Below, one piece after another: positions 1 through 64,000 of a stretch of DNA of 64,000 nucleotides. A model generated the notes under the pieces. It had not been told where the DNA came from, ran no database searches, and was given only the letters and a program-made list of their open reading frames with translations. The DNA is from Elusimicrobium minutum Pei191. GTDB taxonomy: Bacteria > Elusimicrobiota > Elusimicrobia > Elusimicrobiales > Elusimicrobiaceae. A program made the translations under genes and the position numbers. The stretch is from contig NC_010644.1 in the NCBI RefSeq assembly GCF_000020145.1, forward strand, positions 930,001 to 994,000, in the 5' to 3' direction. Every line of letters starts with the position of its first letter. Positions within the stretch are counted from its first letter, which is position 1.

Positions 1-3000
1 AAGCGCCGGGGGCGTAATCATAATAAATGAACTGAGGTTTTTAAAAGCCATTGTTTTAAGCGTATTACCGCCGCCGCCGATAGCGTCAGTTAAAGGAGAC
101 AGGGTTGATCTGGTTAAAGCCGTTGACACGCCTATGAGGAAGGCGGAAACAGCTAAAGGAGCAAGGGAAAAATTCTCCCTGTTTTTATAGCTGATACTGT
201 TTGAACCGTTAAAACCGTAAGCAATAGGAATAACCAATGCGCCTGAAGCTATCCCCAAGCTGCTTTTAAGTACGTTAACCATGCCATATCTTCTTACAAA
301 AGGAGATATTACAGGTGAAATAAGAGAGGGTAAATAAGGCAAGGCAACGCTGATAGCGCCTAATTTTAAGCCTATCCAAGGGTCGCGTTCTCCCTCCGGT
401 ATGTTGTTATTGGCGTAAATATCGCTTAACGGTTTGATTAAACTTGTTGAGGCCGCGCTTAAACTTAAACCCGAAAGAACAAATAAGGTATTAATTTTGT
501 TTTTGCTTCCGGATAAGCTTATAGCTATATTTTTGTCAAGTAAATTTGCCTTACTCGCTATTTCCGTAAATTTGCCAAGCTGTTCCTTAGGTAAAGTAAC
601 GGAAAAATCACCTTTAAAAACTTTACCTTCAGGAGTTATAAGCATAGTTTCGTCTTTATGGGTTATCGCAAATTTAAAACCTTTAAGGTTTTGGTTGGCG
701 CTGATGGAAATACCGTTTAAAGGCAGTTCGTTGCTGCCGTTTTTTAAAACAACGGACAGTTCTTCGGTAAATTGTGTTTCTTTAGATGCCTGCACGGAAG
801 ATTTTATTTTGGTCCAAAGGCTTCTGCCGGGGACTGTGTAATCCGCGTTAACTTTTAATTTAAGCGCAGCGCCCGCTTCTCCGTTTGCGGAAAGGTGAGA
901 AGCCCTTAACAATGAAGGCACGCTTTCTTTATTAACCGTAATTTTAAAGAAAGAAGGATCAATACCTGTGTTATCACTGCGTACAAATCTTAAAAATTGC
1001 TGGTCGCTTCCCGCATTTTTATTTTCAATAATAATACTTGAAAGCTTATTGGTTTTTCTACCCAAAGCTCTGTCCGCGATATTTGTATTTTTTATAAAAG
1101 GAACCTTTTTAAGCCATGTGCCGGTAACGCCGGGAATAGCTTCCGTTAAAAACACTCTGACATTACCTATTTGCTTTTGGTCGGAACCTTTAAAAAGTAT
1201 AAGAGAGCGTTTTTTGCCTTTGGAAAAAAGAGTGTCAACCAGCTCGGCTCCGTATTTGCCGCTGGCAACTGAAGCCATACTGGCAACGGAACCGCTTAAC
1301 GCCTGTCCGGCCAGCATTGCGCGGCGGTCAAGAAATTTGGAAGTCGTAAAAAGTTTACCAGTTTCGCCGGCTAAAAGTTTATGTGAAAGTTTAGCGTCTT
1401 TACTAGGAGAAGAGAAAACTAAAGGGCGTTTTGACCTTGCCGCAGTAATAGTGTTAAATTCTTTTGCCGCGTTTCTTGACGCGTTTATAAAGTTCCTTTC
1501 AACATGCAAAAGATCGGCTAAATCTTTACGTGCCGAGGTATTTTTTAAGTTTTTACCGGCCAAGTAAGCTTCTAAATTTACGGCATTACGGGCCTGGGTA
1601 ATAGTTTCTGGGTTGACTATAACGCGCCCTGCCTGCACGTTAAAAACGGCGGCTTGAACAGCCTCTTGAGCCACGCTGGGAATTAATTCGCCGCTAACCG
1701 TTCTAGGGCCTATAAATTCCGGCGCCGTGCTCCCAAAATGTTTATAGTTACTAAAAACAGCAGGCTCAAGGCCTTGTTTTATCTTTTGCGAAGCTTTAGC
1801 AAAATAAGTAGGGTTTTTACGGTTCGCGAATGTTTTTTGGTATACGGCAAGATTCTCTCTAAGAAACGCCATTTTATTAGCGTTATTGCCTATACGGGCT
1901 AATTTCATTCCTCTGTAAGTTTGCTTGCCCAAACGGCCAATACCGCGCACGCCTTTAATGGCAAGCCTGCTTAAATCCCAAAAACACCATACCAAAAAAC
2001 CTATATTTAAACCCGTGCCTACATTGGCTATAATTTTTGCTTCCTGTACGCGCGATTCTTTCCTTTTTATATTATTTTGGTATTCTTTGGAATTATTATC
2101 TCTTATTACGGCGTTTCCATTAAGATATTTTTTTATGCTTTTTCCGAAAACAGAGTAAATGTCGGTATCTAAAACACTTTCTTCATGAACGGATAAATCG
2201 CCCATGCTTTGGTTAACTATAAAAAGAGCAAGCAATGCGTCTTTGGCAAGACCTTTTTGTTTAGCAAGAGCGTCAAAATTATACATCAGCCCTTCCGCAT
2301 TGGCTCTGGACCTGTTTTCATCGTCCTTAGTAACGGTCATACTTCTTCCCTGGGCTGTAAGATGATTGCCGGCGCGGTTATATTCCTGGGTATATTGGTT
2401 AGCCCCGCTTTTACCAGAAAGCAAAGCCCCTACTAAAAAGGGCTGTATACCGCTGCAGCGCAATTTTAATTCTTTATCAAAGTTAATTTTTACTTCCTGG
2501 AAAACCCTGCATTTTTCAACGCCGTATTTTCTAAGCAGGTTTAAACTTCCCTGGGTATTATCTTCAGCTAAAATAAAAGCCACATCCGTCCAGGCGTTGT
2601 TGATTCTTCCCGATTCGTTATATTTGGCGTATTGGCTTATTTCGCCTAAATATTTACCGTGTCTGTTATTAAATTCTTTAGCCATCAGTTCAAAGTCAAA
2701 AATATCAAATTCGCTTATACGGTTTTCTCTTTCAAAAGCGCTGTTAAGATAGCCGCCAACCGTTCCATAACTTTTCATATTAACAAGCGCGCTGATAGAA
2801 GTTATAAGTATTCTTGTATAATCAGCGTGCTTCTCATGTTTTTCTAAAAATTCGACTATCGGGTAACCGTCTTCGGAATATTGCCCCAAAATGCCAAGTC
2901 CCGATATAGCGTTAATCTCAAGATCGCACTGCCCTTCCTTTTCACATTTTTCGCCCGGGTTTTCAAGAACATATTTATAAATTCTCATTAAATGCGTTTT

Positions 3001-3873
3001 ATCGGCTTTTGTAAAAAGCTCATTATCTTCATGGCTTACAGTGAGCAGGGCGGGTGTAACCTCTAACAAAGAAGGCAGCACCGCTTCAGGCTTTCTTTTA
3101 TAAAGGTCCATGATTTCCGCGGCGAGTATTTTTAATTCTTCCATTACCGCCTGGTCTACCTTGGCGTCGCTGGCCTGCTGCTGCTGTTTTATAGCGGCGA
3201 TTTCCTCTTCATATCTCTTTTGGATATTTTGGCGGGTAAGCTCCTCTTCTTTTCTCTTTTTAAGTTCACTTAATGCTTCTTCTTTCCATTGTTTAAGTTC
3301 GCTTTCTGTTTTTTGTGTCCAAATAAGAATCTGTGTTTGCGGAAATTCTTTGCTTGCAAAACCGGCGGCTGACTGCCTGATCTGCTTTAACTGCATGTTA
3401 TAATTTTTGTTTATAGCGGAAATGATAAGCCTTTCCTGTTCTTCGACCGCTTTGGTAAAATCCGCAGTAAATTTTTTAATTGTGGGCAGTTCTTCTTTTT
3501 GGAAAATTATATATTTAATTTCTTCAGCTCTTCTATAAACGGAATCTTCCTGCAATCTTTTTTCATATTTAATTGCATCAAGATAGTTCATCTTAGCGAC
3601 TTGGGCGTTTACATTTCTTATTCTTAAAGAGGAAGGAACAAAACGGTTATATTTTAAAACCTGTTCCATCTTTTTTTGCTGGTCCGCCGGGTCAGAATAA
3701 ATTTCTTTGAGTCTTTTATCTCCCATACGGGCGTTATCAACTTTCTGTTTGCTTAATGAAGGACGGGATTGGGTTTCGGTTTTAGAAGCGCTTTGTGCAA
3801 AAATATCAGCATTACAATTGAAAAGAATTGCAATTATTAATGTTTTAGATATAATTCTGTTAAGCAGCTTCAT
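1..3873 (-). CDS. Giant exported protein, coiled coil and HEAT-like N-terminus, multi-membrane C-terminus (cut by window edge)
   Basis: An uninterrupted reading frame runs from an ATG at 3873 off the left edge, giving at least 1291 residues. An SD-like AGGGAGAG lies just before the ATG. Residues 1-27 form a signal peptide ending near DIFAQS. Residues 80-250 are Lys/Glu/Gln-rich and probably coiled coil. Residues 270-420 show HEAT-like helical repeats (for example EINAISGLGILGQ). A long soluble middle follows. From about residue 1135 come hydrophobic segments (TLFVLSGLSLSAAST, GAISVALPYLPSLISPVIS, LAPLAVSAFLIGVSTAL) resembling part of an MFS-type transporter, which is an inference from composition. 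The C-terminus is outside the window. It shares an upstream motif with the genes starting at 16387 and 48728. Function unknown. Confidence 0.85.
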   Translation of the reverse strand, partial: MKLLNRIISKTLIIAILFNCNADIFAQSASKTETQSRPSLSKQKVDNARMGDKRLKEIYSDPADQQKKMEQVLKYNRFVPSSLRIRNVNAQVAKMNYLDAIKYEKRLQEDSVYRRAEEIKYIIFQKEELPTIKKFTADFTKAVEEQERLIISAINKNYNMQLKQIRQSAAGFASKEFPQTQILIWTQKTESELKQWKEEALSELKKRKEEELTRQNIQKRYEEEIAAIKQQQQASDAKVDQAVMEELKILAAEIMDLYKRKPEAVLPSLLEVTPALLTVSHEDNELFTKADKTHLMRIYKYVLENPGEKCEKEGQCDLEINAISGLGILGQYSEDGYPIVEFLEKHEKHADYTRILITSISALVNMKSYGTVGGYLNSAFERENRISEFDIFDFELMAKEFNNRHGKYLGEISQYAKYNESGRINNAWTDVAFILAEDNTQGSLNLLRKYGVEKCRVFQEVKINFDKELKLRCSGIQPFLVGALLSGKSGANQYTQEYNRAGNHLTAQGRSMTVTKDDENRSRANAEGLMYNFDALAKQKGLAKDALLALFIVNQSMGDLSVHEESVLDTDIYSVFGKSIKKYLNGNAVIRDNNSKEYQNNIKRKESRVQEAKIIANVGTGLNIGFLVWCFWDLSRLAIKGVRGIGRLGKQTYRGMKLARIGNNANKMAFLRENLAVYQKTFANRKNPTYFAKASQKIKQGLEPAVFSNYKHFGSTAPEFIGPRTVSGELIPSVAQEAVQAAVFNVQAGRVIVNPETITQARNAVNLEAYLAGKNLKNTSARKDLADLLHVERNFINASRNAAKEFNTITAARSKRPLVFSSPSKDAKLSHKLLAGETGKLFTTSKFLDRRAMLAGQALSGSVASMASVASGKYGAELVDTLFSKGKKRSLILFKGSDQKQIGNVRVFLTEAIPGVTGTWLKKVPFIKNTNIADRALGRKTNKLSSIIIENKNAGSDQQFLRFVRSDNTGIDPSFFKITVNKESVPSLLRASHLSANGEAGAALKLKVNADYTVPGRSLWTKIKSSVQASKETQFTEELSVVLKNGSNELPLNGISISANQNLKGFKFAITHKDETMLITPEGKVFKGDFSVTLPKEQLGKFTEIASKANLLDKNIAISLSGSKNKINTLFVLSGLSLSAASTSLIKPLSDIYANNNIPEGERDPWIGLKLGAISVALPYLPSLISPVISPFVRRYGMVNVLKSSLGIASGALVIPIAYGFNGSNSISYKNRENFSLAPLAVSAFLIGVSTALTRSTLSPLTDAIGGGGNTLKTMAFKNLSSFIMITPPAL

Positions 3874-3964
3874 AAACTCTCCCTTTCATATTTAGTTATT
3901 ATACTTACTGTATTGCTTTTTTCTCTTTTCTTACTTTGAGTTTAACAGAAAACATCTTATTATG

Positions 3965-3985
3965 CCAGGGCCAAAAGACCCAAAT
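3965..3985 (-). promoter_or_regulatory. Shared upstream motif, copy 1
   Basis: In the orientation of the downstream gene this reads ATTTGGGTCTTTTGGCCCTGG, about 92 bases before the ATG at 3873. Related copies occur before two other exported-protein genes (16446-16465 with 16472-16488, and 48677-48694). The role is unknown; it could be an activator site or an RNA leader element. Confidence 0.45.
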
Positions 3986-4028
3986 GAAATCTAGGTCCTT
4001 TTTTTAAAAAAATAACTATTTGTAACTA

Positions 4029-5540
4029 TTGAACAAAAAGACAATATTAAAAGCCGTTAATATTTTTTATAATAAAAACATGATATATTTTTCAGCTTTG
4101 GCACAGCATTTAAACAACATGCCTTATGCGGTCATATTTATTTTATACGCCGCGTATACGATGCTTCTTATAATCCACATAATTTTAAACAAAGAAGACG
4201 TTAAAGCCGCCGCCGGCTGGATAGGCCTTGTAATACTTTCGCCTTTATTAGGGGGGCTTATCTATATCGTTTTGGGTATAAACAGAATAAAAAGAAAAGC
4301 CCACCGCATGAAGCAGATTACTTACAAAAAAAATATTTCCACTATAAAAAAGAAAATACCGCCTGAAATCGCCGCCAAGCTCACTCCGGAGAATATCAGC
4401 TTTATAAATTTAAGCATGCATATACATGAAAATCTGCCCGTACTTGGAAACAGTGTTGAGCCTCTTATTAACGGCGAGCAGGCTTACCCTGTGATGATTG
4501 ATTTAATTAAAAACGCTAAAAAAGAGGTTTTGCTTGAAAGCTATATTTTTGATTATGACTCCCTTTTTGAACAGTTTTTTGCGGCGTTTAAGCAGGCTTC
4601 CGCAAACGGCGCTAAAATAAAAGTGCTTATTGACGCCATAGGCGTAGGAACGGCAAGATACAAAATGCAAAAAAGATTACGAGAAATAAAAAATCTTGAA
4701 ACAGGCATATTTCTTCCCCCTAAATTTATTGTTTCTTTGCCGTTTGTAAACCTGCGCAACCACCGTAAAATGCTTATTGCGGACGGGAAAACAGCGGTGT
4801 TCGGCGGCATGAATATAACAAAAAACTCTTTGGTAAAAACAGCTCCTTCAAAAAATGCAGTACAGGATATAACTTTTAAAATAGAAGGCGGCGTTATAAA
4901 ACAGCTTTCCGCCCTTTTTGAGGCGGACTGGCATTTTGCCTCAAAAAAACATTTTACACCCGTTGAACACGCCCCGGAAGTAAAAGACGTTAAATCAATA
5001 TGCCGTCTTATATCAGACGGGCCTGACCAAAGTTACAGTAAAATAGAAACCCTTGTTACGGCTATGCTGGGGCAGGCAAAACATAAGATTGATATTATAA
5101 CGCCGTATTTTCTGCCTAATGAAACTGTTTTAACCGCCATTGAAATAGCCTCAATGAAAAACGTGGAAGTAAATGTAATAATTCCCAAAAAAACAGATAT
5201 CCCCGGTATGGACTACGCCATGTCGGCAAATTATGAAAGACTTTTAAGCCGCAACGTTAACATTTATTTAAATCCCATGCCTTTTGACCACAGCAAGGCT
5301 TGTGTTATTGACGGCGCATGGACGTTAATAGGCTCGGCCAATTGGGATGAGCGCAGCTTTAAACTTAACTTTGAGTCCTGCGTAGAGTGTGTTTCAAAAG
5401 ATATAGCCGCGGAAGTTGAAAAGTATATTAATTCCAAAAAAAGAATATCAAAAAAACAAATGTTTAAAACTTACGCTAAAATGAGTTTGCATAAAAGAAT
5501 ACGTAACAATATTTTCAGGCTTCTTACTCCTTACTATTAA
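4029..5540 (+). CDS. cls: Cardiolipin synthase (phospholipase D family)
   Basis: Probably condenses two phosphatidylglycerols to cardiolipin at the inner membrane. Two HKD motifs are visible, NHRKMLIADG near residue 240 and DHSKACVIDG near residue 420, the latter followed by GSANWDERS as in bacterial Cls. Two hydrophobic segments at residues 30-90 anchor the enzyme. Length of about 500 residues fits the family. The start is uncertain: 4029 is a TTG, with ATGs at 4080 and 4119 that keep the first membrane segment, and none has a good SD. The gene stands alone and ends in a strong bidirectional terminator shared with the convergent osmC-like gene. Confidence 0.9.
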   Translation: MNKKTILKAVNIFYNKNMIYFSALAQHLNNMPYAVIFILYAAYTMLLIIHIILNKEDVKAAAGWIGLVILSPLLGGLIYIVLGINRIKRKAHRMKQITYKKNISTIKKKIPPEIAAKLTPENISFINLSMHIHENLPVLGNSVEPLINGEQAYPVMIDLIKNAKKEVLLESYIFDYDSLFEQFFAAFKQASANGAKIKVLIDAIGVGTARYKMQKRLREIKNLETGIFLPPKFIVSLPFVNLRNHRKMLIADGKTAVFGGMNITKNSLVKTAPSKNAVQDITFKIEGGVIKQLSALFEADWHFASKKHFTPVEHAPEVKDVKSICRLISDGPDQSYSKIETLVTAMLGQAKHKIDIITPYFLPNETVLTAIEIASMKNVEVNVIIPKKTDIPGMDYAMSANYERLLSRNVNIYLNPMPFDHSKACVIDGAWTLIGSANWDERSFKLNFESCVECVSKDIAAEVEKYINSKKRISKKQMFKTYAKMSLHKRIRNNIFRLLTPYY

Positions 5541-5543
5541 AAA

Positions 5544-5570
5544 AAACCGCTCTTTCGAGCGGTTTTTTTT
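5544..5570. terminator. Bidirectional intrinsic terminator
   Basis: GC-rich stem (CCGCTC / GAGCGG) flanked by an A-run and a T-run between the convergent cls and OsmC-family genes. Confidence 0.85.
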
Positions 5571-5967
5571 ATTTAATATTTACTTCAACTTTTATATCGG
5601 GGTGAATGCTGTTATGCACCGGGCAGGTATGTATTACTTTGGAATACATTTCCATCTTTTCTTTAGAAATGCCTTCGGGAAAAATAATATCTATAATAAA
5701 CTTGCCTATACGCCTGGGGTTGCTTTCCATAATTTTTTCAATTTCTATTTTGGCGCCTTTAAGGCTGTCGCCCCTGGATTCGGCCATTTTACCCATTATC
5801 GTAACTATGCAGGCGGCTAAAGAAGCGGTAAAGATATCCGTTGCGGAAAACTTTCTGCCCTTGCCGCCGTTATCTAAAGGCAAATCCGTAAAAATTTTTT
5901 CGCCTACCTCGGGGTAAAAACTTTCAGCCTCTCCGTCGCCCAAATAAGTTGTTACTATTTTTGACAT
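5569..5967 (-). CDS. OsmC/Ohr family protein
   Basis: A 132-residue member of the OsmC superfamily, whose members reduce organic hydroperoxides through a Cys pair. Two cysteines sit in family positions: AACIVTIMG near residue 54 and HTCPVHNS near residue 115. The start follows a strong SD (AAGGAGGGA). It lies 10 bases downstream of crcB on the same strand, so the two are probably cotranscribed. Whether it is a true peroxidase, or an uncharacterised YhfA-like OsmC protein, cannot be settled from sequence alone. Confidence 0.88.
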   Translation of the reverse strand: MSKIVTTYLGDGEAESFYPEVGEKIFTDLPLDNGGKGRKFSATDIFTASLAACIVTIMGKMAESRGDSLKGAKIEIEKIMESNPRRIGKFIIDIIFPEGISKEKMEMYSKVIHTCPVHNSIHPDIKVEVNIK

Positions 5968-5977
5968 AAATCCCTCC

Positions 5978-6355
5978 TTACAAAATTATTTTAGCGGCCT
6001 CAAATCCGCAAAAAACACCAACTAAACAAAGCAGCACGTTTAAAAGCACATTTAATGAAGCAAAAATAAATTGCCCGTTATTATAAAGGAGCAAAGTTTC
6101 ATTAGAAAAAGTGGAAAACGTGGTAAACCCGCCCAATACGCCCACCATTACAAAAAGCCTTCCGTAAGGATTAGCGCTAAAGGGCTGTGATAAAAAACCT
6201 ATCATAAAAGAGCCTAAAACATTAACGGCAAGCGTCGCGTACGGGAACCCGTGTTTTAAGGAAGCCGAAGCCAATACAACCGCCATAAGATAACGCATAA
6301 CAGAGCCTACAAAACCGCCTGCGCCTACAATAAAAAATTCTTTTAGCAATGTCAT
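5978..6355 (-). CDS. crcB: Fluoride ion channel CrcB/Fluc
   Basis: Exports fluoride across the inner membrane as a dual-topology dimer. The 125 residues form four hydrophobic segments and carry family hallmarks: GAGGFVGSVMRY near the N-terminus, AVNVLGSF near residue 44, and the filter motif GGFTTFSTFSNE near residue 75. It precedes the OsmC-family gene in a two-gene unit and diverges from the terminase genes. I looked for a fluoride riboswitch in the 85-base upstream gap and did not find its conserved core. Confidence 0.93.
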   Translation of the reverse strand: MTLLKEFFIVGAGGFVGSVMRYLMAVVLASASLKHGFPYATLAVNVLGSFMIGFLSQPFSANPYGRLFVMVGVLGGFTTFSTFSNETLLLYNNGQFIFASLNVLLNVLLCLVGVFCGFEAAKIIL

Positions 6356-6373
6356 ATTTTCATTTTACCAAAT

Positions 6374-6403
6374 TTGACTTTATCACCGCCGCTGTGCTAT
6401 ATT
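6374..6403 (+). promoter_or_regulatory. Sigma-70-type promoter for the terminase pair
   Basis: TTGACT (6374-6379), 18-base spacer, TATATT (6398-6403), about 40 bases before the ATG at 6444. A small hairpin (ATAAAAT / ATTTTAT) lies between the promoter and the start codon. Confidence 0.6.
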
Positions 6404-6443
6404 ATTGCAGGGAGCCGTCATAAAATCAAATATTTTATGAGTT

Positions 6444-6815
6444 ATGACACAAAACAAAAATGACGCAAATTTAAACCGAGATGTAAAAATCAATTTTCTA
6501 ACACACCTTCAAAACGCTTTAAATATAGAAGCAGCCCTTGAACTTACCGGCCTTCAGGCGATAAAGCTTTTTTCCTTTCTTCAAAAAGATAAAGTTTTCG
6601 CACGCAGGTTTGACCAAATTATAAACCTGAAACTTGAAATAGCTTTTTTAGACTCGGCCTTGAAAACAAAATCCCCGACCATACTTTCTTTTGCTTTAAC
6701 AAACCGCCTGGGCGAGAAATACAATAAAACCAAAACGCCCCCAAACAGCGCCGCCCCGCTGCCACAGATTGTTTTTACGGACATTGACGCAGATGAAACA
6801 GAAAAACCTAATTAA
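6444..6815 (+). CDS. Small terminase subunit-like protein
   Basis: A 123-residue protein directly upstream of, and overlapping, a large terminase gene. The N-terminal half is helical and has a helix-turn-helix-like segment around residues 25-60 (ALELTGLQAIKLFSFLQKD), as expected for a DNA-recognising TerS. The C-terminus is Pro/Asp-rich. I assign the role mainly from position and size, because sequence similarity among small terminases is poor. No portal, capsid or tail gene follows. ATG at 6444 has no convincing SD. Confidence 0.6.
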   Translation: MTQNKNDANLNRDVKINFLTHLQNALNIEAALELTGLQAIKLFSFLQKDKVFARRFDQIINLKLEIAFLDSALKTKSPTILSFALTNRLGEKYNKTKTPPNSAAPLPQIVFTDIDADETEKPN

Positions 6816-7986
6816 ACCCAAAATAGGACCTGTCTTTAAATTAAATAATAAAGCGGGCAAAAGAACCGTTATAAACGTGGGCGGGGCAAGAAGCGGCAAA
6901 AGCCACGCCGTGGCGCAGCTTTTAATAATGCGCGCTTTAAACCTGCAGGGTATTAACGTGGGTATAACGCGCAAAACAATGCCCGCTTTAAAAATGACGG
7001 CGGCGCGGCTTGTAACGGACCTTCTTAAAGAATATGGCCTTTACTCCGAAAAAAACCATAATAAAATGGAGCATTATTATAATTTGGGTAAAAGCAGAAT
7101 ACAGTTTTTTTCTTTAGATAACCCGGAGAAGATAAAATCAGCTGAGTTTAACTATATTTGGATGGAGGAGGCAACGGAATTTACGTATGAGGACTACGTT
7201 ACCCTTCTTACCCGTCTTTCCGCTCCCATAAAAGAGCCTTACAAAAACCAAATATTTTTAACGTTAAACCCTTCGGACTCAAATTCTTGGATAGCAAAAA
7301 AACTGCTTTCAGCACAAAACACGCAAATTATAAAAAGTTCTTATAAGGACAATCCTTTTTTAAGCAAAGATTATATTAACACTTTGCTGGGTTTAAAAGA
7401 TATTGACGAGAATTATTACCGTGTTTTCGCTTTGGGCCAATGGGGCGCTAACAAAAATATTGTTTATGACAACTATACTTTTGTTGACGAAATAAAAAAC
7501 ACGGACAATGTTATCTGGGGTCTTGATTTCGGGTTTAACAACCCGTCTGCGCTTGTTAAACTTTATATATCGGACGAAGGTGTTTACACCGAGGAAAAAC
7601 TTTACAAAAGTGGACTTACAAACAGCGCGCTTATAAAAAATTTAGCAGAAATTATACCCCCCTCACAAAGGCACGAAAGTATTTACGCCGACGCGGCCGA
7701 GCCTGCCCGCATAGCCGAAATAAGTGAAGCCGGTTTTAACATACACCCGGCTTTGAAAGATGTAAAAGCGGGTATTTTAAGCGTAAAAACCAAAAAACTT
7801 TTTATAAACAAAAACTCATCAAATCTTATAAAAGAGATTCAAGGTTACTGCTGGAAAACGGACTTAAACGGCAATGCGCTTGAAGAAGCGGTTAAATTTA
7901 ACGACCACGCGCTTGACGCCTTACGTTACGCTTTGCACACTCATTTTTTTATATCTGGAAAGAAACCCGATGTAAGTTTTTTTTAA
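6793..7986 (+). CDS. Phage terminase large subunit (PBSX/Terminase_3 type)
   Basis: The DNA-packaging motor: N-terminal ATPase and C-terminal RNase H-like nuclease. Walker A is GGARSGKSHA (Lys near 36). Walker B is FNYIWMEEATE near residue 125. Nuclease acidic motifs are WGLDFGFNN near 237, YADAAEPA near 295 and FNDHALDALRYALH near 368. Full length at 397 residues with no disruption. ATG 6793 overlaps the small-subunit gene by 23 bases; a TTG at 6769 is an alternative start. A terminator follows at once and the next gene is an unrelated permease on the other strand, so the pair stands without other phage genes. Confidence 0.9.
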   Translation: MKQKNLIKPKIGPVFKLNNKAGKRTVINVGGARSGKSHAVAQLLIMRALNLQGINVGITRKTMPALKMTAARLVTDLLKEYGLYSEKNHNKMEHYYNLGKSRIQFFSLDNPEKIKSAEFNYIWMEEATEFTYEDYVTLLTRLSAPIKEPYKNQIFLTLNPSDSNSWIAKKLLSAQNTQIIKSSYKDNPFLSKDYINTLLGLKDIDENYYRVFALGQWGANKNIVYDNYTFVDEIKNTDNVIWGLDFGFNNPSALVKLYISDEGVYTEEKLYKSGLTNSALIKNLAEIIPPSQRHESIYADAAEPARIAEISEAGFNIHPALKDVKAGILSVKTKKLFINKNSSNLIKEIQGYCWKTDLNGNALEEAVKFNDHALDALRYALHTHFFISGKKPDVSFF

Positions 7987-7989
7987 CAT

Positions 7990-8023
7990 TAAAAAAGCCG
8001 CCTTTTAAAAGGCGGCTTTTTTG
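7990..8023. terminator. Bidirectional intrinsic terminator
   Basis: Perfect stem AAAAAGCCGCCTTTT / AAAAGGCGGCTTTTT between the convergent terminase and permease genes. Confidence 0.88.
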
Positions 8024-8028
8024 GTATT

Positions 8029-8979
8029 TTAACTTATAAGATAAGGCGAAACGAAGTTTAGGAAATAGCCCATTATAATAATTCCCACAATAATAGTGGC
8101 GAAAAACGCCCCTAAAAGTTTTAACTTCATCACGCTTCTTAAAAGCACGGCTTCGGGCAGACTCATTGCCGACACGGACATTAAAAACGCTATTGTAGTT
8201 CCTAACGGTATAGGTTTGCTAAACATAACAACAGCTATGGGCACAACGCCCGCGCAACTGCCGTAAACCGGCGCGCCTAAAAGCGTTACTAAAGGCACGC
8301 TCAATATCCCCCCAAAATTAGCCACTTTAAGCACAGTGGTATCAGGCACATAGTTATGTATAACAGCGCCTAAAGCCACACCGGCCAAAATCCATAACCA
8401 AAGTTTTTTTACAATATCTTTTCCTTCATTAAGGCCGAATTTGGCGCGCGCTTTAAACGAGTCAAAAACTTCCTCCTCAATATCGCCGCCATGGATGTGT
8501 TCTTCTATATATTTGGCCATGCCGATGCGTTCTAAAAACATACCGCCCAGCATACCCACGGTTATACCGCCTATAATATAAACAGCCACTATTTTAAAAC
8601 CGAAATAAGAAGGCATTAAAGCAACAAGATACTCATTAACAAGCGGCGACACTACTAAAAAACATATAGAAGCCGCGAATGGGATTCTCATTCTCACAAG
8701 GCTTAAAAATATTGGAACTGACGAACACGAACAAAAAGGCGTAAAAATAGCAAATAAAGAAGCAAAAAAACAGCTTATAAATTTATTTTTACTGCCCAAA
8801 TATTTCTCCATTCTTTGGCGGTTAAAATAGGTTCTTAACACGCCTATAGCGGAAATCATTACAAACAGCATAAGCATTATTTTTACGCTGTCGTTTATAA
8901 AAAATACAACCGAAGCACCCAATCTGGCGGAAGGGTCTAAACCCATAAGCTCAACAATTTTAATAGCTAATGTTTCCAT
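8029..8979 (-). CDS. Permease, DUF318/ArsP-like (SO_0444-type metal efflux)
   Basis: A 316-residue inner-membrane protein with about eight hydrophobic segments and the family signature TPFCSCSSVPIF near residue 80, paired with GAPVYGSCAGVVP near residue 238. Members of this family export arsenicals or soft metals (Cu/Zn). A hydrophilic loop near residues 155-185 contains HIHGG. It is the last gene of an operon with an ArsR regulator and a tiny Cys-triplet peptide, which supports a metal or metalloid efflux role. Which substrate is not clear from sequence. Confidence 0.85.
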   Translation of the reverse strand: METLAIKIVELMGLDPSARLGASVVFFINDSVKIMLMLFVMISAIGVLRTYFNRQRMEKYLGSKNKFISCFFASLFAIFTPFCSCSSVPIFLSLVRMRIPFAASICFLVVSPLVNEYLVALMPSYFGFKIVAVYIIGGITVGMLGGMFLERIGMAKYIEEHIHGGDIEEEVFDSFKARAKFGLNEGKDIVKKLWLWILAGVALGAVIHNYVPDTTVLKVANFGGILSVPLVTLLGAPVYGSCAGVVPIAVVMFSKPIPLGTTIAFLMSVSAMSLPEAVLLRSVMKLKLLGAFFATIIVGIIIMGYFLNFVSPYLIS

Positions 8980-8987
8980 GTTTTCCC

Positions 8988-9086
8988 CTATCTATCCTTA
9001 CTTTCTTTGGCTTGGCAGCAGCATTTTTTTTCTTTCGATTTTTTATCAAAATACGACTCTATTTTTTTTAATAAGTCATCAAGCAT
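8988..9086 (-). CDS. Small Cys-triplet peptide (32 aa)
   Basis: A 32-residue ORF between arsR and the permease, with a strong SD (AAGGAGAG) before its ATG. It starts MLDDLLKKIESYF, which looks like an amphipathic helix, then a Lys-rich stretch, then KKCCCQAK. Three adjacent Cys suggest soft-metal binding or delivery to the permease (inference). It is 21 bases after arsR and 8 before the permease. Too short for usual gene calling, but its ribosome site and position argue that it is translated. Confidence 0.6.
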   Translation of the reverse strand: MLDDLLKKIESYFDKKSKEKKCCCQAKESKDR

Positions 9087-9107
9087 AACTCTCTCCTTAA
9101 AAGCACA

Positions 9108-9497
9108 TTATTTTTTTGCTGTTTTTTTTATTTTTTTAGTTTTACTCTCTTGGTGTTTTTTGTGATGCTTTACCTCAAGATCCCTAAAAACATTACATGT
9201 CGTGCAGGTACATTCGGAATTGCAGCAATCGACAAGTAAAAAATCTATAACTTCTTTAATAGCCTCAAAATTAACGGCGTAGTAAATATATAAACCTTCT
9301 TTTCTTTTTTTTAATAAACCCGCCTGAGTAAGCAGTAAAAGATGAAAAGATAAAGTGTTTTTAGCGATATTAAGTTTTTTGCTTATATCACCCGCGCACA
9401 TGCCCGTGGTTCCGTGCTCAACCAAAATTTTAAAAACGCTTAGCCTTGATTCCTGAGCGAGAGCTGCAAAAATATTTACCCTTTCGGCGCTGTTCAT
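9108..9497 (-). CDS. arsR: ArsR-family metalloregulator
   Basis: A 129-residue winged-helix repressor. The recognition region reads CAGDISKKLNIAKNTLSFHLLLLTQAGL (residues 34-62) followed by the wing RKEGLYIYYAV. A Cys-rich C-terminal segment, DCCNSECTCTTC near residue 90-101, is a likely metal or arsenite sensor site. The tail is Lys-rich. It heads the operon with the Cys-triplet peptide and the permease. A near-perfect palindrome over the -10 element indicates autoregulation: metal binding should release the operon. Confidence 0.92.
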   Translation of the reverse strand: MNSAERVNIFAALAQESRLSVFKILVEHGTTGMCAGDISKKLNIAKNTLSFHLLLLTQAGLLKKRKEGLYIYYAVNFEAIKEVIDFLLVDCCNSECTCTTCNVFRDLEVKHHKKHQESKTKKIKKTAKK

Positions 9498-9518
9498 AAA
9501 CCCTCCAAAAACAACTAA

Positions 9519-9542
9519 TTCTATTATTCTAGAATTATAGAA
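9519..9542 (-). promoter_or_regulatory. ArsR operator overlapping the -10 element
   Basis: A 24-base palindrome with 12-base arms and one mismatch (TTCTATTATTCT / AGAATTATAGAA). On the minus strand the promoter is TTGACT (9557-9562), a 17-base spacer, and TATAAT (9534-9539). The -10 lies inside the palindrome, so a bound repressor would block RNA polymerase. Confidence 0.8.
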
Positions 9543-9629
9543 CTATATAACAAAAAAGTCAATAATTATTTTGTTTTGTCTTCTTAAAAATTATCGTTAT
9601 GGTTTTTTATCAGCGCGATAAAAAACAGC

Positions 9630-9656
9630 AAAAACGCCGCTTTTGGCGGCGTTTTG
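9630..9656. terminator. Intrinsic terminator-like hairpin
   Basis: Stem AACGCCGC / GCGGCGTT with A- and T-rich flanks. No adjacent gene clearly uses it, as it lies upstream of arsR. Confidence 0.6.
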
Positions 9657-9794
9657 TTTGAGTCATATTTGATTTATGGAATTAAGAAGCCCTTTTACGC
9701 GAACCCCGGCAATGAATATAAAATTGTTTTCATATACTCGGAATTTTTCCACCCAGGATATAGTGATATCTTTTAAGAACTTGAAGCGTAATTT

Positions 9795-9826
9795 TTAAAA
9801 AAATAAACCCGGGCGCGAACCCGGGT
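9795..9826 (-). terminator. Terminator of the CoA ligase gene
   Basis: Stem ACCCGGG / CCCGGGT followed on the minus strand by a T-rich tract. Confidence 0.75.
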
Positions 9827-9830
9827 AATT

Positions 9831-12029
9831 TTATTTAAAAAACTGCGAAAGAATATTAATAGCTTTGTCGGCCTCTTTAAAAACCACAAGGCCTTCTTGC
9901 AAAGCGAGCGAGCGGTAATAATCAAACTTTTCTCCCGCGCTTACCACAACCGCCACGGGAAGGTTTGTTTCTCTTTTAAGAGCGCCCAGTTTTGATATAA
10001 CGTCGGGATTTTCCACCTTTAAAGTTTTTACCGCCGGGCTTAAAGGCAGCATTGAAAAAACCAAAGCGCCATATTGCCCGCTTTTTAACGCGGCTTTGCT
10101 TAAGTTAAAGTAAACCTCGTCCGAAGCCATGGGCGTTACATCAAAAGGATTGCGGATATCCACAATAGCATCTAATTTGTTCTGCTTTAAAATATCTTTC
10201 ATTTCCAAACTTAGTTTTTCATTAGGATATACTACGCTTATATTAGAACCTTCCCCTATATTATCCGCCATGCCGCTGGTTTCAAAACCCGCGTTGCTTA
10301 TCATAAATACGGATTTGTTGTTTGTGTCAGAGTCAGCGTTGGCAAGGCACATTTGGGCTAAAAATTCAAAATCAGTGAAATTAGAAGCCACCAAAGCGCC
10401 CTCTTGGTTAAAAAGGCTTTCCGTAATAAAATAATCGCCCGCTATTGAGGCTGTGTGCCCCATAACGGCTTTTTGCCCCGCGCCGGTGCGCCCCGCTTTA
10501 TAAATAACAACTTTTTTCTTTAATTCTTTAGCCCGCCTTATTGTGCGCAAAAGGCCGGCACCGTCGCCCGGTTTAAAACCTTCGATATAAAGAAGCAAAA
10601 CTTTAACGTCTTTATCCTCAACAGCGTAGGCGGCGTAATCGGCCACGGTAATATCTAACTGGTTGCCCACGGTAACGCAGTAAACCGGTTTCATACCAGA
10701 GTGCTTGCTTAGGATTGAAATAACAAAAGCTCCGCTTTGGCTTATAAAAGCGCAAGGGGCAAGCTTTTCGTTTACGCCTAAAGGCGGGTCAAGCTTTTCA
10801 AAGGGAATAAAAAGAGTGTTAACTTTGGAAGGATTGGAAACTACGCCCAAGGAGTTACCGCCGTTAAGCGCGAAATCGGGATTTATTTCCCGCCCTTTTA
10901 TAACAATGTCCTCAACTTCTTTTTTTAAATCCGCGCTGCCTTCTTTTTCACCTATAGCGCCGCTTATTAAAACTATGGCGTTAACTTTGCCGCTGGCAGC
11001 CGCTTCTTTAATAACGCCGGGCACAAAAGCGGCCGGCACGGTTACCACAAGAGTGTCCAGTTTAAAAGGCATGTCTTTAAAGGAAGGGGCGCATTTTACT
11101 CCGTCAATTTCCGTTACCCCCTCTTTAATAACTACTGTGTTTTCTTTAGACATACCCGCTTTGGCGATATTATTTAAAATTATCCTGCCCATATTAACTT
11201 TATTCTCACTTACGCCGATAACGCCTATAGTAGAAGGGCGCACAACACTTTCTATAGCCTTGGAACTGGGAAAGCTGCGTGTTACGTTTTTACTTTGTCT
11301 AAACCTGATAACGCCGTCTAAAGCAAACCATTCTCCCCCGCAGGCGGCCAGCGGGTTTATTTCCATTTCTTCAATAGTCCAAGCGTTGCCGGCACCGTCA
11401 GAAAAATAATTTATAAGAGAACTAAACGCACTTACCCATTTTGTAAGTTTATTAATATCACCGTGCCTTTTACCCCCGCGCACAAGCCCTTGGGAATATT
11501 TAGCGGCAAAATTTTCCGCTATAAAGGAGGCGGGCTGTAAATCGGCCGCGGCCGCTATGCTCGGACTTACACCTTTTTTTAAATTTTTTGTTAAAAATTC
11601 GGCGCCCGATCCGCCGAAACCAAGCACTACTAAGGGGCCGAAGGATTCATCCGCCCGCGCGCCAAGCATAAGCTCAGAACCTAAGGCAAAGGGCGTGTAA
11701 TTTATAAATTCAACAGCCAAAACGCCTTCAGCATTGGGAAACTTTTCCATAAGTTCTTCAAAAGCGGCTTTAGCGTCCGTTTTTAAAACTATTTTAACGC
11801 CGCCCGCTTCTGTTTTATGAATGATTTTAGAGGATAATATTTTTAAAACTACTTTATCCCCCCCAAAGGATGATATTATAGAATCAAAATTCTCGGCGGT
11901 TTTATCAAACTTCTGCCATTTGGGAACCGTAAGGCCGATCCTGTCAAAAACGGCGTAACACTGCGCTTCGGTAAGCGCGGTTTGCCCGTTATCAAAAGCC
12001 GTTTTGAAAATATTATCTATAAATTTCAT
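9831..12029 (-). CDS. Acetate/acyl-CoA ligase, ADP-forming (fused subunits)
   Basis: Conserves energy by converting acyl-CoA, ADP and Pi to acid, CoA and ATP, as in peptide and sugar fermenters. At 732 residues both subunits are fused with the ATP-grasp (beta) part first: residues 1-225 carry LKILSSKIIHKTEAGGV and LGFGGSGAEFL. The CoA-binding (alpha) part begins near residue 260 with IGVIGVSENK. The phosphohistidine loop is GHTASIAGD near residue 510. A good SD (GGAGG) precedes the ATG. Monocistronic. Substrate range (acetate, branched or aryl acids) cannot be read from sequence. Confidence 0.9.
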   Translation of the reverse strand: MKFIDNIFKTAFDNGQTALTEAQCYAVFDRIGLTVPKWQKFDKTAENFDSIISSFGGDKVVLKILSSKIIHKTEAGGVKIVLKTDAKAAFEELMEKFPNAEGVLAVEFINYTPFALGSELMLGARADESFGPLVVLGFGGSGAEFLTKNLKKGVSPSIAAAADLQPASFIAENFAAKYSQGLVRGGKRHGDINKLTKWVSAFSSLINYFSDGAGNAWTIEEMEINPLAACGGEWFALDGVIRFRQSKNVTRSFPSSKAIESVVRPSTIGVIGVSENKVNMGRIILNNIAKAGMSKENTVVIKEGVTEIDGVKCAPSFKDMPFKLDTLVVTVPAAFVPGVIKEAAASGKVNAIVLISGAIGEKEGSADLKKEVEDIVIKGREINPDFALNGGNSLGVVSNPSKVNTLFIPFEKLDPPLGVNEKLAPCAFISQSGAFVISILSKHSGMKPVYCVTVGNQLDITVADYAAYAVEDKDVKVLLLYIEGFKPGDGAGLLRTIRRAKELKKKVVIYKAGRTGAGQKAVMGHTASIAGDYFITESLFNQEGALVASNFTDFEFLAQMCLANADSDTNNKSVFMISNAGFETSGMADNIGEGSNISVVYPNEKLSLEMKDILKQNKLDAIVDIRNPFDVTPMASDEVYFNLSKAALKSGQYGALVFSMLPLSPAVKTLKVENPDVISKLGALKRETNLPVAVVVSAGEKFDYYRSLALQEGLVVFKEADKAINILSQFFK

Positions 12030-12109
12030 TCTAAAACCTCCCCATATGGCGTCAATATCATTATATCAGATGTTATTGCGCTTAATTTTTTAAAAACATA
12101 CAATTAAGT

Positions 12110-12436
12110 ATGGGACAAAATAAAGATTACGGGGATATAAAAACTCTCATAGAAATGTATAAAGCTGTGGCTAAAGGCAAATACCCTGTGCCCTGGGCCG
12201 TGATTTGCTGGGTTTTATTCTTTATTTTTTATTTTGTTTTCCCCATTGATTTAGTTCCTGACTTAATATTTCCGTTTTTCGGTTTCGCAGATGACGCGGC
12301 TTTATTTGTTTTTATTTTAACAAGGGTAAAAAAGGAAATTAACCGCTTTAAAAACTACGAAGCGCCCAAACAAATAGAGCAAAAAATTCAGGATTTAAAA
12401 AATTATAAAAACAAAAATACGGAGGAAAAGCAATGA
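12110..12436 (+). CDS. DUF1232 (YkvA-like) membrane protein
   Basis: A 108-residue protein with the DUF1232 core FPIDLVPDLIFPFFGFADDAA (residues 45-65) inside a hydrophobic segment, then a Lys-rich helical tail. The core motif is diagnostic of this uncharacterised family of small membrane proteins. Its last codons overlap the start of the AsmA-family gene by four bases (ATGA), so the two are translationally coupled. Function unknown. Confidence 0.85.
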   Translation: MGQNKDYGDIKTLIEMYKAVAKGKYPVPWAVICWVLFFIFYFVFPIDLVPDLIFPFFGFADDAALFVFILTRVKKEINRFKNYEAPKQIEQKIQDLKNYKNKNTEEKQ

Positions 12437-14580
12437 AGAAATTATTAAAAATTGCGGCCGTGCTATTCTTAATAGCGGTAATAGCGGTAGCAGGCGCGGC
12501 GATAGCTTTAAGACAGATTTTTACGCCCGAAAAGATTAAAAATATTATTACAACCTACGCCAAAACAAACTATAACAGAGAGGTTTCTTTTGACAAACTT
12601 TCATTTAAATTAATAGGCGTGGAATTATCCAACTTCGCCATGTCCGAAGCGGGAACGTTTAAAAACGGTACTTTCGCTAAAGCGGACAGCATGGTAATAA
12701 AAATCGCTTTACGCCCGTTATTTAAAAAAAGCATTGAAGTAAGCACAATAGGGTTAGACGGCTTTAACTCCAATATAATAAAAGACGAAAAGGGCAATTT
12801 TAATTTTGACGACCTTATACCCGCGGCGGACGTCGCTTCCTCCGCACAACCCAAAACTCCTAAAGAAATAGAAGAGCAGGGGTTAAGCTTTAACGTACAG
12901 GTAGATAAGTTTTTTATTTTAAATTCCGCCATAAATTATACGGATAAAAAAGAAAAAATGACCGCCCAGATTAAAGACGTTAACGTAAAAATAAATGACT
13001 TTGTCCTAGACGGCCCTTTTGCGGTGAACTCTGATTTCAGGCTGCTTTACAATGCGCAGGATATGGCTGTTGACATGCCGGTATCTGTCAATCTTATGGC
13101 GGATCTTAAAAATAATAATTTAGACGCAGCCGAATTAACGCTTAAAAGCTTAACCGCCTCATTAAACGGCATTACAACAAACTTTCAAGGCACGGTAAAA
13201 GGTTTTAACAACCCCATTATCTCGGTAAGCGGCACAGTCAATAATGTTAACAATAAAACATTAAGTTCTTTTGTAAGCGATTTACCCGATTTCAGCCTGC
13301 CCGCTGTTAAATTAGCTTCCGACATCAAACTCAATCTAGATAAATCAAATGCTGAAATAAGCAAATATTCCGCCTCTTTAACAAAATCAACCGTAAACGG
13401 CAGTGCAAATGTTAGCTTTGGCGGAAAAGACTTGGTTTACAACGCGAAAGCCAACCTTAAACTGTTTGTTGATGAACTTGCCGCCATAGCGCCCGAACTT
13501 ACAAAAGAATACGGTTTGCAAGGCACGGTAACAGGTTCCCTCTCGGCTTCCGATCCGGACAAAGTGACAGGCAAAATAACGCTGGAAAATGTTGGCGCCG
13601 CATACCAAAACGTAGTTACGGTTAAAGATATTAACGGCATAATACAAATACTTGGTATGACAAACATTAAATCAGAAACAATTACAGGTAAAATAAATGA
13701 CGCCGCCTTTAAAACAACATTGGCGTTTTCCGAGAAGAAAACAAACCATTACGCCGTAAATTTTGATTTTGATTTAGACAGCCTTACAATAAAAGAACTG
13801 CCTAAAACAGAAACTTCTGAAGCGGCCAAAACAAGCGACGCTGTTCCTTCCCCTTCAGCAAAATCAAAAAAGGCCACAGGCCCTTATATTGACCTTAAAA
13901 CCAATGTAAAAATCGGCCCTGTATCAGTGCCGCATTTTAACTCAAAAGGAGCGTCCTTAACAGCTGATTTAACCAGCATTGAGGATACCTTAACCACACT
14001 TAGCGGTAAAACCCAGTTTAGAGTGGAACAAGGCGAAATAACGGACATCAAACAATTTTTAGCCTCTAATAAAATAATTAACGTTATGTTTATTTCCATA
14101 GGCATAGTAAAAAAAGTGTTTGACGTTTTAAAGCTTGACGTTTTCACCTCGTCAAACAAAAAAGACGCCGTGCCTTTTGAATTAATTGAAGGCGACTACT
14201 CCTTTAACTCAGGCTTAATGACAATTAACAAAACAACCTTAAGCTCTGATCTTACAACCGTAAAAGCCGAAGGCACAATAGACTTTAAAACAGACAAACT
14301 TAACATGAAAGTAAACGCCCATTTGGGAAAACAAGGTTCAAGCGGCTTTAAACCCGTAGCCATAAAAGTAGGCGGAACCATTGATAACCCAAAAGCAACT
14401 ATAGATGTGCTTTCAACGGCCACTTCAATAGTGCCGGGAGTAGCCACTTTGGGTAAAAACACCGTAAGCGGCGCCACAAATACCGCTAAAGACGTGGTAA
14501 GCGGCACTGTAGGCACAGCGCTTAAAGGCATTGGCGGGCTGCTTAAGAAAGACACAAAAGAAGAAGAAGAATCAAAATAA
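12433..14580 (+). CDS. AsmA-family protein
   Basis: A 715-residue protein with one N-terminal membrane helix (residues 5-27) and a long beta-rich periplasmic body. It shows AsmA features: an N-terminal region with the KPLFKKSIEVSTIGLDG strand pattern and a C-terminal region containing GDYSFNSGLMTINKTTLSSD and GTIDFKTDKLNMKVNA near residues 590-640. AsmA/TamB-like proteins form bridges for phospholipid transport to the outer membrane, so presence here supports a diderm cell (inference). A short Ala/Ser/Pro linker lies near residue 465. Coupled to the upstream DUF1232 gene. A terminator follows. Confidence 0.82.
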   Translation: MKKLLKIAAVLFLIAVIAVAGAAIALRQIFTPEKIKNIITTYAKTNYNREVSFDKLSFKLIGVELSNFAMSEAGTFKNGTFAKADSMVIKIALRPLFKKSIEVSTIGLDGFNSNIIKDEKGNFNFDDLIPAADVASSAQPKTPKEIEEQGLSFNVQVDKFFILNSAINYTDKKEKMTAQIKDVNVKINDFVLDGPFAVNSDFRLLYNAQDMAVDMPVSVNLMADLKNNNLDAAELTLKSLTASLNGITTNFQGTVKGFNNPIISVSGTVNNVNNKTLSSFVSDLPDFSLPAVKLASDIKLNLDKSNAEISKYSASLTKSTVNGSANVSFGGKDLVYNAKANLKLFVDELAAIAPELTKEYGLQGTVTGSLSASDPDKVTGKITLENVGAAYQNVVTVKDINGIIQILGMTNIKSETITGKINDAAFKTTLAFSEKKTNHYAVNFDFDLDSLTIKELPKTETSEAAKTSDAVPSPSAKSKKATGPYIDLKTNVKIGPVSVPHFNSKGASLTADLTSIEDTLTTLSGKTQFRVEQGEITDIKQFLASNKIINVMFISIGIVKKVFDVLKLDVFTSSNKKDAVPFELIEGDYSFNSGLMTINKTTLSSDLTTVKAEGTIDFKTDKLNMKVNAHLGKQGSSGFKPVAIKVGGTIDNPKATIDVLSTATSIVPGVATLGKNTVSGATNTAKDVVSGTVGTALKGIGGLLKKDTKEEEESK

Positions 14581-14604
14581 TTAAGACTCTAAACAATTAA
14601 ACAT

Positions 14605-14636
14605 AAAAACCTCTCCGCTACTATGGGGAGGTTTTT
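14605..14636 (+). terminator. Intrinsic terminator of the DUF1232-AsmA operon
   Basis: Stem AAAAACCTC..CC / GGGGAGGTTTTT followed by a T-rich run. Confidence 0.8.
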
Positions 14637-14725
14637 GTTTCCTGTCGGTAACATGCAATTAAGTTTCTTTATATTTAATATAATTATTCTATATACTTTG
14701 GCAATTAAAAACAAAGGAGTTTTTA

Positions 14726-15418
14726 ATGAATTACGGAGATATTATTTCTTATCTTCAAATGTGTACTGAAGAACAAATTTCTCTTCAGAGAGGAATGTAT
14801 TTTCGCCTTAACAACAAATATTCTATTTTTCTTATGAGTGTTCGAACAGGAGCTCCTTATCATGACCTTTTTGAAGAAAATGGCAGAATTTTGATATATG
14901 AAGGGCATGATATTCCAAAAACAAAAGATTTAAAAAAGAATCCAAAAGAACTAGACCAACCTCAATACACAGAAAATGGAAAACTTACTCAGAATGGTAA
15001 ATTTTATAAAGCTGCTATAGACTATAAAAACAACTTAAACGAACCAGAAGTAGTTAAGATTTATGAAAAAATAAAAGATGGGATATGGTCTTATACTGGT
15101 TTTTTCAAACTAGTTGATGCTTGGACGCAAAAATCAAATAAAAGAAGTGTTTTTAAGTTTAAACTTGAGATTATAGATGAGCCTACGAACTCCAAAACAT
15201 TAAAAAAAGAAATTATCCATTCAAGACTTATCCCTACCATAGTAAAGCGACATGTTTGGGAAAGAGATAAAGGGCAATGTGTACAATGTGGAAATAAAAC
15301 TAATTTACACTTTGACCATAATATACCATTCTCAAAAGGGGGCAGCTCTATAACAGCTAAAAACATTCAATTATTATGTGCAAAATGTAATTTGAGCAAG
15401 CATGATAAAATAATTTAG
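14726..15418 (+). CDS. HNH endonuclease with SRA-like N-terminal domain
   Basis: A 230-residue protein after a strong SD (AAAGGAG). The C-terminal HNH zinc finger is complete: CVQCGN near residue 190, HFDHNIPFSKGGS, and LLCAKCNLSKHDK at the end. The N-terminal 150 residues carry features I associate with SRA/YDG modified-base-reading domains: RTGAPYH, ILIYEGHD, a DQ..LT.NGKF stretch and YTGFFKLVDAWT followed by FKFKLE. That suggests a small modification-dependent (type IV) restriction nuclease, which is an inference. It stands alone without a methylase. Codon use is more AT-rich than its neighbours, which fits acquisition. Confidence 0.8.
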   Translation: MNYGDIISYLQMCTEEQISLQRGMYFRLNNKYSIFLMSVRTGAPYHDLFEENGRILIYEGHDIPKTKDLKKNPKELDQPQYTENGKLTQNGKFYKAAIDYKNNLNEPEVVKIYEKIKDGIWSYTGFFKLVDAWTQKSNKRSVFKFKLEIIDEPTNSKTLKKEIIHSRLIPTIVKRHVWERDKGQCVQCGNKTNLHFDHNIPFSKGGSSITAKNIQLLCAKCNLSKHDKII

Positions 15419-15446
15419 CCTTTAGATAAATCAAAAACAAATATTA

Positions 15447-15493
15447 AAACACATAAAAATCCCCCGCGACCGCAGGGGATTTTTATGTGTTTT
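15447..15493. terminator. Long bidirectional terminator
   Basis: Near-perfect inverted repeat with about 18-base arms (ACATAAAAATCCCC / GGGGATTTTTATGT) between the convergent HNH gene and the exported-protein gene. Confidence 0.85.
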
Positions 15494-15550
15494 AATTGCG
15501 TTTTAAAATGTACTTTTAAATATTATTACTCTTCTTTGTTTCAAAAGTTT

Positions 15551-16387
15551 TTACTCTTCGAATGTAATGCCTTGTTGGGCAAGTTTGCCTTGAAGTATCA
15601 TCATCGCCGCGCCGTTAGCGCCCTGCCATTTGGAAATGGCCTGCACCTGCTCTTCAGTTTCACACTGGTTATTAGGGAAAACAGTTTCAAAAGCTTTGCC
15701 GAAAGCGGTGTTAAAATCCCCAAACGCTTTAAATTTTGCCTCCACATCTTTACCTGTTATCATCGAATCTAAAGGAGCCATAATACTGTCAAACGCCGGT
15801 TCTGATATGGTTGAAACAAATTCCAACGTGGCGGGTTTAATTGTTTTAGCGTATTCTGTAATGGCTTCAATTATAGCCGCGCTTTGCACCTGGGCTTTAG
15901 CGTTAAGATCATTTACCTCTTTTTCTATATTTTTAGCGAGCTTGGTGTATTCGTGAATTATTTCCTGCAAATAGGCGCCTTCTTTTGAAAGGTAATCAAA
16001 GATAAGGCCGCTAAATCTTGCCAAAGAAGCAAATTTTTGGTTCTTTTCGCTGTTGCGCACCTTGTTGCTGGTTTCGGCGCAATCATTAATAGCTAAGCGG
16101 AATTGTTTTGAATCTGAAACGGCTTTTAAAGCGTCATATTTAGCTAAAAGCGCGTTTACGTCTTTTATAAAGTTTTCACCATCAGATTTTACATTGGCGG
16201 TTTTAAGCATTTCCTCAAGCTTGGCTTTTAAAGTTTTAAGTTCGGACTGCGCGGAATTACTTTTTTCAACAATAGATTTTTTAAGCGCGGGCGAAAGTTT
16301 GACTATATATTCATTATCCTCGGCTTCTTGCGCATTTGCGAAAGTGAAAGATAAAATCAAACCTGCCAATAAAAACAATTTTTTCAT
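15551..16387 (-). CDS. Exported helical protein, unknown function
   Basis: A 278-residue protein with a clear signal peptide (MKKLFLLAGLILSFTFANAQ) and a mature part that appears almost wholly alpha-helical and rich in Lys, Glu and Ala. I see no catalytic motif. It could be a periplasmic coiled-coil or structural protein. It is monocistronic between two terminators. Two copies of the GGTCC/GGCCC motif found upstream of the giant proteins at 3873 and 48728 lie 59-101 bases before its ATG, so it may belong to the same regulon. Confidence 0.8.
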   Translation of the reverse strand: MKKLFLLAGLILSFTFANAQEAEDNEYIVKLSPALKKSIVEKSNSAQSELKTLKAKLEEMLKTANVKSDGENFIKDVNALLAKYDALKAVSDSKQFRLAINDCAETSNKVRNSEKNQKFASLARFSGLIFDYLSKEGAYLQEIIHEYTKLAKNIEKEVNDLNAKAQVQSAAIIEAITEYAKTIKPATLEFVSTISEPAFDSIMAPLDSMITGKDVEAKFKAFGDFNTAFGKAFETVFPNNQCETEEQVQAISKWQGANGAAMMILQGKLAQQGITFEE

Positions 16388-16445
16388 TTTTAACTCCCGT
16401 TATTTCTGTTTATATTAACAGTTTACGGTTTTTTACAGCCGCTTA

Positions 16446-16488
16446 CCAGGGCCATTGGACCTAAACTAACATGGGCCTAAGGACCTAT
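16446..16488 (-). promoter_or_regulatory. Shared upstream motif, two tandem copies
   Basis: In gene orientation the copies read TTTAGGTCCAATGGCCCTGG (16446-16465) and ATAGGTCCTTAGGCCCA (16472-16488), spaced about two helical turns apart. They match single copies upstream of 3873 and 48728. Confidence 0.5.
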
Positions 16489-16501
16489 GAAAACCGCACG
16501 C

Positions 16502-16536
16502 AAAAAACCCGAAGGAACAACCTTCGGGTTTTTTTA
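16502..16536 (-). terminator. Terminator of the PC4-like gene
   Basis: Stem AAAAAACCCGAAGG / CCTTCGGGTTTTTT, placed just after the stop of the minus-strand gene 16583-17056. Confidence 0.8.
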
Positions 16537-16582
16537 TACACAAATAAAGAATATTTTCAGCTAACGCCCTGCAAACCCCAAC

Positions 16583-17056
16583 CTATTTTTCATTACCGGG
16601 TTTTTGGGCAAAATAAACGCTCATTTCTTTAAAAAGTTTTTTAATTTCGCCCATTTTATTTAACGGAAGACGAATACCCTTTTTTGTCCAGCCCGTGTAA
16701 ATATCATCTTCCTGCCATTGTCTTAAGTCCAAGCCTCTGGCGCCTTTAAAGGAACTTACTCTGACAATAACGCTCATGCCGGGATGTTTAGCAAATTTGC
16801 CTATTTCTTTATCTTCTAATTTGGACGCGTCGTCCGGTAAAGGTTCAAGAACAGAGGCCACGCCTTTAACAATTTCAGGCGTCATTGTAATACCCGCTCT
16901 AGTAGCGCCGCTGTATGACTCGGATTTCAAATATTTTCTTATAGAAGCATACCTGTAACCTCTGTATGCGTCTATCGAGAATTTTACTTCTTCCATCCCG
17001 TCATCGGAAACGATGGAACCTATATGCTGAAGAATCATGAAGCTGCTTTCTACCAT
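16583..17056 (-). CDS. Tandem PC4-like ssDNA-binding domain protein
   Basis: 157 residues from the ATG at 17056, which has a strong SD (GGGAGGAAGT); a longer reading to 17113 lacks one. Two similar halves are visible. The first reads KFSIDAYRGYRYASIRKYL then GITMTPEIVKGVASVLEPL. The second reads VSSFKGARGLDLRQWQED then GIRLPLNKMGEIKKLFKEM. Each fits the beta-sheet plus helix plan of the PC4/p15 single-stranded nucleic acid-binding fold, including KKGIRLPLNKMGEI. Bacterial PC4 proteins usually carry one copy and dimerise; this one may form an intramolecular dimer (inference). Monocistronic. Confidence 0.7.
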   Translation of the reverse strand: MVESSFMILQHIGSIVSDDGMEEVKFSIDAYRGYRYASIRKYLKSESYSGATRAGITMTPEIVKGVASVLEPLPDDASKLEDKEIGKFAKHPGMSVIVRVSSFKGARGLDLRQWQEDDIYTGWTKKGIRLPLNKMGEIKKLFKEMSVYFAQKPGNEK

Positions 17057-17226
17057 ACTTCCTCCCTTGGGAACTGCGACACTTAATATATAAAAACGAT
17101 AGTATACATCCAATAATGGTTATATTATAATGTTTATTAATAGCAAAATCAACCCCCTAAAATTGCTTATATTATTGTTTTTAAGCGCGGTTTTATTAAA
17201 TTTCACGCGAAGCCGGCCTTTTTAAA

Positions 17227-18180
17227 TTATTTAAACAAATCCCCCGCCGACTTAAAAGCCCTTAATTTAGCCACATATTCCATAGGGTCTTTTACGCCTA
17301 CTACGGCGTTTGGTTTGGGGTACTTCATATCCCACGCTCTTGTTGCAAAAAACCTTAAGGCCGCGCGGCGCAAAAGCGCGTTAAAAGCATATTTTTCTGC
17401 TTGTTCAAGCGGGCGTATTTTTTGGTAAGAATCCAATAAAATTTTTATTTTTTTCTCGTTATAATCAAAACCTTTATTATCAAAACACCAGGCGTTGGCG
17501 GTAACCGCCAAATCATATGCCAAGTAATCGCTGCAGCAAAAATAAAAATCAATAATGCCGCTTACATTATTTCCTTCAAAAAACATATTGTCGGGGAAAA
17601 TATCCGCATGCACAAAACCTTTGGGTAAATTATAAAAGCTTTTAAGCTCTTCAGACACAAGGTTTAATTCTTTGTTAATTTCGGCAGAAAGATTTGGCGA
17701 GATATTATCAATTTTTTTATTTTTCCTTATAAGCTCAGTCACATTATCCAAGCATAACGGGTTTGCCCTTTCTTCTTTAAAATCTTTAGTTTGAATATGC
17801 AGCTTACCTAAAAAACGCCCCAGATTTTCAAGATGGGAAAAAGTAATGTCCGTTACGGATTTGCCTTCTAAAAAAGTTACTATTCCGGCCGGTTTATTTT
17901 TAAGCCGACCCGTAAAGGCGCCATATTTGTTTTTTAAAGGAACCGGACACGGAACGCCATGCAGAGCGGCGTATAACATAGCCGAATTAAAAAAAGGAAG
18001 GTCGGTGGGGTTAATTTCTTCCTCACAAACGGTAAGAATATATTTACCGGAAGTAGTAAGCAAAAAATAATTTGTGTTTTGCACGCCTTCTATAATACCC
18101 TTAAAATCAATAAGCTTAAGGTTATAGTCCGCTATAAAAGCCTCTATTTCGTCTTTATTTAACTTTACATAAAGGGCCAT
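17227..18180 (-). CDS. thrB: Homoserine kinase, ThrB type II (APH fold)
   Basis: Phosphorylates homoserine in threonine synthesis. The 317 residues have the aminoglycoside-phosphotransferase-like kinase fold, with the catalytic loop GFVHADIFPDNMFFEG near residue 190 and the metal motif GIIDFYFCCSD near 208. It is the APH-fold form rather than the GHMP form. The start codon overlaps the thrC stop (TAATG), giving translational coupling. It is the last gene of the hom-thrC-thrB operon, which fits both this assignment and substrate. Confidence 0.93.
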   Translation of the reverse strand: MALYVKLNKDEIEAFIADYNLKLIDFKGIIEGVQNTNYFLLTTSGKYILTVCEEEINPTDLPFFNSAMLYAALHGVPCPVPLKNKYGAFTGRLKNKPAGIVTFLEGKSVTDITFSHLENLGRFLGKLHIQTKDFKEERANPLCLDNVTELIRKNKKIDNISPNLSAEINKELNLVSEELKSFYNLPKGFVHADIFPDNMFFEGNNVSGIIDFYFCCSDYLAYDLAVTANAWCFDNKGFDYNEKKIKILLDSYQKIRPLEQAEKYAFNALLRRAALRFFATRAWDMKYPKPNAVVGVKDPMEYVAKLRAFKSAGDLFK

Positions 18181-19562
18181 TAAGCGTTATTCTCCATATA
18201 AAGTTTTACCGCTTCTAAAGAGACGGGCAGAACTTCAAACCTTTCTTTCCCTTCTAAAAACTTTTTTAAAGAAGGCGGCACTTCAACCTCAACGTTTAAG
18301 GCTTTTTTTACCGCAGCGCCAAATTTTGCTGGGTGCGCCGTGGCAAGCGTTATAACAGGCTCAGACCCGTTATATTGTAAAGCGGCGTTAACGCCTACCG
18401 CGCTGTGCGGGTCTAAAATAACGCCCGTTTGCGCATAAATACTTTTTATAACCTCAAGGGTTGCGCCGTCATCAGCTTTAAACGCGGTAAAAACCTTTTT
18501 AATTTCGCTAAGCATGACAGGGGGCACGTCATACCTGCCGGTTTCTTTAAAACGCGCCATAAAAGCGTTTAGGGCCTTTTGGTCACGCGCGCAGAAATCA
18601 AAAAGCAAACGTTCAAAATTTGATGAAATTTGAATATCCATAGAAGGACTTAGAGTATGAGTTACCCCTTTTTGCTCCATAACGCCGCTGTTAATAAACC
18701 TTGTAAGAATGTCATTAGCGTTGGAAGCTATTATAAGGCGCTTAATATTAAGCCCCATTTGTTTAGCGGTATAAGCGGCAAAAATATTGCCGAAATTGCC
18801 CGTAGGCACACAAAAAGAAACGCCCTCTTGTTTTTCATCAGCTTTTAAAGCGGCGTAAAAATAATAAACTATTTGCGCGGCTATGCGCGCCCAGTTAATG
18901 GAATTTACGGCGGAAAGACTGTATTTTTCCTTAAAGCCCGCATCGGCGAAAAGGCCTTTTACTATATTTTGGCAGTCGTCAAAAGAACCTTCCACCGCTA
19001 TATTTTTTACGTTTGGCGAAATAACTGTTGTCATTTGTTTGCGCTGCGCGTCAGATACTTTGTTATGGGGATGGAGAATAAAAATTTTAGCTCTTTCGGA
19101 ATTTTTAAAAGCAGCTATAGCGGCGGAGCCTGTGTCCCCCGAAGTGGCGCCCGCTATTGTTATAAAAGCGTTATTCCTTTTTAAAACAGTTTCAAACATT
19201 TGGCCTAAAATCTGCATGGCAAAATCTTTAAAAGCAAGAGTAGGCCCGTGAAAAAGCTCTAAAACCAAAATATTATCTTTTAATTTTTTTAAAGGGGCAA
19301 TTTCACCTTCGGAAAAATTTTTATAAGCAAGTTCAATAATATTTTTAAGTTCCGCGTCAGTAAAACAGTCTTCCGTAAAAGGGCGCAGTATTTTAAAGGC
19401 AAGCCCGTTATAAGAAAGCCCGCGCATACTTTCAATTTCGCTTTTTGTAAATTTAGGCAGCGTTTCAGGCACGTAAAGCCCGCCGTTTTCGGTAAGCCCG
19501 CCTAAAAGAACCTGTTCAAAATTAAAAGTTTTATTTCCGCCTCTTGTATCAATATATTTCAT
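18180..19562 (-). CDS. thrC: Threonine synthase
   Basis: PLP enzyme converting O-phosphohomoserine to threonine. The PLP lysine lies in GPTLAFKDFAMQ near residue 105, and the phosphate-binding loop TIAGATSGDTGSAA and PTGNFGNIFAAY follow in family order. Size (about 460 residues) and the N-terminal YIDTRGGNKTF match the class found in Gram-negative bacteria. I prefer the ATG at 19562; a TTG at 19574 is in frame. It sits between hom (14 bases upstream) and thrB (overlapping), all under the attenuator at 20931-21066. Confidence 0.95.
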   Translation of the reverse strand: MKYIDTRGGNKTFNFEQVLLGGLTENGGLYVPETLPKFTKSEIESMRGLSYNGLAFKILRPFTEDCFTDAELKNIIELAYKNFSEGEIAPLKKLKDNILVLELFHGPTLAFKDFAMQILGQMFETVLKRNNAFITIAGATSGDTGSAAIAAFKNSERAKIFILHPHNKVSDAQRKQMTTVISPNVKNIAVEGSFDDCQNIVKGLFADAGFKEKYSLSAVNSINWARIAAQIVYYFYAALKADEKQEGVSFCVPTGNFGNIFAAYTAKQMGLNIKRLIIASNANDILTRFINSGVMEQKGVTHTLSPSMDIQISSNFERLLFDFCARDQKALNAFMARFKETGRYDVPPVMLSEIKKVFTAFKADDGATLEVIKSIYAQTGVILDPHSAVGVNAALQYNGSEPVITLATAHPAKFGAAVKKALNVEVEVPPSLKKFLEGKERFEVLPVSLEAVKLYMENNA

Positions 19563-19576
19563 AATTTTTACCAATA

Positions 19577-20893
19577 TTATTTTATTATAGGAAAAACTTT
19601 AACGTCTTTCTCAAAAGCGCCGGGTTTAAGCTCGCGCATTTTAGCTACGGCCCTGTTAATTTGGTTTAAGGTGGCCGTTTCCGTCACTATGGAAAAATAA
19701 GCAAATTCCCCCTCGTGAAAATTAGGGCCTATGGTAAAGATATTAACGTTTTCATCACCGATAGCTTTTGCCGCCGCGCCTGTAACACCCGGCATATCTT
19801 TAGATTTAAGAATAATATTAAAGTTCATGGCGTGTTCCTCAAAAGGTTTTATTTCGCATTCCTGCCAGGCTATGGAACTGCGTTGTTTATCCCCGCGCGC
19901 TATTTTAACTATGTCGGAAACTATCGCGCTGCCGGTCTCTTCCATGCCGGCGCCCTGGCCTACTAAAATATTTTCGCCCGAATATTTATTAATTAAACGC
20001 ACGGCGTTTGTGGCCCCGTTAATATCGGCAAGGAAAATATCTTTATGCAACATCATCGGACGCACTGCGGCGTAAAGCTTATTACCCTCTCTTTTAGCGT
20101 AACAAATAAGTTTTATAACGCTGTTTATCTGCTTTGCGAAAGCAACGTCAACAGGTTTAATAACGTCAATACCGTTTACTCCGATAGTAATGCTGCGGGC
20201 GTCAACACCGTAAATCATTTGAATAAGAATTTTAAGTTTGTTGGCAGCGTCACCGCCGTTAATATCAAGGCTTGGGTCGGCCTCCGCGTAACCTAGCCGC
20301 TGGGCTTCTTTTAAGGCTTCTTCAAAAGATATTCCCCTTGATGACATGTTAGATAAAATAAAATTGCTAGTGCCATTCATTATGCCGTAAACGCTTAAAA
20401 TATCATCCCCTGTAAAACATTCCGTCAAACCCTTTATTATAGGGATAGCGCCGCAAACGGCGGCCTCAAACCCTATGCTTTTATTATTTTCTTTAGCTGT
20501 TTCAAACAGACTTTTACCCGTTTTAGCAAGGAGAGATTTATTTGCCGTAACAAGGTTTTTACCCGCTTTTAAAACACTTTCATGTATATTTTTAATGTAG
20601 TCGCCGTCGCCGCCAATGGTTTCGACAACAAGGTCAATGCTTTTATCAGCCAAAACTTCTTTTATTGCGGCGGAGGCTTCCTCTTTACTAAGCTCCTCTT
20701 TCGGGTTAACGAAAAGAGAAATATCAACTCCCGCTTTTTTTGCGGCCGCCATAGGGCGCAAATCAACTATTTTAGAAATATTTATTTTTTTGCCGCTTCG
20801 TTCGGACAGAGCGGCGCTAAACTCCGATATTATTTTTGCCGTGCCCGAACCTACCGTTCCGCAGCCCAGTAAAGCTATATTATAATTTTCCAT
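19577..20893 (-). CDS. hom: Homoserine dehydrogenase
   Basis: Reduces aspartate semialdehyde to homoserine. The 438 residues begin with a Rossmann motif (LLGCGTVGSGTAK), contain the catalytic-domain stretch GIMNGTSNFILS near residue 170 and GYAEADPSLDINGGDAANK near 210, and end with an ACT domain (KDMPGVTGAAAKAIGDENVN near 370) likely to bind threonine for feedback control. SD AGGAGCG precedes the ATG. First structural gene after the Thr leader peptide and attenuator. Confidence 0.95.
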   Translation of the reverse strand: MENYNIALLGCGTVGSGTAKIISEFSAALSERSGKKINISKIVDLRPMAAAKKAGVDISLFVNPKEELSKEEASAAIKEVLADKSIDLVVETIGGDGDYIKNIHESVLKAGKNLVTANKSLLAKTGKSLFETAKENNKSIGFEAAVCGAIPIIKGLTECFTGDDILSVYGIMNGTSNFILSNMSSRGISFEEALKEAQRLGYAEADPSLDINGGDAANKLKILIQMIYGVDARSITIGVNGIDVIKPVDVAFAKQINSVIKLICYAKREGNKLYAAVRPMMLHKDIFLADINGATNAVRLINKYSGENILVGQGAGMEETGSAIVSDIVKIARGDKQRSSIAWQECEIKPFEEHAMNFNIILKSKDMPGVTGAAAKAIGDENVNIFTIGPNFHEGEFAYFSIVTETATLNQINRAVAKMRELKPGAFEKDVKVFPIIK

Positions 20894-20930
20894 ATCTAAT
20901 CGCTCCTGTTTACAAACTTTATTTTAAAGA

Positions 20931-20960
20931 AGAAAAACCCGCCGTTTGAAGGGCGGGTTT
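20931..20960 (-). terminator. Attenuator terminator of the threonine operon
   Basis: On the minus strand AAACCCGCC pairs with GGCGGGTTT, then TTCTTCTTT follows. It lies between the Thr-rich leader peptide and hom. Its 5' arm can pair instead with TGGCGGTTT at the end of the leader ORF, which would form an antiterminator. Confidence 0.8.
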
Positions 20961-20982
20961 TATTTGTATTTTAAAAATCTTT

Positions 20983-21066
20983 TTAATTCAAAACAAAAAC
21001 CGCCAACAATTTGTCCATTGTTGTAGTTGTTGTTACTGTTGTGCTGGCGGTTCTTATTAGTTTCAT
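20983..21066 (-). CDS. thrL: Threonine leader peptide
   Basis: A 27-codon ORF ahead of hom. Eight codons are Thr, with residues 8-16 reading STTVTTTTT. This is the classical layout of a transcription-attenuation leader. The early segment AACCGCCA pairs with the late segment TGGCGGTT (regions 1 and 2), and region 2 can also pair with the terminator 5' arm. No SD is seen: a TATAAT at 21073-21078 lies only six bases before the ATG, so the message may be nearly leaderless. By analogy with enterobacterial thrL, stalling at Thr codons should allow read-through into hom-thrC-thrB. Confidence 0.82.
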   Translation of the reverse strand: MKLIRTASTTVTTTTTMDKLLAVFVLN

Positions 21067-21161
21067 ATTTTTATTATAGCAAAAAAGTTTTTAATTACTT
21101 AAAAGAGTTTCATTTTATAAACGCTAAAAACTTTAGGAATATTTATAACATTTACCCTGTA

Positions 21162-22175
21162 TTATATTCTCTCCAAATACCAGTTTATGGTTTTTATTAT
21201 ACCGGTATCAAAGGTTTCGTCGGCCTTCCAACCAAGCTCTGTTTCAAATTTTGTGGCGTCTATAGCGTAACGCTTATCATGCCCCGGGCGGTCTTTAACA
21301 AAAGTTATAAGGCTTTTATAGCTTTTGCCGTTAAGAGGCTTCTTTTGGTCAAGAACAGCGCAGATAATGTCAACAATTTCTAAGTTGGTACGTTCATTTC
21401 GTCCGCCTATATTATATGTTTCCCCCGCTTTGCCTTTGTGAAAAACAAGGTCAATGCCTTTACAATGGTCAAGCACGTAAAGCCAGTCGCGCACATTTTT
21501 GCCGTCGCCGTATATGGGAATTGACTGCCCGGCTAAAGCTTTGCGTATAATTGTGGGGATAAGCTTTTCTTTATGTTGTTTAGGGCCGTAATTATTTGAA
21601 CAGTTGCTTGTTGTAACGTCTAACCCGTAAGTATGGTGATAGGCGCGCACAATAAAATCGCTTGAAGCTTTTGAAGCCGAATAAGGTGAGTTGGGAGCGT
21701 AGGGGGTAGTTTCTTCAAACAAACCCGTTTCGCCAAGCGTGCCGTAAACTTCGTCGGTTGAAATATGGTGAAAACGGCAGCCCTCATAGCCTTTTTTATA
21801 TTTAAAAGGAGCTTCCATCCAATAATTTTTAGCCGCGTCAAGCAAGGTGAATGTGCCTTCAATATTTGTTTTTATAAACGGCAGAGGGCCTGTTATGGAA
21901 TTATCAACATGCGATTCTGCCGCGAAATGTATAACGCCTTTTATATCATGCTTTTTAAATAGGTCTTCAATAAGCGCGCGGTCGCAAATATCGCCTTCGA
22001 CAAAAGTGTAATTTTCGGCGTTCGCGACTTCGCTTAAATTAGATAAATCGCCCGCGTAGGTAAGTTTATCAAGGTTTATAACATTATAATCAGGGTAGGC
22101 AGCCGCAAAATAAGGAATAAAATTACTGCCTATAAAACCCGCTCCGCCTGTTACTAAAATATTTTTTTGCGCCAT
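21162..22175 (-). CDS. rfbB: dTDP-glucose 4,6-dehydratase
   Basis: Second step of dTDP-6-deoxysugar synthesis, giving dTDP-4-keto-6-deoxyglucose. The 337 residues have the extended SDR motifs: TGGAGFIGSNF at the N-terminus, HFAAESHVDNSI near 83, the active-site STDEVYG near 140 and YSASKASSDF near 167. It is the last gene of a five-gene minus-strand cassette (rfbA, rfbC, aminotransferase, acetyltransferase, rfbB), 17 bases after the acetyltransferase. Confidence 0.95.
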   Translation of the reverse strand: MAQKNILVTGGAGFIGSNFIPYFAAAYPDYNVINLDKLTYAGDLSNLSEVANAENYTFVEGDICDRALIEDLFKKHDIKGVIHFAAESHVDNSITGPLPFIKTNIEGTFTLLDAAKNYWMEAPFKYKKGYEGCRFHHISTDEVYGTLGETGLFEETTPYAPNSPYSASKASSDFIVRAYHHTYGLDVTTSNCSNNYGPKQHKEKLIPTIIRKALAGQSIPIYGDGKNVRDWLYVLDHCKGIDLVFHKGKAGETYNIGGRNERTNLEIVDIICAVLDQKKPLNGKSYKSLITFVKDRPGHDKRYAIDATKFETELGWKADETFDTGIIKTINWYLERI

Positions 22176-22192
22176 TCCCAGCCCCCTCTTAA

Positions 22193-22705
22193 TTAATTTT
22201 TGAAAATCGACAAATGCACTATATCTTTAAATTCACCGTTTTTATAAACATGTTGTTTAAAGTAACCGTCTTCTTCAAAACCGCATTTTTTATAAAGCCC
22301 TAAAGCTGCGGCATTGTCTGCAAAAACTTCGCAATAGACCTTATGCATATTAAGGTGGTTAAAAGCGTAGTCAAGAATAGTTTTAATAATTTCACGCCCT
22401 AAACCTTTGGAACGGTAGTCCTCTTCACCGATAAGGACGCGCCCCATCTCACACTTTTGGCTGCGGTTGTCTATATCAATTAAAGCTATCATTCCTATGG
22501 GTTTAGCATCCTTAGTTTCAATAATAAAATTTATTTCGCTTGTTTTTTTTAAAGTGTTTTGGAACCACGCGTCATTTTGGATTTTGTTTGGCATAACAAA
22601 TTCATAAAAATAATCATAATTTTGCGGAGCAAAACGCCACGCGCGTACGGTTTCCGCATCGCTTTCTTCAAAAGCCCTTAGCGAAATATTTTTATTATTT
22701 AGCAT
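22193..22705 (-). CDS. GNAT sugar N-acetyltransferase (PseH/RimJ-like)
   Basis: A 170-residue GNAT protein of the RimJ/RimL subfamily. The acetyl-CoA loop is RSKGLGREIIKTILDYAF near residue 100, and NAAALGLYKKCGFEEDG near 135 is the typical last motif. It overlaps the aminotransferase gene by 11 bases, so the pair is coupled. In this dTDP-sugar cassette the likely job is to acetylate the amino sugar made by the aminotransferase (inference). Confidence 0.85.
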   Translation of the reverse strand: MLNNKNISLRAFEESDAETVRAWRFAPQNYDYFYEFVMPNKIQNDAWFQNTLKKTSEINFIIETKDAKPIGMIALIDIDNRSQKCEMGRVLIGEEDYRSKGLGREIIKTILDYAFNHLNMHKVYCEVFADNAAALGLYKKCGFEEDGYFKQHVYKNGEFKDIVHLSIFKN

Positions 22706-23828
22706 ATTTTTTAACCGTATCCGCTACATATTTAACATCTTCACGGGTAAGTTTCATGTGCATAGGCAAAGATAATGTATGCTCGGAAACATAATGTGAA
22801 TTAGGGCATGTGCCTTTTGCATAAGCGTACATACGGTACTCGGTATTATCCCTGTAATGCACGCCGGGGTATACGCCGTTTTCATTTAAAGCGGCTAAAA
22901 GCTCGTCCCGATTTCCAATTAAAATCTGGTATAAATGCCTGGAAGACTCACACCCCGGGGCGACGGGAACCGTTTTTACTCCGCTGTTTTTAAATTCCTC
23001 ATCATACCAAGCGGCAATCTGCCTGCGGTAATTGTTGTCCTGGTCAAGATATTTTAAAGAAACAAGCCCTATCCCCGCCATAATGGAGTTGCCGTGGTCT
23101 TTAAAACCAACATACTCAACATCATATTTCCATTTATAAGCGCCTTTACCCGCCGTTCTCGCGAAAGTATCTTTATTTATCCCCAACCAGGATTTTTTGC
23201 GCACAATTTCGTCAAATTTGGCTTCTTTAAAACAAATCATACCGCTGTCGCCCGTGGGCATGTTTTTAACAGCCTGGTATGAATAAACAACAGCGTCCGC
23301 GCCGCGGCCGGGAACGTCGCCGTTAAGTTTTGTACCAGCCATATGGGCCGCGTCAAGCACTAAGGCAAGGCCTTTTTCTTTACAAATCTTTTCAACTTCA
23401 GCGTAACGGCCCGCGTTGCCGCCGATACCAACAAATAAAACAGCTTTTGTTTTTGGCGTAATTCTTTCGACTACGGATTTAGGGTCTAAACATAAATATT
23501 CGTCCACATCGGCAAAAACGGGTTTTAACCTGTTATATAAAATAGCGTGGTTGCTGGAAACGAATGTCATTGGTGTTGTAATAACTTCATCGCCGTCTTG
23601 CCAGTTATTTTCCTCTTTTAAAATATTAAAAGCAAGGTCAAGCCCCGCCGTTGCTGACGCTAAAAAATGGGCGTGGGGCAGTTTTGTGTATTCTTTCCAC
23701 TTTTCTTCCAACTCAACTGTTTTAAAACCAAGGCCAGTCCAGCCTTTATCCAAACATTCTCTTATCTGTTCCAAACATTCTTCCGTCCTAAAAGTAGGTA
23801 TAAACAACGGAATATTTTTTTGCGCCAT
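22695..23828 (-). CDS. DegT/DnrJ/EryC1/StrS sugar aminotransferase
   Basis: PLP-dependent transamination of a keto-sugar nucleotide. The 377 residues show the fold landmarks: SATAGLDLAFNIL near 58, PMTFVSSNHAIL near 87, LVLDAAHMAGT near 155 and the PLP lysine in SYQAVKNMPTGDSGM near 188. In a cassette that makes dTDP-4-keto-6-deoxy sugars, it likely yields a dTDP-amino-dideoxy sugar that the adjacent GNAT acetylates. Which carbon is aminated cannot be decided here. Confidence 0.9.
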   Translation of the reverse strand: MAQKNIPLFIPTFRTEECLEQIRECLDKGWTGLGFKTVELEEKWKEYTKLPHAHFLASATAGLDLAFNILKEENNWQDGDEVITTPMTFVSSNHAILYNRLKPVFADVDEYLCLDPKSVVERITPKTKAVLFVGIGGNAGRYAEVEKICKEKGLALVLDAAHMAGTKLNGDVPGRGADAVVYSYQAVKNMPTGDSGMICFKEAKFDEIVRKKSWLGINKDTFARTAGKGAYKWKYDVEYVGFKDHGNSIMAGIGLVSLKYLDQDNNYRRQIAAWYDEEFKNSGVKTVPVAPGCESSRHLYQILIGNRDELLAALNENGVYPGVHYRDNTEYRMYAYAKGTCPNSHYVSEHTLSLPMHMKLTREDVKYVADTVKKYAK

Positions 23829-23858
23829 AATATGTTCACCTCAAATTACTTAATAAAT

Positions 23859-24416
23859 TTAGTTAAAAAACGGCTGCTTTTTATATACTTCAAACCATGG
23901 GTAAGATTTGTCTTTTTCATTAACAATCTCACCGCCAAAAGGTACTTTCCAGTCAATATTTAAAACGGCGTCATTGTAAAGAATGCCGCCTTCGGACTCT
24001 TTGTTATAAAAATTATCGCATTTATACTGGAAAACGGCGCTTTCGCTAAGCACGCTAAAACCATGCGCGAAACCACGGGGAATATAAAACATTTTTTGGT
24101 TTTCTTCCGATAACTCGACGCCAAACCATTGCCCGAACGTTTTGCTTTGCGGGCGCAGGTCAACGGCAACGTCCCAAACTTTGCCCCGCTGCGCTCTTAC
24201 AAGTTTAGCCTGGGCGTGAGGAGGGGCCTGAAAGTGAAGGCCGCGTATTACGTTTTTAACGGAAAAAGACTGGTTGTCTTGAACAAAATTGCTGACTATA
24301 CCAGCATCCTCAAAAACTTTTTTATTGTAACTTTCAAAAAAATAACCGCGTTCGTCTTTAAAAATTTTAGGAGTTATTACTATTAATCCTTCAATTTCAG
24401 GTTTAAAAAAATCCAT
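23859..24416 (-). CDS. rfbC: dTDP-4-dehydrorhamnose 3,5-epimerase
   Basis: A 185-residue RmlC cupin. Landmarks are [11 protein letters not shown] near 23, the active-site [17 protein letters not shown] near 58 (catalytic His), [16 protein letters not shown] near 110 and [14 protein letters not shown] near 132. It overlaps rfbA by 14 bases. Its length and motifs are those of the true epimerase rather than the shorter FdtA-type ketoisomerases. No rmlD reductase is in this window. Confidence 0.93.
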
Positions 24417-25287
24417 TTTCCATATCCTTTGGTATGCTTAAAATATATTGACCGTATTCGGTGTTTTTCATTTTTTCCCCCGAAGCCAGCAACTGCTCCA
24501 TAGTTATCCAGCCGTTTTTAAAGCCTATAGCCTCAAGACAAGCTATTTTAAGCCCCTGTCTTGTTTCTAAAGCTTCTATAAAAATGGACGCCTTTATCAA
24601 ATCCGCATGAGTGCCGGTGTCAAGCCAGGCCATACCCCTGCCCATTAGATTAACGGCAAGTTTGCCCTTTTTTAAATAGTGTTCGTTAACGGCGGTTATT
24701 TCAAGCTCGCCGCGGGCCGAAGGTTTTAAGTTTTTAGCTATTTCAACCACTTCGTTATCGTAAAAATAAAGCCCCGTAACCGCCCAGTTGGATTTGGGGT
24801 TGGCGGGTTTTTCTTCTATAGAAACAGCATTATAGTTTTTATCAATTTCAACTACACCGTAGGCCGACGGGTTTTTAACATGATAACCGAACACGCAGGC
24901 CCCTTCTTTTAAAGCGGAAGCTTTTTCCAGCATAAATTTTAAATCACGCCCGTAAAAAATATTGTCGCCTAATATTAAAGACACATTGTCTGTGCCTATA
25001 AACTCCTCCCCCAAAATAAAAGCCTGGGCAAGACCTTCCGGCTTGGGCTGCTCTTTATAACTTAATTTAAGACCGAATTGGGAGCCATCGCCGAGTAAAT
25101 TTTTAAATAAAGGCAAATCATGAGGCGTTGAAATAATAAGAATTTCCCTTATACTGGCAAGCATAAGTATTGATAAGGGGTAGTAAATCATAGGTTTGTC
25201 ATAAACGGGAATTAATTGTTTGGAAACCGCCAAAGTGGCCGGGAAAAGCCTGCTTCCTGTGCCGCCGGCAAGAATTATACCTTTCAT
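24403..25287 (-). CDS. rfbA: Glucose-1-phosphate thymidylyltransferase
   Basis: Makes dTDP-glucose from dTTP and glucose-1-phosphate, the entry step of the cassette. The 294 residues begin with [16 protein letters not shown], the nucleotide-binding signature, followed by [17 protein letters not shown] and [10 protein letters not shown] near 108. Length matches RmlA. It is the first gene of the minus-strand operon, with its promoter region in the AT-rich gap 25288-25397 shared with the divergent gene at 25398. Confidence 0.95.
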
Positions 25288-25397
25288 AACGCTCCTTTGT
25301 ATTCGTAATATATCCGTAATTTTATACCTTTTCTCGGTATATTATATAATATATTATATCTAAAAACATTAGGAACCACTTGAAACAGGATATTATA

Positions 25398-26351
25398 ATG
25401 AAAAGAATAGCATTATTGGCGGGATACCATAAAAAAGGCTTAATTTCCGACTATGTTGTATATTACGCAAAAGAGTTGGCAAAAATATCGGACGTTTACT
25501 ATTTTGCCGATTCGGAAATGAAAAGCGGCGAGTTGGAAAAACTTGCCCCCTACGTAAAATTCGCCGGCGCCAAAAGACATGAAAATTATGATGTAGGTTC
25601 CTGGCAGCAAATAATAAATATGTTAGGTTGGGACGCTATAAGCCAATATGACGAACTTATTTTATGCAATGATTCCTGCTTTGTTCCTGTGCACGATTTA
25701 AAGCCTATTTTTGATAAAGCTTCCGCGCAACAAGATTGTGATTTTTGGGCAATGGGTAAAGGTTATGACTGGGATTCAAAAACCTGGCATTTATACGGCT
25801 ATTTCATGGTTTACAAACAGAAAGTTACACAAAACGCTGTTTTCCGCAATGCCATAAGTGGTTTTAAAATAGACAAAAGCTGGGAAAACATCTGCCCTTT
25901 TTCTGAATTTATATGGACGCAAATGTTTATTGAAGAGGGATTCAAGCCCAAAACAGCTTTTGATTTTAAGGATAATTTGGGCCATTCCTGGCGCACATAT
26001 ATTAAAAACGGCATGCCCATTTTTAAAATAAAAATTTTTACTAAATTCGCTTTTGAACTTAATACGGAAAGCTTAGCCGGCTGGCAAAAATTTTTAAAAG
26101 AAAATACTGATTATGACCCTAAACTTATTGAAAACCATCTAAAATCAATAAACGTGCCTTATAAAAGCTCTTACTATTTTTTCCACTCTAAAAATATTAA
26201 ACGGGCCATAAGAAAAATACGCCGTTGGTTCTTTTACTCAAATAAAAAACACGGTAACGATATCTTAAGAATTTTTGGAATTTATATAAGGAATAAAAAC
26301 GTTGACTTTGACACTACCATCTATGAGGATAACAGTATTCCCCTTTTGTAA
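25398..26351 (+). CDS. Rhamnan synthesis F-like glycosyltransferase
   Basis: A 317-residue protein from the ATG at 25398 (AGGA lies upstream). Features of the RgpF/rhamnan synthesis family are YDVGSWQQIINMLGW near 60, YDELILCNDSCFVPVHDLKPIF near 83 and DFWAMGKGYDW. The LCNDS segment resembles the nucleotide-sugar-binding acidic motif. A basic amphipathic C-terminus may associate with membrane. It likely adds a sugar to a surface polysaccharide made with the neighbouring dTDP-sugar genes. Its stop abuts the stop of the convergent double GT9 gene. Confidence 0.75.
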   Translation: MKRIALLAGYHKKGLISDYVVYYAKELAKISDVYYFADSEMKSGELEKLAPYVKFAGAKRHENYDVGSWQQIINMLGWDAISQYDELILCNDSCFVPVHDLKPIFDKASAQQDCDFWAMGKGYDWDSKTWHLYGYFMVYKQKVTQNAVFRNAISGFKIDKSWENICPFSEFIWTQMFIEEGFKPKTAFDFKDNLGHSWRTYIKNGMPIFKIKIFTKFAFELNTESLAGWQKFLKENTDYDPKLIENHLKSINVPYKSSYYFFHSKNIKRAIRKIRRWFFYSNKKHGNDILRIFGIYIRNKNVDFDTTIYEDNSIPLL

Positions 26352-28769
26352 TTAAACGCCAAGCGTTTTTTGCGCGGAAGAAAAAACCTCTTCAACGGCT
26401 ATAGTCTGCATACATTGCGGGTTATTTTTAAGCACACATTCATTAAGCCATTCCTGCAAAATCCACATACAGTTACCGCAGTTTTTAGCGTGAATATTTA
26501 TATTGGAAGGATAAGAAAAATATTGTTCTGAAGAAGAACCATACATAATTATTGAATGCGCGCCGCATATCCCGGCCATGTGGGACATGCCTGACTCAAC
26601 GTCAAAATGAAGTTTAGACCCTTGCAGCAAAGACGGCAGCTCGGAAAAAGCTGTCTTGTTAATTAAATTTATATCAACGCCTTTAAAAAAAGGATTATCC
26701 CCAGCTCCTAACTGCACTATTTTATACTGCGGGTATTTTTGTTTAAGTTTTAATATAAGGCCTTCCCAATTTTCCTGCGGCCAGGAACGGGTGGGACGAT
26801 TATGCCCCCCTGCCAAGCAATCACCTATACCGTCATGAACGGTAATATATTCCTTTTCTTTCAAACCGTATTTTTGCAAAACATCACGGTTTAATTTGTT
26901 TTTAAAAGGTTCCCATGCGGGAAGTTCCGTGTCCAAGCCCGCGGAAAACCCCATTATATTAAAATTGTTAAAACCGTTATCAAGCGCGAAATTTGATAAA
27001 ATTCCGTCTAAAAGAGAACCGTAAAGGTGAAAAGAGCGGAATGCTTTTTGCCTTTGTAAAGCACGCTCAAAAACAGGCAAAAAACCGGGAGCTAGTTTTT
27101 TAATTCTGCCAAGTTTATAAAAATCAAAGTTATAAACATGTGAGCCGCTTAACACCAAATCATAATCTTTTCTTTTATATCTGTTGCCTGTAAAATCAGA
27201 TATAGCCCCGCCGCCGGAAAAAAGCGTTTCTATAACATTGCGCTTTTCATGGCAAAGGGTAATTTCCGCCTCAGGCAAAGCGTTTTTAATTTGGGCAAAA
27301 AAGCGCCCGTTCATACAAAGATCCCCAATTCCGCCGCGGGTGTGAATAAGCACTTTTAAAATATTTCGCTTATCTTTTTTACCAAAAAAGTATTGTATAT
27401 CACGTTTAATATTTTTGCGTTTTTGGTTAAGCGCGCGTTTAAAATCGTCTAACTTATAAGCAACCCTTACAATGCCGCTTTTAACGGCGCAATAGTTTAT
27501 TAAACCTTCCGTCTGTAAGGCAAATAAAGCGGTTTTATCTTCAATAGAGTAGTTGATTTGCGTTAAATCCTTTTTCTCTGCGTTTTTAAGATAGGCCTGC
27601 GCGCGTTCAAAAACAGTTTGCGGCGTTATTGAAGCCATGCAGGCTTTAGACTGCGGCTTATTTAAAATACAGCGGCTTATCCAATCACCTGTTATATTCA
27701 TACAGTTGCCGCAGGAAGGCGCGGTAATATTGATATTTCGCTCATAGGCAAGATATTCTTTTATGGAAGGGCCAAACATTACCACACAAATGGTATCAAG
27801 CAAGTGGGCAAGATGCACCATGCCGCTTTCCGTATCAATATGCAAAACGCTTTTTTGCAAAATATAAGGCAAATCGGCAACGCGTGTTTTACCTACTATA
27901 GAAACATCAACAAAATCAAAAACAGTGCTGTTACTCCCACCTATTTGCACAACAGTTATATCAGGGAAAGCGGCTTTAAAAAGACGCGTAAACTCACGCC
28001 AATGTTCTTTGGGCCAGGCGCGCGGCGGATAACCTTTGGAAATATCTGTATTGCTATTGGTCCCGTCGTGAATAGTAATATATTTTTTACCTTCAAGCCC
28101 TAAAGTTTTAAGAATTTTAAAGCCGTCTTCTTTAAGCTCAATCGGCGCGCGGTCATTTTGTTTAATATCAAGGCCCGTTGAAAGTCCAAGGTTTGCAACG
28201 CGCGCGGAACCGTAACGCACCGTGGAGTGCGCCAGCAATCCGTCAAGCTGCGGGGGATTATGAGTGTAAACATCTAAAATTTTTTGCATGGCAAGACCTT
28301 TTTGGAAAGTCTGCCAAAAACCGGGCGCAAGTTTTTTTATTCTTTCTTCTTCGTAATAATCAAAAGAAAAACTGTGTGAACCCGCTATAACCAAATCATA
28401 ATTTTTAGGGTTGTAATTACGCAAAACGAAACTGACGGTAAATTTACCGTCAAGAAAAATCATGTTAAAAACTTCTTTACTGTCAAAACAAAAATCGATC
28501 TTGGCATTAGGCAGCGCCAAATGCAGTTTACTCATAAAAACCCTGCTCATGGCTACGTCACCAATGCCGCCGCGCACATGAACCAAAACGCAAAGTTTAT
28601 CTTCTTTTGGGGCCGTTTTTTTAAAAAGGTTTTTAGATGATTTTTTTAATTGTTTGCGAAGCCTTTCAGCCTTAACCGCTAGAGCAATAAAAACGCTTTT
28701 TTCCTTACGCATATTAATGATAGCTTTTGTTTGCGCGCTGTCTAATTTTAAACGGTTAAATTTTTCCAT
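26352..28769 (-). CDS. Double GT9 (heptosyltransferase-like) fusion
   Basis: Two complete GT9 modules lie in one 805-residue chain. Module 1 begins LCVLVHVRGGIGDVAMSR near residue 57 and has KYITIHDGTNSN and DTESGMVHLAHLLDT. Module 2 begins LKVLIHTRGGIGDLCMNG near residue 455 and has EYITVHDGIGDC and DVESGMSHMAGICGA. Each ends in a Cys-rich GNCM motif. GT9 enzymes transfer heptose or other sugars from ADP-activated donors to LPS core. The duplication suggests two successive transfers or a regulatory copy (inference). I take the ATG at 28769 although a TTG upstream is in frame; neither has a clear SD. Confidence 0.85.
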   Translation of the reverse strand: MEKFNRLKLDSAQTKAIINMRKEKSVFIALAVKAERLRKQLKKSSKNLFKKTAPKEDKLCVLVHVRGGIGDVAMSRVFMSKLHLALPNAKIDFCFDSKEVFNMIFLDGKFTVSFVLRNYNPKNYDLVIAGSHSFSFDYYEEERIKKLAPGFWQTFQKGLAMQKILDVYTHNPPQLDGLLAHSTVRYGSARVANLGLSTGLDIKQNDRAPIELKEDGFKILKTLGLEGKKYITIHDGTNSNTDISKGYPPRAWPKEHWREFTRLFKAAFPDITVVQIGGSNSTVFDFVDVSIVGKTRVADLPYILQKSVLHIDTESGMVHLAHLLDTICVVMFGPSIKEYLAYERNINITAPSCGNCMNITGDWISRCILNKPQSKACMASITPQTVFERAQAYLKNAEKKDLTQINYSIEDKTALFALQTEGLINYCAVKSGIVRVAYKLDDFKRALNQKRKNIKRDIQYFFGKKDKRNILKVLIHTRGGIGDLCMNGRFFAQIKNALPEAEITLCHEKRNVIETLFSGGGAISDFTGNRYKRKDYDLVLSGSHVYNFDFYKLGRIKKLAPGFLPVFERALQRQKAFRSFHLYGSLLDGILSNFALDNGFNNFNIMGFSAGLDTELPAWEPFKNKLNRDVLQKYGLKEKEYITVHDGIGDCLAGGHNRPTRSWPQENWEGLILKLKQKYPQYKIVQLGAGDNPFFKGVDINLINKTAFSELPSLLQGSKLHFDVESGMSHMAGICGAHSIIMYGSSSEQYFSYPSNINIHAKNCGNCMWILQEWLNECVLKNNPQCMQTIAVEEVFSSAQKTLGV

Positions 28770-28989
28770 ATGATTATTATATAAAAATTGATACTTTGAA
28801 CAGTATATTCTGAAAACAAATCGCAACTGTTATAGAAAGTTTATATATTACTGTAAATAATAGGCCCTGTTAAAATTTTGCTAAAATATGTTTAGTGTTT
28901 AAAATTTTTTAGCAAACCCGGTATATATTTTGTAAAATATAAAAGAAATAAAAAGCAGTAACTCTGCAGGAAATTTTAAACAAATTTAC

Positions 28990-29064
28990 GCGCCCATAGC
29001 ACAATGGATAGTGCACTTCCCTGCGAAGGAAGGGATACAAGTTCGATTCCTGTTGGGCGCACCA
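28990..29064 (+). tRNA. tRNA-Arg (anticodon GCG)
   Basis: A full cloverleaf: acceptor GCGCCCA / TGGGCGC, D arm, anticodon arm CTTCC-CTGCGAA-GGAAG giving anticodon GCG, T loop TTCGATT, and encoded CCA. GCG reads CGC/CGU; most bacteria use A34-edited ACG for this box, so the GCG form is less usual. Confidence 0.93.
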
Positions 29065-29068
29065 TTTG

Positions 29069-29099
29069 AAAAAAGCACTTCCAAAGAAGTGCTTTTTTT
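29069..29099 (+). terminator. tRNA-Arg terminator
   Basis: Stem AAAGCACTT / AAGTGCTTT followed by T-run, five bases after the tRNA. Confidence 0.85.
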
Positions 29100-29238
29100 G
29101 TTGTATAGTTGTTAAACTATCGTCGGCGGTTTTACTGGAAAGCCATAGTCCCCATTTTGTGCGGAGATACAGAGGGCTGAATATCGGCCATTTTCGCCCC
29201 AACCTCTCTCTTCCCCAATTCCCAGGGGGCACAACTTT

Positions 29239-29840
29239 TTAATTATTGCTTAAAAAGTCCAATGTAATTTTAGAAATTTCTTCTGAAGAAAGATAATCTA
29301 TTGATGTAACGGCAGAGTAGCGCCTTAAGTATTTGATGCAATCACGAAATTTATCGGAAGAAACCCCATTTTTTTGGTCAATATGCTGTTTTAGACCTAA
29401 TAAGATACCCATTTTACAACATCTTTATTTACACAAAAAGGAGTATCCAATAAATCTGCTGATATTTGCTGCCCAGTAAACAAAGTCCTGGTAAGATGAT
29501 ATTTATCTGCGGAGTTATTCTCGTCGCAAGTTAAATAGCCTGCCCACCATAATCTTGAAATAGCATTCATCCTTATTAAAGATTTTTTATCGGTAACAAA
29601 AAATCTGTTTTTTATTCTTTTTAAGACCCCTTCCCCTGAATCTTCGTTATTATGGGAAGAAATCCATCGATTTATAACATACTCACGATAATTAACATGT
29701 GACAGATATGAGCATAAATATCTTGTATTTGCCTGCAATGGAGATAGGCCTTTAAATGCTTCATAAAGTCGTTTTGCATTTTCTAAATCCTGGATGTTTT
29801 TTTTCGTATCAGATAAGGAAATCCCTGGTGACGAAATCAT
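29239..29840 (-). pseudogene. DUF6339-like protein gene, split by a frameshift
   Basis: Two overlapping ORFs read as one protein. The upstream part (29397-29840) contains MNAISRLWWAGYLT, DKYHLTRTLFTGQQI and ends NKDVVK before leaving frame. The downstream part (29239-29412) begins MGILLGLKQHID and ends in a helical segment (SIDYLSSEEISKI). Joining them at an AAAA run (29412-29415) restores what I recall as the C-terminal two thirds of the DUF6339 family, often found in accessory loci. One missing A would explain the break. The N-terminus also looks short. Family name from memory, so moderate trust. Confidence 0.55.
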
Positions 29841-29846
29841 TATACC

Positions 29847-30476
29847 CTAATTTTTCTCTACAGCTTTATCTACTAAGTAATTCATAAAAATTGTTAAGTG
29901 TTTAATAATATTTTGCAACAAGGGTTCATTATACATGGCATCAGACGGCCCTTGTCCGAAATATATTTCTCCATTGACCAAGAAACTCAAGCGAATGTTT
30001 CCTTTAGGTGGCGGTGGTAGTCTTTTTTCTTTCCATGGGCCTATTTTAGCAGCAATAATTTCTGCTTCCTTAAAAATATTTGTGACGTCATAAGAGGGAG
30101 ACACTCCTTCCCAAAACAAAAGTTTGCCTGAATAGTTTATATAACGTGCGCTTCCATCTGCATAAACAGCAAGAGTATCAAGCCCTTGAGGCATATGATA
30201 TTCAAATATAACCCCTAAGATATCTCTGTTGTGTGGCACAATATGTAAAGTTGTTAGTTTCCGATAAGCAAGCACGCGAATTCTGGACTCTATTTTATTA
30301 TCAGTTGCAATTTTTGCAAGAACGCCCATATCAGGATTACTTGAAAAAATATCTGGATAAATATTTTCCATCTTTTTATATATAGCAAAATCATCACAAA
30401 ATAAACTTTCATATATTTCTTTTATAATATCATCTTGTTTTTTTTCTTTTCCAAATATTTTGCTGAGAAATCCCAT
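29847..30476 (-). CDS. Conserved hypothetical protein, accessory cluster
   Basis: 209 residues from an ATG at 30476 with SD (AGAGGGG). N-terminus is GFLSKIFGKEKKQDD, then a helical part, then a compact domain with LGVIFEYHMPQGLDTLAVYADG and SARYINYSGKLLFWEG (residues 105-145) and a Pro-rich turn RLPPPPKGN near 170. I have seen the ADGSARYINYSGK pattern in uncharacterised proteins, but know no function. It lies between the lipoprotein gene and the broken DUF6339-like gene. Possibly an immunity or accessory protein (weak inference). Confidence 0.75.
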   Translation of the reverse strand: MGFLSKIFGKEKKQDDIIKEIYESLFCDDFAIYKKMENIYPDIFSSNPDMGVLAKIATDNKIESRIRVLAYRKLTTLHIVPHNRDILGVIFEYHMPQGLDTLAVYADGSARYINYSGKLLFWEGVSPSYDVTNIFKEAEIIAAKIGPWKEKRLPPPPKGNIRLSFLVNGEIYFGQGPSDAMYNEPLLQNIIKHLTIFMNYLVDKAVEKN

Positions 30477-30492
30477 TTTATCCCCTCTTAAA

Positions 30493-31095
30493 TTATTGAA
30501 CCTTTTGTTCGGCTTGTTGTTTTTCTTGCACGACTCTAAAACCTGTAATAATATCGTTTGCGTCATAAAAGAAATTGCTAAAAGGATCTTTATTATCAAT
30601 AATTTCTTTTTCTTTTATCTGTGCTGTATATAACGTACCATCTTTAGATAGAGCAAAAAATGTCATGTGCCCGGGTTTTATTTCAGGAAATTCAGAAGGA
30701 TGCATATTTATCAATCTTTTTTCAGCATCAACAACCATTTTCCTGGCAGAGTTTCTGATGTTTTCATGTCCTTGTCCACCGATATACCCGCCCACGCCTT
30801 CTTCATTTTTGCTTTGAAAATATATACTGGCATCACCAGATGTTGATCCAACTATAAAAATTCTATTTTTTCCATCAGATATATCTTTGCTAACTAATTC
30901 TATCCCAACCGTATAGATTTCCCTTGAACCAACAAACTCCACACTCTCCAGCTGATCTTTGGGTAACCCAGAAAGCCATAAATTTCGTATATCTTCATAC
31001 ATTGGGGATATTGGAGTTAATTTAGTCTCACTCTCTTTACCTTTACATGCGAATACAATCATCGTCAATATCAGCAAAAACACTATTTTCCACAT
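30493..31095 (-). CDS. Lipoprotein, accessory cluster
   Basis: A signal sequence WKIVFLLILTMIVFAC ends in a lipobox with Cys at position 17 from the ATG at 31095 (an ATG at 31107 is also possible). The mature part of about 180 residues has no motif that I recognise; a segment around GYIGGQGHENIRNSARKM may be a loop. Probably lipid-anchored in the periplasm. Flanked at short distances by an SseB-like gene and the hypothetical at 29847. Confidence 0.75.
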   Translation of the reverse strand: MWKIVFLLILTMIVFACKGKESETKLTPISPMYEDIRNLWLSGLPKDQLESVEFVGSREIYTVGIELVSKDISDGKNRIFIVGSTSGDASIYFQSKNEEGVGGYIGGQGHENIRNSARKMVVDAEKRLINMHPSEFPEIKPGHMTFFALSKDGTLYTAQIKEKEIIDNKDPFSNFFYDANDIITGFRVVQEKQQAEQKVQ

Positions 31096-31113
31096 AAAAT
31101 GCTCCATAAGCTA

Positions 31114-31872
31114 TTATTTTTTATAAAAAGGTTCTATCGTGTTGAAATAATCTAACAACACCGCCTTGCCGTCTTTTTGTATAAAATCTACAAATTCACT
31201 CTTACCAATAAATTTTGACACAATATAGCCCGCTTCGTTAGTTAAGGGTTTTATATCTCCCTTTGCTTCTATGCAAAAAATATAGTGAGGGGGTTCCTTA
31301 GTAGCCGGATTAAAAATCCATCCTATGTACGCCGCCTCAACTTCTAGCTTAGTTGAGAAAAGATCTTTTAAAGCATTAAGCATATCATGCGGATATTTTG
31401 CCGGAGCACCTATTAATACTTTCATAGGGTTATCAATTTTAATTTGTTTGGATAATCCTGGTCGTGGCTGTTCGCTGAGGATGGATTCAATTTCATTTGG
31501 AAGTAGAAATTTACCATGATCCGAATAAGGATTCAAAACAAAGGTTGCTCCTTTTGCATTTTCAAACAAATCTCTGCCTTTTATTTCGTATATATTTTGT
31601 TTTTCTTTAACAACATTATTATCAAAAATACGTTCCTTTGAGGTGAATATAGGGATTTTTCCATCATTAAACGCAATAAAGGCAATTTTATCACCTTTTT
31701 GAAAAGTTTTTCTATCAGTCCCATCTTCTTTGGGGTAAATTACTATCAGCATAGCTTCCAATAACAAGTCATAAAATGTTCCCTGATATATGGGATCACT
31801 TGCGGCCTTTTTTAGGGCCTCATATAAATCTGGCTGGATTGGTTTCTTTTTCAAAAAATTAAATATTCCCAT
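31114..31872 (-). CDS. SseB-like protein
   Basis: 252 residues with the two SseB modules. The N-terminal one has the strand pattern MLIVIYPKEDG, DKIAFIAFNDGKIPIFTSKERIFD and GATFVLNPYSDHGKFLLPNEI (residues 40-130). The C-terminal one starts near 145 with KVLIGAPAKYPHDML and contains LEVEAAYIGWIFNPATK. SseB (enhanced serine sensitivity) proteins are small cytosolic proteins of unclear role that recur beside secreted-toxin and immunity genes. The neighbours here, a lipoprotein and a Cys-rich secreted protein, match that kind of setting (inference). Confidence 0.75.
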   Translation of the reverse strand: MGIFNFLKKKPIQPDLYEALKKAASDPIYQGTFYDLLLEAMLIVIYPKEDGTDRKTFQKGDKIAFIAFNDGKIPIFTSKERIFDNNVVKEKQNIYEIKGRDLFENAKGATFVLNPYSDHGKFLLPNEIESILSEQPRPGLSKQIKIDNPMKVLIGAPAKYPHDMLNALKDLFSTKLEVEAAYIGWIFNPATKEPPHYIFCIEAKGDIKPLTNEAGYIVSKFIGKSEFVDFIQKDGKAVLLDYFNTIEPFYKK

Positions 31873-31891
31873 AGTTCCTCATTGTTTATTT

Positions 31892-32872
31892 TTAAAATGA
31901 ATATGTGTCTGTATACGAAGCCTTTCTTTCCTCTTCTTTTATATGACAATATTGAAACTTTTTTATAAGAGTGTTAAATATTCGCTCCTTTGTTTCTTTA
32001 TTTTTCTTCATTCGGGTATCACACTCTTTGGGAAATTTTCCTCTAAAAAATATTTCATACATCCAGGCTATACAATAATCATCCTTGGAATTATAATTTT
32101 TTTTATTACACTTTTTACTAAAAGCCATATTATATGGAGCACTACTATTTTTCTCAGAAAGGAGCATGAAATTGTTAGCTACAAGATACCTATTATCTGT
32201 CCACAAAACAGGGCATTTATCATCTTCCAAAAACTCGTCGCATTTAAAATCGTAGAGTTGGTCTTTTTTTTGATATTCCGCATAATCTTTCTCTGCACGC
32301 GCAGCTTCCTTTTTTCTCTTTTTTTCATTATGAATTCGTTCTTTTATACATTTTTTGGTTTTATCACATTCAATATCTTTCCAAAAAGACAATTTTTCTT
32401 TGCCAGTACAAGCCCCTTCTTCACAATATTCATCCGCAGGGGAGAATGTGATGATATTTATTCCATCTTTATGAATAATAAATTTATATAAAGGCCGAAA
32501 CACATCTTCCTCTATTTTCCCTGTCTCGTAAATCTGCCCATTTTTAAAAACAAGAATAAATTTTGGGTATAAATAATCTTCAGGAGGCTGTTTTTTGGGA
32601 TCGTATCCTTCATCAAATACAATATATGGATGTTTGTCATATTCATCCATACAATGAACTCCGTCTGCGTCAGAACTGATTATATGCCTATCTACATACT
32701 CTTCACATTCTTCATTCATACAAAAACGAATATATGTTTTTCCTATATCAATATCTTGTGAATTAACTACACTTAAAGGACTAATGGCAAAACATTTACT
32801 CCAACTGAAAGAAAGTGAAAATGATGCTGTGGAAGATAAAAGTAAAATTAGTGGGATAGCTAGCCTTTTCAT
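31892..32872 (-). CDS. Secreted Cys-rich protein, unknown
   Basis: 326 residues from the ATG at 32872, chosen for its strong SD (GGGAGGAG). A signal peptide (MKRLAIPLILLLSSTASFS) is followed by a mature part with at least a dozen Cys (for example CMNEECEEY, EYCEEGACTG, DIECDKTKKC), implying disulfides in the periplasm or outside. A charged Lys/Glu helix occupies residues 190-225. No known domain is recognised. Starts five bases after the stop of the gene at 32877-33251. Confidence 0.75.
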   Translation of the reverse strand: MKRLAIPLILLLSSTASFSLSFSWSKCFAISPLSVVNSQDIDIGKTYIRFCMNEECEEYVDRHIISSDADGVHCMDEYDKHPYIVFDEGYDPKKQPPEDYLYPKFILVFKNGQIYETGKIEEDVFRPLYKFIIHKDGINIITFSPADEYCEEGACTGKEKLSFWKDIECDKTKKCIKERIHNEKKRKKEAARAEKDYAEYQKKDQLYDFKCDEFLEDDKCPVLWTDNRYLVANNFMLLSEKNSSAPYNMAFSKKCNKKNYNSKDDYCIAWMYEIFFRGKFPKECDTRMKKNKETKERIFNTLIKKFQYCHIKEEERKASYTDTYSF

Positions 32873-32876
32873 TTTA

Positions 32877-33251
32877 TTAACTCCTCCCATCCCAAAGAAA
32901 AATATCTTTCTTCCCATCAGGGATCATCCAACCAGGCGTTTCATTATTCCGATAAATCAAAAAATGTTTTGCCACATCATTATCAGAAAGAGAATTAGAA
33001 GAAGCTAGAATATCATCAACAACAGTAACGAGTTCCCCCATAGGAAACAACTCAATATATTCAATCCCATCAATGACAGTGGGTTGTTCCGATAGTTCCT
33101 CAGAGTTTAATATTATAATATCCGATTCCAAAGAAATCCTTTCTTTCATAAAAAAATCAACAAAAGCAAGCTCAAAGCCCAATTTTTCTTGTTCAAGAAA
33201 TCTATTTAAAGTATTGCCCCGTATATGGCCTATTAAATCTTTTAGCTTCAT
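32877..33251 (-). CDS. Small acidic protein, first gene of the accessory cluster
   Basis: 124 residues, acidic, with an SD (GAGGAA) before the ATG. The N-terminus LKDLIGHIRGNTLNRFLEQEKLG is helical, the middle strand-like (IEYIELFPMGELVTVVDDI), and the end carries GWMIPDGKKDIFLWDG. I do not recognise the family. It heads the minus-strand cluster 29239-33251 and diverges from the truncated regulator at 33368. Could be an immunity protein, but nothing in its sequence proves that. Confidence 0.65.
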   Translation of the reverse strand: MKLKDLIGHIRGNTLNRFLEQEKLGFELAFVDFFMKERISLESDIIILNSEELSEQPTVIDGIEYIELFPMGELVTVVDDILASSNSLSDNDVAKHFLIYRNNETPGWMIPDGKKDIFLWDGRS

Positions 33252-33367
33252 GAAATATTCCTCTTTCTAAATTCCCTACGATAGTTTTATTATATTAGAA
33301 TTTTTCAAAAAATGCTTCCGATTAAAAACGACATAAAATTGTCGGTCTAATTTGTTAATATGTAAGT

Positions 33368-33583
33368 ATGAAAAAAGAACAAGATATAAAACGCCTCACA
33401 CGTATAGTGAAACTACTCAACATTTTATCTTCAGGGAAGCTGGTTGTTGCCGAAGTTGCTATGGAATTGAATGTGTCCGTTCGCACAATCCAAAGAGATA
33501 TTAGAACCATAGAAGACGCAGGCTTTCCCATATATGATGAGAAGCCGGGGCAAATAGCGCATAGGCGGAAGTATTTTTGGTAA
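33368..33583 (+). pseudogene. Truncated HTH regulator (WYL/DeoR-type N-terminus)
   Basis: Only the DNA-binding part is left: LLNILSSGKLVVAEVAMELNVSVRTIQRDIRTIEDAGFPIY (residues 16-56) is a complete winged-helix typical of WYL-domain regulators, which normally continue for 200 or more residues. After DEKPG the reading leaves the family pattern and stops 10 codons later. The break coincides with the truncation of the convergent gene on the other strand, marking a deletion junction near 33543-33552. The fragment might still bind DNA. Confidence 0.7.
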
Positions 33584-34007
33584 CTGTTTTTGCGCCTGTC
33601 AATTTAGCCAAATTTTCTGCCCCTGTATCAAATTTGCTTTTACTTGAAGACACGGCTTTTGCTTCTGGCCCCAAAACATCTTTTATCCCTTTTGCTTTTC
33701 TGTCCTCTAAAACACCAATAAAAGTATTAATAGCGTTTAAACTTCTGGGAAATCCGCTGTAAGCGTACATTTGTATCAGAACTTCTTTGATTTCATTAAT
33801 TGTAAGTTTATTATCCAACCCTTCATGTAGCGCTTTGTTAAGTTTATCTAGATCCCCGACGGCTGTTAAAGCTGCTATTTTAGCTATACTTTGCTGTCTT
33901 GGCGTTAATGCTTGCAGTTCAACTGATTGTGCTATGTAAGAAAATGAGAGTACGGAAATAAGTACGGCCATTATTAGTGTAAGATTTTTTAATTTTATAT
34001 TTTCCAT
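33501..34007 (-). pseudogene. Truncated exported carboxymuconolactone decarboxylase-family protein
   Basis: 168 residues with a signal peptide (ending near IAQSVELQ) and one CMD module: LTPRQQSIAKIAALTAVGDLDKL and LTINEIKEVLIQMYAYSGFPRSLNAI. Family members of this exported type continue after FAPA with a second CMD module. Here the sequence changes to 13 unrelated residues read from the opposite strand of the neighbouring HTH gene. So the C-terminal half is lost at the junction near 33543-33552. SD GGAGG before the ATG is intact, so a shortened product may be made. Cotranscribed with the hydrolase upstream. Confidence 0.75.
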
Positions 34008-34022
34008 TTTGACCTCCGGCCT

Positions 34023-34050
34023 AAGGCGGCCATATATAATGGGCCGCCTT
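34023..34050. other. Perfect hairpin between hydrolase and CMD genes
   Basis: Arms AAGGCGGCC / GGCCGCCTT with a 10-base loop and no T-run in the minus-strand direction. It could be a weak terminator or an RNA-stability element within the operon. Confidence 0.55.
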
Positions 34051-34061
34051 AAACCTTATTT

Positions 34062-35108
34062 TTACTTAAGATTTTGCTTAAAGAAACTATCCAGTTTCGG
34101 GATAGTTAATTTCATATATTCCGGCCTGTCGTAAAGGTCCACGTGCGACGCGCCGGGCACTACATATAGCTCCTTAGGCTGAGCTGCCTTGCTGTAAGCA
34201 TCTTCGCTAAAGTAGGCAGATACGGCCCGCTCTCCAACAATAAATAGCAACGGGCGGGGTGAGATTGTTTCTATCTGTATAAACGGGAAGAAGTTCATCA
34301 TTGCCGCTTGGCTTACTAAAGAGTATGCGGTATCCGTATTTGGGTGTTGCGCACGGGGCGTGCGGTAATAGTCATAAAACTCACGGGTGTTTTCTGTATC
34401 TTTATCAGTAATACTGGCAGGAACGCCAAGAGTATCGGTACGTTTTTCCCCTCTAAATTCCTTTGTGCGTAAATCGCCTATAAGGTCAAGCGTTTTCATG
34501 CGTTGTTCGTAGGAGATAGCGTCGCCAAGGCCCTGCCTGCGTGCGCGGCCCAAGTCATACATGCTTACTGTAGCAACAGCTTTAACTCTATGGTCAATAG
34601 CCGCCGCACTTACCACATATCCGCCGCCTCCGCAAATACCCAAAAGACCGATGCGTCCTGCATCAACTAAAGATTGGGTGCTTAAAAAATCTACCGCCGC
34701 AATAAAGTCCTCTATGCGGATATCAGGTATTTCTATATTGCGCGGCTGCCCGCCGCTTTCACCCCAAAATGAAGCGTCAAAAGCAAGAGTAACAAAGCCC
34801 ATTTCCGCCAATTTTTGTGCATGCAGGCCTGACGTTTGCTCCTTAACACCGGTAAAAGTATGGCCAACAACAATTGCGGGATGTTTTTTATTTTTATCAA
34901 TATTTTTTGGCATATACATATGTCCCGCTATTTCTATGCCAATTCTGTTTTTAAATATAACTTTTTCCATTCGCACACTATCGCTCTGCCGGAATGTAAG
35001 ATGAGCCGCCGTTGTTGTCCCCTTACATATTTTATATACACCCCATACTATAGAACTTGTTAAAACCGCCGCCGCTACTACTATTAGTATTAGTTTAAGA
35101 TTCATCAT
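34062..35108 (-). CDS. Membrane-anchored alpha/beta hydrolase (dienelactone hydrolase-like)
   Basis: 348 residues: an N-terminal membrane helix (residues 4-23), then an alpha/beta hydrolase. The oxyanion region is VVGHTFTGVKEQ, the nucleophile elbow GICGGGGY near 160 has Cys where most have Ser, and the acid and His lie near the end (GASHVDLYDRPEY). Cys-elbow members of this family exist among dienelactone hydrolase relatives. SD AGGAGG lies before tandem ATGs. It leads a two-gene unit with the truncated CMD gene and diverges from an AraC regulator that probably controls it. Confidence 0.82.
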   Translation of the reverse strand: MMNLKLILIVVAAAVLTSSIVWGVYKICKGTTTAAHLTFRQSDSVRMEKVIFKNRIGIEIAGHMYMPKNIDKNKKHPAIVVGHTFTGVKEQTSGLHAQKLAEMGFVTLAFDASFWGESGGQPRNIEIPDIRIEDFIAAVDFLSTQSLVDAGRIGLLGICGGGGYVVSAAAIDHRVKAVATVSMYDLGRARRQGLGDAISYEQRMKTLDLIGDLRTKEFRGEKRTDTLGVPASITDKDTENTREFYDYYRTPRAQHPNTDTAYSLVSQAAMMNFFPFIQIETISPRPLLFIVGERAVSAYFSEDAYSKAAQPKELYVVPGASHVDLYDRPEYMKLTIPKLDSFFKQNLK

Positions 35109-35254
35109 ATCCTCCTGTAGGTTTAATCTTGTAGCTATAGTATATTTCTTTGAGATAGGAGTTTAAAGATATAAAAAAGCCTAATTATTGCCTAATTCTC
35201 TCACCGCCAAAAAAATAAGTTATTACATATGATAGAATCAATACAGAGGTTTAT

Positions 35255-36151
35255 ATGAACAAAAACTTATCTGAACTAAACAAACAACTGCAAGAAAAAG
35301 TGCTTAATTTAGTCCCGAAACCGGGCAGCTTTGCCACTGATATAAAAGGTCTTAGAATATTTAGAAGAAACCAGCCCGAAGAGGCAAGAAAATGTTTTTA
35401 TAAGCCTATCATTGCTTTAATGCTGCAAGGCAGCAAACAATGTGTTTTCAACGCTGAGAAAATAGAATATGTAGCAAACGAATGTCTGGTAACAAGTATT
35501 GATATACCAAGCGCAAGCAGAATTACGGACGCCTCCCCCGAAAAGCCGTGTATAGGAGTTACACTGGGAATAGACAGCTTTATAATAAAACAGCTTATCA
35601 TTGAAACCAATCTTTTAAAAACAGATTATCCCGCCCAAAGAGCAGTTGGCGTAACAAAGGCTAACAGCGAAATACTGGACGCGTTTTTACGTATTGTAAC
35701 GCTTTTAGAGCAGCCCAAAGAACAGCAAAATATTTTAGCTCCCATGATTATACGCGAAATTTACTACCGCCTGCTTATGACGCCTGTAGGCGAGCAGCTT
35801 AGAATGGTAAATACTGTCGGCACAAAAAGCAACCAAATTGCCACGGCAATAGAATGGCTTAAAGAAAACTTTAAAGAAGAATTGAATGTTGAGAAACTTG
35901 CCGCAAAGGTAAATATGTCCCCTTCCTCTTTTTACCGTAATTTTAGAAAGGTAACAGATGTAAGCCCTTTGCAATACCAAAAACAATTACGCTTATATGA
36001 AGCGCAGCGTTTGATGGTGTCTGATAATTTGGATGCTGCTAACGCCGGATACGCCGTAGGATATGAAAGCCCCACACAATTTAACAGAGAATATAAACGA
36101 ATGTTCGGCAACCCGCCGAAAACAGATATAAAAATACTACAAACTCTTTAG
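35255..36151 (+). CDS. AraC-family transcriptional regulator
   Basis: 298 residues: an N-terminal AraC_N effector domain (ARKCFYKPIIALMLQGSKQ near 45, with CLVTSIDIPS) and a C-terminal double HTH (LNVEKLAAKVNMSPSSFYRNFRKV near 210 and AGYAVGYESPTQFNREYKRMFG near 268). SD-like AGAGG precedes the ATG. Divergently placed from the exported hydrolase and CMD genes, so it likely activates them in response to a small molecule. Confidence 0.9.
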   Translation: MNKNLSELNKQLQEKVLNLVPKPGSFATDIKGLRIFRRNQPEEARKCFYKPIIALMLQGSKQCVFNAEKIEYVANECLVTSIDIPSASRITDASPEKPCIGVTLGIDSFIIKQLIIETNLLKTDYPAQRAVGVTKANSEILDAFLRIVTLLEQPKEQQNILAPMIIREIYYRLLMTPVGEQLRMVNTVGTKSNQIATAIEWLKENFKEELNVEKLAAKVNMSPSSFYRNFRKVTDVSPLQYQKQLRLYEAQRLMVSDNLDAANAGYAVGYESPTQFNREYKRMFGNPPKTDIKILQTL

Positions 36152-36389
36152 CTTATATTAAAACACAAACCCAGCCAATTCTATAAAAACATTTGGCATA
36201 GTGCGGTAAAAAAATAAGCAGAAGTTTGGCTTTCCCATCATAGTAAATTTAAATATTTATATAGAAATAAAAAAAATAAAAATCAGCCTTATTTATACAG
36301 ATAAACAGGATTTTAAAATTAAAAAAATATTAAATTTTTGCTAAGTAACTTCTATATATAAATACAATCTATTTTGCTAAATAATTATG
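36152..36389. other. AT-rich intergenic stretch
   Basis: No gene seen. A TATATATAAATAC sequence near 36352 might be a -10 region for transcripts ending at 36426 or 36584. Confidence 0.5.
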
Positions 36390-36426
36390 AAACTCCCCGG
36401 GCTCACGCTTCCGGGGTTTCTTTTGT
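36390..36426 (+). terminator. Intrinsic terminator
   Basis: Stem AACTCCCCGG / CCGGGGTTTC followed by TTTTGTTT on the plus strand. Confidence 0.7.
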
Positions 36427-36439
36427 TTCAAAGCTTCAC

Positions 36440-36584
36440 TTTACGGTCTCAATAGCAAATAGTAACGCCTCCGCAGCAACAAGGCGGGAGGCGTTGTGAA
36501 GTAAGCAGGCCGACCATCCTTTGGCTTACCCAGGGAGGGGTGTGTAGTCCGTAAAAAAAGACGTCTTAAAAAGACGTCTTTTTC
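36440..36584 (+). ncRNA. Candidate structured non-coding RNA
   Basis: A closed three-element fold precedes a terminator. Closing stem TTTACGG (36440-36446) / CCGTAAA (36549-36555). Hairpin AACGCCTCC / GGAGGCGTT (36464-36495), nine perfect pairs. Hairpin GTAAGC / GCTTAC (36501-36529). Then a G-rich stretch (CAGGGAGGGG) and a perfect terminator. It is GC-rich in an AT-rich gap. I could not match it to tmRNA, RNase P, SRP, 6S or a common riboswitch. Strand is uncertain because the terminator works in both directions. Confidence 0.5.
36551..36584. terminator. Bidirectional intrinsic terminator
   Basis: Stem AAGACGTCTT / AAGACGTCTT with A- and T-runs. It could end both the RNA candidate and the flavodoxin transcript. 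Confidence 0.75.
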
Positions 36585-36684
36585 GTTTATTATAATCCTT
36601 TTCGCAAGTTACACAATTTCCCCCTGCAAAAAAGATTTTCCACCCCAATAAAACTAAAGCACAAAATAAAGTATGGGGATAAAA

Positions 36685-37110
36685 TTAAGAAGCGGCTAGA
36701 GTTTTACCGTATTCCTCACATTTTGTCATGCCGTAGGCGTCGGGCATAAGATTAATTGTAAGGCCTTCAGCCACAAGGTTGGCGCCTGCAGCTTTAACCC
36801 TCTCTTCCCAATCGCGCATCCATTGGCCCGTACCCCAGTCATAAGAGCCGAACAACGCAACCTTTTTGCCGGAAATATTACCCTCTAAAGAAGACATAAA
36901 AGGTTCCATTTCGCTTTCTTCCAAAACTTCGGCACCCATTGAGGGACATCCCAAAACTATAATATCACTGTTAATAAATTCTGGGTTAACGCCCCCTACC
37001 GGGTAAACTTTTACATCAGCGCCGGCCTGTCTGGCGCCGTCGGCTATGGCATTGGCCATCATTTCCGTATTTCCCGTACCGCTCCAGTACACAACAGATA
37101 TCTTGCTCAT
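36685..37110 (-). CDS. Flavodoxin
   Basis: A 141-residue FMN electron carrier. The phosphate loop is WSGTGNTEMMANAIADG at residues 9-25, and the isoalloxazine region shows GCPSMGAEVLEE near 54 and FGSYDWGTGQWM near 87. SD AGGAGG precedes the ATG. Flavodoxins often replace ferredoxin in iron limitation. It shares a divergent promoter region containing a perfect palindrome (37151-37176) with the metallophore-like operon, which suggests joint metal-responsive control. Confidence 0.93.
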   Translation of the reverse strand: MSKISVVYWSGTGNTEMMANAIADGARQAGADVKVYPVGGVNPEFINSDIIVLGCPSMGAEVLEESEMEPFMSSLEGNISGKKVALFGSYDWGTGQWMRDWEERVKAAGANLVAEGLTINLMPDAYGMTKCEEYGKTLAAS

Positions 37111-37150
37111 AAAAAATATCCTCCTATTGCAAATTTACTTTTTTAGATAT

Positions 37151-37176
37151 ATAATGTTAGCTGTAACTAACATTAT
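37151..37176. promoter_or_regulatory. Perfect palindromic operator
   Basis: Arms ATAATGTTAG / CTAACATTAT (10 of 10) around CTGTAA, in the gap between flavodoxin and the ABC transporter operon. TTAG/CTAA half-sites are reminiscent of DtxR/MntR-type sites (inference). It can serve both divergent promoters. Confidence 0.75.
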
Positions 37177-37211
37177 TAATCATACCTAAATTATTGGAAG
37201 ATTGCAAATAT

Positions 37212-38990
37212 ATGAAAAAAGAAACAAAAAAACGCGGGCTGACCCGTCTTATAGAAATAGCGGGCACCAAAAAATGGTGGCTGTTAGGATCAATGACGCT
37301 GGCGGTATTAGCATCTATCGCCCAGTTTGTGCCTTATCTGGCAATATTTAACATAGTAAAAGAATTAGGCCTTAATATTAACACGCCGGAACTGATAAAC
37401 AAGGCCGATATTTGGTTTTGGGGAAAAGTAAGCCTTTGGGCAATAGTCGCTTTCGGGGTACTTACTTTTACCTCGTTAATATTATCACACATAGCGGCCT
37501 TTAATATTCTTTATGAACTGCGCATGATGATAAGCAAAAAAATGCCTAAACTGCCTTTAGGTTTTTTTACGGTAAGTTCGTCAGGCCAGTTAAAAAAAGT
37601 AATGTCCGAAGACGTGGAAAGAATAGAACTTTTTGTGGCGCATAATATACCGGATTTAACAACAGCGTTTGTTTTTCCCCTTCTTGTTATAGGTTATCTT
37701 TTTACTATCGACTGGCGTCTTGCCTTAGTACTTTTAGCGGTAATAATAATAGCGGTGGCGTTTCAAAGTTCAATGTATTTAAATAAAAATGCCATTGCAA
37801 GCCAATATAAATACCATGAAATTTTGGGCAAATTAAACGCAAGCATAATAGAATATGTACGCGGCATGCAGGTAATAAAGATATTTAACCGCTCGGCGGG
37901 TGCTTTTAAAAAATTAAAAGAAAATATTCTGCGTTATCGTGATTACGTTATAAAAGTAACTGAATTTTACGCTTTGCCATATTTGGGGTTTTATAACACT
38001 CTTTCCGCAGTGCTTTTAATACTTATTCCGGCATCTATATTATTTTTAATTAAGGCGCCTTCTTACACAGGCTATCTGCCCACGGTTTTAATGTTTTTAC
38101 TTTTAGGCGGCGGTATATTCTTCCCCTTTTTAAAACTTATGTGGATGACAAACCTTCTTATGCAAAACAGTATGGGTATAGGCTTAATTGACAATATTTT
38201 AAAACAAGAAGAAATAAAAGAAACCGAAAATCCTAAAATGCCAAAAGACTCTTCCATTGAGTTTAAAGACGTTTCTTTCGCCTATAAAAATAATGAAGTG
38301 TTAAAAAATATTACCTTTATCGCCGCTCCCGGCACTCTTACAGCGCTTGTGGGACCGTCTGGCGCGGGTAAATCAACAATAGCCATGCTTACCGCCCGTT
38401 TTTGGGATATAAAAAAAGGTGAAATCAAAATAGGCGGCGTTAATATAAAAGATATTCCTTTTTCAAAACTTATGGATAATATTTCCTTCGTATTTCAAGA
38501 CAATATGCTGTTTTTTGACACTATTGAGGAAAATATACGCATGGGTAATAAAACCGCTTCTAAAGAAGACGTGGTTAACGCGGCAAAAGCAGCGCATTGT
38601 CATGAATTTATTGTTAATTTAGATAAAGGTTATGACACGCTTGTAGGAGAGGGCGGCACATATCTTTCCGGCGGGGAAGCACAGCGCGTGGCGCTTGCCA
38701 GAGTTATATTAAAAAACTCTCCCATACTTCTTTTAGACGAGGCCACCGCATACGCCGATCCTGAAAATGAGGGTAAAATATTAAAATCATTTTCCTCTCT
38801 TATAAAGGAGAAAACCGTTATAGTTATAGCGCACCGTCTTTCCACTATAACCGGGGCAGACCAAATACTTGTTGTTGACGGCGGCAAAATAAAAGAACAA
38901 GGCACACATGAGGAATTGCTTTTGGCGGGAGGCTTATATAAAAACATGTGGGAAACATACAGCCAAACGCGCGATTGGAGGATAAAATGA
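37212..38990 (+). CDS. ABC half-transporter, YbtP/IrtA-like
   Basis: 592 residues from the ATG at 37212. Six membrane segments (about 20-310) precede an ATPase with Walker A GPSGAGKST near 390, signature YLSGGEAQRVA near 490 and Walker B ILLLDEATAYADPENE. The ATAYADPENE stretch, where most exporters have TSALD, is what I associate with the YbtPQ/IrtAB group that imports metal-loaded siderophores despite an exporter fold. The second half-transporter overlaps it, so the two likely form a heterodimer. First gene of the metal-type operon. Confidence 0.88.
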   Translation: MKKETKKRGLTRLIEIAGTKKWWLLGSMTLAVLASIAQFVPYLAIFNIVKELGLNINTPELINKADIWFWGKVSLWAIVAFGVLTFTSLILSHIAAFNILYELRMMISKKMPKLPLGFFTVSSSGQLKKVMSEDVERIELFVAHNIPDLTTAFVFPLLVIGYLFTIDWRLALVLLAVIIIAVAFQSSMYLNKNAIASQYKYHEILGKLNASIIEYVRGMQVIKIFNRSAGAFKKLKENILRYRDYVIKVTEFYALPYLGFYNTLSAVLLILIPASILFLIKAPSYTGYLPTVLMFLLLGGGIFFPFLKLMWMTNLLMQNSMGIGLIDNILKQEEIKETENPKMPKDSSIEFKDVSFAYKNNEVLKNITFIAAPGTLTALVGPSGAGKSTIAMLTARFWDIKKGEIKIGGVNIKDIPFSKLMDNISFVFQDNMLFFDTIEENIRMGNKTASKEDVVNAAKAAHCHEFIVNLDKGYDTLVGEGGTYLSGGEAQRVALARVILKNSPILLLDEATAYADPENEGKILKSFSSLIKEKTVIVIAHRLSTITGADQILVVDGGKIKEQGTHEELLLAGGLYKNMWETYSQTRDWRIK

Positions 38991-40726
38991 TTAAAATTTT
39001 AAACGCCGCCACACAAGGGCAGGCAAAAAAAATGTTACCCATGCTGGGGTGGACAGTATTGGAATACGCTTTAAGAGGCGCGCCTTACGCCGTTTTACTT
39101 TTTGTAGTTTACGAACTTTTCAAACCGCTTGAAACGCCCGGCGCAATTCTTAACACGGCAGCTATAATGAAAGCATGTATTATCCTTTTTATTATAATCG
39201 TACTTTTATGCATTGTTAACACAAAGTCTTTCTTTAGCGCGTATAAAGACGGTTACACAATTTGCGCGGGCGTGCGCCTTAAAATGGCCGACCACTTAAG
39301 AAGACTGTCCATGGGTTTTTACAACGCAAAAGACCCCGGCGATATAGGTGCATACCTTGTTAACGATTACGCCAACATAGAACAGCTTGTAACGCATCTT
39401 GTGCCGCAGGTTGTAGGCGGAGTGACAATGCCTTTAGTATTGCTTATAAGTTTGGCGTTTTTTAATTTAAAACTTGCGCTGGCCGCGGGCGGCGTAATTT
39501 TGCTTGCCTTGCCCGCTTTGCTGATATCTATAAAAATATGCAGATTCGCGGGCAAAATTCACCAGCAGACAAAAACTTCCGCAGATTCACGCATGATTGA
39601 GTATATACAAGGCATAAAATTTATTAAAGCCTTTAATTTAGGCGGTGATAAATTTGAAAGGCTTGAAAACGCTTTCAGAAAATTAAAAATAGACAGCATA
39701 CGTTTAGAAGGTGGCAGCGGCCCCACTATTATATTAAGCTCGCTTGTATTAAATACGGGTATAGTTATTATAATGCTTTACGGTTTTAAGCTGTTTACAG
39801 CGGGCCAGCTGGAACTTTCTGTTTATCTGATGTTTTTAATTTTAGGCAGCCGTATATACGAACCGCTTTTGCAGTCCCTTATTTTTATAGGATTGATTAC
39901 ATATATGAACCTTGGCGTTGAAAGAATGGAAACACTCAGGAAAACACCCCCTATAAAGGAAGGTAAAAACAATGAAAAAATTAAAAACTTTGATATTGAG
40001 TTTGAGGATATAACGTTTTCTTACCATAACAAGCAGGTAATTAAAAACCTAAGCGCTAAAATAAACTCACACGCTTTAACCGCTTTTGTGGGGCCTTCCG
40101 GCTCGGGCAAAACAACTCTTACGCGCCTTATAGCCCGCTTTTGGGACGTTGACAGCGGCGCGGTTAAATTAAACGGCGTTAATATAAAAGATTACAAACT
40201 TGATAATCTGCTTTCTTGTATATCCATGATATTTCAAGACGTGTATTTGTTTAAAGACACAATATACAACAATATAAAAATAGGTAAAGAGGACGCTACT
40301 GAAGAAGAAATATTTGAAGCCGCCAAAAAAGCGCGCTGCCATGATTTTATAATGGCGCTTCCTAACCAGTATAACACCTTGGTTGGGGAGGCCGGCTCCA
40401 CTCTATCCGGAGGGGAAAGACAGCGTATTTCCATAGCTAGAGCAATACTTAAAGACGCCCCTATAATTTTAATTGATGAAGCCACCGCTTTCCTTGACCC
40501 GGAAAACGAGCTTCATATACAACAGGCTATAAACGATTTGGTAAAGGATAAAACCGTTATCGTCATAGCCCACAGGCTAAATACCATAAGAGAGGCGGAC
40601 AATATTATTGTTATTAACAACGGTAAAGTTGAGCAGCAGGGCCGGCACGACGATCTTCTTTCCCAAGGCGGAATTTACAAAAACTTGTGGGACGAACAGC
40701 AGCTTATAAAAAATTGGAAGTTTTAA
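38987..40726 (+). CDS. ABC half-transporter, YbtQ/IrtB-like
   Basis: 579 residues. The ATG at 38987 has SD GGAGG and overlaps the previous stop (ATGA), so the half-transporters are made together. Six membrane segments lie in residues 15-300. Walker A is GPSGSGKTT near 380, signature TLSGGERQRIS near 478, Walker B IILIDEATAFLDPENE near 500. Same DPENE feature as its partner. Together they probably carry a metal chelate across the inner membrane; direction cannot be proved from sequence. Confidence 0.88.
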   Translation: MIKILNAATQGQAKKMLPMLGWTVLEYALRGAPYAVLLFVVYELFKPLETPGAILNTAAIMKACIILFIIIVLLCIVNTKSFFSAYKDGYTICAGVRLKMADHLRRLSMGFYNAKDPGDIGAYLVNDYANIEQLVTHLVPQVVGGVTMPLVLLISLAFFNLKLALAAGGVILLALPALLISIKICRFAGKIHQQTKTSADSRMIEYIQGIKFIKAFNLGGDKFERLENAFRKLKIDSIRLEGGSGPTIILSSLVLNTGIVIIMLYGFKLFTAGQLELSVYLMFLILGSRIYEPLLQSLIFIGLITYMNLGVERMETLRKTPPIKEGKNNEKIKNFDIEFEDITFSYHNKQVIKNLSAKINSHALTAFVGPSGSGKTTLTRLIARFWDVDSGAVKLNGVNIKDYKLDNLLSCISMIFQDVYLFKDTIYNNIKIGKEDATEEEIFEAAKKARCHDFIMALPNQYNTLVGEAGSTLSGGERQRISIARAILKDAPIILIDEATAFLDPENELHIQQAINDLVKDKTVIVIAHRLNTIREADNIIVINNGKVEQQGRHDDLLSQGGIYKNLWDEQQLIKNWKF

Positions 40727-40744
40727 AAGGATAAGTTTAAAAAT

Positions 40745-41836
40745 ATGAAAATAGCGGTACTTGGCAGCGGCCACGGCGGCGTGGCAATGAGCGCGGATTT
40801 AGCTTTGTCCGGTTATGACGTAAGTCTCGCGGCGGTTGAAGAGCATTCCGTAAATATAAAACTTTTGCGTTCTTTAGACGGAATTAAAATAGAGGGCTTT
40901 ACTTCAAGCGGTAAAACGCCGCAGTTCACAAAACCAAAAGTAATTACGGAGGATGTGCCCTTTGTTTTAAAAGACGCGGACATTATTATGGTAATAGTGC
41001 CGTCTTTCGCGCAAAGCGTTTATACGGACTTAATAATAAAACATGGTAAAATTAACGCTTTAGTCTTGTTTCCCTGCGGGGGCTTTTCCGCCTTGGAGTT
41101 TAGAAACAAATTAAAAATTTTAAACAGGGAAAATGATTTTATAGCGTGTGAAACATCTTCCTTTATTTACACAACAAAAATTACCGGGCCAGGTAAAGTG
41201 TTAATTAAAGGAATAAAGGATAATGTGTATTTTGCGGCCGCGCCTTCGGAAAGGACTGGCGAAGCACTTTCCGTTATAAATCAAATTTACCCGCAGTTTA
41301 AAAAAGTTCACAACGTTTGGCAAACAAGCTTTAGTAATCCAAGCGCTGTGCTTCACACAATACCAACGCTTTTAAATATGAGCCGCATAGAACAAATGGG
41401 GCCGTACCGGTATTCCCATTATGACATTACCCCCTGCATAGGCAAGATAATGGAAGCGGTTGATCGTGAACGCGTTGAGATAGCAAAACATTTATTTCCC
41501 AATCCTCCCTCATTTTTAGAAACCATGTGTAAAATCTATAATTTACAAGCTGAGAATATTTACCAGGCGGTTAAAAGCGTAAACGCTTATAATATACAAT
41601 TTTCTCCCGATGGAATGAAACACCGCTACGTTACGGAAGATATCCCCTACAGTCTTGTTCCGATAGCAACAATAGGCAAAGAACTCGGCATAGACACACA
41701 TAATATGGACGCTGTTATAAATATAGCCTGTATGGCCAATGGGGAAAATTACTGGCTTACCGGCCGCAACGCTCAAAAAATAGGTTTTGAAGCAAAACCT
41801 AAAATAAAAACAGAAAATTTGGTGTTAGCTTTATGA
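40745..41836 (+). CDS. Opine dehydrogenase (octopine/nopaline dehydrogenase family)
   Basis: 363 residues. The Rossmann part has VLGSGHGGVAMSADLALSGYDV at the N-terminus and the C-terminal helical ODH part has LHTIPTLLNMSRIEQMG near 205 (catalytic His), then YDITPCIGKIMEAVDRERVEIAKHL. These enzymes reductively join an amino group to a keto acid. CntM-type members finish staphylopine and pseudopaline metallophores. Placed between an ABC pair and an MFS exporter, a metallophore role is the best guess. No nicotianamine-like synthase or racemase is in the operon. Confidence 0.87.
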   Translation: MKIAVLGSGHGGVAMSADLALSGYDVSLAAVEEHSVNIKLLRSLDGIKIEGFTSSGKTPQFTKPKVITEDVPFVLKDADIIMVIVPSFAQSVYTDLIIKHGKINALVLFPCGGFSALEFRNKLKILNRENDFIACETSSFIYTTKITGPGKVLIKGIKDNVYFAAAPSERTGEALSVINQIYPQFKKVHNVWQTSFSNPSAVLHTIPTLLNMSRIEQMGPYRYSHYDITPCIGKIMEAVDRERVEIAKHLFPNPPSFLETMCKIYNLQAENIYQAVKSVNAYNIQFSPDGMKHRYVTEDIPYSLVPIATIGKELGIDTHNMDAVINIACMANGENYWLTGRNAQKIGFEAKPKIKTENLVLAL

Positions 41837-43221
41837 GCGCGGCAAAATTTTTAAGTAAAAATAAACTTTTAATTTTAGCCATATCGGTAGCTTCTTTTAT
41901 GGTTAATTTAGACACGTATATTATAAACGTGTCGCTCCCTTCGATAGCGGGCGGGTTTAACGCTTCCACCGCGGATATTTCGTGGGTGGCAATGGCTTAT
42001 AACCTGACGGTTGTTTCATTACTTCTTATATTCGGCAAACTGGGCGATAAAGTAGGTTTGAAATTTTTATTTATAACAGGCTTTATTATATTTACTTTAA
42101 GCTCTATACTTTGCGGCTTTGCCCCCTCGTTGCCATTTTTGGTAGCCGGCAGGCTTTTGCAAGGTATAGGCGCTTCAATACTATATGCTTTGCCGCAAGC
42201 CATGATACCCAAATACCTGCCAAAAGAAGAACGCGGCATGGCATTTGGCATACTGGCAAGCGCTGCCGCTTTAGGTATAACCCTGGGCGCGCCGCTAAGC
42301 GGCATTATAACGGGGCTTTATTCATGGAGATGGATATTTTTTATAAACCTGCCCGTAGGAATACTTGCCGTTATTGTTTTAAACTATTCAATACCTTCTA
42401 AAAACACAATAACTAAGCGCGAACCCCACTTTGACATCCCCGGCGCAGTTTTAAGTTTTTTAATGGCACTGGCATTTACTTTTTGGATAAACAGAGGCGG
42501 CATTTACGGCTGGACCGCACCTAAAATGCTTTTATGTTTAGCGTTTGCGGTAATTACGTTTGGAATATTTATAAAGAGGGAAAAAAAGGCAAAATACCCT
42601 CTTTTAGATTTAAGCCTTTTTAATAATATAACTTTTAATTTCGCCAACATAGCAATGTTTTTAGTATCGGCTTTTTTGGCGGGCACAAATTTTCTTATGC
42701 CTTTTTATCTGGCTGAAATTAAAGGCCTTTCCCCCGCGCGGACTGGAGCGGCGTTTATGGTTTATTCCGTGTCATATATGCTTACGGGGCTGGTATCTGG
42801 CAAACTGTCAGCCAAAATACCGGCCGGGAAACTTTGCGCGTGGTCAATGCTGCTGGCGTCTGTTACTTTGGCGGGGCTTGTTTATATGTTAAATACAAGC
42901 GGTATATATTACATAATTTTATACTTTACGCTAACGGGCGTGTCTTTTGCTTTCTTTATAACGTCAAATAATAATTTTGTAATGTCAATGGCGCCGGAGA
43001 ATAAAGAAGGCATGGTGTCCGGCGCGCACCGTATGGTAGGGCGCATGGGCATGCTTTGCGGCGTTGCGCTGTTTGAGGCGGTGTTTTCTTTTTACGGCTC
43101 CGAAAACCTTATAAACGGGTTTAGAGGAGCATACGCCCTTGGCGCGGCAATGTGTTTTGCCGCTATGCTTTTTTCATTAAAAAAACCAGTGTTAAAATTA
43201 AATAAAGGAGACGTAATATGA
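41833..43221 (+). CDS. MFS exporter, DHA2 (EmrB/QacA) type
   Basis: 462 residues with about 14 hydrophobic segments. Family marks: NLDTYIINVSLPSIAGGF near 25, GKLGDKVGLKFLF near 73, RLLQGIGASILYALPQAMI near 110 and the DHA2-typical WRWIFFINLPVGI near 168. Overlaps the opine dehydrogenase stop by four bases (ATGA). In staphylopine-type systems an MFS protein (CntE) exports the finished opine, and this position is equivalent. It could also be a general drug exporter. Confidence 0.88.
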   Translation: MSAAKFLSKNKLLILAISVASFMVNLDTYIINVSLPSIAGGFNASTADISWVAMAYNLTVVSLLLIFGKLGDKVGLKFLFITGFIIFTLSSILCGFAPSLPFLVAGRLLQGIGASILYALPQAMIPKYLPKEERGMAFGILASAAALGITLGAPLSGIITGLYSWRWIFFINLPVGILAVIVLNYSIPSKNTITKREPHFDIPGAVLSFLMALAFTFWINRGGIYGWTAPKMLLCLAFAVITFGIFIKREKKAKYPLLDLSLFNNITFNFANIAMFLVSAFLAGTNFLMPFYLAEIKGLSPARTGAAFMVYSVSYMLTGLVSGKLSAKIPAGKLCAWSMLLASVTLAGLVYMLNTSGIYYIILYFTLTGVSFAFFITSNNNFVMSMAPENKEGMVSGAHRMVGRMGMLCGVALFEAVFSFYGSENLINGFRGAYALGAAMCFAAMLFSLKKPVLKLNKGDVI

Positions 43222-44133
43222 AAAGAAGTTCAGTAAAAAAAATGTCCGTAATGTCAGGCCTTCTCTTGTTTTTCTTACCTTTTGCGTTAAATATTAACGC
43301 CAAAGAATACAAAAAGCCCGGTCTTTTAATTATATCCCACGGGTCAAGCAATCAGGAAGCAAATAATAAAGTTGAAACTATGGTTGAAGAGATGCGTAAA
43401 GAAAATAATGATAAAAACTATTTCCACGCAATTGAAAATGCGTTCCTGGAAGTAGGCGCGCCTACCGTAAAAACAGGGGTTGAGCGTTTACAAAAAGCGG
43501 GCTGCGACATGATTGTGGCAGTGCCCTTTTTTACAAGCCAAGACGGGCACACGCAGGAAGATATTCCCGTTGTATTGGGCCTGTCATCGGATCCGGAAAT
43601 TCTTGCCGAACTTAAAGAAGAAGGCATTGAACTTGCCAATCCAAAACTGCCAGTGGTAATAACAAAAACTCTTAATGAAACAAAACTTCTTAGAAACTTC
43701 GCTAAAAGTGAGGTTGACTCAATGTCTTTAAAAGGTAAAGAAGAAACTTTGGTTTTAGTAAGTCTTGAAAAAAATGATTATAAAGATATTGTAACACCCA
43801 AAATCGCTGAAGCTGCAAAATATGCCGCGAACGCAAAAGGCATAAAAAAACTACAAAGATACTTATTCTTGGCAGGATGAAACTTTTTGGACAAACGTAA
43901 TGCCAGCGGTAAAAGATTACTCTAAAAAAAGTAAAAAAGTTTTTGTTATTTCCATTTACACAACACGCTCCGCGCAAAGCCTGTATGACAATGCTTTAAA
44001 AGCCGCGAAAGAAAAAGGTATTAATACTGAAGAAGGTTTTGGCAAAGCGGAAATAATTTACTCACAAAATTCTTTAATAGATTATCCGCAAACGCCTAAA
44101 ATTGTTTTAGAATTCGCAAAAAAATCCTTATAA
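43218..44133 (+). pseudogene. Exported CbiX/CbiK-like chelatase, frameshifted
   Basis: Coupled to the MFS gene (ATGA overlap, SD AAAGGAG). A signal peptide (to about residue 28, NINAKEYK) precedes LLIISHGSSNQEANNKVETMVEEM, the CbiX chelatase signature, and VAVPFFTSQDGHTQEDI. The frame ends at 43880, but the C-terminal part continues in another frame (YSWQDETFW, MPAVKDYSK and onward to 44133). An A7 run at 43844-43850 is the likely site; six A would restore one 300-residue protein. Exported CbiK-type proteins bind cobalt, iron or heme in some anaerobes, which fits a metal operon. Real mutation, phase variation or sequencing error are all possible. Confidence 0.75.
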
Positions 44134-44145
44134 AAACAAAAAACT

Positions 44146-44169
44146 ACCCCCCGTTATAAAAACGGGGGG
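44146..44169 (+). terminator. Hairpin ending the metal operon
   Basis: Stem CCCCCCGTT / AACGGGGGG, with only a weak T-tract. Confidence 0.5.
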
Positions 44170-44211
44170 CTTATTACACGGGTTTTTGTTGTTACGTCCG
44201 GTATTCGGGGG

Positions 44212-53304: not shown

Positions 53305-53928
53305 TTAAATTATTGAAATAAGCTCAAATTTTAAATCTACCTCAGCGAAAGTATCATAATAATACAAACTGTAAGGTAAAACTGAGTTATTATACTCACG
53401 GTAATCCTCATAACTCATTTTTATGCTACCCACACTCATGTGTATCGGAAATTCATTGCCCAATGGGTAAACATACGTAACCTTGCCTATTTTATGCTTT
53501 CGTTTTACTTCCAGGTAATTATCGGCGCGCAGTTTAACTTTGTTAACTTCTTCCGGCTCTAATAAAAGAGCGTAAATAAATTTTTCAAACCTTCCTTTTA
53601 TTATACCCGTGTTAATATCGGGCAAAATGTAATTATATGTTATAACGCCGTTTTGCATAACCGCGTCTATAACTTTTGTACCCAAAGGTCCAAGCATTTT
53701 AATTGAATATTCATTATAATCAATTTCTTTAAATATCAAAACGCCTTCAAGTTTTAAATCCCTTATACCTGCCTGAATTTTAAAAGCTACGGCGCTTTCG
53801 CCATGACTGAAATACGAGGGGATTCCTCTTCCTCTATTCATGGCTTCATAATCTTTTTTTCCCCCGAAACCAGCGCAACCCGCGGTTAAAACCGCAGCAA
53901 TAAGAAGTATTGTAATCCTTTTAAACAT
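53305..53928 (-). CDS. Lipoprotein, possibly LolB-like
   Basis: 207 residues with lipobox LTAGC (Cys at 18). The mature part is strand-rich (AVAFKIQAGIRDLKLEGVLIFKE, YSIKMLGPLGTKVIDAVMQ, GKVTYVYPLGNEFP) and could form the half-barrel of LolA/LolB-like lipoprotein carriers. The similarity is structural guesswork rather than a motif match. Probably anchored at the outer membrane. Divergent from the WecA-like gene at 53966. Confidence 0.7.
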   Translation of the reverse strand: MFKRITILLIAAVLTAGCAGFGGKKDYEAMNRGRGIPSYFSHGESAVAFKIQAGIRDLKLEGVLIFKEIDYNEYSIKMLGPLGTKVIDAVMQNGVITYNYILPDINTGIIKGRFEKFIYALLLEPEEVNKVKLRADNYLEVKRKHKIGKVTYVYPLGNEFPIHMSVGSIKMSYEDYREYNNSVLPYSLYYYDTFAEVDLKFELISII

Positions 53929-53965
53929 TTTATCATTCCTTAATTTTTTATATATTATATATATT

Positions 53966-54994
53966 ATGCAAAATTTATCGACTTATGTGTTTTGTACTTT
54001 ATGCGCGCTTTTAATTTCCTCAATACTGGCGCCCGCGCTTGTGTTTATAACAAACGGCAGATTTACCGATAAACCCGGCGGCATTAAAAATCACATCGGA
54101 AACATACCGCTTGTAGGCGGTACTGCTATAGTGGCGGGTTTTTTTATAAGTCTTTTAATAATCCGTTTTACTACTGACTTCCCGAGCGGCACTTTGCACA
54201 GCTTAAGAGGCATTTTTCTTGGCGGTTTTATAATTTACTTTACTGGGATAGTTGACGATTTAAAAAAGCCCAAAGGCATAAACCCCGGCCTTAAGCTGCT
54301 TGGACAGGCGGCAGCGGCTTACATATTAATACATTACGGCATTAAAATTAATTTTATCGAAAATGTTTGGATTGCAAACACTCTTACTCTTATATGGATA
54401 ATAGGTCTTACAAATGCTTTTAACTTATTAGATATTATGGACGGCCTTTCCGTAAGCCAGGCGGCGTGCGCTTCTTTATTTTTCATTATAATCGCGCTGC
54501 CTTCCGAACATATTTACGTTAATTTTACGGCGGCGGCGCTTTTAGGTGCGGCTTTAGGTTTTTGGCCGTATAACCACAGCAAAAGGCAAAAAATATTTAT
54601 GGGCGACGGCGGAAGCATGTTTTTGGGTTTTGTTTTAGCGGCGGTATCTTTGGGAACGGAATATTCCGCAAAAAACCCTATGGCCGTTTTAGCGCCTATT
54701 CTTATTTTAGCCGTGCCTTTGTGGGACACGGGCTTTGTGTTTTTAGTAAGGACAATACAGGGTAAAAACCCTTTTTTAGGTTCACCCGACCACGCTGTTA
54801 TTCTTTTAAGAAATAAAGGCTTAACGCCAAATACCATACTGGCTTTATTTTTAACAGCATCAATAGGTTACGGTGCGCTGGCTTTGATAGTAATAAACGT
54901 TTCCGATTTTTGGACATACATTATCTTCGCCTTTTCAATGGTTGATATGACCGCCGCCGCGCATATGATTTATAAATTTAAAGGATTAAAATGA
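53966..54994 (+). CDS. Undecaprenyl-phosphate sugar-1-phosphate transferase (WecA/TagO/MraY family)
   Basis: 342 residues with about ten hydrophobic segments. Family motifs are TGIVDDLKKPKGINPGLKL near 92 (DD catalytic pair), NAFNLLDIMDGLSV near 150 and IFMGDGGSMFLGF near 210. Starts polysaccharide lipid-linked synthesis by transferring GlcNAc-1-P (or a relative) to undecaprenyl phosphate. The motif set distinguishes it from MraY only by context; the adjacent UGM-like gene points to O-antigen or other surface glycan. Overlaps the next gene by ATGA. Confidence 0.9.
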   Translation: MQNLSTYVFCTLCALLISSILAPALVFITNGRFTDKPGGIKNHIGNIPLVGGTAIVAGFFISLLIIRFTTDFPSGTLHSLRGIFLGGFIIYFTGIVDDLKKPKGINPGLKLLGQAAAAYILIHYGIKINFIENVWIANTLTLIWIIGLTNAFNLLDIMDGLSVSQAACASLFFIIIALPSEHIYVNFTAAALLGAALGFWPYNHSKRQKIFMGDGGSMFLGFVLAAVSLGTEYSAKNPMAVLAPILILAVPLWDTGFVFLVRTIQGKNPFLGSPDHAVILLRNKGLTPNTILALFLTASIGYGALALIVINVSDFWTYIIFAFSMVDMTAAAHMIYKFKGLK

Positions 54995-56286
54995 AAACCG
55001 ATATCTTAATTATAGGAGCGGGAATAACCGGCCTCAGCGCGGCTTACCACATAGGTAAAAAACGTGATTTTTTGCTGCTTGAGCAAGATTCCGAACCCGG
55101 CGGGCTTTGCAAAAGTATCGAGCAAGACGGATTCACATTTGACTACAGCGGCCACGTGGCCCATGTGCAAAGCGAATATGTAAGAGCGCTGTTAAAAAAA
55201 CTGCTCGCGAAAAATGTTTCTATAGTTAAAAGAAAGGCTTTTGCCTATCTTCAAGATACAATGGTTCCGTTCCCGTTCCAGGCAAACCTGTCATATTTAA
55301 AAGAAGATATTGTGGAAGAGTGCGTGCGCGCTCTTATGAAAGAAAGCAAAAACAAAAAAAAATCTTTTGATAATTTTAAACAATGGGCCGCCGCCACGTA
55401 TGGAGAGGGAATTTGCAAATATTTCATGTTTCCTTATAATGAAAAACTTTGGCAGGCTAAGGTTGAAGAATTAAGCACCGCCTGGTGCTCAACTTACGTA
55501 CCTAAAACTGATTTAGAAGATATTATAAAGGGCGCGTATTTTAAACAAAAGGAAAATTTTGGCTATAACACACACTTCTTTTACCCAAAAAAAGGCGGTA
55601 TAGGCGCGCTTACAAAAGCTCTAGCCCAAAAAACAAATAATATCATTTACAATACACAGGTAAAAGAAATTGATTTAAAAAACAAAAAAGTAATAACAAA
55701 TAACGGTGAGTTTGAATATAATACTATAATTAACACAACCCCTTTAAAACCATTTACCTCTTTATGTAAAGGCCTTCCGCAGGAAGTTTATGAAAAAGCG
55801 GATAAATTAAAACACAATGTGGTATATGTTTTAAATTTAGGGGTAAACAGGGAAATAAAAAATATAAGCTGGATATACTTCCCGGAAGAAAAGTTTAAAT
55901 TTTACAGAGTGGGCGTGCAAAGCAGCTTTTCTCAGGAAGTCGCCCCCCCGGGAGCCGGCGCTTTATATGTTGAAATATCCGCCAAACCGGGCGCTAAAAA
56001 ACCTAATTTTAAAGAACTTCAAAAAGAAATTATAAAAAACCTTGTATCATGTGATATCATAAAAAAGGAAGATAAAATTCTTACTTCCCTTTGGTTGACA
56101 ATAAATCCCGCTTACGCCTGCTATAACTTGGAAAGGGAAACAATTGTTCCCTGCTTAACAAAAACGCTGGCCAAGCACAATGTTGTAAGTGCGGGGCGTT
56201 ACGGCAGTTGGGAGTATTCTTTTATGGAACGCAACCTGCTTGAAGGCAAAGTTTTGGGAGATGAAGCATCCGCCAAACAACCATAG
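54991..56286 (+). CDS. FAD-dependent oxidoreductase, UDP-galactopyranose mutase-like
   Basis: 431 residues. The FAD-binding motif is LIIGAGITGLSAAYHIG at residues 5-21, followed by EQDSEPGGLCKS and GFTFDYSGHV near 46. The middle (FPYNEKLWQAKVEEL) resembles the UGM/protoporphyrinogen oxidase superfamily. Coupled by a four-base overlap to the WecA-like transferase, so a role in making a sugar nucleotide for a surface glycan is likely. Whether it makes Galf is uncertain because key UGM residues cannot be confirmed by eye. Confidence 0.8.
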   Translation: MKTDILIIGAGITGLSAAYHIGKKRDFLLLEQDSEPGGLCKSIEQDGFTFDYSGHVAHVQSEYVRALLKKLLAKNVSIVKRKAFAYLQDTMVPFPFQANLSYLKEDIVEECVRALMKESKNKKKSFDNFKQWAAATYGEGICKYFMFPYNEKLWQAKVEELSTAWCSTYVPKTDLEDIIKGAYFKQKENFGYNTHFFYPKKGGIGALTKALAQKTNNIIYNTQVKEIDLKNKKVITNNGEFEYNTIINTTPLKPFTSLCKGLPQEVYEKADKLKHNVVYVLNLGVNREIKNISWIYFPEEKFKFYRVGVQSSFSQEVAPPGAGALYVEISAKPGAKKPNFKELQKEIIKNLVSCDIIKKEDKILTSLWLTINPAYACYNLERETIVPCLTKTLAKHNVVSAGRYGSWEYSFMERNLLEGKVLGDEASAKQP

Positions 56287-56334
56287 GGTTCAAAATTTGT
56301 AAAATATTAACATATTCTCTAACGGAAACCATTT

Positions 56335-57462
56335 ATGAAAATATTATATTTCGGCGGTAGTTTTGACCCTGTTCACAGAGGGCATACCGCCCTTTTAAAA
56401 GCCGCCGTAAAAGAAATAAAACCCGACATCATACATATTATTCCGGCGTTTCATTCACCCTTTAAGGAACGTTCAAATACACCTTTTGACCTGCGTATGG
56501 ATATGGTGCGCCAAGCTTTTAAAGATATTAAAGTCAATATAATTTTTGATAATTTTGAACAGAGGCAAAACAAAAAAACTTTTGCATGGCAAAATGTGGA
56601 ACATATTAAAAAAACATATGAAAACCCCAAAATATTTATGCTTGTTGGAACCGACGCGCTTAACGATATTCCCAAATGGTCAAACCCGGAGTACCTTTTT
56701 AAAAACGTAATTGTCGTGGCGGGTAAAAGGGTGGGCCTCGCGGCTGAAGAAAAACTGCCCTTTAAATACCATACTCTTAAAGCCAGGCTGCCAAGAATAT
56801 CCTCCTCACAAATACGTTTGGAAATAATGATTTCCGGCGCCGCTTCAGAGGAGCTTGGCCCCATAAAAAAGATTATTGACGACAACAGGCTTTACTTTTT
56901 AAATTTGCATGACTGGCTTAAAAAAAATTTAAAAGAAAACAGGTATCTTCACTCTAAAGCGGTTTCCGCTTTAGCCGCGCAACTTGCTTTAATTAATGAG
57001 GTTTACCCTGAAAGGTCAGCCCTGGCGGCTTTACTGCACGACTGCGGCAAAAGCATGTCCCCAAAAGAATTAATAGCCTATTGTGACAAGCACAATATAC
57101 GCCTGCCCTATTATAAAGAAATATGTGAAAACGGGCCAGATTTGCTGCATTCTTTTGTTTCGGCGCATATAGCTCAGCATGTTTTTAAAATTACCGATGA
57201 GGAAATTTTAGCCGCCGTGCGCGAGCATACTTTGGGCGCCGTAAACATGGGCGTTTATTCTAAAATTTTATATGTTGCAGACACCGGTTCAAAAGACAGA
57301 AAATACAAAGGCGCTTTTACCGTACGCGACCTTGCCTTAAAAGATTTAGACACGGCGCTCGTAGCTGCCACAAGAATGAAATTAATTTTTACCGTTGAAG
57401 CCGGCAAATGGCTTTGTCCGGAAGGAAACATCGTATGGAACAATCTCGTATCGAAAAAATAA
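56335..57462 (+). CDS. nadD: Nicotinate-nucleotide adenylyltransferase fused to a YqeK-like HD hydrolase
   Basis: 375 residues. Residues 1-190 are NadD: YFGGSFDPVHRGHTALL (the GSFDPxHxGH motif), VGTDALNDIPKW near 106 and LPRISSSQIR near 150. Residues 200-375 are an HD phosphohydrolase of the YqeK type, with RYLHSKAVSALAAQLA, ALLHDCGKSM near 242 (HD pair), HSFVSAHIAQHVF and REHTLGAVNMG near 300. YqeK hydrolyses Ap4A. In many genomes nadD and yqeK are neighbours; here they are one chain. NAD synthesis in the cytosol. Confidence 0.92.
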   Translation: MKILYFGGSFDPVHRGHTALLKAAVKEIKPDIIHIIPAFHSPFKERSNTPFDLRMDMVRQAFKDIKVNIIFDNFEQRQNKKTFAWQNVEHIKKTYENPKIFMLVGTDALNDIPKWSNPEYLFKNVIVVAGKRVGLAAEEKLPFKYHTLKARLPRISSSQIRLEIMISGAASEELGPIKKIIDDNRLYFLNLHDWLKKNLKENRYLHSKAVSALAAQLALINEVYPERSALAALLHDCGKSMSPKELIAYCDKHNIRLPYYKEICENGPDLLHSFVSAHIAQHVFKITDEEILAAVREHTLGAVNMGVYSKILYVADTGSKDRKYKGAFTVRDLALKDLDTALVAATRMKLIFTVEAGKWLCPEGNIVWNNLVSKK

Positions 57463-58352
57463 AAAATTATTTAATTATCGGCATTTTCTTAATAATTATG
57501 GCCTGCGCTTTTTTCGCGCAGAGAAACAGCTTTATAGCGCAGCTTTATACGGGTAAAGCGGCGGATAATTTTAACTTTATAATATTATCGGAACCGGCCA
57601 TTATAATGACATACTCGCCGGAAAAAAACCTTGTAACCGTGGCAAATGCCTCCTTACCGGCGGCTAAAAAAACTAAAAATCCGCCGCCTGAACTTACCGA
57701 TAACCAAAAAGCGCTTAAATTGTTGGAACAAAAAAACATAAGCGCTAAAAACTATAGGTTTTTTAACCCCTCTTTAAAAACTTCGGAAGAAAATTGGAAT
57801 AAATTTATAAACACTTTTTCAAATTGGAGGTATAACCCGCTTCTCTGCGCGGCTTATGTTTACGGTTATGTTAAAGCAATAGCCCAAAAAAGAACAAATT
57901 TACGCCCTTATGAATTTGCCCTCCTTACTTTAGGCCTGCTTAATAAAGAACCTACCGATTTTAGCATAACGCTTGATTTACCCAAATCAAAAAAACAAAC
58001 CTCGGTTAATGAGGAAAAAGGCGGCAACTCACCCTTAACCACGCAAGACCGCCCATTAATTGTTGAAATTTATAACGCCTCCGGCGAAAAGGGCGCCGCG
58101 CTCGCTTTAACGCAATATTTAAGAAATATAAATGAAAAAGGGCTTATAAACATTGACGTTTTACAGTATGATAATTACAATAAAACAGAAGAACAGACAA
58201 AAATAATTGACCACAGCGGCCGCATAAAAGAAATCAAACAGTTAAGCGTGGCCTTGGGCCTTCGCGACAATGCCCTTTTTAATGAAAATGCCCCCGCCGC
58301 CTACTGCGACGCGAAAATAATTATAGGCAAAAATTTTAAAATGCCGAAATAG
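57435..58352 (+). CDS. LytR C-terminal-domain protein
   Basis: 305 residues from the ATG at 57435, overlapping nadD by 28 bases. One membrane helix (residues 10-30), a variable linker, then the LytR_C domain near residue 205 (LIVEIYNASGEKGAALALTQYL, then DVLQYDNYN). The LCP catalytic part found in LytR is absent. Its place between nadD and rsfS is a common order in which an LCP protein is usual. Likely a cell-envelope protein of unknown role. Confidence 0.8.
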   Translation: MEQSRIEKIKNYLIIGIFLIIMACAFFAQRNSFIAQLYTGKAADNFNFIILSEPAIIMTYSPEKNLVTVANASLPAAKKTKNPPPELTDNQKALKLLEQKNISAKNYRFFNPSLKTSEENWNKFINTFSNWRYNPLLCAAYVYGYVKAIAQKRTNLRPYEFALLTLGLLNKEPTDFSITLDLPKSKKQTSVNEEKGGNSPLTTQDRPLIVEIYNASGEKGAALALTQYLRNINEKGLINIDVLQYDNYNKTEEQTKIIDHSGRIKEIKQLSVALGLRDNALFNENAPAAYCDAKIIIGKNFKMPK

Positions 58353-58472
58353 CCTAAACTGCAGATAAAATCTTCTGCCGTATTATAAAAAAAACAGTAT
58401 AAAAACTCTGCCAATTCCCCTGTAAAATGCTAAAATATTACATAAATGGAAAAGTAAAGAAAGGGAGAATGT

Positions 58473-59087
58473 ATGAATACAAAAGAATTAGTTTTTCTTA
58501 CAGCTCGTTACGCTGATGAAAAAAAAGCCGAAAACGTTACAGTAATAGATTTGAAAGGGATGTCGTCCCTTTGTGATTATATTGTTTTGGCTACTGTTAC
58601 CTCCCGCCCTCATTTAGAAGCCGTTGAACAGGAAGTGAGTACCAATTTAAAACAAGTTAATCTCTTTAAAACAAAGCGCGATGGCGGCGAATCAAACATG
58701 TGGCGCGTGTCGGACTACGGCGCGTTTATGCTTCACTTAATGACAAAAGAAGCCAGGGATTTTTATGCTTTAGACAAAATATTTAGCTTTGGCGAAGTTA
58801 TTGACTGGCAGGAAAAGCCCCAAATTAAAGAAGTTAAAAAAACCGCCGCAAAAAAAGAAACTGCTAAAAAAACAACTGTCAAAAAAGCAGCAACAAAAAA
58901 AACGACCCAAAAAAAAGCCGCTGTTAAGAAAACTGCCGTAAAAAAGACAACGGCAAAAAAAGCGGCCGTAAAAAAAACCGTTAAAAAAGCAGCTCCTAAA
59001 AAAGCTGTAAAAAAAGCGGCTCCTAAAAAAGTTGTAAAAAAAGCGGCTGTAAAAAAAACTCCTAAGAAAACAACCAAAAAGAAATAA
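58473..59087 (+). CDS. rsfS: Ribosomal silencing factor RsfS with histone-H1-like tail
   Basis: Residues 1-117 are a standard RsfS (Iojap) domain: VIDLKGMSSLCDYIVLAT near 22, GGESNMWRVSDYGAFMLHLM near 71 and ARDFYALDKIF. It binds ribosomal protein L14 and blocks subunit joining in starvation. Residues 118-204 are an 85-residue Lys/Ala/Thr-rich tail made of repeats such as KKTAAKK, KKAAPKKAVKK and KKTTKKK, like histone H1 or AlgP. Normal RsfS ends near 110-120 residues. A strong SD (AAGGGAG) precedes the ATG. Coupled to argS two bases downstream. Confidence 0.88.
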   Translation: MNTKELVFLTARYADEKKAENVTVIDLKGMSSLCDYIVLATVTSRPHLEAVEQEVSTNLKQVNLFKTKRDGGESNMWRVSDYGAFMLHLMTKEARDFYALDKIFSFGEVIDWQEKPQIKEVKKTAAKKETAKKTTVKKAATKKTTQKKAAVKKTAVKKTTAKKAAVKKTVKKAAPKKAVKKAAPKKVVKKAAVKKTPKKTTKKK

Positions 59088-59089
59088 CT

Positions 59090-60688
59090 ATGTTAGATAA
59101 TTTAAAAAAAGATATTGAAACCAAGCTTTTTAACGCTGAAGTTTTTGAAGGCGCTGTCTTACCTCCCGTAGATCTTACCCCCGCCCCCCCCCATACAGGG
59201 GCAGACATTTCTCTTACATGGGCAATGAGCGCGGCTAAAACATTAAAGAAAAATCCGCTTGAAATAGCCAAAGCCGCAGTAAAAGTAATCAGCGAGGTTA
59301 CTTTTGTGGCATCGGCTTCTTACGCTGCTCCCGGTTTTATAAATATAATACTGGAAGATAGTTTTATCTCATCAAGCGCTTTAGACCGCAGGTTAAAGAA
59401 CCGCAAAACCGCCGGTGAAAATAAAGAACGCGTTCTTATTGAATTTGTTTCGGCCAACCCTACAGGCCCTTTACACGTGGCAAGCGGCAGGGGCGCCAGC
59501 TTGGGCGACAGCCTTGTGCGCATATTTAACGCTTTAGGCATACAGTGCGATTCAGAATATTATGTAAACGATTCGGGCAACCAGGCCATGCTTTTAGGCG
59601 TTTCTTTAAAAGCGCGCGTTAACGGGCAAGAACCGCCCGAAAACGGGTATCACGGCTCATATCTTATAGAAATGGCCGACGAAATTAGAGAAATGTCCAA
59701 AGACTGGACAGAAGAACAGTTTTCCATATATGCTATTGAATATTTAATTAAAACGCATCAGCGCGACATGCAGGCTTTTAACGTTAATTTTACGCGTTGG
59801 TTTAGAGAGTCGGAACTTTACAAAGAAAGCCTACCCGCGAAGGCGTTGGACTTTTTAAAAGAAAAAGGGCTTGCTTATGAGGCTGACGGCGCTGTCTGGT
59901 TCGGCACGACAAAAGATAATGACGATAAAGACCGCGTTTTAGTACGCGCTGACGGTAGACCTACCTATTTTTTAGCCGATATCGCTTACCATAAAAATAA
60001 ATATGACAGGGGTTTTACAACGCTTGTTGATATTTTAGGCGCCGACCACCACGGTTATGTTCCACGCATGAAAGCGGCTGTAAAAGCTTTAGGCGAGAAC
60101 GAAGAATCTTTTGTTCCGATAATACACCAGCTTGTTCATTTAATCGAAGGGGGTGAAAAGGTTAAAATGTCCAAACGTTCCGGCAGGTTTATAACATTAA
60201 AAGAACTTACCGAAGAAGTTGGAGCTGACGCCTGCAGATTCTTATTCGCTTCCCGCACGCCCGACGCGCACATGAACTTTGACATTGATTTAGCAAAAAA
60301 AAGAACTAATGAAAACCCTGTTTTCTACGTGCAATACGTACACGCAAGGGCCGCTTCAATAGCCAGAATGGCAGAGCAAAAGCATTTACAACAGGCCGAA
60401 AACCTTGTTGATTTTAAATTGACTCCGCAAGAACGCACCCTTTTAATAAAAATACTGTGGTTTAAACACGCTTTAAAAAATTGCGTAAGAGATATGTCCC
60501 CCCATCATTTAACAACATATCTTATTGAGCTTGCGGGCAACTTCCACTCTTTTTACGACGCATGCAGAGTGGTTGACGAAGATAACCCCCAAACAACCGC
60601 GCACAGGCTGCTTATTTGCGACAGGGTAAGAGAGCGTATAAAAAAAGGTCTTGAATTTTTGGGCGTAAGCGCGCCCGAAGAAATGTAG
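59090..60688 (+). CDS. argS: Arginyl-tRNA synthetase
   Basis: 532 residues. The class I motif HIGH appears as HVASGRGASLGDSL near 127 after SANPTGPL, and KMSKS as KVKMSKRSGRF near 358. The N-terminal Arg-specific region and a C-terminal anticodon-binding DALR-like domain (FKLTPQERTLLIKILW, SFYDACRVVDED) are in place. Slightly shorter than E. coli ArgS (577). Starts two bases after rsfS, so probably in the same operon. A terminator and a repeat array follow. Confidence 0.95.
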   Translation: MLDNLKKDIETKLFNAEVFEGAVLPPVDLTPAPPHTGADISLTWAMSAAKTLKKNPLEIAKAAVKVISEVTFVASASYAAPGFINIILEDSFISSSALDRRLKNRKTAGENKERVLIEFVSANPTGPLHVASGRGASLGDSLVRIFNALGIQCDSEYYVNDSGNQAMLLGVSLKARVNGQEPPENGYHGSYLIEMADEIREMSKDWTEEQFSIYAIEYLIKTHQRDMQAFNVNFTRWFRESELYKESLPAKALDFLKEKGLAYEADGAVWFGTTKDNDDKDRVLVRADGRPTYFLADIAYHKNKYDRGFTTLVDILGADHHGYVPRMKAAVKALGENEESFVPIIHQLVHLIEGGEKVKMSKRSGRFITLKELTEEVGADACRFLFASRTPDAHMNFDIDLAKKRTNENPVFYVQYVHARAASIARMAEQKHLQQAENLVDFKLTPQERTLLIKILWFKHALKNCVRDMSPHHLTTYLIELAGNFHSFYDACRVVDEDNPQTTAHRLLICDRVRERIKKGLEFLGVSAPEEM

Positions 60689-60711
60689 TTTTAAGCCTTA
60701 AAAAATTAATT

Positions 60712-60739
60712 TAAAGCCCCGCACACTTGCGGGGCTTTT
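60712..60739 (+). terminator. Intrinsic terminator after argS
   Basis: Stem AAAGCCCCGC / GCGGGGCTTTT. Its 3' arm runs into the first repeat copy. Confidence 0.8.
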
Positions 60740-60897
60740 GCTTACGCAAAGCTAATTTACCTATTGATACGCCTTGCAGTGTTGCAAGGCTTTTGCTTAC
60801 GCAAAGCCTCTGCCTTCGGCATAAACCTATTGATACGCCTTGCAGGGTTGCAAGGCTTTTGCTTTCAGCAAAGCCTCTGCCTTTGGCATTAATTGAT
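60733..60897. repeat. Tandem 66-bp extragenic repeat, about three copies
   Basis: Copies begin at 60733 (with an internal 11-base deletion), 60788 and 60854 (truncated). Each holds GGCTTTTGCTTACGCAAAGC and CCTATTGATACGCCTTGCAG, and folds into small hairpins (GCCTTGCA / TGCAAGGC, GCCTTCGGC). Nothing codes here. Confidence 0.85.
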
Positions 60898-61056
60898 TCC
60901 AAAACATCCAAATCCCAAAATCAAATAACAACTTTTACCCACAGGAGTTTAGCATTATTACAACCAAATAACCTTGTTTACAAGGCAAAAAATATATTAG
61001 CATGTATATATGTGTTTATACATGATAAATGTATACATTAAAAGGAGAAGGGATTT
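60898..61056 (+). promoter_or_regulatory. Upstream region of the A2M-like gene with palindromes
   Basis: CATGTATA (61001-61008) and TATACATG (61017-61024) form a palindrome, followed by ATGTATACAT (61029-61038). A good SD (AAAAGGAGAAGGG) precedes the ATG at 61057. Likely an operator or promoter region. Confidence 0.5.

Positions 61057-64000: not shown

What the first reader, a model, noticed from the sequence alone, without database searches (positions are those of the whole stretch)
36685..44133. Opine-metallophore-like operon built on a YbtPQ/IrtAB-type ABC pair, under a perfect palindrome
Flavodoxin diverges from two coupled ABC half-transporters with the DPENE feature of siderophore importers, an opine dehydrogenase, a DHA2 exporter and an exported CbiX-like chelatase. 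All are overlapping or within 20 bases. Known opine metallophore loci (staphylopine, pseudopaline) use an opine dehydrogenase plus MFS exporter, but with a nicotianamine-like synthase and different importers. Here the synthase is missing and the uptake pair is of the yersiniabactin type. This may be a new metallophore or opine-based metal shuttle, using a ready-made amino donor.
Basis: partly seen in the sequence, partly recalled or inferred. Interest (0 to 1): 0.8.

Follow-up and report, generated by a model that had tools for sequence, protein, structure and literature searches.

The report
Iron-starvation opine operon, possible metal scavenger
A gut bacterium carries a tightly packed set of genes, under what looks like an iron-sensing switch, that may make, export and re-import a very simple metal-binding molecule; it resembles known bacterial metal scavengers but is built from different parts.

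Summary
The gene set is real: flavodoxin diverging from two ABC half-transporters, an opine dehydrogenase (ODH), a DHA2-type exporter and an exported CbiX-like protein, around a perfect palindrome (37151-37176). Two points change the picture.

(1) The palindrome is very probably an iron operator. The same arms recur in a termite-gut relative directly before ODH-MFS-CbiX. The box also lies before feoAB in this genome and in 6 of 13 relatives' loci opened; in two of these a DtxR-type repressor gene lies between. At up to 2 mismatches this genome has 10 sites against 2 for the control.

(2) The dehydrogenase is not of the staphylopine/pseudopaline (CntM) family. It is an Octopine_DH (PF02317) enzyme nearest Arthrobacter CENDH. 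No nicotianamine-synthase profile hit was found.

The ABC pair groups with siderophore-type pairs, apart from MsbA-type exporters (100/100). No TonB-plug domain was found in the genome. The pair was not found in two termite relatives that keep ODH-MFS-CbiX. The CbiX-like frame is broken here, intact in one relative.

Best reading: an iron-starvation operon for a one-step opine-type metallophore (about 0.42; iron regulation itself about 0.85). Main rival: iron-free NADH sink plus import of foreign siderophores. New variant of a known kind.

The parts
36685..37110 (-). short-chain flavodoxin, divergently transcribed from the same operator
   Evidence: PF00258 and TIGR01753 above cut-off. In G128 a flavodoxin (51% identical) lies upstream of DUF3793 and the ODH homologue on the same strand.
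37127..37155 (+). promoter-like site TTGCAA-17-TATAAT for the operon; its -10 hexamer overlaps the palindrome
   Evidence: consensus match only (32 such sites in the region against 19.8 expected)
37151..37176 (.). palindromic operator ATAATGTTAG-CTGTAA-CTAACATTAT, predicted DtxR-type iron box
37179..37207 (-). promoter-like site TTGCAA-17-TATGAT for flavodoxin, next to the palindrome
   Evidence: consensus match only
37212..38990 (+). ABC half-transporter A (YbtP-like), D-loop DPENE
   Evidence: PF00664 and PF00005; best single half-transporter in PDB is 6p6i_A of YbtPQ; tree; motif. Start ATG 37212 chosen from the sequence (GGAAGA upstream); the ORF list gives TTG 37194.
38987..40726 (+). ABC half-transporter B, partner of A
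   Evidence: best single half-transporters 6p6i_A and 6p6i_B; tree. Start ATG 38987 chosen from the sequence; the ORF list gives GTG 38948.
40745..41836 (+). opine dehydrogenase, Octopine_DH family, CENDH-like
   Evidence: PF02317 E 7e-43; 1bg6 E 1e-52, no CntM-type hit at E<=1; fold search; H204 aligns with H202 of 1bg6 and is invariant in 12 of 12 rows
41833..43221 (+). DHA2-type MFS exporter
   Evidence: MFS_1; TIGR00711 228.8 bits, just under its 230.2 cut-off; 78-82% identical homologues follow ODH in L002 and L003
43218..44133 (+). exported CbiX-like class II chelatase homologue; frame broken in this sequence (frame 0 stops at 43880, remainder in another frame)
   Evidence: PF01903; intact 302-aa homologue in L002; two His of the CbiX region kept in 4 of 4 rows; two-piece match. 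Signal peptide read by eye.
44146..44170 (.). intrinsic-terminator-like hairpin after the operon
   Evidence: scored on the - strand; 12 such sites in the region against 9.8 expected

Best explanation
This is an iron-starvation operon. A DtxR-type repressor, holding Fe2+, sits on the palindrome and blocks both the flavodoxin promoter and the operon promoter (inferred). When iron is short, flavodoxin replaces ferredoxin and the operon is expressed. ODH joins a ready-made amino acid to an alpha-keto acid with NAD(P)H in one step, giving an N-carboxyalkyl amino acid, a small multidentate chelator. The DHA2-type protein exports it. No TonB-plug domain was found in the genome, so the small metal complex would return through porins. 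The exported CbiX-like protein handles metal or a tetrapyrrole outside the cytoplasm, and the YbtPQ-type ABC pair brings the metal complex in. Shown by computation: gene identities, operator conservation and its feoAB/DtxR association, ABC group, ODH family. Inferred: repression by DtxR, the product, export, metal binding, re-import.
For: Operator: identical arms with a different spacer, starting 76 bp before ODH in L002, another Elusimicrobiota genome. AAWGTTAGN6CTAACWTT at <=2 mismatches: 10 in this genome against 2 for the reversed control. Boxes precede FeoAB here (Pfam) and feoAB-like genes (by eye) in 6 of 13 relatives' loci opened: L070, L071, L073, L074, L084, L085; in L084/L166 and L085/L165 a gene with both DtxR Pfam domains lies between. 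The only Fur-family hit lies just upstream of a rubrerythrin-like gene (by eye), so looks PerR-like; a DtxR-type gene is present. ABC pair: exporters separate at 100/100 and A subunits form one group at 100/100; 6 of 8 plasmid-set relatives' loci inspected have TonB receptors or NRPS-type genes, and in G026 FTR1 and P19-type iron genes lie close by. ODH-MFS-CbiX order kept in L002 and L003. An exported CbiX relative in G120 neighbours a TonB receptor. No Plug domain in this genome.
Against: The ODH family is that of amino-acid/pyruvate opine enzymes not tied to metals. Of 30 wider ODH loci none has an MFS or CbiX-like BLAST match to this operon (E<=1e-5) or a half-transporter pair. The ABC pair is not found in the two termite MAGs that keep the rest, so it is not shown to act on the ODH product. 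Two of 8 plasmid-set relatives (Fusobacterium, Subdoligranulum), and G133 and G166 in the phylum, show no recognised siderophore genes beside their pairs. A simple opine is expected to bind ferric iron weakly (recalled chemistry). The CbiX-like frame is broken here. The box exceeds its control in only 11 of 19 relatives (equal in 2, below in 6, e.g. G181 1 vs 3, G030 6 vs 12, G080 0 vs 14). No box was found before G128's flavodoxin-DUF3793-ODH.
Confidence: 0.42

Rival explanations
1. Iron-sparing redox valve. Under iron starvation the Fe-S enzymes pyruvate:ferredoxin oxidoreductase and hydrogenase fail, so the cell reoxidises NADH with an iron-free opine dehydrogenase (pyruvate + amino acid + NADH to opine) and exports the opine as a fermentation product, as octopine dehydrogenase does in anoxic molluscs (recalled). 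The ABC pair separately imports foreign siderophores.
For: ODH nearest CENDH/octopine dehydrogenase; same operator as flavodoxin; a 1-mismatch box 155 bp upstream of PFOR; ODH-MFS kept without the ABC pair in termite relatives; flavodoxin-DUF3793-ODH in G128.
Against: Does not explain the exported CbiX-like chelatase homologue kept next to ODH-MFS in L002 and L003, nor why the siderophore-type importer lies inside the same operon here.
Confidence: 0.25
2. Scavenging operon: the ABC pair imports a siderophore or tetrapyrrole-metal made by others, the CbiX-like protein removes or inserts metal outside the cytoplasm, and ODH-MFS modifies and expels a breakdown product or serves an unrelated iron-stress need.
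For: YbtPQ-type pair; exported CbiX-like proteins here and beside a TonB receptor in G120; heme demetallation in the periplasm followed by FeoAB is reported for Bacteroides fragilis, and a CbiK-like IhtB was proposed for P. gingivalis (PMC6460266, passages seen).
Against: No TonB plug domain in the genome, so large ferric siderophores or heme have no obvious outer-membrane route; the same paper states that disrupting the B. fragilis cobalt chelatase gene did not affect heme-iron use (unpublished data).
Confidence: 0.2
3. Member of the CntL/CntM opine metallophore (zincophore) family, with its synthase elsewhere in the genome.
For: Similar parts list: opine dehydrogenase, MFS exporter, ABC importer (PMC7438024).
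Against: ODH is PF02317 and matches no CntM-type structure by sequence at E<=1, 13-16% identity by fold alignment; no NAS profile hit; operator shared with feoAB, i.e. iron rather than zinc.
Confidence: 0.03
4. Ordinary catabolic opine or amino-acid dehydrogenase operon, co-located with transporters by chance.
For: Family of the ODH.
Against: Overlapping genes, synteny of ODH-MFS-CbiX across three genomes, conserved iron-type operator, siderophore-type importer.
Confidence: 0.06

Closest known systems
Staphylopine/pseudopaline/yersinopine/bacillopaline clusters (CntL-CntM, MFS or EamA exporter)
   Same: An opine dehydrogenase next to an exporter and an importer; MFS exporters also occur there (PMC7438024, Results sections seen).
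   Different: No NAS-like synthase hit; dehydrogenase of another family (PF02317, 15-16% identity to staphylopine dehydrogenase); importer is a pair of exporter-fold half-transporters rather than the peptide or FecCD types listed there; operator shared with feoAB (iron), not zinc; outside the four phyla listed there.
YbtPQ (yersiniabactin) and IrtAB (mycobactin) importers
   Same: Two half-transporters encoded together; 6p6i_A (taken as YbtP; partner chain of 8vsi named YbtQ) is the best single half-transporter hit in PDB for both proteins; TonB or NRPS-type neighbours among most relatives inspected.
   Different: ABC-A is 43% identical at most among the 25 plasmid relatives listed and about 39% over the pieces matching YbtP/YbtQ; substrate unknown; no siderophore synthetase beside it.
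Arthrobacter CENDH (1bg6) and octopine dehydrogenase
   Same: Fold and sequence family; H202 of 1bg6 aligned with H204.
   Different: 33% identity; embedded in an iron-type operon; the PCGG stretch in this and the two termite ODHs replaces PGRT of the nine other homologues aligned.
Exported CbiK/CbiX-type chelatases (IhtB of Porphyromonas, named; CbiK-P of Desulfovibrio, recalled)
   Same: Class II chelatase homologue with an N-terminal export signal (by eye) in a metal-uptake setting.
   Different: Only the N-terminal half matches Pfam CbiX; PF06180 CbiK is not hit by the L002 protein; frame broken in this sequence.

Membership tests
Nicotianamine-like opine metallophore system (CntL/CntM) | CntM-family (staphylopine-type) dehydrogenase | tested here: not met
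   Pfam gives only PF02317; no CntM-type PDB sequence at E<=1; fold search ranks 1bg6 first, staphylopine dehydrogenase 15-16% identity
Nicotianamine-like opine metallophore system (CntL/CntM) | NAS-like synthase (cntL), directly upstream of cntM in all SSN clusters but one (PMC7438024) | tested here: not met
   The gene directly upstream is ABC-B; PF03059 absent in the whole genome, 0 of 1. The power of PF03059 for bacterial CntL was not checked: it rang in 1 of 14 controls, a methanogen.
Nicotianamine-like opine metallophore system (CntL/CntM) | exporter and importer encoded within six ORFs | tested here: met
   MFS and ABC pair in the same operon; import direction not tested
Octopine_DH (PF02317) opine dehydrogenases | Octopine_DH helical domain above cut-off and CENDH-like fold | tested here: met
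   146.6 bits against cut-off 30; TMq 0.86 to 1bg6 on a model of pLDDT 85.9
Octopine_DH (PF02317) opine dehydrogenases | reductive condensation of an amino acid with an alpha-keto acid | not testable with these tools
   needs enzyme assay
YbtPQ/IrtAB-type siderophore importers | adjacent half-transporter pair grouping apart from MsbA-type exporters | tested here: met
   100/100 split of 24 pair members from 22 exporter-type genes. YbtPQ and IrtAB sequences were not in the tree, only in PDB scores.
YbtPQ/IrtAB-type siderophore importers | import of a ferric siderophore | not testable with these tools
   needs uptake assay
TonB-dependent siderophore uptake (Gram-negative) | TonB-dependent outer-membrane receptor | tested here: not met
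   PF07715 0 of 1 genome; controls ring in 3 of 14. The barrel family PF00593 was not searched.
DtxR/IdeR-type iron regulon | conserved palindrome before iron genes, with a DtxR-family gene | tested here: met
   spacing differs from the 19-bp DtxR sites of Corynebacterium (PMC524172, passages and table pieces seen)
DtxR/IdeR-type iron regulon | metal-dependent binding of the regulator to the box | not testable with these tools
   needs EMSA or footprinting

The most novel reading that the evidence does not exclude
A synthase-free, single-enzyme opine siderophore: an iron-repressed operon in which a CENDH-type dehydrogenase makes a chelator directly from housekeeping metabolites, exported by an MFS and recaptured by a YbtPQ-type importer in a Gram-negative-type bacterium without TonB receptors. 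It would be an opine metallophore evolved independently of CntL/CntM and devoted to iron.
Probability: 0.33. Interest if true: 0.8.

Novelty: new variant of a known kind. Interest (0 to 1): 0.62.

Why it matters
If true, opine metallophores arose more than once, and a chelator can be made by one enzyme from common metabolites, so genome-mining rules that look for NRPS clusters or cntL/cntM would miss such systems. The finding also gives a candidate iron regulon (operator plus DtxR-type repressor) for Elusimicrobiota, and suggests how a small anaerobe without TonB receptors might compete for iron in the gut. Even the rival reading, an iron-sparing opine fermentation switched on with flavodoxin, would be an unusual physiological use of opine dehydrogenase in bacteria and is testable with the same cultures.

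Tried and rejected
CntM kinship: rejected on sequence and fold. Nicotianamine-synthase elsewhere: none by PF03059, with the caveat that the profile's power for bacterial CntL was not checked. Literature: searches for opine dehydrogenase with metallophore/siderophore, rhizobactin with opine, iron limitation with opine dehydrogenase, and aminopolycarboxylate metallophores showed no paper on a PF02317-type siderophore enzyme. From these I opened PMC7438024 (sections and passages) and PMC7676072 (passages on rhizobactin B: no dehydrogenase is mentioned in its main text). Elusimicrobium minutum with iron, Elusimicrobi with opine, and Elusimicrobi/siderophore/DtxR (listings only) showed no paper on this system. 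The library holds only open-licence papers and the lists are capped. Absence in print is claimed for these searches only. YbtPQ and chelatase searches (listings) led to passages of PMC10967856 and PMC6460266.

AlphaFold of the CbiX-like protein (3 sequences) was too poor to use (pLDDT 51.5), so no fold search was made with it. The MFS search against plasmids gave MFS homologues at 29-34% identity, several named as drug efflux, and no context was followed. A box upstream of the ABC pair in G026 and G166 was sought and not found; G133 has a diverged TTAG-6-CTAA palindrome starting 83 bp before its pair. At <=3 mismatches to the strict box this genome has 17 sites against 14 in the control, so the ferritin-like and 2Fe-2S-subunit sites, which need that tolerance, are weak singly. 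Tree and motif comparison: exporter-type rows were 16 of the 26 loci L020-L045 (17 tried, L022 gave no usable ORF, 9 not tried), L121-L125 (L126-L128 not used) and window 46774-48576; Fuso_A gave no D-loop match by the pattern used.


Full report
WHAT IS THERE. The window lies in a single-contig genome of 1,643,562 bases. The size fits Elusimicrobium minutum Pei191 (recalled, not tested); the two nearest ODH loci are titled Elusimicrobiota. The described genes are present with the stated order and spacing. Pfam and NCBIfam identify flavodoxin, two ABC half-transporters, an Octopine_DH-family dehydrogenase, an MFS protein just under the DHA2 cut-off and a CbiX domain. A promoter-like site on each strand abuts or overlaps the palindrome, which is the geometry of a repressor site. 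This is consensus matching only.

THE PALINDROME IS PROBABLY AN IRON BOX. In L002, a termite-gut Elusimicrobiota contig (habitat recalled from the isolate code, not from a call), ODH-MFS-CbiX are preceded by AATGTTAG-TAGTAG-CTAACATT, the same arms with a different spacer, starting 76 bp before ODH. L003 begins inside ODH, so its upstream region cannot be seen. In this genome AAWGTTAGN6CTAACWTT with up to 2 mismatches occurs 10 times against 2 for the pattern read backwards. Seven of the ten lie before genes: this operon, FeoAB, pyruvate:ferredoxin oxidoreductase, glutamate dehydrogenase (named by eye), an ATC-hydrolase-family gene (the box overlaps the called start), and two secreted-looking proteins. 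Two lie inside ORFs and one was not examined. A ferritin-like gene and a 2Fe-2S hydrogenase/NuoE-type subunit have sites only at 3 mismatches, a level not clearly above control (17 against 14). Of 20 genomes searched 17 have a match. Among the 19 relatives the count exceeds the control in 11, equals it in 2 and is below it in 6. I opened 13 of the 16 relatives' loci returned. In six the box lies before a feoAB-like gene (by eye): L070, L071, L073, L074, L084, L085. In the last two, from G104 and G055, a gene with both DtxR Pfam domains lies between box and feoAB. The other seven border unrelated or secreted-protein genes. This genome has a DtxR-type gene. Its only Fur-family hit lies just upstream of a rubrerythrin-like gene, suggesting PerR (rubrerythrin named by eye).

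THE DEHYDROGENASE. Its best PDB match is 1bg6, N-(1-D-carboxylethyl)-L-norvaline dehydrogenase (182 bits). Octopine dehydrogenase is weak and no CntM-type chain appears at E<=1. The AlphaFold model (12 sequences, pLDDT 85.9) ranks 1bg6 first (33% identity, TMq 0.86), octopine dehydrogenase next (19-20%), then staphylopine, yersinopine and pseudopaline dehydrogenases (13-16%). H204 aligns with H202 of 1bg6 and is invariant in all 12 aligned rows. Close relatives are rare: 2 of 198 phylum genomes (this one and G128), plus L002 and L003 (75%). The same-genus genome G181 lacks it at E<=1e-20. In 398 genomes of the phylum of a Thermoanaerobacterium genome, 71 have an ODH at E<=1e-60. I fetched 30 wider ODH loci, 27 from that phylum and 3 from other genomes. 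In 29 the ODH was recovered by BLAST. None has an MFS or CbiX-like match to this operon at E<=1e-5. Five (L129, L139, L143, L149, L155) have ABC ATPase-domain matches of 25-34%, none as a half-transporter pair. Of ten loci printed, seven have a neighbour that looks B12-binding by eye, confirmed by Pfam in the one tested, L135; L136 has a D-Ala-D-Ala-ligase-type neighbour. An MFS-like gene unrelated by this BLAST lies about 2 kb from the ODH in L139 (by eye).

THE ABC PAIR. The YbtPQ structure 6p6i_A is the best single half-transporter in PDB for both proteins (363 and 305 bits); full-length double transporters rank higher, matching twice. In a tree of 12 pairs and 22 exporter-type genes, exporters separate at 100/100 and the A subunits form one group at 100/100; the B subunits do not resolve as a single group. 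I inspected, by hand choice, 8 of 25 listed plasmid-set relatives (2352 records matched). Six have TonB receptors or NRPS-type genes nearby: Phocaeicola, Chroococcidiopsis, Bartonella, Neorhizobium, Anaerococcus (a condensation-domain protein only) and Rhodovulum. Two, Fusobacterium and Subdoligranulum, show none that I recognised. Of three phylum relatives with such a pair, G026 has FTR1 and P19-type iron genes close by; G133 and G166 show none that I recognised. The pair was not found in the MAGs behind L002 and L003, whose best hits are 32-34% exporter-type genes; completeness of these MAGs is not told.

THE CbiX-LIKE GENE. L002 carries an intact 302-aa homologue; L003 is open to its contig end. 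Here the frame departs from theirs at or after an A7 run (43844-43850) and the rest continues in another frame. Sequencing error, slippage or real loss cannot be told apart from one sequence. The only other phylum match (1 of the other 197 genomes, G120, 25% identity) is beside a TonB receptor and a cation-efflux-like gene (the latter named by eye).

INTERPRETATION. Three layers. (a) Iron-controlled operon: about 0.85. (b) Siderophore-type import is part of its job here: about 0.75. (c) ODH makes a secreted metallophore: about 0.42. The step from (b) to (c) rests on the ODH-MFS-CbiX unit being kept together under the box; the CbiX-like protein is what favours metal handling over a pure NADH sink. 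The missing TonB plug domain fits a small, porin-permeable chelate and argues against large siderophores.

MEMBERSHIP. It fails two defining features of the CntL/CntM family (dehydrogenase family; adjacent synthase), so it is not filed there. It may still work like an opine metallophore. Literature: Results sections of PMC7438024 and passages were seen; that survey, seeded with CntM, covers four phyla, and the word stem Elusimicrob does not occur in its main text.

Noticed in passing
window 43844-43880: CbiX-like reading frame broken at or after an A7 run; downstream homologous sequence continues in another frame to about 44133.
   Followed up: partly
L132, L135, L138, L139, L148, L151, L157 (genomes of the Thermoanaerobacterium phylum and one Actinomycetota): PF02317 dehydrogenase genes beside a B12-binding, methylaspartate-mutase-E-like gene (Pfam run on L135 only, the others by similar start of sequence; in L157 the ODH itself was not recovered): an uncharacterised recurrent pair.
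   Followed up: no
L176 (Phocaeicola massiliensis plasmid record) 3-11540: TonB receptor barrel, two saccharopine-dehydrogenase-domain proteins, methyltransferases and a YbtPQ-type ABC pair in one direction: a possible unstudied siderophore-like cluster.
   Followed up: partly
L062 10398-13237 and L063 3785-4660: An LCM-family methyltransferase lies beside the ABC pair in G026 and about 3 kb from it in G166; the G166 copy has a 2-mismatch iron box just upstream (L063 4713).
   Followed up: partly
L064 5197-5928 (genome 1156195): ATC-hydrolase-family gene carries a near-perfect copy (1 mismatch) of the operator at its called start.
   Followed up: no
L015 6908-8783 (G128): Flavodoxin, DUF3793 and ODH homologue in a row on one strand; the ODH match ends after about 254 residues near the contig end.
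   Followed up: partly
window 44212-45637: Two small outer-membrane-like proteins (239 and 200 aa, barrel-like by eye) on the minus strand next to the operon.
   Followed up: no
window 33501-36151: AraC-type regulator diverging from an alpha/beta hydrolase and a carboxymuconolactone-decarboxylase-family gene, just upstream of the flavodoxin (Pfam).
   Followed up: no
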